Below, piece after piece: positions 1-64,000 of a stretch of 64,000 bases of DNA. The DNA is taken from positions 59,320 to 123,319 of the forward strand of contig NZ_VIKW01000012.1 of assembly GCF_009711975.1 (NCBI RefSeq). The letters run 5' to 3'. The translations under genes were made by a program, and so were the position numbers. The first letter of the stretch is position 1. Each line of letters starts with the position of its first letter. The notes below the pieces were generated by a model. That model did no database searches and was not told the origin of the DNA. It saw only the letters and a program-made list of their open reading frames with translations. The stretch is from Anabaena sp. UHCC 0204. GTDB lineage: Bacteria > Cyanobacteriota > Cyanobacteriia > Cyanobacteriales > Nostocaceae.

Positions 1-41
1 TAACTCACAAAATCCAGATGAAATCAATATTTTATCATTAA

Positions 42-407
42 TTATGCAGTTTCGACTAAAACTGTAACTGCGGCTACAGCTATCAACATTTCGTCATTTT
101 TATCGTTGAGAGAAGGAATTGCTAAACCATCAACCACCATTCCTCCTGCTTCTAATATGAGCGTTTTTTTACCAAAAGGTAAGACTGCTAATACTTCTGC
201 TGCTCGTACTTGTTCGGGGTAGGGAACTGCAACTTTGACTTCGACAATCATCTCATTGGGATCTTTTAAACCAGCTACTTCCATAATACCAAGAAGGGCA
301 TTATGAGCGATCGCATTCCTAACTGCTCTTGCTGCTGCTACTGTGGGTTCTTGTCCATGTTGGTCTACACCCATTCCCATTTCGATAATAAACCGTTTTA
401 GTGCCAT
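42..407 (-). CDS. Lin0512-like conserved protein
   Basis: A small cytosolic protein of 121 residues from the chosen ATG at 407; the reading frame stays open to 449 but the extra 14 residues look non-native. The N-terminus has a Met-Gly-Met-Gly-Val-Asp-Gln-His-Gly motif (MGMGVDQHG) followed by an Ala-rich helix (AAARAVRNAIAHNAL), the pattern I associate with the Lin0512/YbbC-like family of unknown function. No membrane segment or signal peptide is visible. The right neighbour runs the other way after a long spacer, so no operon partner can be seen in this window. Family call is from memory of the motif; function unknown. Confidence 0.7.
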   Translation of the reverse strand: MALKRFIIEMGMGVDQHGQEPTVAAARAVRNAIAHNALLGIMEVAGLKDPNEMIVEVKVAVPYPEQVRAAEVLAVLPFGKKTLILEAGGMVVDGLAIPSLNDKNDEMLIAVAAVTVLVETA

Positions 408-877
408 AAATTTGCAAATTCTCTCTTGTTTAAAATCAAATTGTATCAATTAATATTCTATTATTTTTAATAAACCATCATAAAATACTTGAAAACTTTT
501 AGAGCTATTTTCTAATCGCTTACAATCCATAATTTTGTCCCAAACGACATTTCTAAAACAAAGGTTTTCGGTGGTTCTGCACTGTGTCGTCGGGCGTTGT
601 GGTAATGGGTTTTTAGTGCGGTTGAGCCTGTTAAGAGCCGCACTAATTTGAAAAGTATGATCAGAGTCAAGATTAAAGACAAAGATGAGTATGAGTCTAT
701 CCACTTAAGCGATTGATTGGATGGATAGAGAAAAGAGGGGAGGCATTCCGGTTAAATTAATCCGTATGCGAGTAGCAGTTAAGGCTGTTAAACTGTTGTT
801 TAAAGAGCTAGTAGTTTTACAAGGAAAAGTTCTAGACTGAAGAAAGGTAAACCAAAATATAACAGAAGGGAAGAGTT
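408..877. other. Gene-poor interval with an inverted repeat
   Basis: About 470 bases with no convincing gene. An 84-codon minus-strand reading frame (450-704) has no recognisable domain and runs through a clear hairpin (TTAGTGCGG / CCGCACTAA, 613-646), so I treat it as chance. A possible 39-codon peptide at 721-840 is listed separately. A purine-rich ribosome site (AGAAGGGAAGAG) ends the interval just before the ATG at 878. Confidence 0.5.
721..840 (+). CDS. Possible small basic peptide
   Basis: A 39-codon frame starting ATG at 721 and ending TGA at 840. The product is basic and amphipathic, with a Lys/Arg-rich start (MDREKRGGIPVKLIRMR) and a Val/Leu/Lys-rich second half. No good Shine-Dalgarno site precedes the ATG, and the following gene has its own. 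It could be a real small protein, a leader peptide for the membrane-protein gene at 878, or the tail of a decayed gene. I do not recognise it. Confidence 0.2.
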   Translation: MDREKRGGIPVKLIRMRVAVKAVKLLFKELVVLQGKVLD

Positions 878-2140
878 ATGACTCCCAATCCCATCATTAT
901 GCGATCTGTGGAACAACTAGGCTACCGAGTCACTGTTGGTGATGTAGCTACTCAGGTAGGATTAAATGTAGCTGAGGTTAATCAAGGTTTATTAGGTCTA
1001 GCCGCTGATGCTGGGGGACATTTGCAGGTTGCAGAATCAGGTGATGTTGTTTACCAATTTCCACGCAACTTTCGAGATATTTTACGGAATAAATACTTGC
1101 AAATGCGTTTGCAAGAATGGTGGAAAAAAGTTTGGTCTGTACTATTTTACCTAATTCGGATTTCCTTTGGCATCCTTTTAGTGGCTTCTATCTTGCTGAT
1201 TACTGTGACTATTATCATTATTATGACTGCTAGTTCAGATCGAGATAATGACAATCGTAGCAGTAGTAGTTCTAGAGGTTTTAATTTCTTCTTTTTCCCG
1301 GATTTATTCTGGTATTTTAGCCCAAATTACCGCGATCGCTACCAAGAACGGCGACGAGAACAGGGCGAAAATAGTGAAATGAATTTTTTTGAAGCAGTGT
1401 TTTCATTTCTATTTGGTGATGGTAATCCTAATGCCAATTTGGAAGAACGACGCTGGGAAGAAATTGGGGCGGTGATTAGTAATAATCAAGGTGCAGTAGT
1501 AGCTGAACAAATTGCTCCTTATTTAGATGATATTGGAGAAACATATCAACAAGAATATGAAGATTATATGTTACCTGTGCTGGTCAGATTTAATGGCAGA
1601 CCACAGGTAAGTGCTGAAGGTCAAATAGTCTATTATTTCCCAGAATTACAGGTAAGAGCTAGTAAGAAGCCGCGGCGCTCAATATCTGAATATCTCCATG
1701 AATTTTCCTGGCAGTTTAGTGCTGCTAGTTCTGGACAACTTATGCTCAGTGCTGGTTTAGGAGGAGTGAATTTGATTGGGGCGTTAATCCTGGGAAATTT
1801 ATTGAGAAATGGCACAATTGCGGCTCAAGTCGGCGGATTAGTTGCTTTTGTGCAAGGGATTTATGGACTTTTATTAGCTTATGGTACGGGTTTTCTCGCC
1901 ATACCATTAATCCGTTATTTTTGGATTAAGTGGCGCAATGATCAAATTTCTACTCGCAATCATCAACGCCAAGAACGAGCTAGATTATTAGCAAGTGCAG
2001 ATTCTTCTTTACAGAAGAAGATAGCCTTTGCTCGTGAATTTGCTACGGAAAAAGTCATTGGTAAGGATGATTCAGTTTACTCTACTGAAACAGATTTACT
2101 AGAACAGGAATTTCAGAATAAACAAATAGGTAATGGGTGA
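878..2140 (+). CDS. Conserved cyanobacterial membrane protein of unknown function
   Basis: A 420-residue protein. The first ~65 residues look like a winged-helix-like module (GDVATQVGLNVAEVNQGLLGLAAD). A strong hydrophobic segment lies near residues 87-115. A Ser/Asp/Arg-rich linker and a Phe-rich stretch (FNFFFFPDLFWYF) follow, then a second winged-helix-like segment around residues 190-260 and two more hydrophobic segments near 290-350. The C-terminal ~60 residues are charged and probably cytosolic. The ATG has a good ribosome site. The architecture (paired DNA-binding-like folds flanking membrane helices) is familiar from uncharacterised cyanobacterial proteins, but I cannot name a function. 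Confidence 0.75.
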   Translation: MTPNPIIMRSVEQLGYRVTVGDVATQVGLNVAEVNQGLLGLAADAGGHLQVAESGDVVYQFPRNFRDILRNKYLQMRLQEWWKKVWSVLFYLIRISFGILLVASILLITVTIIIIMTASSDRDNDNRSSSSSRGFNFFFFPDLFWYFSPNYRDRYQERRREQGENSEMNFFEAVFSFLFGDGNPNANLEERRWEEIGAVISNNQGAVVAEQIAPYLDDIGETYQQEYEDYMLPVLVRFNGRPQVSAEGQIVYYFPELQVRASKKPRRSISEYLHEFSWQFSAASSGQLMLSAGLGGVNLIGALILGNLLRNGTIAAQVGGLVAFVQGIYGLLLAYGTGFLAIPLIRYFWIKWRNDQISTRNHQRQERARLLASADSSLQKKIAFAREFATEKVIGKDDSVYSTETDLLEQEFQNKQIGNG

Positions 2141-2216
2141 TAGGTAATAGGTAATAGGTAATAGAGATAATTACCAATTACCAATTGTCAATTGTCAATT
2201 ATCAATTGTCAATTAT
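2141..2216. repeat. Heptanucleotide tandem repeat patch
   Basis: The gap between two convergent genes is almost wholly short tandem repeats: several GGTAATA units, then ATTACCA, ATTGTCA and ATTATCA units. These are short tandemly repeated repetitive sequences typical of heterocystous cyanobacteria. No terminator with a clear T-run is separable from them. Confidence 0.8.
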
Positions 2217-3362
2217 CTATTTAGCTTGAATGGGTGTCAGGGCTACACCTTGGTAGTAATATCCTAAGATTTGCAGGTGGTTTGCGCCGCGTTTTGCTAG
2301 TTCGTAAGCCCCCCATTGGCTCATGCCTACACCATGGCCAAAACCTAATCCTTGTAGGAGAAAACCACCATTTGCATCTTTACCAACTGTAAAACGGGTA
2401 CTTTTAATCCTGAGTGCAGTTCTGACTTCTTCACCTTTGAGGACTTTAGTCCCTTTATCACCGATGATTTTGAGGGTTTTAACACTTTTGAAGGGTGAAA
2501 GGGTTTCCACAATCATATCTTTGACATTACCAATACCAGAAATTCTGGTGCTAATTTCTCCAGGAGTAAAGGTTTTTACCCAGTTACATTCTTTAATGTT
2601 TTGGTCAAAGTCTGGTACAGCCCGGAGGTAAGGTTCTTTGCTGGTCCAGACATCTTCGACATTTTCGGTGTGTCCACCAGAACAAGCATGAAAGACAGAA
2701 AGAATGATTTGATTGTTGTAGGTTAAGATTTTGCCGGCGGTGGTGTCTACGGCGTTGTAGGTTCTGGAGGATTCGCTGCTGACACCTTTATAAATTTGCC
2801 AACGATCTGGACTATCCCCTAAATCATAAACGGGATTTCTCCGTTGTTTTTCTCGTTCATAAAGGGCATAGGTACGGGCAGCGATCGCTTGAGCTTTAAG
2901 GGCTTCGTCTGGCCAGCGAGAATCCATTTCTCCACCAATGACACTGTAGAGATATTCTTCTAAATCTACCCAGTTCACCGCAGTTAAGCCTTTTTCTGTG
3001 GGTATTACTAAGGTTCTACCACGAAACCAGCGATCGCCAATATAAACAAATCCCTTATTCGTGGGTTCAATCCAAAATAACCCCGATTTCCATCTATCTA
3101 AAGCCACTCCTCCAGGTACTGCTTGAGCCGCAAATGCACTCATTCCCGGTAATTGTCCCAGAGTTTTACCACTACTATCTTTAACAATAGCTGTTGTCGA
3201 AGCACCAACTTTTACCTGCTTAACTTCTCTTTCAATTGCTACACGCAAAATTACAGATGCTTGAGCAGGAGCTAGTAAAGCAAACCAGAGGAAAATACCT
3301 ATCCACCAATGTCTACCTTTAATTTCCGAAAAGAAAGCGCCTAATAACAGTTGGAATTTCAT
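2217..3362 (-). CDS. SpoIID/LytB domain protein
   Basis: A 381-residue exported protein with an N-terminal hydrophobic signal (about residues 18-36, ending near an Ala-Gln-Ala site). The body has the SpoIID/LytB features: VDLEEYLYSVIGGEM, WPDEALKAQAIAARTYAL, the FHACSGGHTENVEDVW segment and a C-terminal GLGFGHGVGMSQWGAYELA motif. Family members act on peptidoglycan; in Bacillus SpoIID is a lytic transglycosylase of the engulfment machine, whereas in cyanobacteria the role is unproven and a periplasmic cell-wall function is inferred. The gene stands alone, facing the tandem repeat patch at its 3' end. Confidence 0.88.
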   Translation of the reverse strand: MKFQLLLGAFFSEIKGRHWWIGIFLWFALLAPAQASVILRVAIEREVKQVKVGASTTAIVKDSSGKTLGQLPGMSAFAAQAVPGGVALDRWKSGLFWIEPTNKGFVYIGDRWFRGRTLVIPTEKGLTAVNWVDLEEYLYSVIGGEMDSRWPDEALKAQAIAARTYALYEREKQRRNPVYDLGDSPDRWQIYKGVSSESSRTYNAVDTTAGKILTYNNQIILSVFHACSGGHTENVEDVWTSKEPYLRAVPDFDQNIKECNWVKTFTPGEISTRISGIGNVKDMIVETLSPFKSVKTLKIIGDKGTKVLKGEEVRTALRIKSTRFTVGKDANGGFLLQGLGFGHGVGMSQWGAYELAKRGANHLQILGYYYQGVALTPIQAK

Positions 3363-3464
3363 GCTAATTGTCTCATCACCAGCGTCTACTATTCTAGTCT
3401 GACATTTCTCCTATCCAGGAAATAAAGGGAATATTGATTGATTTTTTTCTTGTTTATTGCCTGT

Positions 3465-5645
3465 TCATGGTGTCAATATTTGGGGAGTATCATAAACTTC
3501 ATTACCAACAATCCCAATTAAATTTAACTTGCTCAAAACTTCCGTAGCTTCCATCAGTTTATTCGGTGTAACTTGGCCAATCCGTCCTACCATGACAATT
3601 TTATTACACAAAGATGCCACAATTCTACCATCAACTGTATCTAAAACTGATGGTGCATCTATCAGCACTAAATCATAATTTTGTCCAAATAAATCTATTA
3701 GTTCTTTCATCCGTTCAGAACTAAGTAAAGTGACTGCATCTTCTGGGATTGGTCCTGCTGTCAAAACGTCAATAGCTGGATGAATAGGTTGAATGTAATT
3801 ATGAAATGATGTATTTTCATCATCAATAAGCAATAAGGATAAACCCCAATCATTGGTTAATCCTAAAGTTTTATGCAAACTGGGCGATCGCAGATTAGCA
3901 TCAATTACTAATACCCTTTGGTGCATACGCGCCGCACTAGCTCCTAACCCTAAAGCCAAGGTTGTTTTACCTTCTCCTGGTAATGCCGAAGTCAACATTA
4001 AGGATTTTAAAGGTAGAGAATTATTGAGGATTTGAATATTTTGGTAAATGATATCTAATGCTTCATGACTGGGTAACTGTCTAATACTTTCTTGAGGAAA
4101 AATATCTACATCTCTCCGTTTATTTCTGCCGATATTTTGAAGTTTACTTTGCCAACTATCTGGTTTTTTTCCTAATTTAGGAACTGATCCCAGTAACTGA
4201 ATATTCGTCAGCTTTTGTAAATCTTGAGGATAAAAAATAGCTCGATTAAACTTCTCCCAGGCTAAAGCTGCTAATAAACCTAATATTGGACTAATGAATA
4301 CTCCACCAATTATTAACAACCATCGTAAATTACCTATATGGATTCCTAAAGCTGGTTCTTCTAAAGTCTGCCAGTTAAAACCCTCTTGAGCAATTTTTAA
4401 TCCTAATGAATGTTGCGCTTGGATTAGTTGTTTCAGTGTAGTTCGATAAATTTCTATATCAGAAACTAACCCTTTATATTCAGTAATTAAACTGGGAAAT
4501 TTATTAAGTTGTGAACGAAGTTCTTGTTCGGATTTTATTAAATAAGCATCATTAGCAATGAGTCCTAATGCAGTCATTTTTAATTGCGTTAAATCATTCT
4601 CTAATTTAGGGTTTATGTCTACTAAAGGTTGTAATTTATTACTAATAGGAATAGTTTGATTTTTCTCTTGTTGTTGTATTAGTGCGATGATAATTTTCCG
4701 CTTCTGCTGAAGTTGCTGTATAGTTGGATATCTTTCTGTGTAAAGTACGCGAGCTTGAGTTAATGCCTGTTCGGTTATATTCAGTTCATTAATTAAGGCT
4801 TGATATTGGTTAGAAGCAGTATTATCAATTGTTTGACTTGGGTTTGCAGCAGCGATCGCTTGTTCTAAACTATTGTGTCGAGCCTGTATATCTTCCAATT
4901 GAGCGCGAGTTTTTTGCCGCTGTTTTTGAAGATCAGATAAAGATTGTAATAAAATTTTACTTTGTAAAACAGGATCAATTAAATTATTTTCTTTGCGAAA
5001 CTGTTCTAGCTTTTTCTCTGCTTTCATTACATCTTTCTGTAATTTTGGTAAACTGTTATTAACAAAAGCTAAACCTTGATTAACGCGCTGATTTTTTTGA
5101 TCGGTATTATAATCTTGATATACTTTTTGTAAAGCTTGTAATACTCTTTTAGTCTTTAGAGGATTTCGATCTATAAAAGATAGTGAAAATATTTGACTTG
5201 AATTTTTACTAGTTCTTGATTGTACAGGTAATTTAGTTATTTCTAAAGATGAAATTTTACCAGTGGCACTATCACTATAAATATCCTCTACAGTTATTTG
5301 TGGATACTCAGTCTGAAGTAAATTTACAGCTTTTTGGACTAATTTAGCACTCAGCATTAATTTCTTCTGACTATTGTAGTCAACAGCAGGAGTCTGTTTT
5401 TCTATATTACTAGCACTTGCAGATTCATTTGAATTATAACTTACTAAGATCTGCATATAGCTCTGGTAAGTTGGTTTAGCTGTAATAGCTATCAGGCTGG
5501 TAACTGACATAACTGTACAAGAAACCCCGAATATAAACCAACGATGGTGAAGTGCAATCAGAGTTATTTTTCTAAAATTAACTACGTTGGATATAGAGGT
5601 AGTCAGTATTTGTTTAAACTTCATCCCATTTGTAGCCACAATCAT
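3465..5645 (-). CDS. Wzc/Wzz-type polysaccharide co-polymerase with ATPase domain
   Basis: A membrane protein of 726 residues from the ATG at 5645, which follows GAGAGG closely; a TTG at 5666 and an ATG at 5624 are alternatives. It has an N-terminal Wzz domain with a transmembrane helix near residue 45, a long Gln/Leu/Lys-rich coiled coil (about 160-400), a second helix near 440-465, then a cytoplasmic bacterial tyrosine-kinase fold: Walker A SALPGEGKTTLA, Walker A' VLVIDANLR and Walker B LVLIDAP. Such proteins control chain length and export of exopolysaccharide. The C-terminus (GIVGNEVYDTPQILTP) carries one Tyr and no Tyr cluster, so classical tail autophosphorylation looks unlikely. Confidence 0.9.
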   Translation of the reverse strand: MIVATNGMKFKQILTTSISNVVNFRKITLIALHHRWFIFGVSCTVMSVTSLIAITAKPTYQSYMQILVSYNSNESASASNIEKQTPAVDYNSQKKLMLSAKLVQKAVNLLQTEYPQITVEDIYSDSATGKISSLEITKLPVQSRTSKNSSQIFSLSFIDRNPLKTKRVLQALQKVYQDYNTDQKNQRVNQGLAFVNNSLPKLQKDVMKAEKKLEQFRKENNLIDPVLQSKILLQSLSDLQKQRQKTRAQLEDIQARHNSLEQAIAAANPSQTIDNTASNQYQALINELNITEQALTQARVLYTERYPTIQQLQQKRKIIIALIQQQEKNQTIPISNKLQPLVDINPKLENDLTQLKMTALGLIANDAYLIKSEQELRSQLNKFPSLITEYKGLVSDIEIYRTTLKQLIQAQHSLGLKIAQEGFNWQTLEEPALGIHIGNLRWLLIIGGVFISPILGLLAALAWEKFNRAIFYPQDLQKLTNIQLLGSVPKLGKKPDSWQSKLQNIGRNKRRDVDIFPQESIRQLPSHEALDIIYQNIQILNNSLPLKSLMLTSALPGEGKTTLALGLGASAARMHQRVLVIDANLRSPSLHKTLGLTNDWGLSLLLIDDENTSFHNYIQPIHPAIDVLTAGPIPEDAVTLLSSERMKELIDLFGQNYDLVLIDAPSVLDTVDGRIVASLCNKIVMVGRIGQVTPNKLMEATEVLSKLNLIGIVGNEVYDTPQILTP

Positions 5646-5666
5646 ATCCCTCTCAAATTGCAACAA

Positions 5667-6048
5667 TATATCTGGAAGATGATGATTAAAAAACTTTAGA
5701 GATATTTTATACTCTATCTTTTCCTGTTAATAATCAATACGTATTCTTCCCATGATCACAGACTTACTTCACAGAAAATATTCTGAAGTAGTTCTTGGCT
5801 AATACCTTCATTCCGATATATGTCTAATCAGTGTGAGGAACATAAATTTTCTGCAAATATTCTTTGTCAGTTGTTAGTTGTCAGTGGTCAGTAGTCAGTT
5901 GTCAGTAGTCAGTGGTCAGTTGTCAATTGTCAGTCGTCAGTTGTTAGTTGTCAATCAGTTGTTAGTTGTCAAGAAGAAGGAAGACATAAAATTACCCAAT
6001 GACCAATGACCAATCACCAATTCCCAATTCCCAATTCCCAATTCCCAA
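5667..6048. repeat. Long intergenic tandem repeat block
   Basis: The first ~200 bases are AT-rich upstream DNA of the Wzc-like gene with no gene in them. From about 5866 the sequence becomes degenerate heptamers (GTCAGTT, GTCAGTG, GTTAGTT, GTCAATT) to about 5973. After a short unique stretch a second array of CCAATGA and CCAATTC units runs to about 6048 and ends at the stop codon of the endonuclease V gene. This fits the STRR class of heterocystous cyanobacteria. Confidence 0.8.
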
Positions 6049-6714
6049 TTACCTTGCAGATGCTAATTTGTCAGCAATGCGTGTAGTTTCTGGTAAACGA
6101 TATTTTGGTGTACACTGTAAGACATATTCAATTGCTGTTAGTAAACCAATGCGATGTCCACTGGAAACATAAACAGGTTTTACTCCTGTGCGTGTTCTTA
6201 AAACTGCACCGATTGTTTCTTTTTTATGTATTAATGGTTGCCAGCTACCTTTAGTTTCTGCTAATTCTTCATATTCACCAATTAGCAAGGATTTAGCTAC
6301 ACCAATTGTTGGTATATCTAGTAGTACACCTAAATGGGAAGCAATCCCCAATCTGCGAGGGTGAGCTATTCCTTGTCCATCACATAAAATTATATCTGGT
6401 ATAGTTTTGAGCTTTTCTAAAGCGTCGAGAACAGGAGGTATTTCTCGGAAAGATAGAAAACCAGGAATGTAAGGAAAGGTAGTAGGATGGTAAGCTAGGC
6501 TGGTTTCTACTGTTTGTAAATCAGGAAAGCTCAGGACGGCTACTGCTGCACGGCTAATTTTACCGTCTTCCAGAAATCCCATATCTACACCGGCAACATA
6601 CTGGATAGTTTCTGGAAGTTGATCTGAAGTTATTACTTGATAGCGGAGGTTTTCTTGAATTGCTTTAGCCTCTTCTATGGTAGAAGGCCAATCATGATGT
6701 TTGGGAATTTCCAT
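6049..6714 (-). CDS. nfi: Endonuclease V
   Basis: A 221-residue deoxyinosine-specific endonuclease that nicks DNA 3' to deaminated adenine and starts alternative excision repair. Family motifs are all present: VAGVDMGF near residue 41 (first catalytic Asp), [14 protein letters not shown] near 85 (wedge and Glu), [19 protein letters not shown] near 112 (second Asp) and GVAKSLL near 140, and the length is normal for the family. The start ATG begins [10 protein letters not shown]. It is a single gene, with a repeat block at its 3' side and the tRNA-Gln region upstream. Confidence 0.93.
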
Positions 6715-6844
6715 ATTTGTGATTTATGGGAGTCTTTAGAGACGTTCCATTGGAAAACTTGTAAAACCCTATTTTAGCTAGAGTTTCATTAATTTTTGAT
6801 AGAAATGACAAAAGGTAAACCCTAACGGCTTACCTTTTTTATAA

Positions 6845-6916
6845 CTGGGGCGCTAGGATTCGAACCTAGGGATGGCGGGACCAAAACCCACTGCCTTACC
6901 ACTTGGCTACGCCCCA
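6845..6916 (-). tRNA. tRNA-Gln (anticodon TTG)
   Basis: A cloverleaf is readable on the minus strand: acceptor TGGGGCG paired with CGCCCCA, D arm GCCAAGTGGTAAGGC, anticodon stem GTGGG/CCCGC enclosing loop TTTTGGT (anticodon TTG), T arm CTAGG-TTCGAAT-CCTAG, and discriminator G. Total 72 nt; CCA is not encoded. There is no intron. The T/U33 and purine-37 rules are met, so it should be functional. Confidence 0.97.
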
Positions 6917-6960
6917 ATGAATTCAATATAAATAATATAGCAGGTATACTGGGGGTTTTG

Positions 6961-7206
6961 TCAAGTGTTTTGGAAAAATATTTTTGCGGTGCAACGTGGT
7001 GTTTCCGAAAAAACTGCAAAAAAATAGGGGGAAGTTGAACTTTCCCCCTGGTTATTGTTGTGATGATCATTTGGCTTTTGATTTTCTTTGAGTTTCTGTC
7101 TGAGCATCTGTCTTTGTTTTTTCAGTTGCCGTGTTCTAGCAGAACCACCCCGGCCTTTATCGTTTCTGCCTTCTCGACGTGGGGATTCCCAGCGTTTCAG
7201 TTGCAT
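6961..7206 (-). CDS. Small basic hypothetical protein, tail overlaps a terminator
   Basis: An 81-codon frame. The first ~55 residues are very basic and look coding (MQLKRWESPRREGRND, then GGSARTRQLKKQRQ). The last ~28 codons read straight through a hairpin and T-run (7018-7049) that has every feature of a terminator on the same strand, so the end of the frame may be an artefact of a lost stop codon. No family recognised; a nucleic-acid-binding small protein is possible from its charge. It lies upstream of the tRNA gene on the same strand. Confidence 0.4.
   Translation of the reverse strand: MQLKRWESPRREGRNDKGRGGSARTRQLKKQRQMLRQKLKENQKPNDHHNNNQGESSTSPYFFAVFSETPRCTAKIFFQNT
7018..7049 (-). terminator. 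Rho-independent terminator
   Basis: On the minus strand AGGGGGAA pairs with TTCCCCCT around a short AT-rich loop, and the stem is followed by seven T residues. It lies inside the 81-codon frame 6961-7206 and upstream of tRNA-Gln, so it would separate the two transcripts. Confidence 0.7.
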
Positions 7207-7277
7207 AGTTTTTATTGGTTAAATTTCATCACGTAGTTTAATAGTAGCATGGTTTTTTCTCAATAGCTACTATATTT

Positions 7278-7868
7278 TTAACTTTCTGATTTGGCTCTGG
7301 GATACTGAGAACGACAAGGATTTCCCCAACAAACTTGTCCTGCTGGCATATTACTAAAAACACTGCTACGAGCGCCTATGACAGCATTTGAGCCAATATG
7401 TACACCTGGGGCAACAAAACAATCTGCTGCCACCCATGCACCATTACCGATGATGATGCTGGCGGTTTTCAAACCAAATGCTGGATCTTGGATGTCATGG
7501 CTACCAGTACATAAATAACTTTTTTGGGAAATAACGCAATGTTCGCCAATGTTGATTTGATCTAGACTGTAAAAAACTACATCATCACCAATCCAACTGT
7601 AATCACCAATGGAGATTTTCCAAGGATAGGTAAACCGGGCTGTGGGACGAATTAAAACACCTTTACCAATATGAGCGCCGAAGAGACGGAGTAAGCTACG
7701 ACGAAGAATATTGAGGGGTTGGGGAGTCAGGGGAAAGGCGATCGCTTGCACAAACCACCAAAATAATACGTACCAACTGGGACGGCCTCGATCAAACCAA
7801 GATTGATCATATTTACGTAAATCTAAAAAAGGTGCATCATCGGTAATTGGCGGCAAGGTTTGGGGCAT
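7278..7868 (-). CDS. WcaF-type sugar O-acetyltransferase (HpsU-like)
   Basis: A 196-residue left-handed beta-helix acetyltransferase. Hexapeptide repeats are visible (GVLIRPTARFTYPWKISIGD, IGDDVVFYS, INIGEHCVIS, IIIGNGAWVAADCFVAPG, HIGSNAVIGARSSV) with the catalytic His in CTGSHDIQD. It would transfer acetyl from acetyl-CoA to a sugar hydroxyl of a surface polysaccharide. It is the last gene of a three-gene operon with two glycosyltransferases (14- and 27-bp gaps), which resembles the hormogonium polysaccharide accessory genes of filamentous cyanobacteria; from memory the acetyltransferase there is called HpsU. Specific symbol not certain. Confidence 0.85.
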   Translation of the reverse strand: MPQTLPPITDDAPFLDLRKYDQSWFDRGRPSWYVLFWWFVQAIAFPLTPQPLNILRRSLLRLFGAHIGKGVLIRPTARFTYPWKISIGDYSWIGDDVVFYSLDQINIGEHCVISQKSYLCTGSHDIQDPAFGLKTASIIIGNGAWVAADCFVAPGVHIGSNAVIGARSSVFSNMPAGQVCWGNPCRSQYPRAKSES

Positions 7869-7882
7869 AGAGGTTGGGGAAT

Positions 7883-8818
7883 TTAACTGGCTGATTGTTG
7901 AATTTCCTGGGGAGAAGATGTCGCATCTGTGGGTTTAGCAATATTTAATTTACCTCCATAATTGCTTAATTCATAAAGTTTGACACCAATTTGATATTCA
8001 TATTGACTCAGCAATCTTCCATATACATATCCAGCTTTACCATCTAAGAAACCACGCTGAATAATATAGAACAAGATAAACCGCAACAGTGGTTTAAATG
8101 GCAGACGGACCCAGATTTTTTTCAAGAAGCGTTTGCGTTGTACTGCGTCACCAAATAAGTTACCGCCAATTGTGCCGCTATCATCATTACCTGTGAGTAA
8201 GTTGTAGTAAACACGCGCTTCCCAATTAGAATAACGATTATGTCTTTCTAACCAATGATAGAGATCGCGGAAGTCTTCGTGGAGCATATCATTTTTGAGA
8301 TAGCCAACTTTCCCTGGTAAAATGACGTGTTCGTGAACTTCATTGTCTCCAGTATTGGCAATATCTTCGGTATTGAGATTTTCGTAGCGACCTTTTTGAT
8401 GTTTAAATAATCGCAAATTCCAATCAGGATATTTACCACCGTAACGAATCCATTTCCCTAGAAAAAATACTCGCCGATTGATGTAGTAACCATCGTGTTC
8501 ATCACTTTGAATGGCTTGGGCGATGTCTTCCCATAGTTCTGGTGTAATCCGTTCATCACAATCAACAATTAATACCCATTCGTTACGGAAAGGGAGATTT
8601 TCTAATGACCAATTTTTCTTTTTCGGCCAACGGCCATTAAAGTTAAATTGGACTACATTTGCTCCGTATTTTTCGGCGATTTCTACGCTTTTATCCGTGC
8701 TTTGGGAGTCTACCATAAATATTTCATCGGCTCTAGCAAGGCTAGTGAGACAAGCTGGTAGATTTAGTTGTTCGTTTTTCGCTGGGATGAGTACGGAAAC
8801 TGGTAGTTTAGATGACAT
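7883..8818 (-). CDS. Family 2 glycosyltransferase (WaaE/KdtX-like)
   Basis: A 311-residue cytosolic GT-A enzyme. N-terminal VSVLIPAKNEQLNLPACL is the nucleotide-binding start, and EIFMVDSQSTDKSVEIAEKYGA and VLIVDCDERI (the DxD-equivalent, about residue 88) follow. The middle (LFKHQKGRYENLNTEDIA, then VHEHVILPGKVGYL) matches the KdtX/WaaE-like branch. It is predicted to add a sugar to a lipid-linked polysaccharide precursor. It is the second gene in the operon with the upstream glycosyltransferase and downstream acetyltransferase, consistent with an extracellular polysaccharide such as that of hormogonia. Confidence 0.88.
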   Translation of the reverse strand: MSSKLPVSVLIPAKNEQLNLPACLTSLARADEIFMVDSQSTDKSVEIAEKYGANVVQFNFNGRWPKKKNWSLENLPFRNEWVLIVDCDERITPELWEDIAQAIQSDEHDGYYINRRVFFLGKWIRYGGKYPDWNLRLFKHQKGRYENLNTEDIANTGDNEVHEHVILPGKVGYLKNDMLHEDFRDLYHWLERHNRYSNWEARVYYNLLTGNDDSGTIGGNLFGDAVQRKRFLKKIWVRLPFKPLLRFILFYIIQRGFLDGKAGYVYGRLLSQYEYQIGVKLYELSNYGGKLNIAKPTDATSSPQEIQQSAS

Positions 8819-8845
8819 AATAATTTGTTACTGTGTATTTTTTGT

Positions 8846-9778
8846 TTATTTCTGATGGGATTTAAATAGGATTCCTTGAATAGCAGCGTTTAAGTAACCA
8901 ATTTGACAATAAGCATAAACTAATTTATCAAAGCGTTCTGCTGGATCTAATATATATTGTAGCACTTTATATAATCCTCGCAAAAGTCGCTCGCTTCCTC
9001 GTGGTAGTTGAGAAATGCCGGCTTTACCTGCCAGTTGTTCTCGATAACATTCACTGATGCCTTGCCACCAACCTCTGTTTAAAAACCAGGTAGGTTTGAT
9101 CCTTTCTGGGGCGACATTATGGGCAACGAGGGCTTCGGGGATATAAGCTACTTGCCAATGGCGCTGGAGGGCAAATTCTGTCATTTGTAGTTCTTCGTTG
9201 GAGAGGAGATTTTTACCTACTCGTCCTAATTGTGGATCAAAACCACCGACTTCTGCAAGGAAACTACTACGGAGGGAGTAATTTAATCCTCTGGGGGTTA
9301 GCCCTGGTTTGTCAATATAGACTAATTGATCTCCTAGATCATAAGCTCCTAAGTTCCCGGCTAATTCATTTGATATCCATTTGGGTTGGGAGATACCTGG
9401 AGGCCACAGGAGGGTAATTTTGCCACCAGCGATCGCTAATTTAGGATTATTGGCGTATGCACTGACTAAAATTTTTAACCAGCTAGGACTAGCGACGGCA
9501 TCATCGTCTAAATAGGCTAGTATTTCGGCACTAGCAGCTTTAGCTCCGGTATTACGGGCTACGGATAAACCCAGGACGGGTTCAAAGATATATTTGAGAC
9601 GGGAATCAGTGGCTCTTTGTTCTACTACTTCACGGGTGCGATCGCTAGATCCATTATCTATGACCAAAATTTCAAAGTTACCAGCAAAGTCTTGTGCCAA
9701 TAAGCTATCAATCGCCGCCCCTAGATAGGTATCTCGGTTGTGAGTACAGATGATGGCAGAGATTTGGATATCTGACAT
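8846..9778 (-). CDS. Family 2 glycosyltransferase
   Basis: A 310-residue GT-A glycosyltransferase and first gene of the polysaccharide operon. Visible motifs are ISAIICTHNRDTYLGAAIDSLL at the N-terminus, ILVIDNGSSDRT, AYLDDDAVASPSWL (DDD around residue 92, metal/nucleotide binding) and the acceptor-side FDPQLGRVGKNLLSNEE. A hydrophobic stretch near the end could be a membrane-associating helix. It lies head to tail with the WaaE-like glycosyltransferase 27 bp downstream. A role in hormogonium or capsular polysaccharide is inferred from neighbours; donor and acceptor cannot be told from sequence. Confidence 0.88.
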   Translation of the reverse strand: MSDIQISAIICTHNRDTYLGAAIDSLLAQDFAGNFEILVIDNGSSDRTREVVEQRATDSRLKYIFEPVLGLSVARNTGAKAASAEILAYLDDDAVASPSWLKILVSAYANNPKLAIAGGKITLLWPPGISQPKWISNELAGNLGAYDLGDQLVYIDKPGLTPRGLNYSLRSSFLAEVGGFDPQLGRVGKNLLSNEELQMTEFALQRHWQVAYIPEALVAHNVAPERIKPTWFLNRGWWQGISECYREQLAGKAGISQLPRGSERLLRGLYKVLQYILDPAERFDKLVYAYCQIGYLNAAIQGILFKSHQK

Positions 9779-9839
9779 GGGTGATTGTCGTTGTTTATTG
9801 GTGATTCTACTCGAAAACCTGAAAATCGTCAGTGATTTT

Positions 9840-10640
9840 TTAACATTGTTGAATATGACTATGTAATATTACTAAAGTTTCAGCTAATTGACTCAACCGA
9901 TTTTCTAGGTCTTGTTTGCGTCCTAAGAGTTGTCGTAATCTTTGATGACGAGCGATCGCTATACTCACACTAGGAACTTGCTCGACTGGACAAGGACGAG
10001 ACCAAACTTGACCGGCTGTATCTATTCCACAAAGCCGATAATCAGTATGTAGTGGTTTATATACTTCTTTTTCACCATTCGCACAAATTTCTTCTACATA
10101 GTCCATGAGGCGATCTACTTCCGCATGACGGAGTGTGGCTGTTCCCACTGTTTCTGCTTCTTGAATATTAGATTCCAACCAACCATTAATAATTGGTCCT
10201 TCTAAGTAAATATCCTGAATATTTTGGACAATTTTTTGTAACTCTATCTGCCAACTAGCAACTTTTTCCTGAATTTCTTGGAGCATATTCATGGATAAGG
10301 CTGGGTTAGCGCCATGACGATGATTGCTAAAAGTAGGAGTTTTAAATTTAGGGAGAGTTGGGGTTTTTTCTCCACTTTCTTGGGCTGGAAAAGCTTGGAC
10401 AGAATCATGGTGAGGAAACAAATTTGCCTCTGGAGTTCCATCACTGTCTTGATTTGTCTCTAAATCATGATCATGAACGGCTGCTTGCGGTTGGGAACTT
10501 TGTGGAGATTCATGGGGACGGAAACTAATCCGAAAAGAGAAAGAGCGTTTGCTTTGATCACCCCCGTCTGTTGTGACTTCATCATTGCGAGTTCCCAAAT
10601 CATGGAGCGTTGCCTCAATCCGCTTTAACCCTGCTTTCAT
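9840..10640 (-). CDS. Conserved cyanobacterial hypothetical protein
   Basis: A soluble 266-residue protein. Residues 1-120 are low-complexity and polar (Ser/His/Gln/Pro-rich), likely disordered. Residues ~120-266 are helical and contain LQEIQEKVASWQIELQKI, EGPIINGWLE, a probable fold core with LCGIDTAGQVWSRPCP, and a C-terminal coiled coil ending in LVILHSHIQQC. No catalytic motif is recognised. It lies divergent from cobU and 61 bp from the glycosyltransferase operon, with no clear functional tie to either. Confidence 0.7.
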   Translation of the reverse strand: MKAGLKRIEATLHDLGTRNDEVTTDGGDQSKRSFSFRISFRPHESPQSSQPQAAVHDHDLETNQDSDGTPEANLFPHHDSVQAFPAQESGEKTPTLPKFKTPTFSNHRHGANPALSMNMLQEIQEKVASWQIELQKIVQNIQDIYLEGPIINGWLESNIQEAETVGTATLRHAEVDRLMDYVEEICANGEKEVYKPLHTDYRLCGIDTAGQVWSRPCPVEQVPSVSIAIARHQRLRQLLGRKQDLENRLSQLAETLVILHSHIQQC

Positions 10641-10764
10641 AAAAATATCCTAAAGTTTATTTATAAATACTGAATGGTTTCAACCAACTTACTAGTTATT
10701 GAGTTTAGGTGATTGGTAATTCCTCTTGCGTATTTTTCCTGCTCTCACATTATATGATGAAATC

Positions 10765-11313
10765 ATGCGTAAATTGATATTGGTGACAGGCGCAGCCCGG
10801 TCTGGTAAAAGTGAATGGGCGGAAGATATAGCGATAAATTTCAGAAATCCGGTTGTTTATATTGCCACCGCTACACAAAACCCAGATGATCAAGAATGGC
10901 AACAACGGATTCAAAAACATCAACAACGCCGTCCTCAAGATTGGCTCACCCTATCTGTACCGATGGAACTTACGGCTACTTTAGCTCAATCCCAGCCGCA
11001 TACTTCCTTGTTGGTGGATTCGTTAGGAACTTGGGTAGCTAATTTCTTAGAAGAAGAAGATTTAGTGTGGGAAAATATTTTGACGGAGTTTCTCGCAACT
11101 TTACCGTTAGTTGAGGCTGATGTTATATTTGTGGCAGAAGAGACAGGTTGGGGTGTAGTTCCAGCTTATCCAATCGGGCGAAAATTCCGCGATCGCCTTG
11201 GGGCTTTAGTCCGGCAATTAGGTATAATTTGTGAACCTGTTTATTTAGTCACAGGCGGTCATGCTCTCAACCTGAGTTTACTAGGTGTACCGTTACCATC
11301 ACCTAAGTCTTAA
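10765..11313 (+). CDS. cobU: Adenosylcobinamide kinase / guanylyltransferase CobU
   Basis: Bifunctional enzyme of cobalamin nucleotide-loop assembly: it phosphorylates adenosylcobinamide and then adds GMP. The ATG at 10765 gives a 182-residue protein that opens directly into MRKLILVTGAARSGKSEWAE, containing the P-loop GAARSGKS; a TTG at 10726 would add 13 unlikely residues. Other signs are YIATATQNPDDQEWQQRIQKHQQRRPQDW (with the GMP-binding His region), LLVDSLGTWVANFL (Walker B) and VAEETGWGVVP. It stands alone here, as often in cyanobacteria where cob genes are scattered. Confidence 0.93.
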   Translation: MRKLILVTGAARSGKSEWAEDIAINFRNPVVYIATATQNPDDQEWQQRIQKHQQRRPQDWLTLSVPMELTATLAQSQPHTSLLVDSLGTWVANFLEEEDLVWENILTEFLATLPLVEADVIFVAEETGWGVVPAYPIGRKFRDRLGALVRQLGIICEPVYLVTGGHALNLSLLGVPLPSPKS

Positions 11314-11370
11314 TGCAAATTTAAAGATTCTCACCATAAAAATACGGTATTTTCTTTTAAAATAGTGACT

Positions 11371-11799
11371 ATGGCAACCAAAAACGAAGTTAAAGAATAT
11401 CTTGCCTACTGGTTTCAGTTAGGGAAGAGGGTTATAGCTGTAAATGGTAAGGTGAGCTTTTTGCCCCAACCTGTAATCCAAGGCGATCGCTATAGCCAAG
11501 AGTTTGAAGAGTGCTGGCTCACAATTCTCTCCCCAGCCACAGGTGATTGTTACCTAGATGGAACTCAGGAAACGATTAATGAACTACTAACACCCGCATG
11601 GGAAATGCTACCTTGTGGTCGTTGTTCCATGCCTGTACCTCTCAAAAATGTGGGAATGCCAGCGTTATTGTGTCCCTGTAGTAATTTACCTGGCTGGCCA
11701 AATACAGAAATACCAGCACCGCGCAGTCCAGTCTGTAGTCAAGAACAATTAACAGCTATTTGTGCTTCCTTTGGTGAAAAATCCACCGACGCACAGTAA
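11371..11799 (+). CDS. Conserved cyanobacterial hypothetical protein with Cys cluster
   Basis: A 142-residue soluble protein from the ATG at 11371 (a GTG at 11365 is in frame but less likely). The N-terminal half is a small alpha/beta domain (EYLAYWFQLGKRVIAVNGK). The second half has a Cys cluster, LPCGRCSMPVPL followed 11 residues later by LLCPCSNLPGWPN, that could bind zinc or another metal. No enzyme motif recognised. It lies 57 bp after cobU on the same strand, so co-transcription is possible. Function unknown. Confidence 0.75.
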   Translation: MATKNEVKEYLAYWFQLGKRVIAVNGKVSFLPQPVIQGDRYSQEFEECWLTILSPATGDCYLDGTQETINELLTPAWEMLPCGRCSMPVPLKNVGMPALLCPCSNLPGWPNTEIPAPRSPVCSQEQLTAICASFGEKSTDAQ

Positions 11800-11828
11800 A
11801 TAATTTCACATAAACATCAACTAAATTA

Positions 11829-11984
11829 AAAGATGTGTTATCTAGAACCTGGCGTTGCTGATTAAGAGTATGATTTTGTTTCACGCAGAGGCGCAGAGTC
11901 TACAGAGAGTAAGAGTTTGAAATCATTGATTTTTGAATTTCATACCCTAATTCAGCAACGCCAAAGATGTGTTATCTAAAACCT
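11829..11984. repeat. Direct repeat flanking a MITE-like element
   Basis: A 22-base direct repeat with one mismatch (AAAGATGTGTTATCTAGAAC, then CT) lies immediately left (11829-11850) and right (11963-11984) of the inverted-repeat element at 11851-11962. It is much longer than the 8-bp duplications of the other two copies. Confidence 0.7.
11851..11962. mobile_element. Non-autonomous GGCGTTGCTGA element, copy 1
   Basis: A 112-bp element bounded by GGCGTTGCTGA on the left and the inverse TCAGCAACGCC on the right. It has no coding capacity. The centre includes CACGCAGAGGCGCAGAG, a common cyanobacterial repeat. It is related in inverted orientation to 29340-29450 and to 30031-30164. Confidence 0.8.
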
Positions 11985-11986
11985 TT

Positions 11987-12014
11987 GTAGAGAAGTTCCA
12001 TGGAACGTCTCTAC
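11987..12014. terminator. Near-perfect 28-nt palindrome
   Basis: GTAGAGAAGTTCC next to GGAACGTCTCTAC forms a 14-bp inverted repeat with a single mismatch, followed on the plus strand by TTTTGC. It may end the transcript of the gene at 11371-11799, although the MITE lies between them. The same AGAGACGTTCCAT core recurs near 6735, so it is probably a dispersed repeat. Confidence 0.45.
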
Positions 12015-12142
12015 TTTTGCTATGGCAAAATTAATTATCCATTTTCCTGAAAAATAGAAATCCCTGCCTGAAATCTTGTTCTGTTCCCTTTTTTCTTCCC
12101 AAAATGTGCAATTTATTTGGCACAACTACTTATAGAAAATCT

Positions 12143-12188
12143 GGTTAATTAACCATAAAATCACTGCAAATGCAACCCTAATTAGGGT
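12143..12188. promoter_or_regulatory. Two short palindromes upstream of the first peptide gene
   Basis: Two perfect palindromes, GGTTAATTAACC (12143-12154) and ACCCTAATTAGGGT (12175-12188), sit 210-255 bp before the first precursor gene and just outside the triplicated upstream repeat. They are candidate regulator sites. AT-rich palindromes can occur by chance, so this is tentative. Confidence 0.3.
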
Positions 12189-12219
12189 ATTAGAAAATTT
12201 CTATTTTGTACAAATAATT

Positions 12220-12398
12220 TAGCCTATTTGGCGTGTATTTTTCGGAAACATTTAGTTCTAAATTTGGTAATTAAGTTTGCAGAAAATGAGAATGAATTAA
12301 CTAGTGACTCCTCGATATTGTATTAACAAGCGAGGGGTTGAACGGCAAACGAGCAGTAAACAACTCTAAGCGTAATACAAATCAAGGAGAATTCGATC
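12220..12398 (+). repeat. Peptide-gene upstream repeat, copy A
   Basis: First of three copies of a conserved upstream region. Shared blocks in order: TTGGCGTGTATTTTTCGGAA, GGTAATTAAGTTTGCA, AATGAGAATGAATTAACTA, GATATTNTATTAA, CAAGCGA(G)GGGTTGAAC, and a ribosome site AAGGAGAA a few bases before the ATG. Conservation over noncoding DNA suggests promoter and leader signals as well as recent duplication. Confidence 0.8.
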
Positions 12399-12587
12399 AT
12401 GTCTAATCTATTTACCGCAGTAACTGTTGAGCAACAAGAAATCGTAACTGGTGGCTTATTCATCCCCTCCGTTATTGTCCCCCCCGTTTACAAGTTCAAA
12501 GGTAAAAACGTTTTCAATAACAATAGTGGAAATGTTATAATTGCCACTGGTCAAAATAGTGGTACTATAAATTATGGTGTTAGCTAA
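12399..12587 (+). CDS. Double-glycine leader peptide precursor 1 (CTB-type bacteriocin-like)
   Basis: A 62-residue precursor. The leader MSNLFTAVTVEQQEIVTGG ends in Gly-Gly, with hydrophobic residues at the spacing C39 peptidases recognise (Leu/Val at -4, -7, -12). Cleavage would release a 43-residue core beginning LFIPSVIVPPVYKFKGK and rich in Asn, Gly and Val, without Cys. A good ribosome site (AAGGAGAATTC) precedes the ATG. Two paralogues follow, then a peptidase-ABC exporter, adaptor and two-component pair. The leader resembles peptides catalogued in cyanobacteria as CTB family bacteriocins (from memory). Activity, whether antimicrobial or signalling, is not predictable. Confidence 0.82.
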   Translation: MSNLFTAVTVEQQEIVTGGLFIPSVIVPPVYKFKGKNVFNNNSGNVIIATGQNSGTINYGVS

Positions 12588-12930
12588 TTACAGTTTCTAC
12601 GTTCATATCTTTTCATCATGATGATGAATTGAATGTTGAACCTAGAACCTGTCTTTAATTAGTTAAAGTTAGTCAGCTATCAGCCAGATATGAAGTAATT
12701 TAATAGGTCAAATTAATAACCTGTTAATTACTCTCCTGCTGACTGCTGACTACTTTTATTGGTTGAATATTTTATCTACTGCTCATCTTTTAGATTTATC
12801 TTCTAAAGAAATTAGACATTATATTGTTCATATATTTATCTTAAATATTAAATGGTTTTCCTACAACTTATTTATTTAATAAATCCCAAAAGGCTAATCC
12901 TAAGAACAAGATTTAGCAGCAGCTTAGAGA
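12588..12930. other. Spacer after precursor 1
   Basis: About 340 bases without a gene. It contains a perfect palindrome TTCATCATGATGATGAA (12612-12628) shortly after the stop codon and a loose inverted pair GTCAGCTATCAG / CTGACTGCTGAC near 12672-12750. Neither is followed by a clear T-run. The rest is AT-rich. Confidence 0.45.
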
Positions 12931-13163
12931 GATAGCATAAAATTCCTAACTTTATTATAAATATTAGCCACATTGGCAGGTATTTTTCAGAAATGTTGCT
13001 GACGTAATTATGCAACATTTTTTCCTAATTTGGTAATTAAGTTTGCAGGAAATGAGAATGAATTAACTAATCACTTTTTGATATTTTATTAACAAGCGAA
13101 GGGTTGAACAGCAACCAAGCAGTCAACAACTCAGCAATAATTAAAATCAAGGAAAATTCGATT
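12931..13163 (+). repeat. Peptide-gene upstream repeat, copy B
   Basis: Second copy, beginning GATAGCATAAAATTC like copy C and extending to the ATG of precursor 2. It carries the same blocks as copy A (GGCAGGTATTTTTCAG, GGTAATTAAGTTTGCAG, GAGAATGAATTAACTA, GATATTTTATTAACAAGCGA) and a slightly weaker ribosome site, AAGGAAAA. Confidence 0.8.
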
Positions 13164-13385
13164 ATGTCTAATCTATTTAGCCCAGTAACTGTTGAGCAAC
13201 AAGAAATCGTAGCTGGTGGCTTTTCCCGCCGCCCCAATATCACTCATAAAAATCAGTTCATCGGTAAAGTTGTTTTCAATGACAGTTCTAGAAATAATGG
13301 AGTAGCAATTGGTCAAAATAAGGGTAATGTTATTATTCATAACAACTATTATTTTTATAATATAAATATACCAATATATTTTTAA
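13164..13385 (+). CDS. Double-glycine leader peptide precursor 2
   Basis: A 73-residue precursor from the ATG at 13164; an in-frame upstream start at 13104 lies inside the conserved noncoding repeat and is rejected. The leader MSNLFSPVTVEQQEIVAGG is nearly identical to precursor 1. The core starts FSRRPNITHKNQFIGK, has a basic front, and shares the pattern VFN..S.NN..I..GQN.G with precursor 1 before ending in a Tyr/Asn/Ile-rich tail (NNYYFYNINIPIYF). No Cys, so no disulfide or lanthionine bridges. Expected substrate of the C39 exporter at 14754. Confidence 0.82.
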   Translation: MSNLFSPVTVEQQEIVAGGFSRRPNITHKNQFIGKVVFNDSSRNNGVAIGQNKGNVIIHNNYYFYNINIPIYF

Positions 13386-13400
13386 ACGAGATATATTACA

Positions 13401-13438
13401 ATTACCCTCCTCACTTACCTTGTGGGTAGGGGGTTAAT
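13401..13438 (+). terminator. Possible hairpin after precursor 2
   Basis: ATTACCCTCC is followed after a short loop by GGGTAGGGGGTTAAT, giving an imperfect GC-containing hairpin starting 15 bases after the stop codon. No long T-run follows, so it may act as an RNA-stabilising structure, not a strict terminator. Confidence 0.35.
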
Positions 13439-13491
13439 GATATTTCCTATATATAAATATCTCAATTTTTAGAAAAATCCAGTTTAATACA

Positions 13492-13724
13492 GATAGCATA
13501 AAATTCATTATTTTATTAAAAGTATTAGCCACATTGGCGTGTATTTTTCGGAAATACTGCTCACGTAATTCTGCCATATATCTGTCCCAATCTGGTAATT
13601 AACTTTGCATAAAATGAGAATGAATTAACTAGTGACTTCCCGATATTCTATTAATAAGCGAGGGTTAAATGGCAAAAGAGCAGTCAATAACTCAGCGATA
13701 ATTCAAATCAAGGAGAATTTAGTC
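13492..13724 (+). repeat. Peptide-gene upstream repeat, copy C
   Basis: Third copy, ending at the ATG of precursor 3. It shares GATAGCATAAAATTCAT and ATTAGCCACATTGGCGTG with copy B and the TAATTAACTTTGCA, GAGAATGAATTAACTAG and GATATTCTATTAATAAGCGA blocks with both others. The ribosome site is AAGGAGAA. Confidence 0.8.
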
Positions 13725-13952
13725 ATGTCTAATCTATTTACCATCGTATCTGTTGAACAACAAGAAATCGTAGCTGGTGGAGTACGTAGTAGACTTAGAT
13801 CCAGATATACATATGAAGAGAACAAAGCTTTAGTAATCAGAGGGTTCAAGTTCAGTAATGGTAGAGGTGGAGTTGAATTGAAGTTTGATCTATTGAGAGC
13901 AGATTCTGAGATCAATGAAGAGTCTGTATTCAAAGCATTCGTTGGTGTATAG
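13725..13952 (+). CDS. Double-glycine leader peptide precursor 3
   Basis: A 75-residue precursor from the ATG at 13725 (the frame is open upstream to 13632 but that part is the noncoding repeat). The leader MSNLFTIVSVEQQEIVAGG matches precursors 1 and 2. The core differs completely: VRSRLRSRYTYEENKAL at the front is strongly basic, followed by RGFKFSNGRGGVELKFDLL and an acidic stretch ending AFVGV. Same leader with unlike core is what is expected of a family sharing one exporter while the mature peptides diversify. Confidence 0.82.
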   Translation: MSNLFTIVSVEQQEIVAGGVRSRLRSRYTYEENKALVIRGFKFSNGRGGVELKFDLLRADSEINEESVFKAFVGV

Positions 13953-13956
13953 TTGC

Positions 13957-13974
13957 TACCAATAATTATTGGTA
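13957..13974. repeat. Perfect 18-nt palindrome after precursor 3
   Basis: TACCAATAATTATTGGTA is perfectly self-complementary and begins 5 bases after the stop codon. The unit AGTTGCTACCAATAA is repeated once more about 30 bases on (from 13983). It could be an mRNA 3'-end structure or a protein-binding site. Confidence 0.45.
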
Positions 13975-14139
13975 ATAGACTTAGTTGCTACCAATAAATT
14001 AATCATAAAAAAATGTCAGATTTTATCCGTAAATATAATTAATAATTATTATAATTTACGGACAAATTAACTTTCGTAGGCTCTTAATTGACATAAAGAG
14101 AATATAGGTAAGTAAAAATCTGGCATACTTTTATGATGG

Positions 14140-14186
14140 AAAGATGATTGTTAGCCGTTAAATTTAAACAGTTAACAATCATCTTT
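14140..14186. repeat. Long hairpin before precursor 4
   Basis: AAAGATGATTGTTA and TAACAATCATCTTT form a perfect 14-bp stem with a ~19-base loop, about 50 bp before the ATG at 14234. Another stem (CCGTAAAT / ATTTACGG) lies at about 14027-14063. These may separate the first three precursor genes from the fourth and the transporter. Confidence 0.5.
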
Positions 14187-14233
14187 CAAAATCAAATATT
14201 GTTAACCAAAAGCAATGATAATAATAGATTAAT

Positions 14234-14518
14234 ATGTTGAAACATACTCCAGGGCTAAAATCCGAATTATTCCAGCAGATATCAAAACAGGAACAAGAAC
14301 TTATATCTGGTGGCTATTCAATCTTAAAACTGACAAAAATTACATCTTTAGCTAACATTCAAATATCTTCTTTAGATACTACCATCAATATAGATAGTGA
14401 ATATACATTTACGGAACTTATAATCGGCATAGATTCATCTTTTCTAGGTAGTACAAGACGTGGAAGGAGAATCAGAAGTTTGAATAGCTTATTTAAATTA
14501 TTATCAAGACTATTTTAA
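14234..14518 (+). CDS. Divergent double-glycine peptide precursor 4
   Basis: A 94-residue protein whose first 27 residues (MLKHTPGLKSELFQQISKQE then QELISGG) fit a longer double-glycine leader; LFQQISKQEQELISGG parallels LFTAVTVEQQEIVTGG. The predicted 67-residue core starts YSILKLTKITS and ends in a basic amphipathic stretch (RRGRRIRSLNSLFKLLSRLF), typical of membrane-active peptides. It lacks the upstream repeat of the other three and has a weak ribosome site. It lies 235 bp before the exporter gene. Assignment as precursor is inferred from leader and position. Confidence 0.65.
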   Translation: MLKHTPGLKSELFQQISKQEQELISGGYSILKLTKITSLANIQISSLDTTINIDSEYTFTELIIGIDSSFLGSTRRGRRIRSLNSLFKLLSRLF

Positions 14519-14753
14519 GCACCCGGTAAAACAGCAATTGAGACGGGTTTCCCTCCGTAGATGACTGGTGGAATGAACACAAAGGGGGTAGGGTTCTTGT
14601 TCTTCATCACACGAGAAGTGCTGTAAATTGAGCGCATCTTTATACAGAATTGCTATCAGCAACTAAATTTAAGAGTGATAAGTTTCTACAAAAATAAAGA
14701 AAAAACTAACAGCACTACAATTTTTATTCGCAACTATCTAGGGTGTTTTACTT

Positions 14754-16904
14754 ATGAAAATTCAATTTGTGCAACAACATAGCGAAGAAGATTGTGGGGC
14801 GGCTTGTTTGGCTGCAATTGCCAAACATTATGGTCAGAATTTTACTATTAGCAGGATTCGGGAAGCTGTAGGAACGGGGCAATTTGGAACTACTTTATTA
14901 GGATTAAAACGAGGAGCAGAAATTTTAGGTTTTAAAGCAAATCCAGTCAAAACCTCCCCAGATATATTAGATAGAATTAATGAAGCTCCCTTACCAGCAA
15001 TTATTCATTGGCAAGGTAATCATTGGGTAATTTTATATGGTAAAAAAGGTAAAAAATTTCTGATTGCAGATCCCGCAATAGGTCTTCGTCATCTTTCCCA
15101 AGAAGATGTAGAAGCAGCTTGGACAGATTGGTTATTATTATTAATAGAACCAGATCCTATTCGCTTTTTTTCTCAAAAGCAAGATAAAGAAGGTGGTTTT
15201 TGGCGTTTCTTCAAACGCGTGTGGATTTATCGAGCTATTTTATTTCAAGCTTTACCGCTCAATTTAGTATTGGGTTTATTGTCTTTAGCTTCTCCTTTTC
15301 TCTTACAAATTCTCACCGATGATGTATTAGTTAGAGGTGACACAAAATTATTGACTACAGTAGTAATTTCTGTAGTTGTTATGAATGTAATTTCTAATAG
15401 CCTCTCATTTATCCAATCTAACTTAATTGCTCATTTTGCCCAACGAATACAATTAAGTCTAGTTCTAGAATTTGGGCGACAAATTTTACGTTTACCATTA
15501 ACTTATTATGAAACTCGTCGCAGTGGTGAAGTTGTTAGCCGTCTGCGAGATATTGATCAAATTAATCAATTAGTTGCTCAAATTGTTGTTGGTTTACCAA
15601 GTCAATTTTTTATTGCGGTAATTTCCTTGGGTTTTATGTTTTTCTATAGTTGGAAACTTACCTCAGCCGCTTTAATAATTGCGATGGTGATGACCATCTC
15701 TACCTTTATTTTCCAGCCCACATTACAGCAAAAAACCAATGAACTTTTAGTCACAGAATCCGAAACACAAGGGGTATTAGTCGAAACTTTTAAAGGTGCA
15801 TTAACTTTAAAAACAACTACATCAGGTAGACAATTTAGAGATGAATTAGACAATCGGTTTAATCGTCTAGCTGGATTGACATACAGAACAATGCAAATAG
15901 GGATTATTAATAATACATTTTCGGGCTTTGTTTCTGGTATTGGTAGTGTAATTCTACTCTGGTTTGGTGGCTATTTAGTAATTAACCCCGCTGAAAACTT
16001 GAGTATTGGGCAATTACTAGCCTTTAATTCCATGAATGGTAATTTTGTATCTTTAATTAGTACAGTTATTAATTTTGTGGATGAATTTACGCGAGCTAAA
16101 ACTGCTACCCGTCGGCTCACAGAAGTTATTGATGCCACTCCTGAAGATGATGATGATGACAAAAAACCTTTGGCGACAATTTCGAGTGATGCTGATATTA
16201 TTTGTACAAATTTAACCTTTCATTATCCTGGTCGCATTGACCTATTAGACGATTTTTCTCTGACGATTCCTGGAGGTAAAGTTATTGCTTTAATTGGTAA
16301 ATCTGGATGTGGAAAAAGCACTTTAGCCAAATTAATTGCTGGTTTATATCAATTCCAATCTGGTAATATACGAATAGGACTTTATAATCTCCAAGACCTT
16401 TCTTTAGAATCTCTCCGTCAGCAGGTAGTTCTTGTTCCTCAAGATGCTCATTTTTGGAATCGTTCTATTGTTGAAAACTTTCGGTTAGGAGCGCCTTATG
16501 TCACATTTGAGCAAATAGTTCAAGCTTGTCAAATTGCTGGTGCTGATGAATTTATCAGTAAACTTCCAGAAACATATCAAACTGTTTTAGGTGAATTTGG
16601 TGCTAACATTTCTGGAGGACAAAAGCAAAGATTAGCTCTAGCTAGAGCCATTGTTACAGATCCAGCAATTCTGATTTTAGATGAATCAACTAGTGGACTT
16701 GATCCAGTTAGTGAAACCCAAGTTTTAGACCAACTTTTCAAACATCGTCAAGGTAAAACAACTATTTTAATCACACACCGTCCCAAAGTAATTAATCGTG
16801 CTAATTGGGTTGTTTTAATAGACAAAGGTCAATTGAAATTAGCAGGTTCTTTGCAAGATTTACGAACTAAATCAGGAGATCATTTAGATTTTATAATCCC
16901 TTAA
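14754..16904 (+). CDS. Peptidase-containing ABC exporter (C39, bacteriocin type)
   Basis: A 716-residue inner-membrane exporter that cuts double-glycine leaders while pumping the core out. N-terminal C39 peptidase: oxyanion Gln8, catalytic Cys14 in SEEDCGAACLAAIAKHYG, His90 in GNHWVILYG and Asp106 in IADPAIG, all present. A six-helix transmembrane domain follows (about 165-440). The ATPase has Walker A GKSGCGKST, signature ISGGQKQRLALARA, Walker B ILILDEST and switch ITHRP. The gene ends 6 bp before the HlyD adaptor. Precursors 1-4 immediately upstream are the obvious substrates. Confidence 0.95.
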   Translation: MKIQFVQQHSEEDCGAACLAAIAKHYGQNFTISRIREAVGTGQFGTTLLGLKRGAEILGFKANPVKTSPDILDRINEAPLPAIIHWQGNHWVILYGKKGKKFLIADPAIGLRHLSQEDVEAAWTDWLLLLIEPDPIRFFSQKQDKEGGFWRFFKRVWIYRAILFQALPLNLVLGLLSLASPFLLQILTDDVLVRGDTKLLTTVVISVVVMNVISNSLSFIQSNLIAHFAQRIQLSLVLEFGRQILRLPLTYYETRRSGEVVSRLRDIDQINQLVAQIVVGLPSQFFIAVISLGFMFFYSWKLTSAALIIAMVMTISTFIFQPTLQQKTNELLVTESETQGVLVETFKGALTLKTTTSGRQFRDELDNRFNRLAGLTYRTMQIGIINNTFSGFVSGIGSVILLWFGGYLVINPAENLSIGQLLAFNSMNGNFVSLISTVINFVDEFTRAKTATRRLTEVIDATPEDDDDDKKPLATISSDADIICTNLTFHYPGRIDLLDDFSLTIPGGKVIALIGKSGCGKSTLAKLIAGLYQFQSGNIRIGLYNLQDLSLESLRQQVVLVPQDAHFWNRSIVENFRLGAPYVTFEQIVQACQIAGADEFISKLPETYQTVLGEFGANISGGQKQRLALARAIVTDPAILILDESTSGLDPVSETQVLDQLFKHRQGKTTILITHRPKVINRANWVVLIDKGQLKLAGSLQDLRTKSGDHLDFIIP

Positions 16905-16910
16905 ATAATT

Positions 16911-18308
16911 ATGCTTTATACTCATAATCAAAAATTCAATTTCTCCAAAAATGATGAATCTCTTCCACCGATAAGTATTTGGACAACATTAGCAGGTATG
17001 TTTCTTGTCGGTACTGTGGTTACTGGTATTTCTTTGTCTTCATGGGTGAAATATAATGTCACTGTCAAAGTCGCTGCTATTGTTCGTCCTATAGGTGAAA
17101 CCCGTGTAGTGCAATCAAAGATAGAAGGGGCTATTAAAGATATTTTAGTCAAAGAAAATCAAGTTGTTAAGCAAGGGGAAGTAATCGCCATTTTAGATAC
17201 TGAGCAATTACTAATCAAAAAAAGTCAATTAGAAGATAATATCAAACAAAGTAGATTACAAATAATCCAAATTTATGCTCAAAACCGGACTTTAAATAAT
17301 CAAATTATATCTGAAAAAAAAGTGATAGAAAATATTGTTAATTCTGCTAAAGAGGATTTATTAAGAAATCAAAGAGAATACAAAGAACGAAAAATTAATA
17401 CTGAAAGTGAATTAATGGCAGCGCAAGTAAATATCCAAAAAGAATTAGTAGATTTGCAAAAGGCTCAGGCTGATTTAGAATTTGCAAAAGTGGATCGCGA
17501 TCGCTATGAACAATTATCACAAATTGGCGCAATTGGTAAGCGAGAATTTGAGCAAAAACAGCTAGTTGTTAAACAGACAACTTTAACACTGCAATCTGCA
17601 AAAAAAGCTGTTGATATAGCCAAAATAAAAATTAAATCCACCCAAGCTGCGATTAATCCTACGACAGCAATGGTCAAAATGGCACAGGAAAGGATTGCTC
17701 AAGAAACCGCGAAAGGTGAAGCTAATATAGCTGCTTTAAATAAAGAAAAGGAAATTTTAGTTCAGCGATTAGTAGAAATTCAAACACAAATCAAACAGTC
17801 ACAAAAAGAACTCCAGCAATTAGAAAATCAACGAAAAAGTAGTATGATTCTTGCTACTAGTAACGGCATTATCTTTAAACTTAATTTACGAAATCCTGGT
17901 CAAGTAGTGCGTGCTGGTGAATCTATTGCTGAAGTTGTCCCTGATAATGCTTCTTTGGTAATTAAAGCCATGATTCCCACTGCGGAAATTAACAAAATTG
18001 CCATTGGTCAAAAAGTACAACTTCGGATTGATGCTTGTCCATATCCTGATTATGGAACTGCTAAGGGTGCGGTGAAAACTATTGCTCCCGATGTTATTAC
18101 ACCTCAAAGTAAAGATACAACTACTCCAATGTCTGCTGGTGTTAGTTACTTTGAAGCCACAATTCAACCCGAAAGTAGTTCCTTTGGCAATAATGGCCGT
18201 CAGTGTCTTCTGCAATCAGGAATGAACGCTACAGCCGATATAATTTCTAGGGAAGAAACAGCATTGCAATTTATGTTGAGAAAAGCCAGGTTAATTACTG
18301 ATTTATGA
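16911..18308 (+). CDS. HlyD-family adaptor for peptide export
   Basis: A 465-residue periplasmic adaptor joining the exporter to an outer-membrane channel. It has a single membrane helix near residues 28-48 after a short cytoplasmic part, a lipoyl half-motif (GAIKDILVKENQVVKQGEVIAILD), a long alpha-helical hairpin (about 100-305, Gln/Lys/Glu-rich), the second lipoyl half (ATSNGIIFKLNLRNPGQVVRAGE) and a beta-barrel with PDNASLVIKAMIP. The C-terminus ends in the membrane-proximal domain. It is almost contiguous with the C39 exporter. No TolC-like gene is nearby, so a shared TolC is presumably used. Confidence 0.93.
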   Translation: MLYTHNQKFNFSKNDESLPPISIWTTLAGMFLVGTVVTGISLSSWVKYNVTVKVAAIVRPIGETRVVQSKIEGAIKDILVKENQVVKQGEVIAILDTEQLLIKKSQLEDNIKQSRLQIIQIYAQNRTLNNQIISEKKVIENIVNSAKEDLLRNQREYKERKINTESELMAAQVNIQKELVDLQKAQADLEFAKVDRDRYEQLSQIGAIGKREFEQKQLVVKQTTLTLQSAKKAVDIAKIKIKSTQAAINPTTAMVKMAQERIAQETAKGEANIAALNKEKEILVQRLVEIQTQIKQSQKELQQLENQRKSSMILATSNGIIFKLNLRNPGQVVRAGESIAEVVPDNASLVIKAMIPTAEINKIAIGQKVQLRIDACPYPDYGTAKGAVKTIAPDVITPQSKDTTTPMSAGVSYFEATIQPESSSFGNNGRQCLLQSGMNATADIISREETALQFMLRKARLITDL

Positions 18309-18348
18309 GTAACGATTGAGTTTATATTCCACCTTTTAAGTCATAATC

Positions 18349-19008
18349 ATGATATCGTTTATGACATCTAATCAAAGAATACAGCAAGCATTACAGTGGT
18401 GGTTTTATAGAGAATTCTTGAAACTATTTCTGGAATCCGAAAAAATTCGTGATGATCTATTACAAGAATCTTTTACAATCCGGCGCGATCTAGATTTATT
18501 AATTATAGATAACCTGAATTTATCAGTTACAAGAATTCCAGCCCATATCAGAAAAATTGATAATTTTCATCATTCTTTAGTCCAATTGAGCGATCGCTTA
18601 TGTCCAATCTCTATTCAAGATAGTCTACCTTTATCTATTGAGTGTTTATTAGAACCGTGGATTAATTCCAATCCCTATCTAGATTTTCAAATTAATATGC
18701 CAGTTTACTGGCGAATTGAAGAACCTGAAAGGAGTTGGATAATTTTAAGAGTTTTAGAAGAATTACTGAAAATAACTTTACCAGAAACAGAAAGTTTACT
18801 CCCTATTTATATTCAAATTACTCTCAAACAAATAGGAAGTATCGGGCTATTGACTGTAAAAATTTCTTATCCTGATATATCCACTCTGATTTTTTACTCC
18901 CATTTGCCAGAATTAGAATATCTTTACGATAGCTTTAAATTCTTAATATCTGGTAAATGCTCCTACTTTAATAAGAATCTCATGTCAATTTGGCACTTTT
19001 ATTGGTGA
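18349..19008 (+). CDS. Degenerate kinase-like protein of the peptide cassette
   Basis: A 219-residue soluble protein, possibly from ATG 18349 or 18361. The N-terminal helices (REFLKLFLESEKIRDDLLQESFTIRRDLDLL) and the later ILRVLEELLKITLPETE segment are laid out like the dimerisation region and the first helix of a HATPase domain. However, no phosphoacceptor His motif, Asn of the N box or glycine-rich G boxes are present. It lies 40 bp after the adaptor and before the response regulator. I infer a pseudo-kinase or scaffold for the two-component pair; it could also be an immunity protein. Not recognised as a named family. Confidence 0.6.
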   Translation: MISFMTSNQRIQQALQWWFYREFLKLFLESEKIRDDLLQESFTIRRDLDLLIIDNLNLSVTRIPAHIRKIDNFHHSLVQLSDRLCPISIQDSLPLSIECLLEPWINSNPYLDFQINMPVYWRIEEPERSWIILRVLEELLKITLPETESLLPIYIQITLKQIGSIGLLTVKISYPDISTLIFYSHLPELEYLYDSFKFLISGKCSYFNKNLMSIWHFYW

Positions 19009-19280
19009 GTATTTTCTATGACTTGATATCTCGGAGAGTACCTGGTACTATATCTCTCCAAACTCTGATCAATACTAAATTATTTTTAAATAAAGATAAT
19101 TTTCATAGTTATACATAAACCTAGTAATTTCAGTATTTTTTAATGATCTTTAATGGGGTGAGGGGTGTGACCCCCCATAGCTGATAAATTATAAGTAATA
19201 GAATCTAGTAAAACTAATTAATAGTAGTAGATAGCAATCAAAAATTATCAGGTGTGTAACTATTGAGGCATTTATTAGAT
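19009..19280. other. Spacer with two hairpins
   Basis: Noncoding stretch before the response regulator. GGAGAG...CTCTCC flanks TACCTGGTACTATAT (about 19033-19059), and ATGGGGTGAGGGGTGTGACC continues into CCCCAT (about 19152-19178), a GC-rich hairpin. These may attenuate read-through from the transporter genes. No T-run follows. Confidence 0.4.
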
Positions 19281-19958
19281 ATGCAACAGGTTTTATCAAA
19301 AAAAACAATTTTCAAGTTCATGGTTATTGATGACCACGAATCAGTTTTAAATGGAACAGTTGAAATACTAAGAAAAAAATATCCTAGTGCTGAATTTAAT
19401 ACTGCTACAAATGCTAGTTATGCTTTTGAGCAAGTAATTAGCTATCAACCTGATTTGCTAATTATGGATCTTTCTATCCCAGAAAAAATGACAATGACAG
19501 CAAGAGTTGATACAGGTATTCAACTGCTAAAAGTCTTAATGGAAAATTATTCCCATCTAAATTTTGTTGTGCAAAGCGCCCATGTGAGAACATTAGTTAG
19601 AATTCGTCCTTATATTGATAATCATAAAGGAGGCTTTACTGTTGCTGATAAAAGTCTTTCTACCCAAGAAATGTTAACTAGAGTTGATTGGTCATTACAG
19701 GGATTAACTCACACAAAAGATATTAAAGGAATCCACTCAGGATTAGAGGTAAAACCAGAGTGGTTAAAGGTACTAAATTTAGCATTTGAAGAAGGATTAC
19801 AAGATAAAGTAATTGCTAAAAATATGTGTATATCTGAACGCATGGTGCGTCATTATTGGAGTAAGTTGCAAGACGCTTTAAATATTTATCCAGAAGAAGG
19901 TAAAAACATCCGTATTCAAACGGAAATGAAAGCTAGAGCCGAAGGATTAATTGATTAA
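19281..19958 (+). CDS. NarL/LuxR-type response regulator
   Basis: A DNA-binding response regulator of 225 residues from ATG 19281; a TTG at 19263 is also in frame. Receiver domain: FKFMVIDDHESVL acidic pocket, phosphoacceptor Asp about residue 63 in PDLLIMDLSIPE, and a Lys in TVADKSLS. The C-terminal helix-turn-helix (VLNLAFEEGLQDKVIAKNMC, then ISERMVRHYWSKLQDAL) is LuxR-like but with WLKVLNLAFEEG in place of the usual LTPREREVL. It is followed at 36 bp by a histidine kinase. Likely target: the peptide genes upstream. Confidence 0.88.
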   Translation: MQQVLSKKTIFKFMVIDDHESVLNGTVEILRKKYPSAEFNTATNASYAFEQVISYQPDLLIMDLSIPEKMTMTARVDTGIQLLKVLMENYSHLNFVVQSAHVRTLVRIRPYIDNHKGGFTVADKSLSTQEMLTRVDWSLQGLTHTKDIKGIHSGLEVKPEWLKVLNLAFEEGLQDKVIAKNMCISERMVRHYWSKLQDALNIYPEEGKNIRIQTEMKARAEGLID

Positions 19959-19994
19959 TTAACATAGTCATGTACTTTATCCGATTGAGGTCTT

Positions 19995-20888
19995 ATGCAA
20001 GCTCAGATTTTTGAAAAAGTTCAAAAAAGAATTTATTTTATTGCTGTAGGAAAATTAGCAGGAATTATCATTACTATTTTTAGTCTAGAATTGATTAGCT
20101 ATATTTTGTTAACTAGGGGTTGGTCAGTTTCTCTGGTACTAGGAATTTGTGTTGTCGTGATAAATTGCATTATGTTTATAGCACTATATGAATACAACCA
20201 AGCTTTTAAGTCGGTAATTCAAGCTCGTCAAACGATAATTGAAATTACATTTGAAACAATTCATAATGGACCACTCCAAAGTCTCGCTAAAGTTTTAAAA
20301 GTAGTGAGAGGAAAAGATTTACCCATAAATAAATTATTGCCTTTAATAGAAAAAGAACTAGAAGAATTGAACCAAGAATTACGGGGAATGTACGATTTTT
20401 TGCAGCAAGAAACCTTGACTCAAGATACCAGCCTTTATATAGGAAATAATGTAGTTATAGATTTGCGAAACCCTTTACATGAAATTTTATATCAAGTTTA
20501 TAGCTACACCTTAGATCGAGATTTTCCTTGCTTTAGAACTCTAAAGCTGAAAATCCACAATTTTGAACCTATTCATGAAAACAGTTTAAGTATTGAAAAT
20601 AAGCGAGGACTCTGCCGATTTTTAGAAGAAGCCTTGTGTAATGTTGGTAAACACGCCACAGGAATCACCTCTCTACAAGTTACTTATTCTTCATCCCAAG
20701 GACGTTACACTTTAAGTATTATGGATAATGGTTTGGGAATTCAATCATCTAAAGAAGGTTGGGGGACAAAACAATTTAAAAATTTAGCCCGACAAATAAA
20801 AGGTAAATTTCGACGAGTTTCTCTTTATCCTCAAGGTACTCTTTGTGAATTATCTTGGCCTTTAGCCAGTTCTTTTTGGTGGCAATAA
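19995..20888 (+). CDS. Membrane histidine kinase (NarX/DesK-like)
   Basis: A 297-residue sensor kinase. Two membrane helices (about 17-38 and 45-66) with almost no loop leave little room for a periplasmic sensor, as in intramembrane-sensing kinases. The phosphoacceptor is His90 in FETIHNGPLQSLAKVL (HisKA_3-like). The HATPase part has FLEEALCNVGKHATG (N box), MDNGLGIQ (G1) and GWGTKQFKNLARQI. It pairs with the LuxR-type regulator just upstream. Position at the end of a peptide-export cassette suggests it senses the peptide or envelope stress caused by it (inference). Confidence 0.9.
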   Translation: MQAQIFEKVQKRIYFIAVGKLAGIIITIFSLELISYILLTRGWSVSLVLGICVVVINCIMFIALYEYNQAFKSVIQARQTIIEITFETIHNGPLQSLAKVLKVVRGKDLPINKLLPLIEKELEELNQELRGMYDFLQQETLTQDTSLYIGNNVVIDLRNPLHEILYQVYSYTLDRDFPCFRTLKLKIHNFEPIHENSLSIENKRGLCRFLEEALCNVGKHATGITSLQVTYSSSQGRYTLSIMDNGLGIQSSKEGWGTKQFKNLARQIKGKFRRVSLYPQGTLCELSWPLASSFWWQ

Positions 20889-20920
20889 AAATCAATCAAT
20901 TATTCATTTTTTCCCATGTA

Positions 20921-20986
20921 GGGGCGAAGCATTCGGGCGATTAATTATCGGTTTTTTCCCAAGTTTATTTTCCGAATGCTTCGCCC
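20921..20986. repeat. Inverted repeat after the kinase gene
   Basis: GGGGCGAAGCATTCGG and CCGAATGCTTCGCCC form a 15-bp stem with a ~35-base loop. This GGGCGAAGCATTCGG sequence is a widespread cyanobacterial repeat. It may act as a 3' barrier for the peptide cassette. A further CCCGCTTCGCGAACG repeat follows near 21010. The remainder up to 21179 has no gene. Confidence 0.6.
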
Positions 20987-21179
20987 TTACACTAAATGCT
21001 GATGCTTACAGCCCGCTTCGCGAACGTCCTTACACCTAATACTGATATTTCTAATTACCGTCATGGATACGCCCCTACGACTCCTGCTGTAGCTGATTGC
21101 AGATCGCATTTTGCTCAACAACTGTGCCAATATAGAGAATCAAGAACTATATTGAGCAAGAGGAAAGCAGAAAAACGCC

Positions 21180-22136
21180 GTGCAGATCACATTCTTAGGG
21201 ACAAGTTCCGGTGTACCTACAAGATCACGCAATGTTTCTAGCGTGGCAGTCAGATTACCACAACGGGCAGAACTGTGGTTATTTGATTGTGGGGAAGGAA
21301 CTCAGCACCAAATTTTGCGGAGTGACTTAAAAATTAGCCAACTATCCCGAATTTTTATCACCCATATGCACGGTGATCATATTTTTGGCTTAATGGGATT
21401 GCTGGCTAGTTGCGGTTTAGCTGGTAATGTAGAAAAAGTTGATATCTATGGACCATCGGGATTAAACGAATACCTACAAGCTGCTTCCCGTTATTCTCAC
21501 ACCCATTTTTCTTACCCCATCAAAGTGCATACTGTTCAACCGGGGGTGATTTATGAAGATGATGAATTTACAGTTAGCTGTGGACCCTTACATCATCGCA
21601 TTACTGCTTTTGGCTATAGAGTAGCAGAAAAAGATCGAGCAGGACGCTTTGATATAGATAAAGCCAAAGCCTTGGAAATTCCTTCTGGTCCAATTTACGG
21701 ACAACTCAAGCGCGGTGAAACAGTAACACTTGCAGATGGAAGAGTAATTAATGGTAGTGAATTATGTGGACCAACTGAAATTGGTCGAAAAATTGCCTAT
21801 TGTACAGATACGGTTTATTGTGACGGTGCAGTACAATTAGCACAAGATGCAGATGTATTAATTCATGAAGCAACTTTTGCTCATCAAGATGCAGAGATGG
21901 CTTTTCAGAGATTACATTCAACAACGACAATGGCAGCACAAACAGCGTATAGTGCGGGAGTGCGTAAGCTAATAATGACACATTTTAGTCCCCGTTATGC
22001 GCCAGGAAATACTATTGAGTTAAAAGATTTACTGAAAGAAGCACGGGCAATTTTTCCTAAAACAATCATGGCTCATGATTTTTTGGTTTACGATGTCCCT
22101 AGAAGACGAGAAATTCCTATAAGTGCGATCGCCTAA
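21180..22136 (+). CDS. rnz: Ribonuclease Z
   Basis: A tRNA 3'-end processing endonuclease of 318 residues, a normal length for the short form. The GTG start at 21180 gives MQITFLGTSSGVPTRSRNVSSVA, the canonical N-terminus. Zinc ligands: HMHGDHIFGLMG around residue 62, LHHRITAFGYRV, CTDT near residue 217 and THFSPRY near 273, and the PPG-loop region GLAGNVEKVDIYGP is also seen. It is followed at 29 bp by the peroxiredoxin gene on the same strand, a possible operon. Confidence 0.94.
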   Translation: MQITFLGTSSGVPTRSRNVSSVAVRLPQRAELWLFDCGEGTQHQILRSDLKISQLSRIFITHMHGDHIFGLMGLLASCGLAGNVEKVDIYGPSGLNEYLQAASRYSHTHFSYPIKVHTVQPGVIYEDDEFTVSCGPLHHRITAFGYRVAEKDRAGRFDIDKAKALEIPSGPIYGQLKRGETVTLADGRVINGSELCGPTEIGRKIAYCTDTVYCDGAVQLAQDADVLIHEATFAHQDAEMAFQRLHSTTTMAAQTAYSAGVRKLIMTHFSPRYAPGNTIELKDLLKEARAIFPKTIMAHDFLVYDVPRRREIPISAIA

Positions 22137-22165
22137 TTCTGCTATAATTCCTGTTTAACCTAATT

Positions 22166-22642
22166 ATGAGTAATATTCCCCAAATTGGACAATCTGCACC
22201 AGATTTTTCCACACCAGATCAAAACAATAATATCATCAATCTTGCTGATCTGAATGAGTGGATAGTTCTCTATTTTTACCCGAAAGATAATACACCAGGC
22301 TGTACTACTGAAGCACAAGATTTTACGGAATTATCTTCAGAATTTACCGCATTAGGTACAAAAATCATCGGTGTTAGCCCAGATTCGGCAACATCTCATT
22401 GCAAATTTATTGACAAACATAATTTATCAATTACTCTGTTAACTGATCCTGAACATAAATTAATAGAAGCCTATGGTGCATGGCGTTTAAAGAAGTTTAT
22501 GGGTAAAGAATATATGGGAGTTGCTCGGTCAACTTTTTTGATTTCACCTGATAAAATCATCGCCTACACTTGGCCTAATGTGAAAACTAAAGGTCATGCT
22601 CAAGCTGTATGCAAAAAAATTCAAGAATTAGCGGCTCTTTAA
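22166..22642 (+). CDS. Peroxiredoxin of the BCP/PrxQ type
   Basis: A 158-residue thiol peroxidase reducing hydrogen peroxide and alkyl hydroperoxides. The peroxidatic Cys is in YPKDNTPGCTTEAQDF at about residue 47, with the family Thr and the downstream Arg in GVARSTFLI. Many PrxQ proteins have a resolving Cys five residues after the first; here that place is Gln (CTTEAQ), so another Cys (SHCKF near 78, or AVCKK near the end) or an external thiol must resolve. The rest of the fold (GVSPDSATSHCKF, LTDPEH) is standard. It is downstream of rnz. Confidence 0.92.
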   Translation: MSNIPQIGQSAPDFSTPDQNNNIINLADLNEWIVLYFYPKDNTPGCTTEAQDFTELSSEFTALGTKIIGVSPDSATSHCKFIDKHNLSITLLTDPEHKLIEAYGAWRLKKFMGKEYMGVARSTFLISPDKIIAYTWPNVKTKGHAQAVCKKIQELAAL

Positions 22643-22650
22643 AGTTTTGT

Positions 22651-22668
22651 AGTCCGATTGTTCGGACT
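22651..22668 (+). terminator. Hairpin after peroxiredoxin gene
   Basis: AGTCCG-ATTGTT-CGGACT starts 8 bases after the stop codon and is followed by TTGGTTG, a weak T-rich tail. Probable transcript end for rnz and the peroxiredoxin gene. Confidence 0.5.
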
Positions 22669-22926
22669 TTGGTTGTAGAGCTATAGCTTTGAATATTCAC
22701 TTATTTTGTGATAAATAGTTGATTTTAAAAATGTTAATTAATTTTAACTTTGCTTTACTGAATCATATTCATAAAATAACATAATAATTCTGACCTTCTC
22801 AAATTAATCAAACCAATTTCCTTTATTTGATCAATTTACACTCTTGAAGCGAGAAAATGAGCTTTATCAAGTTCTAAAAATCTTAAAAAAACGGCTCTAC
22901 CGTTCCTTTTATGTAAAACAATCTTT

Positions 22927-23037
22927 ATTGTAGTTTGGGTTGTCCGCGTTAGCGTTGCAAATTCAGGGAACAAAATTCAAAACCCCTTGCTATCCTCCCG
23001 CTAATGTTGGGTTTTGTTCCTCCACTCAACCTACAAT
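22927..23037. repeat. Inverted-repeat element (ATTGTAG...CTACAAT)
   Basis: About 111 bp bounded by ATTGTAGTTTGGGTTG on the left and CAACCTACAAT on the right in inverse orientation, with internal GGGTTTTG/CAAAACCCC segments. It has no coding capacity. It looks like a decayed non-autonomous element of the kind dispersed in cyanobacterial genomes. The remaining parts of the 22.65-23.12 kb gap are plain AT-rich DNA. Confidence 0.6.
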
Positions 23038-23122
23038 AATTAAATTAATATACTTTACCATAAGGGGAAAGTTAGAACTAAAAAAACTAGGCCAAATTTT
23101 GAATTAACACTGAATTTTAATT

Positions 23123-24295
23123 ATGTCCAGTCGTCCTATCTACCTCGATTGTCATGCTACTACCCCCGTTGATGAAAGGGTAATGGCTGCTATGATTCCT
23201 TACTTTACAGAAAAGTTTGGTAATGCTGCTAGTATTAGTCATGTTTATGGTTGGGAATCTGAAGCTGCTGTGAGACAAGCAAGGGAAGTTTTAGCAGAAG
23301 CGATTAATGCTACACCCGAAGAAATTGTCTTTACTAGCGGAGCAACGGAAGCGAATAATTTAGCTATTAAAGGTATCGCTGAAGCTTATTTCCAAAAAGG
23401 TCAACATATTGTGACTATTGCCACGGAACATAAAGCTGTTTTAGATCCTTGCGAATATTTAAAAAGTCTCGGTTTCGGGATTACAGTTTTGCCTGTTAAA
23501 AAAGATGGTTTAATTGATTTAAATCTGTTAGAAAAATCTTTGCGTCATGATACAATTTTAGTATCAGTGATGGCAGCTAATAATGAAATTGGGGTTTTAC
23601 AACCAATAGCTGAAATTGGAGAATTATGCCGTCAAAGACAAATTATTTTTCACACAGATGCAGCCCAAGCTATTGGTAAAATACCTTTAGATGTGGAAGA
23701 AATGAATGTTGATTTAATGTCTCTGACTGCCCATAAAGTCTATGGTCCAAAGGGGATTGGGGCTTTATATGTCCGCAGACGTAACCCTAGAGTGAAACTT
23801 GCTTCCCAACAACATGGGGGAGGACATGAAAGAGGAATGCGTTCGGGGACGTTATATACACCGCAAATTGTTGGTTTTGCGAAAGCTGTAGAAATTGCTT
23901 TAGTAGAACAAGAAACCGAAAATCAACGATTAATAGCATTAAAAGAAAGGTTGTGGAAACAGTTATCTAGTGTAGGAGGAATTCATTTAAATGGACACCC
24001 TCAAAAACGATTAGCAGGAAACTTAAATATTAGTGTTGAAGGTGTAGACGGTGCGGCACTTTCTTTAGGTTTACAATCAATCATGGCTGTATCTTCTGGT
24101 TCTGCTTGTTCTTCCAATAATGTTGCTCCTTCCTATGTGCTGACAGCATTGGGACATTCGGATAAATTAGCTTATGCTTCGGTGCGGTTTGGAATTGGGA
24201 GATTTAATACTGTTGAGGAAATTGATCAAGTTGCCCAACAGGTAATTTCTACGGTTCAAGGTTTAAGAAGTGCGTCAGTTGTTAGTTGCTCTTAA
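23123..24295 (+). CDS. Cysteine desulfurase (IscS/NifS family)
   Basis: A pyridoxal-phosphate enzyme of 390 residues that takes sulfur from cysteine for iron-sulfur clusters and tRNA thiolation. Motifs: YLDCHATTPVDERV, FTSGATEANNLAIKG, TEHKAVLDP (substrate-binding His), HTDAAQAIGK, the PLP-lysine in SLTAHKVYGPKGIGALY, and the sulfur-carrying Cys on a loop in SSGSACSSNNVAPSYVL. The long catalytic loop makes it a group I (IscS-like) enzyme. No scaffold or nif genes are adjacent, so a housekeeping role is more likely than nitrogen-fixation-specific NifS. Confidence 0.94.
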   Translation: MSSRPIYLDCHATTPVDERVMAAMIPYFTEKFGNAASISHVYGWESEAAVRQAREVLAEAINATPEEIVFTSGATEANNLAIKGIAEAYFQKGQHIVTIATEHKAVLDPCEYLKSLGFGITVLPVKKDGLIDLNLLEKSLRHDTILVSVMAANNEIGVLQPIAEIGELCRQRQIIFHTDAAQAIGKIPLDVEEMNVDLMSLTAHKVYGPKGIGALYVRRRNPRVKLASQQHGGGHERGMRSGTLYTPQIVGFAKAVEIALVEQETENQRLIALKERLWKQLSSVGGIHLNGHPQKRLAGNLNISVEGVDGAALSLGLQSIMAVSSGSACSSNNVAPSYVLTALGHSDKLAYASVRFGIGRFNTVEEIDQVAQQVISTVQGLRSASVVSCS

Positions 24296-24306
24296 AAAGT
24301 TTGAAA

Positions 24307-24425
24307 AGGCGACTAGAAGTCGCGGCTACACAGACAAAACCCACCTCCGTGGGTTTCAAACCCTTGATTTTTCATTAGTCCACACAGGTGGACTTGGCTT
24401 GTGTAGCAGTGAATTATATTCGCCT
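24307..24425. mobile_element. Small inverted-repeat element (AGGCGA...TCGCCT)
   Basis: A 119-bp element with imperfect ends: AGGCGA...GGCTACACA on the left and TGTGTAGC...TCGCCT on the right. Inside are two hairpins, ACCCACCTCCGTGGGT and GTCCACACAGGTGGAC. No coding sequence. Such folded elements with CTAGAAGTCGCGGCTACAC are common repeats in filamentous cyanobacteria. It fills the gap between two convergent genes. Confidence 0.65.
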
Positions 24426-24433
24426 CCTCTTAC

Positions 24434-24817
24434 TTAATCCTGAATGTACTCTTTTCCTGTGACTAAAGCCATTTCAGCGCGGACAAATTCTCGACCTAAA
24501 TAGGCTGCATGATCTAAGAAAGTAACAGGACAACCTGATGTTTCTTCAAAAACTTTGATACAGAGTTCTTTTGCGGTTCTGCCACTAAATACGGTTGTGT
24601 GGGTTCTTTCTACTTTTCCTCGTGCAGGAATTACTTTACCTGTTTCTGGATCTACTGCTAAACCGCGTTCATCAATAACATTGGTGAAATGTTTTGCATA
24701 AATTAATCTTTCATTGGGGTCTATGTAGATAATAAAATATCCATTGGGGTCAAGATCAATATGACGCTGAGAAAGTTTATTATCAATTGCTGTCAAATCT
24801 TCAAGTAGTAATGCCAT
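24434..24817 (-). CDS. DUF4346-like cyanobacterial protein
   Basis: A 127-residue soluble protein from the ATG at 24817; an ATG at 24829 would add four residues. It contains LDPNGYFIIYIDPNERLIYA, HFTNVIDERGLAVDPETGKV and ARGKVERTHTTVFSGRTAKE, a highly conserved block I associate with DUF4346. The VDPETGKVIPARG stretch could be a nucleotide- or cofactor-binding loop, but the function is not known. Single gene, convergent with the cysteine desulfurase. Confidence 0.8.
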   Translation of the reverse strand: MALLLEDLTAIDNKLSQRHIDLDPNGYFIIYIDPNERLIYAKHFTNVIDERGLAVDPETGKVIPARGKVERTHTTVFSGRTAKELCIKVFEETSGCPVTFLDHAAYLGREFVRAEMALVTGKEYIQD

Positions 24818-24933
24818 AGCTATTGTCAAAAGTAAGTTTATAGAGAGAGTGTTTTTATGTTACATCTCCAGTGTAATTGTTGTGTCGTATTTTTCTTAAA
24901 AATTGCTTGACTGAAAATATTAGACTAGCAATA

Positions 24934-26118
24934 TTATTGGGGAATTCTGTCGGTAAAGGGTAACTCTGCATTAATACCATCTATTTCTTGTTGTTCCATT
25001 TGATTTACTTCCCGAACCCAAGGCAGGATAATTTGCCCTAAACGGTTGTTGTAAAAGCGATGGAGGCTATGATTAGGAGTAGCAGGAAAACCCCGGCGTT
25101 TTTTATGTCTACCACCTGCACCGGGATCAAAAGTTTGGATGCCGTGAGCGATCGCCCACTCTATTGGTGCATAATAACAAGCATCAAAATGTAAGCAATC
25201 TATTTCTTGAAAGCTACCCCAATAACGCCCATATAGTTGATCTTCTTTAAATAAACAAAATGACATTCCTACGGGTTGGCGTTGATCTTGCTCATTGTAA
25301 GCGGCAAAAAATACGACTCGATGACGATAATTATGATGTAATTGTTCAAAAAAACGCTTTGTTAGATATTTGCTACCCCACCAGCCAAATTTATCGCAGG
25401 TATCAGCATAAAAATCATACATTAATGGAAACATAGATTTGGGAATTTCATCACCTGTCATTGCTTGCAGTCGCAATCCGGCTTTTTCTACAGCTTTGCG
25501 TTCTCGTTTAATATTGCGTCTTTGATTGGCATTAAATACTTTTAAGTAATCATCAAAGTTGGTAAAATTAGCATTTTCCCAAATATAACTATGATGTAGC
25601 CATGTTGTAAAACCTTGTTTTTCTAAAAGAGGTCTCCATTGTGGATCAACATAGAGAAAATGACAGCCAGAAATATGATTTTTAACACAAAAACTATCAA
25701 TTTCATGGAGCATTAAGGCTGTAATTTCTTCCTCATCTTCTCCCGGAGCAATTAAAAACCGATAACCTTCAGCGGGAGTAAATGGGGTCATTCCCAGCAG
25801 TTTTGGATAATACTCTATTCCCAAGCGAGAGGCTAATTCTGCCCACTGATGATCAAAAACAAATTCTCCTTGGCTATGTCCTTTTAAATATAATGGAGCA
25901 GCAGCAATTAAAGTTTGATCTCGCCACAAAATTAAATGATTTGGCAACCATCCAGCATTGGCGATCGCACTGTGGGATATTTCCAAATTGTTCAACCAAT
26001 CCCACTCTAAAAAAGGGGTTTTTAACGGTATCGCTAAAGCATCCCAAGCTGTTTGGGGAATATCGGCAATTGTGTGTGTCCAAACAAGAGAATAATGAGG
26101 TTTGTGTGCTTTGAACAT
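24934..26118 (-). CDS. GNAT-fold acyltransferase (COG3146 / FemAB-like)
   Basis: A 394-residue protein of the peptidogalycan biosynthesis/recognition group (pfam04339-like). Signs: N-terminal WTHTIADIPQTAWDAL, FLEWDWLNNLE, APLYLKGHSQGEFVFDHQWA, then the acyltransferase part with FNANQRRNIKRERKAVEKAG, FYADTCDKFGWWGSKYLT, and a GAGGRHKKRRGFPA loop near residue 345. It is thought to act in cell-envelope aminoacyl or acyl transfer, but no substrate is established. Single gene. Confidence 0.85.
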   Translation of the reverse strand: MFKAHKPHYSLVWTHTIADIPQTAWDALAIPLKTPFLEWDWLNNLEISHSAIANAGWLPNHLILWRDQTLIAAAPLYLKGHSQGEFVFDHQWAELASRLGIEYYPKLLGMTPFTPAEGYRFLIAPGEDEEEITALMLHEIDSFCVKNHISGCHFLYVDPQWRPLLEKQGFTTWLHHSYIWENANFTNFDDYLKVFNANQRRNIKRERKAVEKAGLRLQAMTGDEIPKSMFPLMYDFYADTCDKFGWWGSKYLTKRFFEQLHHNYRHRVVFFAAYNEQDQRQPVGMSFCLFKEDQLYGRYWGSFQEIDCLHFDACYYAPIEWAIAHGIQTFDPGAGGRHKKRRGFPATPNHSLHRFYNNRLGQIILPWVREVNQMEQQEIDGINAELPFTDRIPQ

Positions 26119-26274
26119 TGTATTTTGGTGAAAATATAATAATTAACAAAAGCTTTAACTAGTGTAGCGCACGTCATTGGAGTGTGAGAATTAAGAAATA
26201 GGATTTTTTCTTTTATTCCTGGAAATGAAAGATTTAAACCTTAAATTAAACAACTCTCAATTGTCAATTATCAA

Positions 26275-26967
26275 TTATTCAGCATTTCTTAACAGGCGAT
26301 AGAGGAGAAAAACTTCTTGTTCAACTGTAGATACTTCTAGTAATTGTAACTTAGGAGCAAGATGAGATAAAAATCCTGTTCCTTCTACAGGTGAAGTTGC
26401 GGTACTACCACCTATAATTAGTGGACAAATAGTGAGCCAGATTTCATCAATTAAATCAGATGCAAGTAAAGATGCTACCAATTGTCCTCCTCCCAAAACA
26501 GCTAAACGGGTAATTTGTAAACTTGCTAAATATTTTAAAGCAGCCAAAATGTCAATTTCTCCAGTCAAAGTTTCAAAAACTAACACCTTTTCAAATGTTG
26601 AACCTTCTTGCCAAAAACAAGCACCGAGAGAGGTTGTCAGTAGCCAACGTCTCACCGGTTGTTGAAAAAATTTAATGTCCGGATTGAGGTTGGCAGAATG
26701 GGAAATCACTATATGAACAGGCTGGGGGTGCTGATTTTCCGTTATTCTTTGTTGCAAAAGTGTTGGCTCTGAGATGATCATTGTTGTACCGTAGGCACGA
26801 AGAGTAGCAGCACCAATTAAAACGGCATCAGCAGCAGCAATTTGTCTCTCTAGGTGTGCTTTATCAGCCTTTGAGCCAAATCGAGCAGGCGATCGCTTGA
26901 AATCTGCTATTTTGCCATCAGCACTCATGGCTAGAACTACTGTAGTATGAGGACGATCTTGCATCAT
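26275..26967 (-). CDS. RibD-family reductase
   Basis: A 230-residue dihydrofolate-reductase-fold protein of the RibD C-terminal family (5-amino-6-(5-phosphoribosylamino)uracil reductase type). TTVVLAMSADGKIADFKRSPARFGSKADKAHL is the typical start; VLIGAATLRAYGTTM and LAVLGGGQLVASLLASDLIDEIWLTICPLIIGG are the NADPH- and substrate-binding blocks. The deaminase half of full RibD is absent, so it is a stand-alone reductase that may serve riboflavin synthesis or another pteridine-like reaction. A second ATG lies three bases inside. Confidence 0.88.
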   Translation of the reverse strand: MMQDRPHTTVVLAMSADGKIADFKRSPARFGSKADKAHLERQIAAADAVLIGAATLRAYGTTMIISEPTLLQQRITENQHPQPVHIVISHSANLNPDIKFFQQPVRRWLLTTSLGACFWQEGSTFEKVLVFETLTGEIDILAALKYLASLQITRLAVLGGGQLVASLLASDLIDEIWLTICPLIIGGSTATSPVEGTGFLSHLAPKLQLLEVSTVEQEVFLLYRLLRNAE

Positions 26968-27322
26968 TAGATAGTTTTGATATTTTTTGTTAGTGTATGG
27001 ATTTTCACAAAATCTATTTTGAGTAATTTTACCCCATCAATATTAATATGCAACAACAATCAATATTTAAGCTACTTTTTATGAGTTTTGGTATATCATG
27101 TTTATTCTTACGAAACACTAATAGCTCAAGTTACTAGTTATCTAAAATAATACTGGTAATATGTAAGATTTTTTTAATTTCTAATTATTACCTGTGCCAT
27201 TTTTTGGGAATTAGTAACATAAGTTCCTCGTAAATTTATCATCAACTATAAAATGTCTCCTTTGGCTAGTGTAATGGCATATTTTTGCTATTGTGGTTAG
27301 AAGAGGCGAAGTGAAACAAACA
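26968..27322. other. AT-rich intergenic region
   Basis: About 355 bases between divergent genes, with no convincing gene, RNA or repeat. It should hold the promoters of the RibD-like gene (left) and the histidine kinase (right). A GTG-started extension of the kinase at 27293 is in frame but less likely than the ATG at 27323. Confidence 0.4.
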
Positions 27323-29239
27323 ATGGCTAAATCTCGTCAGTCGTCATTTCGACGAATTTTAGTAACAAGAATACTGCTAGTATTTGTGCCGGTTTTATTA
27401 ATAGGAGAAATTGTTGCCTTAAATAAAGCACGTTCTAGTCTTTTAAATACGGCTCGACAGAATTTAACAGAAAGTGCAGTTAATAAAGGAGAAAAAATTA
27501 GTGATGATATTGCTGCTTTACGAGCTAATTTAATTACAGCCAGCCAAACAAAAGTTATTCAATCTGGTTCATCTGTACAAATTCAACAATTTTTTAACAA
27601 CCTAAAACAACAACTACCAAGCAAAATAGATTGTTTACAACTGGCGTATCTCCACCAAGATAAAAAAATTGCTAGTAGCTGTGATGATCAAGAAATTATC
27701 CCATCAGAGTTAGACATATCTCTTACCAGGAACGATGTTAATGTGCAAGTGATATTACCACCCAAACCTGGAAAAACTGGAAAAAGAGAAAAGCACAATC
27801 AACTCCAGTTATTGTTATCTATTCCTGTTGTAAATCAACGTGGTAATGTGGCTTATTTATTAAGTATGAAAACCACATTGTATCAACAACCGCCTAATCA
27901 TCCAGGCTCACTTTCTGGCTCTTTAATTGTCATTGCTGAAGATGGTAAAGTTTTAGCTCATCCATTAACAGAAAGAATCGGTACTAATATTAAAGACTAT
28001 ACCGATGTAGAAGAGTTACAAACCATCGTTAAAAATGCTATGGCTGGACATAGTAATTCAAGCGATTTTTTCTTTCCTGAAGGTCAAGAAATGGTGACTG
28101 GTTATACAGCTACTAATCAAGTTATAACCACAAACCCGCCACAAAAATGGATTGTATTAGCAGTGACAACTGTACAAAATGCACTATTTGGTTTAGAAGA
28201 AATTAAACTAATTCTCATTGTTTTAACGGTGGGTTTAATTGGTGCAAGTTTATTCGCATCTTTGTATTTAGTTCCTTACTTAGCAGGACCAATAGAAGAA
28301 CTCCGAGATTATGCTGTAAATCTTCATAGTCACCACGCAGCACAACCCATCCCCAGAAACTTCAAAATTCGGGAATTTAACCAACTAGCGCAAGCATTAG
28401 ACCAAATGGTTGAAAGACTAAAAGATTGGGCTGAAGAATTAGAAATAGCTTGGAAAGAAGCAAAATCAGCTAATAAGGTTAAAAGTCAGTTTTTAGCCAC
28501 AACCTCTCATGAATTAAGAAATCCACTTAATATCATTATTAACTGTGTGCGTTTGGTGCATGATGGTTTGTGTGATGATCGAGAAGAAGAATTAGAATTT
28601 CTGAAGCGAGCCGATGAAACCGCAATTCATTTATTAGGGATAATTAATGATTTGTTGGATATTTCTAAAATAGAAGCTGGTAAACTTTCTGTAACTACAA
28701 TACCTCTAGATTTACGCCAATTACTACTAGAAGTAATTAATTTACAATCAGTTAATATTCAACAAAAAGGTTTACAATTAATTTGTGAAATAGGTGATAA
28801 ACCAATTCCAGTAAAAGCTGATCATATTAAACTCAAACAAGTGCTAATTAATGTTATCAGTAATGCGACAAAATTTACTGATGAAGGAAGTATTAAAATT
28901 AGTATAAATATTAATTTTAATAATCATCAACCTTATGTTTTAGTATCTATTAAAGATACAGGAATTGGGATTGATCCAGGAGAACAAGGTAAATTATTCC
29001 GTCCCTTTGTCATGGTTGATGGTACAACTACCCGCAAGTTTGAAGGGACTGGATTAGGGTTAGCAATTTCCCTGAATTTAATTGAACTTATGGGTGGTAA
29101 AATCACTTTAGAGAGTTTGGGATTAAATCAAGGAACAACAGTAATTATTAAATTACCTTTGATTGATCTGGCTTTATTACCTAACGGAGAAAAAAAAGAT
29201 GTTGTCAGTCATGGAGTTAGAAGTAAACCCCTGCGATGA
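27323..29239 (+). CDS. Sensor histidine kinase with extracytoplasmic cache-like domain
   Basis: A 638-residue membrane kinase. Helix 1 lies near residues 15-32, with an extracytoplasmic cache-like region (about 35-285; IAEDGKVLAHPLTERIGTNI is typical of dCache), helix 2 near 295-318, a HAMP domain (GPIEELRDYAVNL...FNQLAQALDQMV), and the HisKA H box KSQFLATTSHELRNPLNII. The ATPase domain has an N box (KLKQVLINVISNATKFTDEG), G1 DTGIGIDPG, an F box and G2 GTGLGLAIS. It is complete and probably active; no receiver or regulator is adjacent, so it is an orphan kinase with unknown ligand. Confidence 0.92.
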   Translation: MAKSRQSSFRRILVTRILLVFVPVLLIGEIVALNKARSSLLNTARQNLTESAVNKGEKISDDIAALRANLITASQTKVIQSGSSVQIQQFFNNLKQQLPSKIDCLQLAYLHQDKKIASSCDDQEIIPSELDISLTRNDVNVQVILPPKPGKTGKREKHNQLQLLLSIPVVNQRGNVAYLLSMKTTLYQQPPNHPGSLSGSLIVIAEDGKVLAHPLTERIGTNIKDYTDVEELQTIVKNAMAGHSNSSDFFFPEGQEMVTGYTATNQVITTNPPQKWIVLAVTTVQNALFGLEEIKLILIVLTVGLIGASLFASLYLVPYLAGPIEELRDYAVNLHSHHAAQPIPRNFKIREFNQLAQALDQMVERLKDWAEELEIAWKEAKSANKVKSQFLATTSHELRNPLNIIINCVRLVHDGLCDDREEELEFLKRADETAIHLLGIINDLLDISKIEAGKLSVTTIPLDLRQLLLEVINLQSVNIQQKGLQLICEIGDKPIPVKADHIKLKQVLINVISNATKFTDEGSIKISININFNNHQPYVLVSIKDTGIGIDPGEQGKLFRPFVMVDGTTTRKFEGTGLGLAISLNLIELMGGKITLESLGLNQGTTVIIKLPLIDLALLPNGEKKDVVSHGVRSKPLR

Positions 29240-29331
29240 ATTATAGCAGGTGACAGGTGACAGTTTTATAAGCTTTTTAGTGTCTAAGTTGTAGAATTAG
29301 TTTATGTCCTAATCGCCTTGTCTGTTGCTAT

Positions 29332-29458
29332 AAAAATTCGGCGTTGCTGAATTAGGGTATGAAATTAAAAAATCAATGATTTCAAACTCTTACTCTCTGT
29401 GACTCTGCGCCTCTGCGTGAAACAAAATCATACTCTTAATCAGCAACACCAAAAATTC
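29332..29458. mobile_element. Non-autonomous GGCGTTGCTGA element, copy 2, with 8-bp target duplication
   Basis: The element spans 29340-29450 (111 bp) and is flanked by the direct repeat AAAAATTC (29332-29339 and 29451-29458). Its ends are GGCGTTGCTGAATTA and the inverse of GGTGTTGCTGATTAA. Internal sequence is the reverse complement of copy 1 (CTCTGCGCCTCTGCGTGAAA). No coding sequence. Confidence 0.85.
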
Positions 29459-29508
29459 TAACTCCCCTAGATTTATTTAGGGGAGAAATTAATAAAAACT
29501 AATTTTAG

Positions 29509-29880
29509 TTATGCTCTAGCTAAAGCCATTTGACGACAGGATTCTGCACAGCGACGACACATATCAGCACAAGCTCTCATTTGGGAATCATCACCGAAGC
29601 GATCGCAATTTTGAGCGCAGCGATCGCAAATTTCCGCGCAGGTAGCACAGGTACGTACATGAAGATCAGAACTTCTTAACATAAAATTAGCACTGGTTTG
29701 ACAAATTTCAGCGCAATCTAGCATGAGACGAATATGAGCGGGTTCGGTGTGCATACCACCTTGATGAACGCAATATGTACTCACTGTATTCAAGCAAACA
29801 CTATAACAATCTAAACAATCTTGAATACAGTTCTGTATTTGTGAGTTAACTTGCTGTAAGTTGAGTTGTTGAATAGCCAT
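29509..29880 (-). CDS. Cys-rich four-helix copper-binding protein (Csp-like)
   Basis: A 123-residue protein with 16 cysteines placed as CxxxC and CxxC on predicted helices (NCIQDCLDCYSVC, DCAEIC, RTCATCAEICDRCAQNC, RACADMCRRCAESC). This is the layout of the four-helix-bundle copper storage proteins (DUF326/Csp), which bind many Cu(I) ions inside the bundle. There is no signal peptide, so it would be a cytosolic store (Csp3-like). It is divergent from a heavy-metal RND efflux operon, supporting a copper or related metal homeostasis module. Confidence 0.92.
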   Translation of the reverse strand: MAIQQLNLQQVNSQIQNCIQDCLDCYSVCLNTVSTYCVHQGGMHTEPAHIRLMLDCAEICQTSANFMLRSSDLHVRTCATCAEICDRCAQNCDRFGDDSQMRACADMCRRCAESCRQMALARA

Positions 29881-30022
29881 ATTTACCGCCTATTGAAGTG
29901 ATTAAGTTTACCAATAAGGTAATTAAACCCTATGCACTTCACCTTAGAAAATAAAAAGAATAACTGCGTCTGACTAATGGTGTATTAATGATGTCTTCCT
30001 AATGAGAGATCCGGTTTTAATT
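29881..30022. other. Intergenic region between copper store and efflux operon
   Basis: This stretch, with the element copy at 30031-30164 and a further ~70 bases to the adaptor start, separates the divergent metal genes. No metal-regulator binding site (for example a CueR- or ArsR-type palindrome) is evident by eye. Confidence 0.4.
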
Positions 30023-30172
30023 CAAATTTCGGCGTTGCTGATTAACGGTATGAATTTTAGTCTCACGCAAAGGCGCAAAGACGCAAAGGTAAGAGTTTTA
30101 AAGGTTCAATTTAGGAATTTCATACCTCAATATGGCTATCGCCACGCAGGCTATCAGCAACGCCCAAATTTC
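30023..30172. mobile_element. Non-autonomous GGCGTTGCTGA element, copy 3, with 8-bp duplication and nested palindrome
   Basis: The element spans 30031-30164 (134 bp) with ends GGCGTTGCTGATTAA and TCAGCAACGCC. It is flanked by the direct repeat CAAATTTC (30023-30030 and 30165-30172). Near the right end it contains an extra palindromic repeat, GGCTATCGCCACGCAGGCTA(T) at 30134-30154, absent from copies 1 and 2, which explains the greater length. Confidence 0.85.
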
Positions 30173-30237
30173 ATGTTAATTTCATTTTTGTATGCAAACA
30201 TAATCAGGTGGTGATGTTCCTGTGAGTGAATTGCTTC

Positions 30238-31806
30238 ATGAATAAGTTTTTAATACAGAAAATACCATACCCACAATTTTGGCGGATTGGTTGTATATCT
30301 GGGATAATTATCAATATTATTGTCGCCGTGATTCCAGCTAAAATTTCAGCACACCCTGGACATAATCATGAGTTTAAAACTGATATAGAATTTACTACCC
30401 CAGAAGGAATTAGTGTTGATGCACAAACAGCTAAACGCATTGGAATTATAGTTAAACCTGTAAAACCGCAAATTCTACCAATTGGTATGAAAACAACGGG
30501 AAAAATTGAAACTTTACCCAATCAAAAAGTACCAGTTACTCCACCAATTGAGGGTAAAGTTGTTGAGTTATTAGTTAAACCTGGTGCTATTGTCAAAAGA
30601 GGTGAAACTGTTGCAGTTATATCAAATTCTGATTTAGCAGAGTTGCGGGTTAGTTCTCAAGAAAAACGTGCGGAAGCAGAAGCAGATTTACAACAAGCGC
30701 AAGCTGATTTCCAGTTAGCACAACAAAATTTAGAACGTCAGCAGCAAATAGCCAAAGCGGAAATTAATCAAGCGCAGACTGAAGTTAAGGTAGCACAGGA
30801 AAGATACGATCGCGATCGCCTTTTAGTCGCAGATGGTGCGCTTCCCCGTCGGCAAATGTTGGAGTCAGAAGCACATTTAGCAGAGGGAAAATCCCAACTT
30901 ACTAAAGCTTCTAGTCGTCGAGAAGTTATTGAAGCTGAAGCTCAATTAAAACGCGCTCAATCATCTGTTAAAGTTGCTAAATCTCGAATTCGTCTCAGTA
31001 GTGCTGCTTATAATGCGCGGTTACAACAATTAGGAACTTTGGCTAATTCTCAAGGATTAGTAACAGTAATTGCGCCAATTTCTGGCATGGTTTCCGAAAC
31101 ACCAGTAACTTTAGGGGAAACGGTGACAGTTGATGCTGATAGTAAACCTTTGATGACTATTATTAATAATAATCGGGTCTATGCTACAGCGAATATTTAT
31201 GAAAAAGATTTAGAAAAAATTCAAAAAAATCAACAAGTTAGAGTGACAGTTGCAAGTTTACAAAATCAAACTTTTTTAGGGAAAGTTAGTTTAATTGGTA
31301 CTGTGGTAGAAGATGAAAAGCGTGTGATTCCAGTCAAAGCAGAATTAGTTAATTCTGGCGGTTTTTTAAAACCTGGGATGTTTGCACAATTAGAAATTTT
31401 AACAGATCAAACTACTAATGAAGTTATAGCAATTCCTTCTCAATCGGTTGTAGATGTGAATAATCAACAGGTGGTTTATGTGCAGAATGGTGAAAATTAT
31501 CAACCTGTAGAAGTGATTTTAGGAGAAACTTCCGGGGATTTAGTTGAGGTTAAATCGGGGTTATTTGCCGGAGATTTGTTAGTAACTCAAGGTTCTATGC
31601 AATTATATGCTCAATCTTTGCGGGGTGGGAATAAAGCCAAGGAATCATCAGAGGAAATATCAGAAAATCCGGTTAATCAAAGTTTACCTTGGTGGTGGGT
31701 TTTACCTGCTGGTGGTGTGTTGATGGTTGGGGGTTTTTGGGTGGGAAGATTAGATAAGAAAAGCTCACGCAGAGACGCAGAGAAGACGTTGGAGCGTGTG
31801 AAGTAA
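30238..31806 (+). CDS. Heavy-metal RND efflux periplasmic adaptor (CusB/CzcB-like)
   Basis: A 522-residue membrane-fusion protein from ATG 30238 (a GTG at 30226 is in frame). N-terminal hydrophobic signal/anchor (about 15-35), then a His-bearing segment (AHPGHNHEFKTDIEF) fit for metal binding, the lipoyl half-motif VPVTPPIEGKVVELLVKPGAIVKRGE, a coiled-coil hairpin (about 140-270), the second lipoyl half VTVIAPISGMVSETPVTLGETV, a beta-barrel and a C-terminal helix (PWWWVLPAGGVLMVGGFWVG). The last ~15 residues (SSRRDAEKTLERVK) are encoded by a dispersed repeat. It is 2 bp before the permease gene. Confidence 0.92.
   Translation: MNKFLIQKIPYPQFWRIGCISGIIINIIVAVIPAKISAHPGHNHEFKTDIEFTTPEGISVDAQTAKRIGIIVKPVKPQILPIGMKTTGKIETLPNQKVPVTPPIEGKVVELLVKPGAIVKRGETVAVISNSDLAELRVSSQEKRAEAEADLQQAQADFQLAQQNLERQQQIAKAEINQAQTEVKVAQERYDRDRLLVADGALPRRQMLESEAHLAEGKSQLTKASSRREVIEAEAQLKRAQSSVKVAKSRIRLSSAAYNARLQQLGTLANSQGLVTVIAPISGMVSETPVTLGETVTVDADSKPLMTIINNNRVYATANIYEKDLEKIQKNQQVRVTVASLQNQTFLGKVSLIGTVVEDEKRVIPVKAELVNSGGFLKPGMFAQLEILTDQTTNEVIAIPSQSVVDVNNQQVVYVQNGENYQPVEVILGETSGDLVEVKSGLFAGDLLVTQGSMQLYAQSLRGGNKAKESSEEISENPVNQSLPWWWVLPAGGVLMVGGFWVGRLDKKSSRRDAEKTLERVK
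31764..31782 (+). repeat. Dispersed CACGCAGAGACGCAGAG repeat inside a gene end
   Basis: CTCACGCAGAGACGCAGAG within the 3' end of the adaptor gene. The same motif is found in the centre of the GGCGTTGCTGA elements and, inverted, at 34915-34944. It supplies the last codons before the stop. Confidence 0.6.
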
Positions 31807-31808
31807 AA

Positions 31809-34800
31809 ATGTTTGATTATTTATTAAATTCTGTATTAAAGTGGTCAATTGCACAACGTTGGTTAGTGGTTATTGGTGCGGTTTTGATTACTGTTTGGGG
31901 GATTTTTACGGTTTCAAGAATGCCTTTAGATGTGTTTCCTGATTTTGCACCACCGCAAGTAGAAATTCAAACGGAAGCACCAGGTTTAGCACCGGAAGAG
32001 GTGGAGTCTTTGGTAACTTTACCCATTGAAAGTGCAATTAATGGGACTCCAGGGGTGGAAGTTGTCCGTTCTTCTTCTGCGGTGAGTATTTCGGTTGTGA
32101 GGGTAGTTTTTGCCTGGAATACTGATATTTATCAAGCGCGTCAGTTGGTAGCTGAACGGTTACAACAGGTGACGAGTAAGTTACCTCAAGGTGTGGAGAA
32201 TCCTCAAATTTCTCCTATTAGTTCTCCGTTGGGAACAATTATTAAATATGCTTTTACTATTGAGGAAGGTGGGAAAAAGAATACTTCTTTAATGGAAGTG
32301 AGACGAATTGTTGATTGGCAAGTTACAAATCGTCTTTTGGCTGTTCCTGGTGTGAGTCAGTTGGTTATATCTGGTGGTGATATTCGCCAATATCAAGTAT
32401 TAGTAGATCCAGCCAAGTTGCAAGCTTATAATGTGTCTTTACATGAGGTACAATCAGCGGCTACATCTGCAAATATGAATGCTCCTGGTGGCTTTTTAAC
32501 TAATTCTGATCAAGAAGTTTTAATTAGAGGTGTAGGAAGAATTGAATCAATTGCACAACTGAAACAATCTGTAGTAGCTAGTCGTAATGGTATACCAATT
32601 TTATTAAGTAATGTCGCTGAGGTGGAAATTGGGGCGGCGTTACAACGAGGTGATGCTAGTTTTAATGGCAAAAGAGCGATAGTTTTAATTGTTAATAAAC
32701 AACCGGGAAGAGATACACCGACGGTAACAAAGGCTGTAGAAAATGCCATGACGGAAATTACAGCCAGTTTACCTGAAGATGTCAAAGTTAATGTCACTTT
32801 TAGACAAGAAGATTTTATTGAAGCATCCATTAAAAATGTTGAAGATTCTCTGCGGGATGGGATTATTATTGTCTCGATTATTTTGATTCTATTTTTAATG
32901 AATTGGCGGACTGCTGTTATTACTCTTTGTGCCATACCTTTATCCTTATTATTAGGTTTAGTAATCCTCAATTTTACAGGACAAGGTATTAATACTATGA
33001 CATTGGGAGGACTAGCAGTAGCTATAGGTTCGGTGGTTGATGATTCAATTGTGGACATGGAACAAGCCTACCGCCGTTTACGAGAAAATCAATTAGCAGG
33101 AACACCAGTTTCACCTTTAGAAATTGTATTTACTTCTTCTGTGGAAGTGCGAACTAGTGTAATTTTATCAACTGTCATTATTGCAGTGGTATTTGCACCT
33201 ATTTTTGCTCTTTCTGGTGTAGAAGGTCGCATTTTCACACCGATGGGTGTAGCGTATTTATTATCAATTCTTGCTTCTACTTGTGTAGCGTTAACTGTTA
33301 GTCCAGCCTTGTGCGCTTTTTTGTTGGTGAATTGCCATTTACCATCGGATGAAACTTGGGTTTCTCGCATTTCTCAAAAACTCTATCAACCAGCTTTATT
33401 ATTGGCAATTAAGTTTCCTAAAATTGTGTTAGTTATTGCAGTCAGTTCCATGGTAGCTGCATTAGTGATTTTACCAAGTTTAGGGAGAGTATTTTTACCA
33501 GAATTTCAAGAGCGATCGCTTGTTATTTCTACTAATCTTTTTCCCGGTTCTTCGTTAGCAGCAACCAACCGCGCAGGTTTAGCAATTCAAGATGCACTTA
33601 AAGATAATCAACGATTTGATGTTTTACAATTACGTTCCGGCCGCGCACCAGGTGACAGTGATGTGGGGGGTGTAAACTTTGCCGAATTGGATGTAGAAAT
33701 GAGTCAGGAGGGCATCAAAGACCGAGAAAAAACTATTGAGATATTAAGATCAGAATTTGCCAAATTACCAGGAGTAGCGGTCAATATCGGCGGATTTATA
33801 TCGCACCTCATGGATCATGTATTATCAGGAGTCAGAAGTGCGATCGCTGTCAAAGTCTTTGGACCAGATTTAGCACAACTCCGTATTTTAGGTAAACAAG
33901 TTGAAGAAGTAATCAAACCGATTTCTGGCGTTGTAGATTTGCAATTAGAACAGCAAGTACCTATCAAACAAATTCAAATCAAATTTGACAGAAATGCCGC
34001 TGCTCGTTATGGTCTAAAAGTTGGAGAACTAGCAGAAACAATTGAAACTGCACTGAATGGTAAAGTAGTATCACAAATATTAGAACAACAACAAACCTTT
34101 GATTTATTAGTCTGGTTAAAAGAAAAAGATAGAAACAACATCAACACCATTAGTAACTTATTAGTTGATACACCAAATAATCAAAAAATTCCCTTAGCGC
34201 AAGTAGCACAAATTTCCTATAGCACCGGACCCAATACTATTAACAGAGAAAGTGTATCCCGTTTAATAGTAGTTTCCGCCAACGTTAACGGTAGAGATTT
34301 AGGTTCAGTCATTAATGATATCCGCACCGAAGTTAAACAAAAAGTACAACTTCCGGCTGGATACTTCATTGACTACGGTGGTCAATTTGAATCAGAAGAA
34401 AGAGCCACCCAAACATTATTAATTTCCGGAATATTTGCCTTAATTGTTATCACTATATTAATGTACTTTGCTGTTAAATCAATTCCCGCCACCGCCATGA
34501 TTTTGATTAACTTGCCATTAGCATTAATTGGTGGCATAATTGCCATTGCTATCACTGGAGGAGTAATGTCTGTAGCCTCAACAGTGGGATTTATTACCCT
34601 ATTTGGTATCGCTACCCGTAACGGATTACTATTAGTTGAAAACTACAATCATAAATTCTCCCAAGGTTTACCAATCAAGCAAATTTTAATAGAAGGTTCA
34701 AACGAAAGATTAACAGCAATTCTCATGACAGCTTTAACCTCAGCATTAGGAATGATACCCCTCACAATTGGTAGCGGTGCAGGAAAAGAAATATTACAAC

Positions 34801-34910
34801 CTTTAGCCATAGTAGTATTAGGAGGTTTATTCACATCCACCGCATTAACCCTATTAGTTTTACCCGCTTTATATTCTCAATTTGGTAAAACATTACTTCC
34901 CAAAAACTAA
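31809..34910 (+). CDS. Heavy-metal RND efflux permease (CusA/CzcA-like)
   Basis: A 1033-residue inner-membrane proton antiporter with the normal 12-helix RND length. The N-terminus SIAQRWLVVIGAVLITVWGIF leads to the periplasmic RMPLDVFPDFAPPQVEIQTEAPG typical of the HME group. TM4 carries acidic residues in GGLAVAIGSVVDDSIVDMEQAY, the proton-relay site. A second half repeats the pattern (from about residue 530). It would export a divalent or monovalent metal; sequence alone does not fix which, but the neighbouring Cys-rich copper protein favours copper or silver. Followed by two lipoproteins in the same direction. Confidence 0.94.
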   Translation: MFDYLLNSVLKWSIAQRWLVVIGAVLITVWGIFTVSRMPLDVFPDFAPPQVEIQTEAPGLAPEEVESLVTLPIESAINGTPGVEVVRSSSAVSISVVRVVFAWNTDIYQARQLVAERLQQVTSKLPQGVENPQISPISSPLGTIIKYAFTIEEGGKKNTSLMEVRRIVDWQVTNRLLAVPGVSQLVISGGDIRQYQVLVDPAKLQAYNVSLHEVQSAATSANMNAPGGFLTNSDQEVLIRGVGRIESIAQLKQSVVASRNGIPILLSNVAEVEIGAALQRGDASFNGKRAIVLIVNKQPGRDTPTVTKAVENAMTEITASLPEDVKVNVTFRQEDFIEASIKNVEDSLRDGIIIVSIILILFLMNWRTAVITLCAIPLSLLLGLVILNFTGQGINTMTLGGLAVAIGSVVDDSIVDMEQAYRRLRENQLAGTPVSPLEIVFTSSVEVRTSVILSTVIIAVVFAPIFALSGVEGRIFTPMGVAYLLSILASTCVALTVSPALCAFLLVNCHLPSDETWVSRISQKLYQPALLLAIKFPKIVLVIAVSSMVAALVILPSLGRVFLPEFQERSLVISTNLFPGSSLAATNRAGLAIQDALKDNQRFDVLQLRSGRAPGDSDVGGVNFAELDVEMSQEGIKDREKTIEILRSEFAKLPGVAVNIGGFISHLMDHVLSGVRSAIAVKVFGPDLAQLRILGKQVEEVIKPISGVVDLQLEQQVPIKQIQIKFDRNAAARYGLKVGELAETIETALNGKVVSQILEQQQTFDLLVWLKEKDRNNINTISNLLVDTPNNQKIPLAQVAQISYSTGPNTINRESVSRLIVVSANVNGRDLGSVINDIRTEVKQKVQLPAGYFIDYGGQFESEERATQTLLISGIFALIVITILMYFAVKSIPATAMILINLPLALIGGIIAIAITGGVMSVASTVGFITLFGIATRNGLLLVENYNHKFSQGLPIKQILIEGSNERLTAILMTALTSALGMIPLTIGSGAGKEILQPLAIVVLGGLFTSTALTLLVLPALYSQFGKTLLPKN

Positions 34911-34914
34911 CCCA

Positions 34915-34944
34915 ACTCTCTCTGCGACTCTGCGACTCTGCGTG
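34915..34944. repeat. Dispersed CTCTGCGACTCTGCG repeat
   Basis: CTCTCTGCGACTCTGCGACT followed by CTGCGTGC, immediately after the permease stop codon and before the lipoprotein ribosome site. Inverse orientation of the repeat at 31764-31782. Confidence 0.65.
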
Positions 34945-34977
34945 CAAAAAAAAATTATCAAATTAGGAATTAAAACC

Positions 34978-35439
34978 ATGAAATCAATTAAATTCACCTT
35001 AGTTACTTTAGGAAGTATAGGAATATTATTTCTAGGTGCTTGTAACAATAGCGAACCAGCAGCTACAAACACCCCAGAAGCAACAGCAAAAACCGAAACT
35101 GTAGCTAAAACAGACCATACCAAACCCAGTAAAGGAGGTCAAGTTGTCGAAGTTGGTAAATATCATTTAGAATTTGTAACTGAACCGGAAAATAAAGGTA
35201 CACACTTAGATTTTTATCTTCTCTCTGGAGATAAACATGAAATAATTCCTAACGCAAAAGTAACAGCACAAGTTAAAACACCAAAAGGAGAACAAAAAAC
35301 CCTCAATTTCACCTATGATCAAGAAGGTAAACACTACGCAGCAGATTTACCAGAATCAGCCGCAGGTGAATATCAGGTAGTTGTACTTTCTGATATTAAT
35401 GGTGAAAAAGTCAATGGTAGATTTTCATTCAACCGCTAA
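34978..35439 (+). CDS. Lipoprotein of the metal efflux operon
   Basis: A 153-residue lipoprotein from ATG 34978; upstream in-frame codons back to 34882 overlap the permease gene and a repeat and are rejected. Signal peptide with lipobox LGAC (Cys22), a Thr/Ala/Lys-rich linker, then a beta-rich domain (KGGQVVEVGKYHLEFVTEPE, YLLSGDKHEIIPNAKVTAQV). The fold resembles small periplasmic domains found next to copper systems, and the His/Lys-rich strand may bind metal. Third gene of the operon; exact role unknown. Confidence 0.85.
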   Translation: MKSIKFTLVTLGSIGILFLGACNNSEPAATNTPEATAKTETVAKTDHTKPSKGGQVVEVGKYHLEFVTEPENKGTHLDFYLLSGDKHEIIPNAKVTAQVKTPKGEQKTLNFTYDQEGKHYAADLPESAAGEYQVVVLSDINGEKVNGRFSFNR

Positions 35440-35463
35440 TTTTAATCAAGGAAATATATCAAA

Positions 35464-36357
35464 ATGAAACGTATTTTGACAGGAATTTTCATAGCTACAA
35501 CATTATTAGTATCTTCTGGTTGTTCATCTACAGTTAAATCTGGTGAAACACCAGTTTCTAATAATGAAACTACTCCCAAAACCGAAAAACCAGAAACAAA
35601 ACCTATGGGTGATCATCAAGGACACTCTATGGAGCATTCACAACATGATCAAAAACCAAAAACAGTTACCAATGCTAAATTAACTACTCCTAAAACCTTA
35701 ACTTCTAATCAACCAATTGACTTAGTTATTGATATTCAGGATGAAGCGGGAAAACCAGTCAGTAAATTTGACATTTTCCAAGAAAAACTAATGCACTTAA
35801 TAGTTGTTAGTGATGACTTAGAACATTTCGACCATATTCACCCAGACTATAAAGAAAATGGTAAATTTGCAGTCAGCGCCAACTTTCCCCAACCAGGAGA
35901 ATATACACTTTTCAGTGATTATAAACCCGCTGGACAAGCAGAGACTTTATCATTAACAAAAATCTCTATTCCTGGTTCAGTTCCCCTTCCTAAAAGTTTA
36001 TCTAAATATGAAAAAACTAAAACAATTTCCGATACTAAAGTCAGTTTTAAACCATCTACAGAAAAAATCAAAGCAGGTGAAGATGTAACTTTTACTTTTG
36101 ACTTAAAAGACAACAAAAACCAACCCATTAAAGACCTACAACCGTATTTAGGAGAAAAAGCTCATTTAGTAGTGATAAAAAGTTCATCTCCTCTCACAAC
36201 AGCCGATTATATCCACGCTCACGCGCTCAAAAATACAACGGATGGAAAAATTGAATTTCACACAAAATTACCCCAGTCAGGAACTTATAAAATGTGGATG
36301 CAATTTAACCGCAATGGTAAAATCAAAACCGCAGATTTTTGGGTAAACGCAGATTAA
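35464..36357 (+). CDS. His-rich lipoprotein of the metal efflux operon
   Basis: A 297-residue lipoprotein. Lipobox SSGC with Cys20, then a linker with a His/Met cluster (GDHQGHSMEHSQHDQ, about residues 49-63) that looks like a metal-binding site. Two immunoglobulin-like beta domains follow; the first contains LMHLIVVSDDLEHFDHIHPDY, with several His residues, and the second KAHLVVIKSSSPLTTADYIHAHAL. The paired His motifs suggest copper binding in the periplasm. It has a ribosome site AAGGAA and ends the operon before a hairpin terminator. Confidence 0.87.
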   Translation: MKRILTGIFIATTLLVSSGCSSTVKSGETPVSNNETTPKTEKPETKPMGDHQGHSMEHSQHDQKPKTVTNAKLTTPKTLTSNQPIDLVIDIQDEAGKPVSKFDIFQEKLMHLIVVSDDLEHFDHIHPDYKENGKFAVSANFPQPGEYTLFSDYKPAGQAETLSLTKISIPGSVPLPKSLSKYEKTKTISDTKVSFKPSTEKIKAGEDVTFTFDLKDNKNQPIKDLQPYLGEKAHLVVIKSSSPLTTADYIHAHALKNTTDGKIEFHTKLPQSGTYKMWMQFNRNGKIKTADFWVNAD

Positions 36358-36371
36358 TTATTTTTAATAAT

Positions 36372-36406
36372 GTTGGGTTTCCTTGCGTCAACCCAACCTA
36401 CTTTTT
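36372..36406 (+). terminator. Terminator of the metal operon
   Basis: GTTGGGTT and AACCCAAC form an 8-bp stem with a 10-base loop, followed by CTACTTTTTAAA. It begins 15 bases after the last stop codon. The same GTTGGGTT...AACCCAAC unit is a known dispersed cyanobacterial repeat, so it may have been recruited. Confidence 0.65.
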
Positions 36407-36430
36407 AAATTTATTATCACCCATGAAAAT

Positions 36431-37477
36431 CTAATAACTATTACTTATTTTTATGGGTTTTCCACCTTGATTTAAAGATGCTGTTAAAGCAGCAAGAATT
36501 TCTACTAACTCTCTACCTACCCAACCGGAGGAAATCAATGAAGGAGTATTATTAATCACAGAATTGACAAAGCGATCGCACACTTTTTTTAATGGTTCTG
36601 CTTTTTCTAATTCTAATATTTCCTGTTTTTGATTAATAGGAATAAATAATTTTCCCTGTTGCTCAAATTCACCACAAATCAAAGTCAAAGGAGATGATGA
36701 GGACATTTCATCAAAAATCAAAGTCCCTTTACTACCCACTACTCCTAATCTTCTTTGTTTATCAGGATTTAGCCAACACAGATGAATATAGGCTTGAAAA
36801 TTATCTGGATATGTCAATGTTATCCAAACTAAATCAGCTAAACCGGGAGTTGGATGTATTAATTCCTGCTCTTCTCCCTGTAACCATACTGTACCTGTAG
36901 CTTGTACTTGTATAGGTAATTTACCCAACCAGGTATTAAAAATGGCAAGGTCATGAATTGCTAAATCCCAAAGAGCATCAACATCTTGACGAACGGGTCC
37001 CAAATGGGTACGGGTAGCGTAACCATAGCGTAATTCACCTAATTTACCCGTTTCAATTATACTTTGACCTTTTTCGACTGCGGGGTGAAACAAGTAAGTA
37101 TGGTCAACCATCAGTATCAATTGCTGATGCTCTGCTAAATGGCAAAGTTCTCGACATTCTTCGGAGTCAAGAGTTAAGGGTTTTTCTGCTAAAACATGAT
37201 AACCATCTTGGAGAGCTTCTTTAATCAAGCCATAGTGAGTTATGGCAGGTGTAGCAATTACTACCGCTGTTAGTTCAGGAAGTTGTTTGACAGCTTGCCA
37301 ATCAGTGGTTAATAATACATTTTCATCTAAATTAAATTGCTGTTTAACAGCAGCTAATCTTTCTGGATGATGATCTAATACAGCAATTACACTTACAGAG
37401 GGATGTGCTAAAAAGTTGCGTAGCAAATGCACTCCCCAACGTCCTACCCCAATAATCGCAATTTTAATATTTGTCAT
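36431..37477 (-). CDS. Gfo/Idh/MocA-family oxidoreductase
   Basis: A 348-residue NAD(P)-dependent sugar oxidoreductase. The Rossmann start IKIAIIGVGRWGVHLLRNFL has the GxGxxG-type motif (GVGRWG); the family AEKPLTLDSEEC block (catalytic Lys of EKP) lies near residue 99, and VDHTYLFHPAVEKGQSII and DLAIHDLAIFNTWLG (catalytic His region) follow. It is likely to act on a nucleotide- or free sugar, perhaps for surface polysaccharide, but substrates are not predictable. Single gene, convergent with the metal operon. Confidence 0.92.
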   Translation of the reverse strand: MTNIKIAIIGVGRWGVHLLRNFLAHPSVSVIAVLDHHPERLAAVKQQFNLDENVLLTTDWQAVKQLPELTAVVIATPAITHYGLIKEALQDGYHVLAEKPLTLDSEECRELCHLAEHQQLILMVDHTYLFHPAVEKGQSIIETGKLGELRYGYATRTHLGPVRQDVDALWDLAIHDLAIFNTWLGKLPIQVQATGTVWLQGEEQELIHPTPGLADLVWITLTYPDNFQAYIHLCWLNPDKQRRLGVVGSKGTLIFDEMSSSSPLTLICGEFEQQGKLFIPINQKQEILELEKAEPLKKVCDRFVNSVINNTPSLISSGWVGRELVEILAALTASLNQGGKPIKISNSY

Positions 37478-37555
37478 TTGTTAGTTGTCATTTGTTTAGT
37501 TAGTCAGTGGAGATAGGAGTGCGGGAATGTTGTAGACGCAAACTTTTTGAATTGC

Positions 37556-38278
37556 TTACTCATCTGTCACCTGGGCGCTAATTACTAAATAAGCTTCTTT
37601 AGCAGCAGCTTGTTCAGCCGCTTTAATAGAGCGTCCTTTACCTTGTCCTAACATTTTTTCATGTAACCAAACTTCAGCAAAAAAGCGTTCATGAGTGCGG
37701 TGAGGTTGACTTGCTTCCAACACTCGATATTCTGGGAGAACTTTGAATTGGGCTTGAGTCCATTCTTGCAAAGCCGCTTTATAGTTGAGTCTAGCAGGAT
37801 CGAGACGAATCTCTGTGGTTAGTTGTTGGAAATGAGAATCCAACCAAGGACGAATCAGATTGAGATTTTGAGTGCTAAGATAAAGCGCCCCTAAAACTGC
37901 TTCAAAAGAATCTGCTAATCGTGACTCTTGGCCAACATGATCAGCCGTAGCACTACCAGCAACCAATAAGTATAATTCTAAACCATATTCTCTCGCTAAT
38001 TGGGCAAGAATGCGATCGCTCACCAAAACTGAACGAATAGCCGCAAAATCACCGACTGAACAATCAGGATAATGTTCCCATAATACCACGGCCGCCACCA
38101 GGCGTACCACTGCATCGCCCACAAACTCTAGCTGTTCATAATTGGCAGTATCAGAAACAGTAGGATGAGTTAGCGCCAAATCCAATAATTGCCACTTTAT
38201 CGGTGCATTTAGTGACAAACCTAACTTTTGGACTAAACTTTCAAGCTGCCGTTGACGGCGGGGATAAACGCTGGACAT
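37556..38278 (-). CDS. rnc: Ribonuclease III
   Basis: A double-strand-specific RNase of 240 residues. The catalytic signature NYEQLEFVGDAVVRLV and the second acidic motif DSFEAVLGALYLS are intact. A dsRNA-binding domain closes the protein (NYKAALQEWTQAQFKVLPEY, ending KAAEQAAAKEAYLVI). It processes rRNA and mRNA duplexes. Cyanobacteria often carry more than one RNase III; which paralogue this is cannot be told here. It stands alone with a repeat-containing gap on each side. Confidence 0.93.
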   Translation of the reverse strand: MSSVYPRRQRQLESLVQKLGLSLNAPIKWQLLDLALTHPTVSDTANYEQLEFVGDAVVRLVAAVVLWEHYPDCSVGDFAAIRSVLVSDRILAQLAREYGLELYLLVAGSATADHVGQESRLADSFEAVLGALYLSTQNLNLIRPWLDSHFQQLTTEIRLDPARLNYKAALQEWTQAQFKVLPEYRVLEASQPHRTHERFFAEVWLHEKMLGQGKGRSIKAAEQAAAKEAYLVISAQVTDE

Positions 38279-38381
38279 TCAATAAAGTGTGAAAATAAGG
38301 ATTCATAACTCTTAACTTAGCATTAAATTATAATGTATAAATACAAATACTTGATAAAAATCATAATACAGATAAATTTTC

Positions 38382-38410
38382 GTAGGGGTTTAGCATTGCT
38401 AAACCCCTAC
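38382..38410. repeat. Perfect inverted repeat between rnc and the type IIG gene
   Basis: GTAGGGGTTTAGC with loop ATT and GCTAAACCCCTAC: a perfect 13-bp stem. It is a common cyanobacterial repeat hairpin and lies just after the stop of the restriction gene on the minus strand, so it may end that transcript; no T-run follows. Confidence 0.6.
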
Positions 38411-38427
38411 CTAATTGATATTAATAA

Positions 38428-41175
38428 TTAATTGCTTTTTTTCACTCTTTTCTTTTTCTCTGGTTTGAGTAAGGGAGCATTCAAGGCTTCATATAAATTA
38501 AACAAAAACTCAATTCTATTCAATTCATTTACAAATGGTTGTGGACGATAACATAAATCTACAGCTTTATCTAATATTTGATGGGCTTTTACCAAGTCTG
38601 GTGGCATAGTTAGAGGATCATACAAGTCTGCTAAACTACTATCTGGATATTTTTCTCTTATTTCTAAAACTGCTTGCGCGGCTGTTTCTACTTTCTGTTT
38701 TTGTTTATCATTGACGTTTTCAGGAAATGGATAATTATTATAAACTATGTCTTTGGAATAACGATAATCACTTTTTAATCTTCCACATACATACTTCATC
38801 CATGTCATGTGCATTTCTGAAGTAAGAATAGCAAATAAGTAGAGAGTAGCGTTAGGAATTAAAAAACAGAGATTGCTAGTAATAATTTCTGAAGACATAA
38901 AACCTATAGGAATATATTTCCTTTTTTCAGAAGATGCACTTGGCACAAGTAAATAATCTGTATTAGGTTGTGCTATCTGACAAAATATAGTAGGTGTAGT
39001 TGCAAATTTCCGAGTAGAGGCAGCTTTACTTTCTAACCGGAACTTTTTAACTTTATCTACTCGTTTTAATACCTCTGGTAAAGCTTTGAGTTCCTTTGGA
39101 GAAATATCAACAAGCCAAAGACAATACCGACTATATCCATTAATAAACTCTTTTGCTCCTGTATAGGGTCTAATCCATTTCTCAGCTTGAGGTTCTATTT
39201 TAATAAATTCTTCCTTTTCAGTTTCAGTAAATATGAAATTACCCCCATCTCTTGGCATACTTCCAAACCGCATTAAGGGAATATTAGAAATGGGAAAACT
39301 TTTATTAGTAATAATTGTGTCACTTCCATCTACCAAATATGGATTGATATTTTTAGCTTTTATTGTCAGTGGTTCACTCTGAATATCCTCATAATCAAAA
39401 ATATATTTTTCAGTAATATCGAAGTTAGCAAAACCAATAATCACACAATGTACAGCAGCATTTCCTTTAGCTTCATTACTCCATTTAAAAGTACGATGGG
39501 CAAAATGAATTTTTATCTTATATTTATTGAAGAGGATATTCCAAAGTATAGAAACTTGCTCACCTTGTGAGATAGAATTTGTGGAAACGAAACCTACTGT
39601 AATTTTGTTATTTTGGATGATTTTTGCTGCTTTGAGATACCAAGCACAAACATAATCTAAAACACCTGTTCCTTTTTCTCCATAAAAAACATGATCAATA
39701 TCATTTCTTTGTTGATCATTCATAATCATTGCACCAACAAATGGCGGATTACCTAAAATGAAGTTTAATTTTTCTTTCTCTACAACTGTTTCCCAATCAA
39801 TTATTAAGGAATTACCATGAACAATTTTCGCAGATTTTGTTAATGGCAATCTGACAAAATATTGTCCAAATTCATGACTAATCTTAATATTCATTTGATG
39901 GTCAATTAACCACATTGCCACCTCAGCCACACGCACCGCAAATTCATCATATTCAATACCAGCAAACTGATCGACATCAACTTGAATAAAAATTCTCACA
40001 TCAATAAAACCCTCTTCTTTCTTATACAATTCACGCAAAACTTTAATTTCTAAATCTCGCAATTCTCGATAAGTGATAATCAGGAAATTACCGCAACCAC
40101 AAGCAGGATCAAGAAAATGTAAATTAGCTAGTTTTTGATGTAATTCTTGAAGTTTGCTCCGACTACCTTTGACCTTTTCAAACTCTAAATATAAATCATC
40201 TAAAAATAGAGGTTTAATTAATTTTTGAATATTCTTTTCAGACGTATAATGTGCGCCAAGATTACGCCGTTCCTTGGGATTCATTACCGCTTGAAACATT
40301 GAACCAAAAATAGCAGGTGAAATTTTACCCCAATCTAAAGCACAAGCTTTTAAAAACATTTCGCGCATTTGGCTATCAAAAGCAGCAGGTTGTAAAATCT
40401 CCTCAAATAGCTTGCCATTTACATAGGGAAACTGCGCTAAATTAATATCTAAATTTTTTAATCTTTTTTCAGTTGGTGTATTTAATACATGAAAAATGGA
40501 AGCAATGTGCATCGCTAAATCACTACCATCGGATTTAGTATGTAAATCAATATATTCCCAAAAAATACCTTTATCAAAAATGCCTGTATCATCAGCAAAT
40601 AAACAAAAAAGTAACCGCACTAAATAAACTTCTAAATCATGACCTTTATAACCGACTGCTTCTAATAAATCGTGCAGCTTACCCATTAATTCAGCCGCTT
40701 CAAGATTTACAGGATCTTCGTCTTTGTAAGTACGCTTTTCATATCCAGCAATAAAATCGAATAAATGTACATGATTAACAAAATCTTTAAGTTCAAACTC
40801 TGAAGTAATATTAGTATCTAAATCGTAAATTCTAAACTTTTGAAAATCTGAAACTAAAATATATTTTGGTAATTCATGTTCTTTTAATCCCGGAAAATAG
40901 TCTTTAGCCTGTTGCATGGCTTTATCTAAACTTTTGCCCCTGGATTTATGCTCTACTAAAATTACCCCTTTCCAAAGTAGATCAATAAAACCCTGTTTAT
41001 TATCAGCTTTTTTCACGGACTTTTCAAATGTGGCAACCCGTCGCCGAGAAATACCAAATACATTAAAAAAGCCATCCTAAAATGACTTTGCTTCGGCATC
41101 TTCTGAAGTTTCATGTTCCCATTCTTGAGAAAATGCGATCGCTCGACTTTTGATTTCGTTCCAACTTAAGGGCAT
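38428..41175 (-). pseudogene. Type IIG restriction-methylation gene with in-frame TAG near its 5' end
   Basis: Full reading frame from ATG 41175 would be 915 codons: MPLSWNEIKSRAIAFSQEWE..., then codon 33 is TAG (41077-41079), then ...DGFFNVFGISRRRVATF continues in the same frame to the stop at 38428. Relatives I remember read AKSFWDAFFNVFG there, so TGG to TAG is the simplest change. Downstream all is intact: nuclease D...E-H-K in GFIDLLWKGVILVEHKS, methylase motif I DPACGCGNF and motif IV NPPF, then a target-recognition region and FVNELNRIEFLFNLYEALN. Re-initiation at 41016 would give 862 residues. It may be inactive, read through, or a base-call error. Confidence 0.8.
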
Positions 41176-41190
41176 AGTAATAGTATATTT

Positions 41191-43146
41191 TTACTTATTT
41201 GATGGTTTTTTAGAAATATTTTTCATTCTATTCAAGAAATTAATATCATTTTCAATAAAAAATTTCTCGTTAGGATTTTCCGCATTTTCTAACGCCAAAT
41301 TCAAATCTCTTTCTGCTTCTTCCAACAATTGTCGGCACATTTCCCATGCTCTTGCCTTTGTTTTTGGATTGCTATTACGATCTCTACCTGCATCTATACA
41401 TTTTTTTGCCATATCCATCTTAGCCGTTGCCCGCTTTTCTAATAGTGTAGAATTATGAGCAAGATTAGGATATTTTAAAATAGATTCACCTACAAATTTT
41501 ATCACATCTTCTGGTTCGCCTATCTTTTTAAGATTGACAACAGCTTTGGCAATTTGACCTTCTTCTATTTTACCAGACATGGCAACAGATAAGGCTCTAT
41601 TTGCTAGGCTTTGATATTTAATATTGTCTTTATCACCAGCAAGTATTTCCGCAATATTGATCAGTGTGTTGGGATTAACTAAGTAAAAATCTAATTTCTT
41701 TGTTTCCAGAAAATTATAAAGTTCATTGGGAAGTTTTAATTTAGCAATAACCTCACAATACAAATCTAGTGATCTAAAATTGTACAAATCTTTGTCTAAG
41801 AGTGTTAAAACTTGAGTGTTAGCTTCTTGATATTTTTGTAAAATAACTTTGTCTTGAATTTCTTGTAATTCTCTAATAATTTGATGTCTTGGGTGTGCAG
41901 GAAGAATACAAGTCAGACTTTCAGGTTCAATTTCAAAGATTGGTTCGGGACATCCTTCTTCTTTCATTGTCCGAATAATAGTTGGAATACCCTGACCTTC
42001 TGATTGAGCTAATTGCAGTTTATTAAATAAGTAAGCAAAACTCTGATTTCTCCATTTAGGACTTGCTTTTCCTTGCAAAAATTTCTCTTTATTAACTCCC
42101 CAATGTAAAGTTCCTGGAGATTTAACTTCTATTCTATCTGCAAATACTGTAATTCTAATTGGTTCAGGTACTTCATAATCACGGTGAACAATAGCATTAA
42201 TTACAGCTTCTTGCAAAGCACGCATGGGATACTTAACCTGATTTGGTTTGCTACTTGTTTTATCAAATGCAGTATAGGCTTGAGTATTTAATAGTTCTAT
42301 GGATCTTTTAGCTTGCTCAACTATTGTTCCAGTTAAAATATAACGTTCTGCTGTTTGTTCACTACGATCTGTTCCTTTATATATTGATAGGATAGTATAT
42401 GCTTCGGGAAACTTGGATGTAATACTTGTTTTTTTCCCAAACATCAATAAAGTAAAGTTTCTGGGGCGTAATATACCATCTAAATCTGTCCGCACAAACA
42501 GAGGAGAAACCAGTTCCGCTATTTGTTCTCGATCTGAAAAGTAATCTTCTAATGATTTTTCAGGAAAAAGCAACCCCATTTCCTGCATACTATCTCTAAA
42601 GTTGAGTACATCAATATCAGCTTCTGTAGCATTATTATTTGTCCGTTTATCAAAATATTCTATTTGTTGTTTTTCTGTTAATAATTGCCTCAAAATACCA
42701 TTTCTGGCTTCTTTAGTTTCTCGACCGATACGAACATAATATTTAGAAATTTCTCCGTCTCTGTATACATGAGCATCACGACTCCGTAAAACTAAAAATA
42801 CTAAAATTCTGGTGCTGTTATTTTCTGGGTTTTCGATTTCACAAACTTTAGGTGCTATGGCAGGATCAACATAATCCTGACAATATCTAGTTACCTTACC
42901 TTCGATTTCTTTTAATTTGTTGGCACTCAGACCTGTATATTGAATTTTCGGAAAACCATGCTCGTCTTTTATCTCTTTTGCTCCACAAATAACATATCCC
43001 CCACCAACATTGGAAATGTCGTTGGCAAATGCAGAAATAGTTTTTACTATTCCTTGAGCAATCTTAATATCATCTCCATTCTCTTTCCATTCTACTTGTT
43101 CGCTTTCTCTACGGGCAAGCTCTTTTAAATCTATGTTGCAGTCCAT
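41191..43146 (-). CDS. AlbA-domain ATP-binding protein with helical C-terminal extension
   Basis: A 651-residue soluble protein. The N-terminal AlbA_2/Schlafen-like domain (ESEQVEWKENGDDIKIAQGI, then NVGGGYVICGAKE) reaches about residue 130. A wHTH/linker part follows, then a GHKL-like ATPase region (LQEAVINAIVHRDYEVPEPI, VFADRIEVKSPG, and GQGIPTIIRTMKE). Residues ~420-651 are all helical, TPR-like, unusual for this family which normally ends with a winged helix. The gene stops 15 bp before the ATG of the type IIG gene, so the two form an operon. A role in defence or its regulation is inferred. Confidence 0.82.
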   Translation of the reverse strand: MDCNIDLKELARRESEQVEWKENGDDIKIAQGIVKTISAFANDISNVGGGYVICGAKEIKDEHGFPKIQYTGLSANKLKEIEGKVTRYCQDYVDPAIAPKVCEIENPENNSTRILVFLVLRSRDAHVYRDGEISKYYVRIGRETKEARNGILRQLLTEKQQIEYFDKRTNNNATEADIDVLNFRDSMQEMGLLFPEKSLEDYFSDREQIAELVSPLFVRTDLDGILRPRNFTLLMFGKKTSITSKFPEAYTILSIYKGTDRSEQTAERYILTGTIVEQAKRSIELLNTQAYTAFDKTSSKPNQVKYPMRALQEAVINAIVHRDYEVPEPIRITVFADRIEVKSPGTLHWGVNKEKFLQGKASPKWRNQSFAYLFNKLQLAQSEGQGIPTIIRTMKEEGCPEPIFEIEPESLTCILPAHPRHQIIRELQEIQDKVILQKYQEANTQVLTLLDKDLYNFRSLDLYCEVIAKLKLPNELYNFLETKKLDFYLVNPNTLINIAEILAGDKDNIKYQSLANRALSVAMSGKIEEGQIAKAVVNLKKIGEPEDVIKFVGESILKYPNLAHNSTLLEKRATAKMDMAKKCIDAGRDRNSNPKTKARAWEMCRQLLEEAERDLNLALENAENPNEKFFIENDINFLNRMKNISKKPSNK

Positions 43147-43331
43147 AAAGTAAAAATTCGATTTATTGTTTATTATTTACTTACTTCCCATTATATAGAA
43201 CTCCTATTTGATTTTTAATAGCTTGCGTGGCGTAGCTATATAAACTCAGTAAATAGGTGAACGGAAAAAACTAAAATATGTAACGAAAAGCAAAATCTCC
43301 CAAAACCTCTTCCCTGTTCCCTACCTTTACT
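43147..43331. other. Spacer with a small palindromic repeat
   Basis: AT-rich upstream DNA of the AlbA gene. It contains the palindromic repeat ATAGCTTGCGTGGCGTAGCT (43218-43237), related to the one nested in the element at 30134-30154. No other feature seen. Confidence 0.5.
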
Positions 43332-43371
43332 AAAAAACGAACTATGGAAAATAAAAATCCATAATTCGTTT
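43332..43371 (-). terminator. Terminator of the RNase P RNA gene
   Basis: On the minus strand AACGAATTATGGA and TCCATAGTTCGTT pair around an AT-rich loop, followed by TTTTTTA. It begins within a few bases of the 3' end of the RNA. Confidence 0.75.
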
Positions 43372-43374
43372 CAG

Positions 43375-43743
43375 AAGAGAGTCGGTAGTAAGCCGGGTTC
43401 TGTTCTCTTGCGAGGGCAGTTATCTATCTGGGATGCTTGTTACCAAACACCTCTAGCGGCTCTTTTTCAGCGGAACTGGTAAAAGACCAACCGTAGTTCC
43501 TCCGGCCTTGCTTCCAACCGGGGTTTACCGAGCCAACGCCTCTCGACGCTGCTGGTGCGCTCTTACCGCACCTTTGCACCCTTACCAACCAATAAATTGA
43601 TTGGCGGTATCTTTCTGTGGCACTATCCTCACGATCGCTCGCACTGGACGTTATCCAGCAAGTTTGGTCTTTCGGAAGCCCGGACTTTCCTCAAACCAGT
43701 CTTAATGACTGATCTGCAACTGCCTACGCCTACTCCCTTCCTA
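43375..43743 (-). ncRNA. rnpB: RNase P RNA
   Basis: The catalytic RNA of RNase P, which trims tRNA 5' ends. Minus-strand landmarks: 5' end near AGGAAGGGAGTAGGCGTAGG, conserved GAGGAAAGTCCGGGC, GAGGATAGTGCCACAGAAA, AAACCCCGG, and the 3' end AGAACCCGGCTTACTACCGA. The P12 region carries CCAATCAATTTATTGG, an expanded stem typical of heterocystous cyanobacteria. Length about 369 nt; ends are by comparison and may be off by a few bases. A -10-like TGTAAACT lies just upstream (43750-43757). Plus-strand reading frames in this interval are not genes. Confidence 0.93.
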
Positions 43744-43875
43744 TTTCTAGTTTACAAGATTAGCCGGAAAGTTTAAAAGCCCCTGAGAAACAGGAACTAT
43801 AGTTCCGTCTTTCGTGCTACCCTTCGGGAACGCCAAGGGCGAACAGACAGGGGATGAAAAACGCCACGAGCGGTT

Positions 43876-44034
43876 TTAACCGCCTTCAATATTGTCTTTG
43901 TTCCCTTTGAGTTTCAAGCTGTCTACCCAGTCTTCAATCAGCGAGGTAATAGTTTTTTCTCTTTCTAGGGAGTACAAATACAGCTTGTGCTTTCTGCGTT
44001 CCGAGAGTCGGACTGATACTGTCTTATCTTTCAT
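43876..44034 (-). CDS. Ribbon-helix-helix protein divergent from tnpB
   Basis: A 52-residue basic protein from ATG 44034 (MKDKTVSVRLSERRKHKLYL, then YSLEREKTITSLIEDWVDSL), a typical RHH/CopG DNA-binding fold. The frame is open to 44091 but the extra residues would overlap the tnpB ribosome site. It is divergent from tnpB with only 56 bp between starts, over a region with the near-palindrome TATACAGTATG. It likely represses the shared promoter region; small RHH genes are known companions of cyanobacterial TnpB-only elements. Confidence 0.75.
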   Translation of the reverse strand: MKDKTVSVRLSERRKHKLYLYSLEREKTITSLIEDWVDSLKLKGNKDNIEGG

Positions 44035-44090
44035 AATGTATTGCGGCTGTTTATACAGTATGTTATCATAAGAGAAAGGAGAATAACACA

Positions 44091-45332
44091 ATGTATGGAT
44101 GCCAGCAAATATTAATCAGCCCTAACAAAGAGCTAGGAGCGATTCTTGAGTTCTTGTGTGGGGAGTCAAATAAACTTGCTAATTGTGGGACTTATTATGC
44201 TAGACAATTATTTTTTAAAACGGGTAAAATTCCTAGCAAGTTTGACTTACATCGTGAGTTAGCAAGTAATTTACATTTTGGAGCGATGTATTCTCAAGCT
44301 GCACAGCAATGTTTGACAACTGTTGCCGAATCTTTCAAGTCTTATATTGGACTTTTGAAAGGAATTAAGAAAGGTGCTGTAACTCAAAAACCCAAGTTAC
44401 CTGGATACCGAAAAGGTGGATTAAATCTCGTAGCTTTTCCCGGACAGGCTATTAAATTAAAGGATGGTAAACTAAGATTTCCTTTAGGCACTAAAGTAAA
44501 AGTTTGGTTTGGACTTGATGCTTTTTATGTTCCTATGCCCTCAAACTTGGAGTATAAAAACATCAAAGAATATCGGATATTACCAAGGAATAATGAGTTT
44601 TATTTAGAACTTGTCTATAAAGTATCTCCATTGAAAGTTGACGTGAATATCGAGAATGTCTTATCAATTGATCACGGGCTAAATAATTGGTTAACCTGTG
44701 TCAGCAATATTGGGACATCTTTTTTAATTGACGGACGCAAGTTAAAATCAATGAATCAGTGGTACAACAAGCGAGTTTCTATTCTCAAAGAAAACCAACC
44801 CCAAGGCTTTTGGTCTAAACAATTAGCGTCAATAACCGAAAAACGTAACCGACAAATACGTGATGCTGTAAACAAATCTGCTCGAATAGTTATCAGCCAT
44901 TGTCTTGATAATAAGATTGGAACTGTAATCTTTGGATGGAACACTGGGCAAAAAGATTCTATAAATCTTGGCTCTAAAACCAATCAAAAGTTTGTTCAAA
45001 TCCCAACGGCACGACTTAAAAACCGTATTGCTCAACTTTGTGAACAGTGCAGTATCAAGTTCATGGAAACTGAAGAATCTTATACTTCAAAAGCATCGTT
45101 TCTAGATAATGATTTTCTACCTACATTTGGTGAAAAACCCGAAGGGTGGAAAGAGTCAGGAAAAAGAGTTAGTCGGGGTTTGTATCATTCTCAGGATGGT
45201 ACAAAAATAAATGCAGATTGCAACGGTGCAGCTAATATTTTCAGAAAAGTAGCGGTAAAACTAGGATTAAGTTCTAGTGGAATCAGTAGAGGCGCATTGA
45301 CATCGCCGTTAAGATTATTTATTTGGTCTTAA
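44091..45332 (+). CDS. TnpB-family RNA-guided nuclease with atypical RuvC site
   Basis: A 413-residue OrfB/TnpB protein with an excellent ribosome site (AAAGGAGAA). RuvC-I Asp194 is in LSIDHGLNNW and RuvC-III Asp376 in NADCNGAANIFRK, both in the usual spacing. The RuvC-II segment reads IGTVIFGWN at 276-284 where TnpB normally has a catalytic Glu, so Glu is missing there. The CxxC...CxxC zinc finger is also absent; instead there is METEESYTSKASFLDNDFLP at 325-344, offering Glu328/329 as substitutes. A relocated Glu is reported for some TnpB groups (from memory). A guide RNA probably overlaps the 3' end and right-end hairpin. Confidence 0.88.
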   Translation: MYGCQQILISPNKELGAILEFLCGESNKLANCGTYYARQLFFKTGKIPSKFDLHRELASNLHFGAMYSQAAQQCLTTVAESFKSYIGLLKGIKKGAVTQKPKLPGYRKGGLNLVAFPGQAIKLKDGKLRFPLGTKVKVWFGLDAFYVPMPSNLEYKNIKEYRILPRNNEFYLELVYKVSPLKVDVNIENVLSIDHGLNNWLTCVSNIGTSFLIDGRKLKSMNQWYNKRVSILKENQPQGFWSKQLASITEKRNRQIRDAVNKSARIVISHCLDNKIGTVIFGWNTGQKDSINLGSKTNQKFVQIPTARLKNRIAQLCEQCSIKFMETEESYTSKASFLDNDFLPTFGEKPEGWKESGKRVSRGLYHSQDGTKINADCNGAANIFRKVAVKLGLSSSGISRGALTSPLRLFIWS

Positions 45333-45374
45333 GAATCCCCGTCTCTTTAGAGCGGGGAGTGTCAACTGTAAAAA

Positions 45375-46085
45375 TTACTTTTTCTTATTCCAAGGCAAAG
45401 CATAAGTCCAAGGAAGCTTTTTAATCGTAAAAGGACAATTAATAATTGACACTGGTGGAACATTTATTCCTGGAGAAATACCAACTCTCATTTCCGAAAT
45501 TCGCAGCACGATTTGTAATGAAAATTCCAAATCTTTTTTGCCATCTATAAAGTCTTTATATAACTTCTTTTGCTTATCGTTCTTTTTTATGGCAGCAACA
45601 TTAATTAAAGGCGAAGCAGGTTGGTAAATACCTAGTTCTTTATCTCTTTGAAAAACATCTTCGGCGGTGACATTTTCAGTAATTGTCTTTTTAGGAGCGA
45701 TAATAGTAGGAACTTGCGGTATAGCTAAATCGCGGGTTAAATCTGGGGATTTACGAATCACCCGGCGGGATTGTTGGGTATGTTCAACCACAAAAGAACT
45801 ATTATCCCAGTCAACATATATGGCAATACTCTCTGATTTATTTTCAATACTCATTGATAATTCTTTGAGATCAGTTTCTATTTTATCTAAACCATAATTA
45901 CTTGTTTTAAAGGAAATTCCTAATGTATCTTGGAGATTTTGTTCTTTCAACTGATCATCAACAGCACCTTTTTGGAAATCTAGTTTTACTAGATCGTCTA
46001 TAGATTCAATCATGCGATTAAATGTGTAATAGACAGTAAGTATATAAATCATCAAAATAATCAGATTTTGGTCGCCACTTTGCAT
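45375..46085 (-). CDS. Hypothetical membrane-anchored protein
   Basis: A 236-residue protein with an N-terminal membrane helix (LIILMIYILTVYYTF, residues 8-22) followed by a charged, partly helical cytoplasmic or periplasmic part (DDQLKEQNLQDTLGISF, LDKIETDLKELSMSIENKSE) and a Pro-rich region (IPQVPTIIAPKKTITENV). The C-terminus is basic (PWTYALPWNKKK). I do not recognise a family. The TnpB element lies 8 bp beyond its stop codon, so the insertion left it intact. Confidence 0.6.
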   Translation of the reverse strand: MQSGDQNLIILMIYILTVYYTFNRMIESIDDLVKLDFQKGAVDDQLKEQNLQDTLGISFKTSNYGLDKIETDLKELSMSIENKSESIAIYVDWDNSSFVVEHTQQSRRVIRKSPDLTRDLAIPQVPTIIAPKKTITENVTAEDVFQRDKELGIYQPASPLINVAAIKKNDKQKKLYKDFIDGKKDLEFSLQIVLRISEMRVGISPGINVPPVSIINCPFTIKKLPWTYALPWNKKK

Positions 46086-46147
46086 TTTAATAACCCTGAA
46101 TAGATAATAAACAGTACGGAGAGACTAACATAAGTAAAGCATACCCC

Positions 46148-46437
46148 AGTAACCTAACCTACGCCCAATATGAATTTCTGCGTGACATGATTCCAGAACC
46201 CAAACTTAGTGGTAACAAGTGTGAAGTCTAGATGTGGACAGTCCTAAACAGGATTTTCTATATGTTGCTAGAAGGAGTAAGATAGAGAGCATTACCTAGA
46301 GACTTTCCTCGATGCCAGACAGTGTACACATATTTGTACACATATTTCCGAACTGTAGTAAAGATGGGACATGGTTGCACATCCACAATAGTCTGCGACA
46401 GTGGACACGGATTGGATAGGAACGGCTCGGTTTACAT
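46148..46437 (+). pseudogene. IS5-type transposase remnant (N-terminal part)
   Basis: Readable as an IS5-family N-terminus (DUF4096-like): SNLTYAQYEFLRDMIPEPKL, then a TAG, MWTVLNRIFYMLLEGVR, another stop where Trp is expected, RALPRDFPRCQTVYTY, then after a -1 shift DGTWLHIHNSLRQWTRIG and a stop. Lesions: two nonsense codons, a 12-bp tandem duplication (GTACACATATTT twice, 46324-46347) and a frameshift near 46350. The catalytic DDE part is entirely missing, so it is a long-dead fragment. Confidence 0.8.
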
Positions 46438-46497
46438 CTGAATCTATGAAACTATTTGTTTTTGATATTGATTATTCCATCGTTCATTAGTAAAGAA

Positions 46498-48126
46498 ATG
46501 GTTACAAAATATCAAGAAAACTGCAATTTTTCGAGAAATATGTCTTGTTCTCCCTTAATAAATTATAGTTGTAAACATAAAAACTTTACTGTAACTTCAG
46601 TAGTGCAAATAACAGCATCCGATTTCAAAGCTAATTTACTGGTTGTTGATGATCATCCTGATAACCTCAGGACACTTTCGGCAATTCTTAGCAAACAAGG
46701 CTATAAAGTTAGAAAAGCAATTAGTGGAGAAATTGCTTTGCATACTATCGGGGTTCAATTACCGGATATAATTCTTTTAGATATTAAAATGCCTGGTATA
46801 GATGGATATACAGTTTGCTCAATTCTGAAAAAAAGTGATCATACTCGTCATATTCCGATTATTTTTTTAAGTGCGTTAGATACTATTTCTGATAAAGTAA
46901 AAGCCTTTAAAATTGGTTGTGCTGACTATATTACTAAACCTTTTCAAACTGAGGAGGTGTTAATTAGAGTTGAACATCAATTAACTATTTTGCGACAACG
47001 ACAAAAACTCAACCAACAACATCAAAATTTACAACAAGAAATTAATGAAAGAAAGCAAATTGAATCTAAATTAAAATTTTTGTTAAAAACTATTAATTTA
47101 ATCAAGCAAGCTGTGAATTTTGATCAGGCTCTTGATGCTGTATTATCTGAACTCCGGCAAGTGCATAATTGGGACTATGGTGAAGCTTGGATGACTAATA
47201 AAGAACAGACAAAATTGTATTTAAGTAAAGCTTCTTATGATAGTTCTGATCAACTTTTAATTTCTTTTGCCCAAGCTAGTAAAGAATATACTTTTAGTTA
47301 TGGAATAGGAGTGCAGGGTAGGGCTTGGGAAGCACAAAAATCAGAATGGATTGAAGATATTGAGCTAATAGAAAAAGATATGTTTTTGCGTTGGGAACTA
47401 GCCCAAAATGCTCAACTTAGGTCTATACTTACTGTACCGATCACCCTGGAAAAACAAGCTCTAATTGTCATGTGTTTTTTCAAGCGATCGCCTATCCCCT
47501 ATAATCTAGAACTACTAGAGTTAGTCAATGCTGTAGCAATAGAACTTAGTGGATTTATTCAAAATAAACAAACGGAAGAAGCTCTCAAACAAGCTAATAA
47601 AGAATTAACAAAGTTAGCAAATATAGATGCTTTAACTCAAGTTGCTAATCGTCGCTGTTTCAATGAAAATCTTAGTAATGAATGGCTACGAATGCGTCGC
47701 GAACAAGCATATTTAGCATTAATTATGTGTGATATAGATTATTTTAAGTTATACAATGATTTCTATGGTCATCAAGCCGGAGATGAATGTTTATATCAAG
47801 TAGCTCAAGCAATTTCACAAACTTGTAAACATTCTACAGATTTAGTAGCTCGTTATGGGGGTGAAGAACTGGTAATATTATTACCAAATACTGATTTAGA
47901 AGGAGCAGTTTATGTTGCTAAACAGATTCAAAATCAGATATCTAATATGGCGATTCCTCATCAATGTTCTTTAGTAAATACTTGTATCACAATGAGTATG
48001 GGCGTTACTAGCATGATTCCTAATAATGACAATTCTCCAGTTAGTATTATTGCCGCAGCCGATAAAGCACTTTATACAGCTAAAGCTCAAGGACGTAACA
48101 CCTACTGTATTTATTCTCCTGTTTAA
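46498..48126 (+). CDS. Receiver-GAF-GGDEF diguanylate cyclase
   Basis: A 542-residue cytosolic regulator from the ATG at 46498 (TTG 46456 and ATG 46540 also in frame). Receiver domain NLLVVDDHPDNLRTLSAIL with phospho-Asp in DIILLDIKMPGIDGY and KPF near its end; a short coiled coil (QQHQNLQQEINERKQIE); a GAF-like domain (about 205-350, with WDYGEAWMTNKEQ and YGIGVQGRAWEAQ); then GGDEF. The active loop reads RYGGEELVILL, catalytically competent, making cyclic di-GMP. The RxxD inhibitory site five residues upstream is HSTD, so product inhibition is probably lost. Confidence 0.9.
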   Translation: MVTKYQENCNFSRNMSCSPLINYSCKHKNFTVTSVVQITASDFKANLLVVDDHPDNLRTLSAILSKQGYKVRKAISGEIALHTIGVQLPDIILLDIKMPGIDGYTVCSILKKSDHTRHIPIIFLSALDTISDKVKAFKIGCADYITKPFQTEEVLIRVEHQLTILRQRQKLNQQHQNLQQEINERKQIESKLKFLLKTINLIKQAVNFDQALDAVLSELRQVHNWDYGEAWMTNKEQTKLYLSKASYDSSDQLLISFAQASKEYTFSYGIGVQGRAWEAQKSEWIEDIELIEKDMFLRWELAQNAQLRSILTVPITLEKQALIVMCFFKRSPIPYNLELLELVNAVAIELSGFIQNKQTEEALKQANKELTKLANIDALTQVANRRCFNENLSNEWLRMRREQAYLALIMCDIDYFKLYNDFYGHQAGDECLYQVAQAISQTCKHSTDLVARYGGEELVILLPNTDLEGAVYVAKQIQNQISNMAIPHQCSLVNTCITMSMGVTSMIPNNDNSPVSIIAAADKALYTAKAQGRNTYCIYSPV

Positions 48127-48167
48127 TTAACTAAAAAGTCAGTAACTCAGCCTTAAAGGATGGCTAT

Positions 48168-49226
48168 ATGAATAATTCTAATTTAGGCAAAATACACAGT
48201 TTTGATTATTTACGAGCTATTTGTTGTCTTGTTGTAGTTGCCATACACACAAATATATCTAGCTTATTTACCAGCCATGAAAATCTAGCTAATATTATTA
48301 CATATAACTTATTTGATTTAGCAGTTCCTGTATTTTTTCAAACAGCCCTAGTTTTGTTTTTTATTAATAGGCGAAAATATCAAGATTATTTTCTCAAAAA
48401 AAGAGTTTTGAAATTAATTAAACTTTATTTATTCTGGGGATTATTTGCTCATCTCTTTAATTTAATGACAATTAATCAAATATATATCAATTACCTAAAT
48501 CAACTGCTAGACTTAAAAATCCTGATCAGATTTATGATCCAAGATGGATATTCTAACCCATTTTATTTTTTCTTTTCTCTACTATTAATAACTAGTTTGG
48601 CTGAACTATTTGCAATTATTATTGATCAAAATCAAGTTAAATCAGAAATTATAGCTTATACGGGTTTAATAATTTCCTGTTTAATTGTTTTTCTACTACC
48701 TTTAAGTACAATTTTTCTTGGTCAAGAATTTTATGATCTTTCACAAAGTTTCAATCCTCTAAATTTTATTCCCTATATTTTTTCTTCATTTCTGATTACT
48801 AATAATTTAGAAAATAAACCAGAAGTAAACAATAACTATAAACAAATACTGATATTAATAATCATCTCCTCTAGCCTAGTATTTATGGAATGGCAATATA
48901 TAAGTCAGCCTTTGTTATGGGGAGGAATAACAGGAAATTCTCTTCCAGTCTACTCTCGATTATCTTTAGTTTTTAGTGCTTGGTTAATCACTTTAATTTC
49001 CTTAAATATTTCCTATCCACCTCATCATATCTTCAAATCATTATCTAATTTATCGCTAGGTATATATTGTTTACATTCTTTTTTGTACTTATTGCTTCTA
49101 AAAGTGATAGGAATGTCGCCATCTCAACCTTATCTAATAATTATAATATTCTTGATTGTCATTTTATTATCAGTTTTGCTGACAAATATATTCAAAAAAA
49201 TACCATTATTTCAAGATTACATTTAG
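48168..49226 (+). CDS. Membrane acyltransferase (Acyltransferase_3 family)
   Basis: A 352-residue protein with about ten hydrophobic segments and the family start FDYLRAICCLVVVAIHTN (catalytic His in VAIHTN). Later FKSLSNLSLGIYCLHSFLYL is the usual C-terminal helix pair. Such enzymes move acyl groups, often acetyl, onto surface polysaccharides or lipids. It lies 41 bp after the diguanylate cyclase, same strand, which may couple polysaccharide modification to cyclic di-GMP signalling (inference). Confidence 0.88.
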   Translation: MNNSNLGKIHSFDYLRAICCLVVVAIHTNISSLFTSHENLANIITYNLFDLAVPVFFQTALVLFFINRRKYQDYFLKKRVLKLIKLYLFWGLFAHLFNLMTINQIYINYLNQLLDLKILIRFMIQDGYSNPFYFFFSLLLITSLAELFAIIIDQNQVKSEIIAYTGLIISCLIVFLLPLSTIFLGQEFYDLSQSFNPLNFIPYIFSSFLITNNLENKPEVNNNYKQILILIIISSSLVFMEWQYISQPLLWGGITGNSLPVYSRLSLVFSAWLITLISLNISYPPHHIFKSLSNLSLGIYCLHSFLYLLLLKVIGMSPSQPYLIIIIFLIVILLSVLLTNIFKKIPLFQDYI

Positions 49227-49230
49227 GAAA

Positions 49231-49360
49231 TAAGTAGGTAGGTGGGAAAACTTATAACTATGTCATTGCGAGTGGAACGGAGTGGAACGCAGCAATCCCA
49301 AGAGTTTTGGGTAATTTACAGTTCGTTACATAGTTGGGTTGATTAGCATCTACCTACTTA
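49231..49360. repeat. Inverted-repeat element (AAGTAGGTAGGTG)
   Basis: About 130 bp bounded by TAAGTAGGTAGGTG and CATCTACCTACTTA, inverted with one mismatch. Between them are GGAACGGAGTGGAACGCAGC and CATTGCGAG, again a common cyanobacterial repeat. No coding sequence. It lies between convergent genes. Confidence 0.65.
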
Positions 49361-49376
49361 GTGAGCTTCAAAAACC

Positions 49377-51053
49377 TTAATTAATATCAATACCATTTTT
49401 AGAAAGAACAATAACTTGCTGATGATATTTTCTCAAACTAGGCCGATGTCCCACACTAATAAATGTAGTTCCCGTTTCTACTAGTAAACTATAAAGACTA
49501 GCTTCATTATTTTCATCTAACGCACTTGTCGCTTCATCCAAAATTGCATATTTTGGTTTGGTAACTAAAAATCTCGCAAAAGCTAATCTTTGTTGTTCTC
49601 CTAAAGAAAGGACATCACTCCAATCTTGTTCTACTTCAAAGCCTCCAAATCTATCTGCTAAGTCTGATAAATTAACTGTATCCAAAATTTGATGCAGTTG
49701 TTTGTCACTCAAATTGATTTTGGCGTTAGGATAAAATAACTGATCTCGCAGAGTTCCTAAAATCATGTAAGGACGCTGGGGTAAAAATAGAATTTCTGCT
49801 AATTCTGGACGAAAAATCACACCTGTTCCAGAATTCCATAAACCAGCTAAGGCTCGTAATAGGGAGCTTTTTCCACAACCACTTTCTCCCATAATTAATA
49901 ATCCCTCTCCGGTTTGTAGTTCGACAGAGAGGTTTTTAAATAAGGTTTTTTGATAATTGGGAGTCTGCAAAGTTAGGTTTTCTACAGCTAAACGATTATC
50001 TTTAATCAGGTCAATAATCTGAGGATGATCTGTACCTTTAGTTGGATGTTTTAAGTATTCATAAAACACATATAAACGATTAATTGAAGCCCCAAACTTA
50101 GTAAACTTTTCAAACTGATACATGATCACATTCACAGAAAAAGCCACTTGTCCAAAAGCACCACTAGCTTCTGTGACTTTTCCTAATTCAATTTCACCTG
50201 ATAAAATTTGATTTCCTAAAATGAGTGCAGGAATAATTACGGGAAGATAACTAAATTGATATTTAAAGATATTTAAATATACTTCTGACCATAATATCAA
50301 TCTCTGAAAATTATTAAATACTTGATTGAATATGAGTTTAACTTTATTTTCTTCTTGGGAAATACCATTATAGAAGGCGATAGATTCGGCATTTTCCCGA
50401 ATCCGCACTAATCCAAATCGGAAATTAGCTTCTTTTTTGAGTTGTTCAAAATTGAGATGAGTTAATTTTCTCCCATAAAAAACAATGGTGATACCGTAGG
50501 CTAATGTAGAATAAATAATTAAAGCAATAACGAGATTTTGGGAAATAGACCAAAGAATTACACTAAAAGCAGTAACTACATAGATAGATTCAATAATATT
50601 CACAAAAAACTGTAGAGATTGCTGACAAAAACTAGCTATATCATCAGCAATCCGTTGATCTGGATTATCAATTTCTTTATGAGAGTAAGTAAGTTCATAA
50701 AAAGCGCGATCGCTAAAATATTTATCCAGTAAATAATGGGTCAACCATCGTCGCCAATAAATACCAATTTTTTCTCGCAGATAACCATAACCAGAATTCA
50801 ATAATCCAAAGATGATGATTCCCCCTAATGCAACCAGTATACTTTGCCAAAATCGAGGACTATCTTGAGCCGAAAGGGCAGAAATTAAATTACCTTGGAT
50901 AGTGTTTAAATATACTTTTAGTTGAGTATTGGCGAATAAGAATACACCTAAAAGTACCAGGAGTCCCGTAGCACCTAGTTTTTCATTACCTAACCAATAG
51001 AGTTGAGCGATCGCCCAAAACCGCCTCACTACCGCCAAATTAAATCTATTCAT
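49377..51053 (-). CDS. ABC transporter permease-ATPase (SbmA/YddA-like)
   Basis: A 558-residue half transporter with its own ATPase. N-terminal membrane domain of six helices (about 15-330; WRRWLTHYLLDKYFSDRAFYEL, NPDQRIADDIASFC is the signature of the ABC_membrane_2/SbmA-BacA group). ATPase: Walker A GESGCGKSSLLRAL, signature LSLGEQQRLAFAR, Walker B YAILDEATSALD and switch SVGHRPSLRKY. Relatives import peptides or long-chain acyl-CoA-type substrates (YddA, BacA). The substrate here is unknown. Complete, single gene. Confidence 0.92.
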   Translation of the reverse strand: MNRFNLAVVRRFWAIAQLYWLGNEKLGATGLLVLLGVFLFANTQLKVYLNTIQGNLISALSAQDSPRFWQSILVALGGIIIFGLLNSGYGYLREKIGIYWRRWLTHYLLDKYFSDRAFYELTYSHKEIDNPDQRIADDIASFCQQSLQFFVNIIESIYVVTAFSVILWSISQNLVIALIIYSTLAYGITIVFYGRKLTHLNFEQLKKEANFRFGLVRIRENAESIAFYNGISQEENKVKLIFNQVFNNFQRLILWSEVYLNIFKYQFSYLPVIIPALILGNQILSGEIELGKVTEASGAFGQVAFSVNVIMYQFEKFTKFGASINRLYVFYEYLKHPTKGTDHPQIIDLIKDNRLAVENLTLQTPNYQKTLFKNLSVELQTGEGLLIMGESGCGKSSLLRALAGLWNSGTGVIFRPELAEILFLPQRPYMILGTLRDQLFYPNAKINLSDKQLHQILDTVNLSDLADRFGGFEVEQDWSDVLSLGEQQRLAFARFLVTKPKYAILDEATSALDENNEASLYSLLVETGTTFISVGHRPSLRKYHQQVIVLSKNGIDIN

Positions 51054-51255
51054 TTGTTAATTTTATAATCAGTCGTCCGAAATCTCCCGGAAGTAACAAT
51101 AGTCATATTACTAACCAAACAGGGAACTAATTTTTTCTTCAATAATTTTGTAATTATTTACCTGCACATACTTAAAGTAGGCTAATATCATAACTGATTA
51201 GATACCTTAAATATATTACATATCCTTGAAAAAAATCACAGCTTTAAATATAGAA

Positions 51256-52554
51256 ATGCGTAATTTCACTCTGATCTGGTTAGGGCAACTGGTATCTCTG
51301 ATTGGCACATGGATGACGGCATTTTCATTGGATATCTGGGTTTTTCAGAAAACAGGCTCTGCTACCCAATTTGCCTTAGTTACTCTGACAAGTACATTAC
51401 CACTAGTCTTAATTTCTCCCCTAGCTGGTACATTAATAGACCGCTGGAATCGCCGCTGGATCATAATTCTTAGTGATTTTTGTATAGGATTATGTACCCT
51501 GAGCCTAGCCATACTCATCACTACAGGTCAACTACAAATCTGGCATATATATTTAGCAAATACCCTGATTTCCATCTTTGGTGGTTTCCAAAATCCTGCT
51601 TATAAAGCTTTTATTACATCTTTAGTGCCTCCAGAAGAATTACCACGGGTCAGCGGTATGGTTCAACTTGCCCTAAGTATTCAGCAAATAGCGTCACCAT
51701 TACTAGCAGGAATTTTACTAGCTACAATTGATCTCAGAGGCATTCTTCTCATTGACGTAGGGACAGTCATAATTGCCCTCGTCCCCCTACTCTTACTCAA
51801 GCTTGTAGAGGTTAATCAGTCTAATCATGAGACTGAAAAATTATCAATCTTACAAGAAACAGCCTATGGTTGGAATTATCTGAAAGAGCGTTCTGGACTC
51901 TTAGCTTTTCTCATCCTCTTTACTATTTATCAATTCTTAGTAGGCTGCGTTTTTATACTGGCTTATCCCCTAGTTCTTTCCTTAACTACACCATCTCGTT
52001 TAGGAATGATTATCTTCATTGGCGGTTTAGGGATGCTAGTAGGCGCTTTGGTCATGAGTACCTGGGGAAACAATTGGAAAAACTTGATTAACTTAGTTCT
52101 TGGTGCAATGTTACTGAGTGGACTGTGGATAGTTATAGCTGGTTTGCGTCCCTCCATTGTCCAAATCACTATTGCTACCGTGCTTTTCTTCCTTTGTAGT
52201 CCTATTATCAACGGTTTAACCCAGGTAATCTTTCAGAAAAAAGTTGCTCCTCAAGTCCAAGGAAGAGTATTTGCTTTAACTGGAGCTATTTCCGGTGCTG
52301 CTGTTCCCGCTGCGGCCATTATTGCTGCCCCTCTAGCCGATAATATTTTAGAGCCACTAATGGCCTTTGATGGTCCCTGGTCAGACAACATTATTGGTCA
52401 GATGATTGGTTCAGGTCCAGGACGAGGAATTGCTCTACTCTTTATCAGCATGGGTTTATTAACTTTAATAGTCACCCTGATTGGTTATCAATACCCCGCT
52501 ATTCGCAAGTTAGAAGAAAACTCCCCTGATTTTGAATATTCACCCATTAAATAG
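51256..52554 (+). CDS. MFS transporter (paralogue A)
   Basis: A 432-residue 12-helix exporter from ATG 51256; a TTG at 51226 would add ten residues. MRNFTLIWLGQLVSLIGTWM is the typical start of the MFS drug-exporter group found in cyanobacteria, and LAGTLIDRWNRRWIIILSD is the loop 2-3 motif (GxxxDRxxRR). It is related to the gene at 55337-56719, which keeps the same layout (FWLGQSLSEIGNRLTGFG, ALVDRWNRQVIIIISD). Substrate unknown; it may efflux small metabolites. Confidence 0.9.
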   Translation: MRNFTLIWLGQLVSLIGTWMTAFSLDIWVFQKTGSATQFALVTLTSTLPLVLISPLAGTLIDRWNRRWIIILSDFCIGLCTLSLAILITTGQLQIWHIYLANTLISIFGGFQNPAYKAFITSLVPPEELPRVSGMVQLALSIQQIASPLLAGILLATIDLRGILLIDVGTVIIALVPLLLLKLVEVNQSNHETEKLSILQETAYGWNYLKERSGLLAFLILFTIYQFLVGCVFILAYPLVLSLTTPSRLGMIIFIGGLGMLVGALVMSTWGNNWKNLINLVLGAMLLSGLWIVIAGLRPSIVQITIATVLFFLCSPIINGLTQVIFQKKVAPQVQGRVFALTGAISGAAVPAAAIIAAPLADNILEPLMAFDGPWSDNIIGQMIGSGPGRGIALLFISMGLLTLIVTLIGYQYPAIRKLEENSPDFEYSPIK

Positions 52555-52599
52555 GGGATTAGTCATGATATCTGAATAGGTTTCTTTAGATTTTGGGAG

Positions 52600-52690
52600 G
52601 TATTCTGTATAGACCAATCAAAATCCGTGAAATCCCTTAATCCGTCTAATCCGTGATTCTGACTATTTTCCGCATAATTCCTTAATCCAC
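52600..52690. repeat. Repeat with AATCCGTGAAATCC units, left of the GxxExxY gene
   Basis: AATCCGTGAAATCCCTTAAT continuing into CCGTCTAATCCGTGATTCT: repeated AATCCGT units. The same kind of repeat lies right of the gene (53095-53200) in both orientations. Confidence 0.65.
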
Positions 52691-52703
52691 AATCTCGATA
52701 CCT

Positions 52704-53087
52704 ATGGACTTAAAATACCAAGACATCACCCAAAAAATTATCGGTGCATCCTTTGAAGTCCATAAATTTCTAGGTAACGGCTTTCAAGAAGTAATTTATC
52801 AACGCGCCCTTGCCTACGAATTCCATCAAGCAGGATTAACCTTTGCCAGAGAAATTGAACAACATATCTATTACAAAAACCTACCCGAACCAATTGGTAA
52901 ACGCCGCGCCGATTTTGTGGTTGAAGAAAAAGTATTAGTTGAACTCAAAGCAGTAATCCAACTCGAAGACGTACACCTAGCCCAAACATTAAACTATCTC
53001 AAAGTATATAAGCTCGAAGTTGGATTATTGATTAACTTTGGAAGTAAAAGTTTGACATTTAAGAGATTAGTATTTACTAACAAATAA
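52704..53087 (+). CDS. GxxExxY protein
   Basis: A 127-residue protein with IIGASFEVHKFLGNGFQEVIYQRAL, which holds the GxxExxY motif (GNGFQEVIYQ), and RRADFVVEEKVLVELKAV, which looks like the D...ExK core of a small nuclease-like fold (ADFVVEEKVLVELK). Genes of this family are often scattered and horizontally mobile, with a function not experimentally settled to my knowledge. It is flanked on both sides by the same repeat family, as if the gene were carried by it. Confidence 0.88.
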   Translation: MDLKYQDITQKIIGASFEVHKFLGNGFQEVIYQRALAYEFHQAGLTFAREIEQHIYYKNLPEPIGKRRADFVVEEKVLVELKAVIQLEDVHLAQTLNYLKVYKLEVGLLINFGSKSLTFKRLVFTNK

Positions 53088-53094
53088 AAAATTC

Positions 53095-53200
53095 AGAATC
53101 GCAGATTATATGGAGTACGCTGATTACACAGATTTTTTTCATTTGCGAAGATAACCAAAATCTGTGAAATCCTTTAATCCGTAAAATCCGCGATTCTCGC
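53095..53200. repeat. Repeats right of the GxxExxY gene
   Basis: GAATCGCAGATTATATGG (in inverse sense) near 53095 and AATCTGTGAAATCCTTTAAT with CCGTAAAATCCGCGATTCTC near 53160-53200 in the forward sense. Together with 52600-52690 they bracket the gene. No promoter or gene is seen in them. Confidence 0.65.
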
Positions 53201-53215
53201 CTTGTTTTTAGCTAT

Positions 53216-55246
53216 TCACCTATCACCTGGTAGCAATCGTCCTAAAACAAATGTAAATGGTGGTAATATAATCCGCATTCCATGTTCCATCATTTGCAAT
53301 CCACCACCAGCAGTAGCTAATAACAAATCAATACCAGAAAATTTACCGTACCAATTAGGAATTGTGCAAACCTCTTCTAATATCGGTGTTCCCCCCAAAT
53401 TCATGGCTACAAACAATGGTTTTTCTGAATTTTGTTCATGAAGCAATACACATGATAAACCACTATTTCTAGAAGATAAAAGAGTCCGAATTCCCTGATT
53501 AATTAATTTGTTTTCTAACCTAATTTCTGCTAATTGTTGAATCAATTTAAAAGTTGAATTGTCTTGGTTATAAGGCTCAAAAGATTTACGGTTAATTGGA
53601 CCAAACCGCCATACACAAGCAGGATTATCAAACATATCCTCCCGCACATAACAATCATGACCAATCCATTCTCCTGTATCCTCTTTTTGGTGGAAACCTA
53701 AAGCCCCAGAAAACTCTTGTTCTGTTCCTTGATATATAAAAGGTATCTGTGGTCCAAGAATTAAACAGGCTAAGGAAAAATGCAGGCGAATTCGAGCCTC
53801 TTCTGTATTTTCTAATCGGCTTAAAAACTGATGGAAGATCCTTGTCGTATCTTGATTATCAAGAAACATGAGATTATTTCGCCAACCACCACAATAAGAC
53901 TGTGAAGGCTCTAGAAAACCACAAAAATAATCTGCTAAACCCCCAAGCCAATTACCATCACCAAAGGAATTTTTGATTTTATAATAGGTAGGATAGTCTA
54001 TTAAATTTGTAAATTTGGCGCTATCATATTCCAGCACTTCTTCATGGGTACTACCAGCGTGTTCAGCTATTTGCAAGAACCGTTTTTTCCCTAAATGAGT
54101 AGCATACCTTAATATCTCCTCCACACAAGGTTCCCAGAAATCAAGTCCAACGTGACGAGCCGAATCATATCGCAAACCATCAATATCTGTTTCCGCTATC
54201 CAGTATTTAAGATGTTGAATTAGTAGCGATCGCACATAAGTTGCTTCTGTTCGCCAATCTTCCAAAAAACCAAAAAGTCTTTGATTCACCATATCGGTGT
54301 ATTCTGGTCCATGGAAAAGACAAGTATTGCGTGCTTCTATGGGAAAAGGCATAACAGCAGCTTCTTCACCTTGCACATACTTGAACTCTCCACCAGCCGG
54401 ACCACCATACTCTTCCCAGTTAATACTATCGGCAATGTGATTATTAACGACATCTAAAATTACCGCAATATCAGCTTCATGGGCTTTTTTAACAAGCTCA
54501 CGAACACAGTTAAGTGTACCTAGACGTGGATCAACCATTAACAGATGAATAGGATGATAGCCATGATAGCCATCAGCAGCATTAACATACACTGGGCTTA
54601 AAATGATAGCTCGAATTCCCAGTGATTTTAAATAATCTATCTTTTGTGTCACACCTTGAACTGTGCCACCATGGCTCGCATAAGGAGAAGATGGATCATA
54701 TTTAACTGTACCTAGACCAGTTAAATTTTTGTCAGAACTGCGAGCAAATCGGTCAATAATAATTGAGTAGAATAAACGGGCTTCCCAGTCCTCTGGACCA
54801 GATGTAATTTCTACCTTGGGTATTGGTCCGTATAGAGGCTGATTATTCGCAAACCCTAAAAAAGCTGATGGGATTTCCGTCATGGCGCGAGGAGAATCAT
54901 TGCAGACTAGAAGAAACCGTGACTGCTGACTTGTATGTTCATTCCCATCAGTATCAAGATAACCCAATCTATAACGGTATCCTCCCCCATGACCAATAGG
55001 TGGTAAAGTCACCGAAAACAATTTAAAACCATTTTCTAGAATTTCTTCCGTATGGGCTGTAATTCGCCCTGAATCAAAATATCCTTGTTCATCATTTAAC
55101 TCATAGGCTATTTGTCCCTTATCGGGATGTTTCGATAGAGAAACACCAAACTGAATACAAATTTTCTCGTCGCTTCTAAACACCCAGGTAAATGGTGCCA
55201 TGATCGGGTTAAGATGGACTTCGCAGTATTCATCAAAGTAGCGCAT
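53216..55246 (-). CDS. GH13 alpha-amylase family enzyme
   Basis: A 676-residue glycoside hydrolase or transglycosylase. After a beta-rich N-domain (about 1-110) comes the (beta/alpha)8 barrel: region I ILDVVNNHIADSINW, region II IDGLRYDSARHVGLDFWEP (catalytic Asp), region III LQIAEHAGS (acid/base Glu), and region IV FLDNQDTTRIFHQFL. Region IV has NQD where GH13 enzymes usually have NHD, so its subsite -1 is altered. YHGYHPIHLLMVDPRLG is the canonical start of the barrel region. It has no signal peptide, so it should act on cytosolic glycogen or maltodextrin. MFS genes on both sides. Confidence 0.9.
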   Translation of the reverse strand: MRYFDEYCEVHLNPIMAPFTWVFRSDEKICIQFGVSLSKHPDKGQIAYELNDEQGYFDSGRITAHTEEILENGFKLFSVTLPPIGHGGGYRYRLGYLDTDGNEHTSQQSRFLLVCNDSPRAMTEIPSAFLGFANNQPLYGPIPKVEITSGPEDWEARLFYSIIIDRFARSSDKNLTGLGTVKYDPSSPYASHGGTVQGVTQKIDYLKSLGIRAIILSPVYVNAADGYHGYHPIHLLMVDPRLGTLNCVRELVKKAHEADIAVILDVVNNHIADSINWEEYGGPAGGEFKYVQGEEAAVMPFPIEARNTCLFHGPEYTDMVNQRLFGFLEDWRTEATYVRSLLIQHLKYWIAETDIDGLRYDSARHVGLDFWEPCVEEILRYATHLGKKRFLQIAEHAGSTHEEVLEYDSAKFTNLIDYPTYYKIKNSFGDGNWLGGLADYFCGFLEPSQSYCGGWRNNLMFLDNQDTTRIFHQFLSRLENTEEARIRLHFSLACLILGPQIPFIYQGTEQEFSGALGFHQKEDTGEWIGHDCYVREDMFDNPACVWRFGPINRKSFEPYNQDNSTFKLIQQLAEIRLENKLINQGIRTLLSSRNSGLSCVLLHEQNSEKPLFVAMNLGGTPILEEVCTIPNWYGKFSGIDLLLATAGGGLQMMEHGMRIILPPFTFVLGRLLPGDR

Positions 55247-55336
55247 AAATTGACTCGATAAATAGTGGCAAACAATCAGAAATGGAAATTTTGACTTTTA
55301 ATATCAAAGCTGCAAGTGAGGCTAACGAACAAAAAA

Positions 55337-56719
55337 TTAGTACGTTTTTGTCACAGTCTCTTTTTCAGTTATTTCAGGAATTAACCATTGTTCATCAAGT
55401 TTAGGAATTAACCATTTTTGATCAAGTTTCTGAAAGTAAAAGTAATTGTATAAACTAATGGATGTGATGAAAACAATTAATCCTTCTATAATCATTAAGA
55501 AACCTATCCCCCGCCCTTCTCCAATTTCAATTAGTTGACCTACTGTTGTAGATAGTAATCCTTCAGGAGATAACATAGGTTCTAAAATTCTGTCAGCTAA
55601 GGGACTGGCGGTAAGATTGCCAAGAGCTAATCCTAGTCCTGTAACTGTACCTAACAAAGAAAGAACGCGCCCTTGCACTTTTGGATGTACATTAGTTTGC
55701 CAAATTGTATAGTTTGTACTGAGAATGATAGGAATGGTAAAAAAGGATATACAAAGACCTAATGTGATCGTAGGAATAAAGGGTTTTGCTCCAGCAATTA
55801 TTAATCCTATGCCATTTAATGCCGAAAATATAAATAGTGTATATATTGATGTTTTTCCTCCTCCCCAAAAGCTCATTACCAAACTTCCAGCCACCATACC
55901 ACAGCCCGCAATTGACATAACTGTACCAAAGGTGGTGGTAGAAGAAAATGATAATATTAATGGATCAATTAAAACCGTAGTCATCCCACTCACAAAGAAA
56001 TGAATGGTCATAAATATGAGGAGAATTACAAAAAAAATCCGGGATGAAATATTTTTCCACCCATAGATAATTTCATCAATGATCACAGTTATTCCTTTGC
56101 CAGAATTGTTAATAGCTTCAGGCTGAGGAATTTTAATAAAGAGTAATGTTACTAAAGCAATGATATAGGTTGAGAAATCAATTAATAGCAATCCTTGAAG
56201 TTGTACAGCCGCTATCAGTACGCCGGCTAAAATTGGTGCTGTTAGCTGTCCTACGGCTGTGCTTAACTGAATTAAACCATTAGCTCTTCCTATTTGATCA
56301 CTTTTTACCATCATGGTGACAGCAGCAGATTTAGCAATCATTTGAAAAGAACCACATAGTGATGTCAAGAATGCAGAGATATAAGTGTGCCAAACCTCTA
56401 AATGATTTGTCAATAAAAGTAATGCAAGTGTAAGTGTAATTAACGCTGCGACTAAATCACTGATAATAATGATTACTTGACGATTCCATCTATCTACTAA
56501 TGCTCCAACTATAGGTGTAATTAATACACCAGGTAGAGTGGTAAAAAATATCACTAAACTCAGTTGAGTTACGGCGTGTGTATTTTGATACACCCATATG
56601 CTTAAACCAAATCCGGTCAGACGATTTCCAATTTCGGAAAGAGATTGTCCAAGCCAGAAGAGGAAAAAACTGCGTATTTCACGAATTATTGCAATCAGTT
56701 GACTTAGAGCGTTCATCAT
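55337..56719 (-). CDS. MFS transporter (paralogue B)
   Basis: A 460-residue 12-helix MFS protein beginning MMNALSQLIAIIREIRSFFL, then FWLGQSLSEIGNRLTGFG. The DRWNRQ loop (VGALVDRWNRQVIIIIS) is present. It shares the layout of the gene at 51256-52554 and ends with two short repeated stretches near the C-terminus (LDQKWLIPKLDEQWLIPEI). It lies 90 bp upstream of the amylase gene on the same strand, so co-transcription is possible. Substrate unknown; sugar or metabolite efflux is only a guess. Confidence 0.9.
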   Translation of the reverse strand: MMNALSQLIAIIREIRSFFLFWLGQSLSEIGNRLTGFGLSIWVYQNTHAVTQLSLVIFFTTLPGVLITPIVGALVDRWNRQVIIIISDLVAALITLTLALLLLTNHLEVWHTYISAFLTSLCGSFQMIAKSAAVTMMVKSDQIGRANGLIQLSTAVGQLTAPILAGVLIAAVQLQGLLLIDFSTYIIALVTLLFIKIPQPEAINNSGKGITVIIDEIIYGWKNISSRIFFVILLIFMTIHFFVSGMTTVLIDPLILSFSSTTTFGTVMSIAGCGMVAGSLVMSFWGGGKTSIYTLFIFSALNGIGLIIAGAKPFIPTITLGLCISFFTIPIILSTNYTIWQTNVHPKVQGRVLSLLGTVTGLGLALGNLTASPLADRILEPMLSPEGLLSTTVGQLIEIGEGRGIGFLMIIEGLIVFITSISLYNYFYFQKLDQKWLIPKLDEQWLIPEITEKETVTKTY

Positions 56720-57309
56720 TTAGCTGAGTAATTGGTAAGAATGTGAAGAATGATAGATGTCAATAACAAGTGTTCACTGATGCTTCGAGTTTAAAAAATA
56801 TTATACGACTCATCGGTACAAAGCTTTGTGTTACATTTCCACAAAAAAATTTTATCTTGAGTTGTCAATGTTTTTTTACACGGGATAAATAGATAAGGTT
56901 TGAGGTATGTAATTGTTTTAACGTTAGGTAAATTTTATCCCCCGGTTTCTAAAATACCAGTAAATTCAAATTTCTGTGATTATATTCCCAAAAGTTCTAC
57001 CCAGTATTTTGAGAATTTCTATGTATTTAATTGATTATCTTCATTTTCAGGGTATAAAACCTATTGTTAGGTATAAGAGGAATTAATACCATTTAGTCTC
57101 TCGAAGGTTATGGAAACTCTCTTAGTATAGAAGATGACACAATTTTCTGGTAAGTCATAAAGAAAACAAAACTGTTAACAGTGATCAATAATTAATACAA
57201 ATTTTACGAATGATTGCGAAAAATGGAATTTGAGGAATTTATGTAGTAAGTATTTGATGCTCTAAAAGCTAAAATAGGTATAAAAAAGAATTAAAAATTA
57301 AAGAGAGAG
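56720..57309. other. AT-rich gene-poor region
   Basis: About 590 bases without a convincing gene. It contains runs of T and A, no strong hairpin, and no ribosome site leading into a frame of useful length. It should hold the promoter of the MFS gene at its left edge. I see nothing else in it. Confidence 0.45.
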
Positions 57310-57606
57310 TTATTCCCAAGTGGCTACATTCCGCAACACGCTGGGAATTTCACCTTGAGATAGGGGAAACTCTAGCATTGTTTCTCGATAACCTAAATAT
57401 CCTGATTCAGTAAAAGATAAAAGCATTCTTTCTAGTGCAATCCAAACTTCTGATTCATATTCCCAATCACTATAACGTTTAGCACGTCCAGCAATGGAAC
57501 GTAATGCCCAAAAATAAGAATTTCTGACGACAGAACCACCTTTTTTAAATTCTGGTACGTCTTCCTGGTGAATAAATAAAATGTTATTCTCAATTCTACA
57601 TCTCAT
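57310..57606 (-). CDS. Small hypothetical protein
   Basis: A soluble 98-residue protein. Composition is mixed with a helical middle (RNSYFWALRSIAGRAKRYSD, ESEVWIALERMLLSFTESG). It ends NVATWE. No domain recognised. It lies 66 bp downstream of the broken DUF4276 gene on the same strand, so it may be a third gene of the same former operon. Confidence 0.5.
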   Translation of the reverse strand: MRCRIENNILFIHQEDVPEFKKGGSVVRNSYFWALRSIAGRAKRYSDWEYESEVWIALERMLLSFTESGYLGYRETMLEFPLSQGEIPSVLRNVATWE

Positions 57607-57672
57607 AAATAAAATGGGAAACTTATATGAATAGTATATTTTCTGCTGAAAATTTGGTGAAATTTAAAATCC

Positions 57673-57904
57673 CTACAACATAATATTCTCAAGAATTGTT
57701 AACCATTTATCAAAATGTTGGCACTGCTGACGAATTACATCCAAACCAATATCCATTGCAATCCACACCACCTTTACCTGTTGAACTAGTTCTTACAAGA
57801 ATTGGATTGAGGTAAATATTTTGTCGCTGAAAATGCGCGTAGAGTAATTCTCTAACAAAAGTTTCTTCCGTCTGTCCTTCCACAAAAACGTTTACTCGAA
57901 TCAT
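57673..57904 (-). pseudogene. DUF4276 gene with a large internal deletion
   Basis: The start (ATG 57904) overlaps the TGA of the ATPase gene (ATGA). It encodes MIRVNVFVEGQTEETFVREL, then LYAHFQRQNIYLNPILVRTS, STGKGGV, the normal N-terminus of DUF4276 (TOPRIM-like nuclease partner of AAA ATPases). Immediately after GKGGV the reading slips into another frame: WIAMDIGLDVIRQQCQHFDK, WLTILENIML, which looks like the family's C-terminus. About 120-140 residues between are gone. The product cannot be a functional nuclease. The junction is near 57765. Confidence 0.75.
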
Positions 57905-58995
57905 CGTGAAGGTCTTCCTCCAAGAATATTCTTTTTCCAAAGTTCTCCTAAACTGTAATCTTCCAACCACTCATGTAAATCTTCCTCTTTCAATCTTCTC
58001 AGTAATGATTTACCATCATCTCGATCTACAACAATCACATCCTTCGCGTCAAATTCATTTAGCAATTCCACCGATTGAGTAGAAACAATAACTTGTTTTT
58101 TTTGTGCAGCCGCACGCATTAACGATGCCAGAACAGTAATTGCATAAGGGTGAAGACCTAACTCAGGTTCATCCACTAAAATTGTTGCAGGTTGAAATAA
58201 ATTAGGTTGCAAAAAAACCGTTGCTAAACAGATAAACCGCAACGTTCCATCAGAAAAATGATGAGCTTTAAAGGGAATATCCTGACCTTGCTCAAACCAT
58301 TCTAGTTCTATGACATCATTATTTTGTGGAGAAGGTCGTAGATAGAAATCACCAAAAAAAGGAGCTACAAGTCGAACTGTTTTAACGATTTGTTGATAAG
58401 ATTCAGAATATTTTTCTTTCAATAAATACAAAAAAGCTGCAAGATTTCGCCCGTCAGCACGCAGGTAAGCATTATCATTAATGCCATGTGGTTGCTTCAC
58501 ATAAGCACTGTCGCTGGTATCATGGAAATGATAAACTCGCCATTGCTTCATAGCAGGTAATACATAGTCATCAATTGCAGTTTTAGTCCCTTCTGGAGCT
58601 TTAGTTTCAAAATGACCACTACTGATTCTCTTCTCTCCACTCATGTTCCACCAAAAAGATTCTTTGGAGAACATCAAACGGTTATCCTGAGTTGGTTCAA
58701 AGGTTGCAAAGTAACCGTTTCTTCCAAAGTAGAGTTCAACTTCTAATTGTTCAGTTATTTTCCGACCAAAATGCAAAATTGCATCGGGTCCACCTTGACG
58801 ACTGACAAAAACTTGCAGTTTATTTTCAAGCATCTGCTCAATCATCCGAAAAAAGCCGATAAAATTAGATTTACCAGCACCATTGCAGCCAATGAGTATG
58901 TTGAGTTGAGAAAGCTCAACGTCGCATTTTGCAATGGACTTAAAGCCCTTCAAAACAATTCTCGATAGCTGCCTTTCACTGATCAATTCAGGCAT
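57901..58995 (-). CDS. AAA family ATPase (AAA_15/21-like), partner of DUF4276
   Basis: A 364-residue ATPase of the OLD/RecF-like type. LSQLNILIGCNGAGKSNFIGFF is the Walker A; VDEPELGLHPYAITVLASLM holds Walker B (ATILVDEPELGLHP), and FSDGTLRFICLATVFL is the signature-like motif. The C-terminal SLLRRLKEEDLHEWLEDYSLGELW is normal for the family. Pairs of this ATPase with DUF4276 are common and look like split OLD nucleases; a defence role is suspected for the wider group. The partner nuclease here is deleted internally, leaving an ATPase alone. Confidence 0.9.
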   Translation of the reverse strand: MPELISERQLSRIVLKGFKSIAKCDVELSQLNILIGCNGAGKSNFIGFFRMIEQMLENKLQVFVSRQGGPDAILHFGRKITEQLEVELYFGRNGYFATFEPTQDNRLMFSKESFWWNMSGEKRISSGHFETKAPEGTKTAIDDYVLPAMKQWRVYHFHDTSDSAYVKQPHGINDNAYLRADGRNLAAFLYLLKEKYSESYQQIVKTVRLVAPFFGDFYLRPSPQNNDVIELEWFEQGQDIPFKAHHFSDGTLRFICLATVFLQPNLFQPATILVDEPELGLHPYAITVLASLMRAAAQKKQVIVSTQSVELLNEFDAKDVIVVDRDDGKSLLRRLKEEDLHEWLEDYSLGELWKKNILGGRPSR

Positions 58996-59124
58996 AGAAT
59001 AATCTCCTGATTTTTAAGTTTTTGGACTGCTGATATGGCTAGATTTATACCATTATCAAAAATTAGATAAATTGTTAAATCAATACTTTGTTGATTCATC
59101 AAAATTGCCTAAAATTCCAACTTT

Positions 59125-60213
59125 CTACAACACCTTACATTGTCCATAATGACGTAACAAGTGATCACATAAAACCAAAGCTACCATTGCATCAACCATC
59201 GGTACAGCGCGGGGTAAAACACAAGGATCATGTCTACCTTTTCCGGCTAAAAGGGTTTCTTCACCTTCCTTAGTTACGGTTTTTTGTTCTTTTCTAATAG
59301 TGGCGGTTGGTTTGAAAGCAACTCGGATAATAATATTCTCACCGTTGGAAATTCCCCCTTGAATTCCTCCAGAACGGTTGGTTACTGTGCGAATTTCCCC
59401 ATTTTCATCTATGTAAAATTCGTCGTTATGTTCAAAACCTGTTAGCAAAGTTCCATCAAAACCAGAACCGATTTCAAAACCTTTACTTGCGGGTAATGAC
59501 ATTACTGCTTTTGCTAAATCTGCTTCTAATTTATCAAAAACTGGTTCTCCTAAACCCTTGGGAACATTCCGCACCACACATTCAACTACACCACCAATGG
59601 AATTACCATCTCGACCGGTTTGTTCAATTAATGAAATCATAGTGTTAGCAATTGCGCCATCTGGACAACGGACAATATTGCTTTCTACGTCTTCTAAAGT
59701 GACAGTATTAGTATCAACAACACCTTCTAAATCTTTGATGCGCTTGACATAAGCGATAACTTCTACATTTGCAACTTGACGAAGAATCTTTTTAGCGATC
59801 GCACCAGCAGCAACCCTACCTATTGTCTCACGCGCTGACGACCTACCGCCACCTTGCCAATTTCTGAATCCATACTTAGCATCATAGGTAGCATCTGCGT
59901 GAGAAGGACGGTATTTTTGCGCCATCTCATCATAATCTTGAGGACGAGTATTTTTATTTCTGACTAAGATAGCGATCGGTGTTCCCAGAGTTTTCCCCTC
60001 AAACACCCCAGATAAAATCTCACAGGTGTCTGCTTCTTTGCGAGGAGTGGTAATTTTACTTTGTCCTGGCCGTCTTCTGTCTAGCTCAAATTGAATTTCT
60101 TCAGCAGAAATTTCCAGTTGTGGGGGACAACCATCAATTATAACTCCCACACCGCCGCCGTGAGATTCGCCAAATGTCGTAATTCGGAAAAGATGACCAA
60201 AAGTGCTGCCCAT
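59125..60213 (-). CDS. aroC: Chorismate synthase
   Basis: Last enzyme of the shikimate pathway, making chorismate from 5-enolpyruvylshikimate-3-phosphate with reduced FMN. A 362-residue protein of normal length. Motifs: [20 protein letters not shown] (N-terminal signature), [41 protein letters not shown] and [18 protein letters not shown]. All FMN and phosphate contacts appear intact. It is a housekeeping gene and single here. Confidence 0.95.
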
Positions 60214-60447
60214 GATATTGAGGAAATACAGACCGGAATATTTATTTTACATGGAGTTGAGCATTTTAAATGCTATGTCAGTTGTGCGGATTACAAATTT
60301 CTGAGTATTAGCTTCCGTTCCTTTAGAGTCTTAACTATGAAAATTGAAAGTTGAATTCGCTTAGTTTGTTGAACTAATACGCTATTGATAGACAGATGTA
60401 ATCTTTACTACCTATAATTACTAGAGTAACTATGAGGAGAGAATAAG

Positions 60448-60894
60448 TTGGACATTTCTACAAGTGATACAAATAACATAAATATCAAAGAGATTGTCAT
60501 TGGTTTAAATAATGTGCTAACAGAAATTTACGGTAATGAAACTCGTCTAAGTTACTTACTTATCAATATTGGTTTTAATAATCAACAGGTTGAATACCTT
60601 CGGAAGCACCATCTTTCTCAAATTGTTCAAATTTGCATACAGCATTTACAACAAAAGATTTTAACATTTCAGGATGGTGAGCGTGCTTACAAAATCATCA
60701 GTAGATATTATAGTTTAGATGGCAAACCAAAAGAAACTTTACAAAGCTTGGGTGATCAATTGAGTATTAGTCGTGAGCGAGTTCGCCAGTTGAAAGAAAA
60801 AACACTGAAAAAATGTAAAAGTAAGTCTAGTCGCCAGTTTTTTGAAGCTAAACTTCAGGAGGAAGTAATACATTTACTCAGCATAACACTTTAA
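60448..60894 (+). CDS. Small sigma-70 region 4-like protein
   Basis: A 148-residue protein. The TTG start at 60448 has a strong ribosome site (GAGGAGAGAA). The C-terminal half carries ISRYYSLDGKPKETLQSLGD, then QLSISRERVRQLKEKTLKK, the helix-turn-helix of sigma region 4 that contacts the -35 element. No region 2 is present, so it is not a sigma factor by itself; an accessory regulator or a region-4-only activator is more likely. The N-terminal half (about 1-75) has no recognised fold. It converges with a frameshifted gene on the other strand. Confidence 0.75.
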   Translation: MDISTSDTNNINIKEIVIGLNNVLTEIYGNETRLSYLLINIGFNNQQVEYLRKHHLSQIVQICIQHLQQKILTFQDGERAYKIISRYYSLDGKPKETLQSLGDQLSISRERVRQLKEKTLKKCKSKSSRQFFEAKLQEEVIHLLSITL

Positions 60895-60916
60895 TTACAA
60901 CCAAATAACTACAAAT

Positions 60917-61344
60917 TTATTGCTTTTTGCTGTCAATGTTGTAATAATGTTGTTTAGCTTGGGTCAAAATTTTTTGATTATTGGTTTCTGATTGTTTTGT
61001 ATTTTGTAAATCTAACCTTTCAACTAGATAACTATAAAGTTCTAAACATTTTTCATGATTCTCTAGCTTGTTCAACAAATCATTACCAGCTTTTAAAGTA
61101 TTAAAAGCAAATTGATAATTTTCCTGCTGACAATGATGATAAAAAGCCTCAATATAATCGTTTAAATCATCTTATCTTCCCAATCCCAATTTTCTAGCCA
61201 ATCACCTTCTATATCATTAACATAAAGATGAATATAATCAGCACCATAATTTTGTTTATCTAGCTGCACCTTTTGGGATGCTTCCAGATATTTCCAATCT
61301 ATCTCATAATTAGATTGATTATCAATCTTTACATCTTTAATCAT
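60917..61344 (-). pseudogene. Frameshifted gene of the toxin-immunity cluster
   Basis: Starts MIKDVKIDNQSNYEIDWKYL at ATG 61344 and reads to GDWLENWDWEDKMI then TAA (61162). In the next frame, coding continues without a start: DDLNDYIEAFYHHCQQENYQ, FAFNTLKAGNDLLNKLENHE, then KCLELYSYLVERLDL to TAA at 60917. The two parts fit one gene of about 140 codons split by a one-base change near 61162-61172 (428 bp in total, not divisible by three). Codons before 61344 (to 61470) come from a dispersed repeat. The second part is helical, TPR-like. No family recognised. Confidence 0.6.
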
Positions 61345-61364
61345 AAAAATTCCTATCCTGTAAA

Positions 61365-61425
61365 TCCTCAAATCCTGGATATCCTGATTCTGACAAAAAA
61401 CATTTTTAAAACATCCTAGCGAGTA
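61365..61425. repeat. Dispersed repeat (CCTGTAAATCCTCAAATCCT)
   Basis: CCTGTAAATCCTCAAATCCT continuing into GGATATCCTGATTCTGAC, a repeat unit common in cyanobacterial and other bacterial intergenic DNA. It encodes a spurious extension (QDIQDLRIYRIG) if the minus-strand frame is started at 61470. Confidence 0.6.
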
Positions 61426-61510
61426 GGTTGGTTTGACTCTAGGAAACCCAATATTTCCCAAAACTAACAAGTAGAGAGAAAACTAATTTTCAATTCAATG
61501 TGACAAATAT

Positions 61511-61975
61511 CTAACTCGCTAGAAGCATCAAAGACTTTAAATAAAGATTGATTTCCACAGATAGAAAGTCACTAAACTGATCATGACTTTTGACAAAATA
61601 AGGCTCTTCTTGTCCTTCACAATATGAGTAAGTTGGTGGGTTATCACCTTCTGAAAGTCTGAAAAAGCTGAACTGATATCCCTGGTGCATGAAAAATATA
61701 AAAGCATCCTCTGGTAAAGCTTGAGGAAAATCATTTTCTACTAAAAGTTGTTTAGCCCATTCTTGAATTTGTTGCAAATGCTGATAAAAGCAATCTGAAC
61801 CACGTAAAAACTTACCTGCCCCATGCCCCATTATCTTCAGAAAGTCTTTGTAAGTGCTGGGCAAATTAATACCTTGTTGTCGTTCAAGTTGAATTATTTC
61901 CAAATCTGAACATGGGGAAAGATGATTGTCATTAAAAATAAGATTAAGTGGTGCGGGTAAATTGCAAATTGACAT
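61511..61975 (-). CDS. SMI1/KNR4-family immunity-like protein
   Basis: A 154-residue protein of the SMI1/KNR4 superfamily: an early DLEIIQLERQQGINLPSTYK, then DFLKIMGHGAGKFLRGSDCF is the family start, and YSYCEGQEEPYFVKSHDQFSDF near the end is typical. In bacteria these proteins commonly act as immunity partners of polymorphic toxins. The gene starts 14 bp after the stop of the deaminase-toxin gene and is on the same strand, so it is the likely antidote. Confidence 0.85.
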   Translation of the reverse strand: MSICNLPAPLNLIFNDNHLSPCSDLEIIQLERQQGINLPSTYKDFLKIMGHGAGKFLRGSDCFYQHLQQIQEWAKQLLVENDFPQALPEDAFIFFMHQGYQFSFFRLSEGDNPPTYSYCEGQEEPYFVKSHDQFSDFLSVEINLYLKSLMLLAS

Positions 61976-61989
61976 TTCTACCGACTCCT

Positions 61990-62382
61990 TTATCCGATGT
62001 TTCCGTGATGTACATTTAGCTGAATGTTCGGGAAAGTTTGCCTAAACTGCTTCATGACATACTCACACGAATCACATGGCTCTCTCTCTGTAAATAATTC
62101 AATTTTACCCTTTACTTCTCTATTATTTGTATATTTTTCAGCGATCGCTTCTAATATTTTGTACTCTGAGTCTAAGTCTCTTCGGTGTCCACCAATATCA
62201 AAGGCTTGAAACATCGGTTGATTGGGTAAACCAACCGCTCCTTCTCGCAACAGTTTACCACTAAAAGCAAATAGCTCCAAAAACGTCTCATCTACCCATA
62301 CTCTAGCAATAGCAACATTTCGGGCTGGTGCTGGCACGTTACAAATTTTGCGAATTTCTGCGACGCGCTCTAACCAATCCAT
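61990..62382 (-). CDS. Solo toxin-type deaminase (BURPS668_1122-like)
   Basis: A 130-residue predicted nucleic-acid deaminase. The motif DSEYKILEAIAEKY around residues 71-84 provides the catalytic Glu73, and EPCDSCEYVMKQF provides the zinc cysteines C103 and C106. The first-motif ligand position reads Asp-Ser-Glu where many deaminases have His-Ala-Glu, a variant I recall in toxin deaminase families such as PF14424. The protein is only the domain: no export or delivery region precedes it. Neighbours downstream are an SMI1 immunity-like gene and a broken third gene. Confidence 0.8.
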   Translation of the reverse strand: MDWLERVAEIRKICNVPAPARNVAIARVWVDETFLELFAFSGKLLREGAVGLPNQPMFQAFDIGGHRRDLDSEYKILEAIAEKYTNNREVKGKIELFTEREPCDSCEYVMKQFRQTFPNIQLNVHHGNIG

Positions 62383-62476
62383 CTTTTTTAAATTTTATAC
62401 TATCGTGTATTAAAAAGGGGCATTCTAGATAAACACCCCATCAATATTGTTTAAATTTCCAACTTCCTACAACACC

Positions 62477-63892
62477 TTAAACTAATTCTGGTGTTGCTTC
62501 TGTTTCTGGTTCTATATCTGGTAAACCATAGATAGAACGGTAAAGTTTATCGTACTGTTTCGCAGATTCATACCAACTGAAGTTTTCACTCATTCCCCGT
62601 TTTTGTAATTCTTGCCATTGAGGTTTGAAACGGAAACCTTCCCAAGCACGAATCATGCAGGTGAAGAGGTCTAGGGGTTCATAACGGTCAAAGCAATAAC
62701 CTGTACCCGCTTCATTGACTGGATCAAAGTGGCTGACGGTATCAACTAATCCCCCTGTTCGACGGACAATGGGAACAGAACCGTAACGTAAAGCCATCAT
62801 TTGGCTGATTCCGCAGGGTTCAAAACGGCTGGGCATTAAGAAAGCATCTGTACCAGCGTAAATACGACGAGAAAGGGCATCATTATACAGGAGATAGGTA
62901 GCCATGCGTCCGGGATAGCGGGATGCGAGTTGCCACATTTGGGTTTCATAATAGCGATCGCCTGTTCCCAAAAGCACAAATTGAGCATCTGTATAAGCCA
63001 TGAAGCGGTCAAGGATTTGTAATACTAAATCCATCCCTTTTTGTTCTACTAGCCTTGTCACCATGCCGATGAGAAAGGCATTAGAATTAACTTCTAAACC
63101 TACTTCTTCTTGCAAGGCTATTTTATTAGCTTTGCGTTTATCTAGGGTATCTATTGTAAAGGTTTGGTTGATGTATTTATCATTAGCTGGATCATAAACA
63201 TCGGTATCTATGCCGTTAATTATCCCTGATAATTTGCCACTAATAAAAGATAATAAACCTTCTATTTGTTCACCATAGGCAGGTGTTTTAATTTGATCTG
63301 CATAGGTGGGAGAAACTGTATTTACTTTATTGGCAAACTGGACTGCGGCTGCCATGGTATTGTGTCCTTGCATATACCAGGGACACCAAGTAATTTTCTC
63401 CAAATACCAACGCCAAGGTCCTTGATAAGCAAGGTTATGAATGGTGAATACAGTGGTAATATCTGGGGATTGATTCAACCATACAGGTAACATTCCTGTG
63501 TGCCAATCATGACAATGGACAATTTCCGGTTTCCAGTAATTCCAGCAAAATTCCGCTGCACCATTGGAAAATAAGGTAAATCTCCAATCTTCATCTTCTC
63601 CACCATAAACCCGCCGAGGTAGAAAGGTTGGATGTCCAAATAAATACAAAGGAACATCAGTACCAGGGAGTACACCTTCGTAAACTGCAAACTCCTGGAA
63701 CATGGCAGATCCCTTCCAAATGGGTTCTTTAGGAACTGTCATTTTGTCGGGAACAAAGCCATAGTAAGGCATAAAAATCCGGACATCATGACCCATTGCT
63801 CTCAAGACTTTGGGTAATGCACCTACAACATCGCCCATTCCGCCAACTTTGGCAATGGGAGCAGCTTCCGCCGCTACAAATAAAATTCTCAT
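62477..63892 (-). CDS. glgA: Glycogen synthase (ADP-glucose type)
   Basis: A 471-residue GT5 enzyme that extends glycogen from ADP-glucose. [20 protein letters not shown], then [10 protein letters not shown] is the N-terminal ADP-glucose-binding motif (KVGGMGDV in place of KTGGLADV, a known variant in cyanobacterial GlgA). Also [26 protein letters not shown], and the C-terminal [20 protein letters not shown], then PIVRRTGGL (EPCG and RTGGL). The first half is complete and the start at 63892 is clear. It is single, with a tandem repeat block in its upstream region. Confidence 0.95.
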
Positions 63893-64000
63893 ATTTTTGT
63901 CAGTGGTTAGTTGTCAATTGTCAGTTGTCAATTGTCAGTTGTCAGTTGTCAATTGTCAGTTGTCAGTTGTCAGTTGTTCGTTGTCCGTTGTTCGTTGTTC
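63893..64000. repeat. Tandem heptamer repeats upstream of glgA
   Basis: Repeated GTCAGTT, GTCAATT and later GTTCGTT/GTCCGTT units run from about 63901 to the end of the window. The same class of repeat occurs at 2141-2216 and 5866-6048. Confidence 0.85.

Follow-up and report, generated by a model that had tools for sequence, protein, structure and literature searches.

A conserved signalling trio and a candidate 17-bp regulatory element accompany a double-glycine peptide export locus in Anabaena sp. UHCC 0204

The locus analyzed here encodes four precursors with double-glycine (GG) leaders (P1 to P4), a C39 peptidase-containing ABC exporter with an HlyD-family adaptor, and a trio of predicted pseudo-kinase (X219), response regulator (RR) and membrane histidine kinase (HK), and the RR of this trio probably switches P1 to P3 on through a 17-bp element found 166-186 bp ahead of them. 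The exporter and adaptor are of a known kind. New here are the 17-bp element and its tie to the precursor genes, the conserved trio with its predicted pseudo-kinase, the repeated loss of the CHASE2 sensor from the kinase, and the two classes of cargo. The 64,000-nt stretch of DNA that was analyzed, hereafter the window, is part of contig 3 in a 5.74-Mb genome.

A sequence-only reading of the window had described nine genes on one strand, i.e., four short genes with GG leaders, an exporter with intact Cys14/His90/Asp106, an adaptor directly behind it, a degenerate kinase-like gene, a LuxR-type regulator and, last in the locus, a membrane kinase. This description holds, with corrections in detail (Table 1). 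All nine genes are on the plus strand, the leaders of P1 to P4 all end in GG, C14, H90 and D106 are present in the exporter, the adaptor has the proposed spacing, X219 is degenerate by its sequence and predicted fold, and the HK keeps its phospho-site and N/G-box residues. For the regulator, the RR call stands (Response_reg 36.8 bits, above 30.2), but the LuxR-type part is weaker, as the GerE match misses the Pfam gathering score (14.7 vs 23.5); HATPase_c in the HK also misses its score (20.2 vs 26.4). The arrangement is more than chance would give, with about 190 bp of upstream DNA common to P1 to P3 and gene order kept in relatives. An Rfam scan of the locus gave no match at gathering score. 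An anti-phage system was ruled out, as PADLOC matched only the ATPase part of C39 and the receiver part of the RR.

Table 1. Genes and upstream elements of the peptide export locus, in window coordinates.
Feature	Position	Strand	Details
P1, CTB-like precursor	12399-12587	+	leader MSNLFTAVTVEQQEIVTGG, 43-aa core
P2, CTB-like precursor	13164-13385	+	54-aa core
P3, CTB-like precursor	13725-13952	+	56-aa core
P4, second precursor class	14234-14518	+	conserved core
C39 peptidase-containing ABC exporter	14754-16904	+	716 aa
HlyD-family adaptor	16911-18308	+	start 6 bp past C39
X219, predicted pseudo-histidine kinase	18349-19008	+	Arg at phospho-His position
RR, REC + LuxR-type HTH	19281-19958	+	ATG start; TTG option 19263
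Membrane HK	19995-20888	+	catalytic residues kept, without CHASE2
17-bp element before P1	12233-12249	+	1 mismatch, 166 nt to ATG, PWM 35.6
17-bp element before P2	12978-12994	+	3 mismatches, 186 nt to ATG, PWM 33.4
17-bp element before P3	13539-13555	+	exact, 186 nt to ATG, PWM 41.7

Judged from its sequence, the transport half is a standard example of the cyanobacterial "group III" cluster. Peptidase_C39 (126.8 bits), ABC_membrane (121.8) and ABC_tran (113.2) are the sole families above cut-off in the exporter, which has no CAP_ED and adjoins HlyD. The C39 Cys/His/Asp residues and the ABC domains together identify it as a peptidase-containing ABC transporter. The group III bacteriocin clusters, as set out in the main text of Wang et al. 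(2011; PMC3140520), likewise combine a short C39 exporter, HlyD and several short GG precursors, whereas here a conserved trio and an upstream element accompany the unit. The terms "histidine kinase", "two-component" and "response regulator" are absent from that main text.

The element, GTGTATTTTTCGGNAAT, emerged from the aligned upstream DNA of 28 precursors and lies about 190 bp ahead of many precursor genes. In some relatives it is also found ahead of C39 and X219; a matrix scan of the window placed none in front of C39, P4 or X219. The exact element has 23 matches in 60 genomes, 22 of them at the peptide-export locus (one, in G010, placed by a shared flank at a contig end), and the single match off the locus runs across a glycosyltransferase-like frame in G019. 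When one mismatch is allowed, the 60 genomes contain 66 matches vs 48 for the backwards pattern, and therefore stray matches are mostly chance and only exact or in-locus sites are informative. Within two mismatches, the 77 named loci (1.41 Mb) contain 63 plus-strand matches and one on the minus strand, compared with two for the backwards pattern. At this tolerance, the element is upstream of X219 in 48 of the 68 C39-linked loci and absent from 20. Outside the genus, 41/60 C39-linked loci have the element and 1/60 the backwards pattern, with seven rows from five non-genus loci already in view when the consensus was chosen and four of the 60 (L134, L141, L150, L156) among the loci in view at that point. 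The sites precede precursors in 41 cases (165-279 nt, median 191), C39 in seven (214-240 nt) and an X219 match in five (181-250 nt), while ten of the 63 are unassigned, two of these downstream of HK (L153, L165). Some precursors lack an element of their own, e.g., with five precursors and two sites in L055 and three precursors and one site in L067.

A 39-column matrix built from 37 thinned sites, partly circular and read at a limit of 14 chosen post hoc, passes this limit upstream in 66/68 loci, against a backwards-sequence maximum of 11.2 over the 77 loci. The two misses are L109, which is on a 3.3-kb contig, and L165. Weaker matrix sites occur in 18 of the 20 loci that contributed no upstream site to the matrix. 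A genus-only 39-column matrix exceeds every control in just 27/60; built from 10 sites, it is overfitted and therefore not usable as main evidence.

The element might instead be the site of another regulator, with the trio as a neighbour retained by vertical inheritance, but we consider this improbable. Ten loci that have RR-HK but no C39 (L073-L082) and eleven C39 loci that have no adjoining trio (L014, L083-L090, L095, L096) all lack an element within two mismatches, and some relatives have the element directly ahead of their X219-RR-HK genes. What would fit another regulator is that some C39 loci without an adjoining trio have element-like matrix scores (L084 29.9, L090 27.1; L095, at 14.2, also passes the limit), and that the trio occurs without visible C39 in 6/77 loci (L169, L172, L174-L177) and in L081. 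The genome of L090 (G052) keeps a trio elsewhere (L075/L172), which fits control in trans; in the L084 genome only a 55% RR paralog (L080) was seen. L075, an RR-HK locus without C39, has a matrix score of 18.7 downstream of HK. Additionally, the linked RRs among those listed have a common HTH helix, unlike most paralogs. The element at the locus, the loci without it and the distinct RR helix together make the RR the likely reader of this candidate site.

Sequence comparison further indicates that the locus is an inherited unit. A profile search of named genomes returned 77 X219 loci, all with cyanobacterial titles, and X219 is present in 27/60 genomes, its own included. C39 is found upstream in 68 of the 77 loci (called at at least 72% identity), RR downstream in 74 and HK in 72, and the order C39-HlyD-X219-RR-HK is complete on one strand in 64. 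In the RR tree, the exporter-locus RRs form a single clade of 25 vs ten unlinked rows (100/99), counting as linked three RRs (L050, L052, L056) with C39 on a different contig. Gene order in relatives had been set as the check on the earlier proposal of a regulated system in which the kinase pair belongs with the exporter, and the conserved order, the RR clade and the shared element agree with this proposal. The locus had also been called self-contained, which calls for some caution, since C39 occurs without the trio, the trio without C39, and one trio is split. Nine of the 77 X219 loci have no C39, three of them at contig ends (L104, L130, L152). Neither C39 nor HlyD is present at the six trio loci named above, where L174 and L175 have just 2.2 and 2.6 kb of upstream sequence. 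The absence at L169 may represent a loss, given that C39 is present in the sister locus L170 and that the L169 RR carries a helix of the linked type. C39 exporters without an adjoining trio were found at 74-76% identity (G026:C7, G017:C64, G023:C65, G052:C128), and G003 (L091 and L050; L102, Dolichospermum planctonicum) has C39-HlyD-X219 and RR-HK on separate contigs. A recent foreign island seems unlikely from the flanking genes, as cobU, orfB and rnz still adjoin the locus in 16, 18 and 31 of the 77 loci.

The two-component residues are kept in all 82 HKs (His, N-box Asn, G-box Asp/Gly) and all 83 RRs (Asp), the window included. The CHASE2 sensor domain is carried by the HKs of most relatives, with a match at 56/73 kinase loci and in both full-length relatives scanned (E 5.3e-64 and 1.8e-65). 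In contrast, none was found in the window HK or the surrounding DNA, nor in the rest of its 15-row clade, and two membrane segments and a short loop are what is left of this part in the window HK (by eye). CHASE2 was lost or eroded about six times, one of these before the window's lineage. Auto-induction had been raised as a possibility for this locus, but because CHASE2 was gone before the window's lineage, induction through an extracellular sensor domain is unsupported here, and any input would have to reach the HK from inside the cell, via its membrane helices or by way of the exporter.

The predicted model of X219 shows a histidine kinase fold, yet the protein has no phospho-His. In Foldseek comparisons of the whole chain, TM-scores were low and did not exceed 0.46 among the matches listed. 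The phospho-His position is occupied by Arg in 75/77 X219 rows and by His in L135 and L140, while the N-box Asn is found in 0/77 (column picked by eye). With a relative encoded at 77 loci, a chance ORF was ruled out. X219 could be only a decaying pseudogene that is being lost, as it is truncated in four of 16 genus genomes (G004, G005, G008, G009) and the N-terminal hydrophobic stretch of its relatives is missing in the genus (by eye). However, plain decay would not be expected to leave relatives at so many loci, Arg in nearly every row and 24 invariant columns across 20 intact copies, and we regard the pseudogene explanation as very unlikely.

The genus loci contain two cargo classes, CTB-like precursors with the leader MSNLFTxVSVEQQEIVAGG and a P4 class with SDLFxxLSEKEQESISGG, the latter closest to C39. 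The CTB-like cores vary to shuffle level, with a median pairwise identity of 0.84 for leaders, 0.23 for cores and 0.23 for shuffled cores in a sample of 14 of the 21 genus peptides (three from the window, one per other locus). The P4-type core is conserved, with corresponding values of 0.70, 0.65 and 0.24 for all nine found. Among the genus loci examined, L048, L053 and L055 yielded no P4-type gene. A P4 profile search returned 53 proteins, of which every organism-named one is cyanobacterial and one is annotated as CTB family bacteriocin; the family label PF28158.1 had no match in the Pfam copy scanned. The predicted P4 model, of low confidence (pLDDT 62.5), is a beta hairpin with a basic C-terminal helix.

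All four window precursors share the GG leader of the CTB family bacteriocins (NF038167) but score below the cut-off of 32 bits (20.1, 19.7, 27.1 and 16.6 for P1 to P4). Four of the ten relative peptides scanned are above it, all CTB-class precursors at the same locus (L063 52.6, L068 72.2, L067 72.0, L058 43.6), and below it are the CTB-class L055 peptide and all five P4-type peptides. Since same-locus precursors of relatives exceed the cut-off, P1 to P3 look like diverged CTB members. The cores had been described as free of Cys and Asn/Gly-rich or basic. They are indeed Cys-free and basic (pI 9.7-10.1), but Asn/Gln-rich only in P1 (0.19) and P2 (0.24; P3 0.05, P4 0.06), and with Gly fractions of 0.04-0.12 none is notably Gly-rich. 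A consensus RNA fold was computed for 14 precursor 5' leaders in a single run without control.

By analogy, a role as variable peptides of the surface or matrix, comparable to EbfG, is more likely for the cores than that of classical bacteriocins. We give the surface or matrix role about an even chance and bacteriocins about one chance in three, because none of the nine genes was recognisable as an immunity gene (immunity families outside the known ones are possible) and one conserved cargo stands beside a variable set. In Synechococcus elongatus PCC 7942, the reports as available describe EbfG1-4, four peptides with GG leaders encoded next to a C39 exporter (PteB), as supporting biofilm, with EbfG1-3 forming amyloid (PMC4997328, PMC9981879). 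This resembles our locus in its four GG precursors adjoining a C39 exporter, a likeness of gene layout. The term "response regulator" is absent from the available text of PMC9981879. Our literature search found no report joining a two-component system to cyanobacterial C39/GG-peptide clusters. In Nodularia CCY9414, a strain outside the named loci set, one CTB operon is described as induced by P starvation in the available text of PMC9846622.

A classical auto-inducing bacteriocin cluster, in which one exported peptide would be the HK pheromone and the others would kill competitors, seems unlikely. Gene content is nevertheless like that of Blp-type clusters, where the response regulator is described as binding repeats ahead of several transcription units, and the blpRH-controlled pneumocin cluster shares with our locus a two-component system, several transcription units and repeated sites, as far as the available text shows (PMC4739728). 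Our locus differs from it in the pseudo-kinase and the CHASE2 ancestry, and presumably also in its protein families, and no inducer peptide was identified. CTB cores at the shuffle baseline might also be expected of rival-directed peptides. However, the window HK is without CHASE2 or any other recognised extracellular domain, the lack of a recognised immunity gene counts here as well, and precursors remain in the short-kinase loci L134, L145, L166 and L173 and in the window's clade. In the short-kinase loci L151 and L168, no precursor was found by pattern.

From the genes, the element and the kept residues we infer a regulatory route to putative surface or matrix peptides. HK would phosphorylate the RR, which would bind the element and drive the three CTB-like genes P1 to P3. 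C39 would then cleave the leaders behind Gly-Gly and HlyD would carry the cores outward, with P4 as a putative cargo that this exporter always carries. A probable task of X219, which is predicted to retain the kinase fold without the phospho-His, is to tune or scaffold HK. CHASE2 would be the outside sensor of HK in most relatives, and in the window's lineage the input may come via membrane helices, exporter or cell interior. A more speculative and rather doubtful version is that X219 is now the true input or brake, and that X219 or the exporter feeds HK, so that CHASE2 could be shed repeatedly. If this were true, a sensor-driven system would have been turned into metering of hypervariable surface peptides by export state.

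To our knowledge, double-glycine peptides are widespread in cyanobacteria and their triggers are mostly unknown. The gene block described here, with its peptide genes, predicted export pump and signalling trio, is common to bloom-forming and other filamentous cyanobacteria, and it supplies a regulator, a candidate site for its binding that is found across Nostocales, and a conserved kinase predicted to be dead. With these named, it becomes directly testable what triggers the peptides of bloom-formers and what role they have. Additionally, nature has provided an experiment on circuit rewiring in the repeated loss of a sensor domain from an otherwise intact system.

The 5' leaders of the precursors carry a CUCCUCGAU-like stretch with two predicted partners, a local CGAGGGG or AUCAAGGAG at the ribosome site, and this predicted alternative pairing is a possible candidate for a translational switch. 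The two strong inverted repeats are possible terminators or repeat elements. The combined direct and inverted repeats look like a small repeat element.

RNA features and repeats in the window
Feature	Window position	Strand	Remark
Direct and inverted repeats (D10, I3)	11829-11984		upstream of P1 region
Precursor 5' leaders	12305-12398, 13070-13163, 13630-13724		predicted alternative pairing
Strong inverted repeat	14139-14187		5' of P4
Strong inverted repeat	20917-20991		3' of HK (membrane histidine kinase)
RNase P RNA, class A	43373-43737	-

The second C39-HlyD locus of the genome, L014 (G000:C77:88000-106500; identity 63% and 40%), encodes a P4-type paralog together with a full member of the CTB family, which scores 76.1 bits, and also a precursor whose core is a tandem repeat rich in W-G-R. 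A third C39 exporter, of 59-60% identity, is found with HlyD at L089 (G000:C33:93000-107000). No copy of the 17-bp element, the likely response regulator site upstream of P1-P3, was detected within 2 mismatches at either L014 or L089.

Among the relatives, Scytonema sp. NIES-4073 (L143) has nine tandem precursors that share the same leader, mostly spaced by 375 bp and followed by one P4-type precursor. Two Fischerella loci (L153 and L165) have a 2-mismatch copy of the element 3' of HK, approximately 3.5 kb past the start of the predicted pseudo-histidine kinase X219, and this copy possibly precedes another target gene. In genome G052, the trio of X219, response regulator and HK (L172/L075) adjoins cobU-orfB on their downstream side without an exporter, and a C39 gene, split over two frames and accompanied by an element-like site, is located at a separate place (L090). 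This arrangement might represent a pre-fusion or a split state of the locus.
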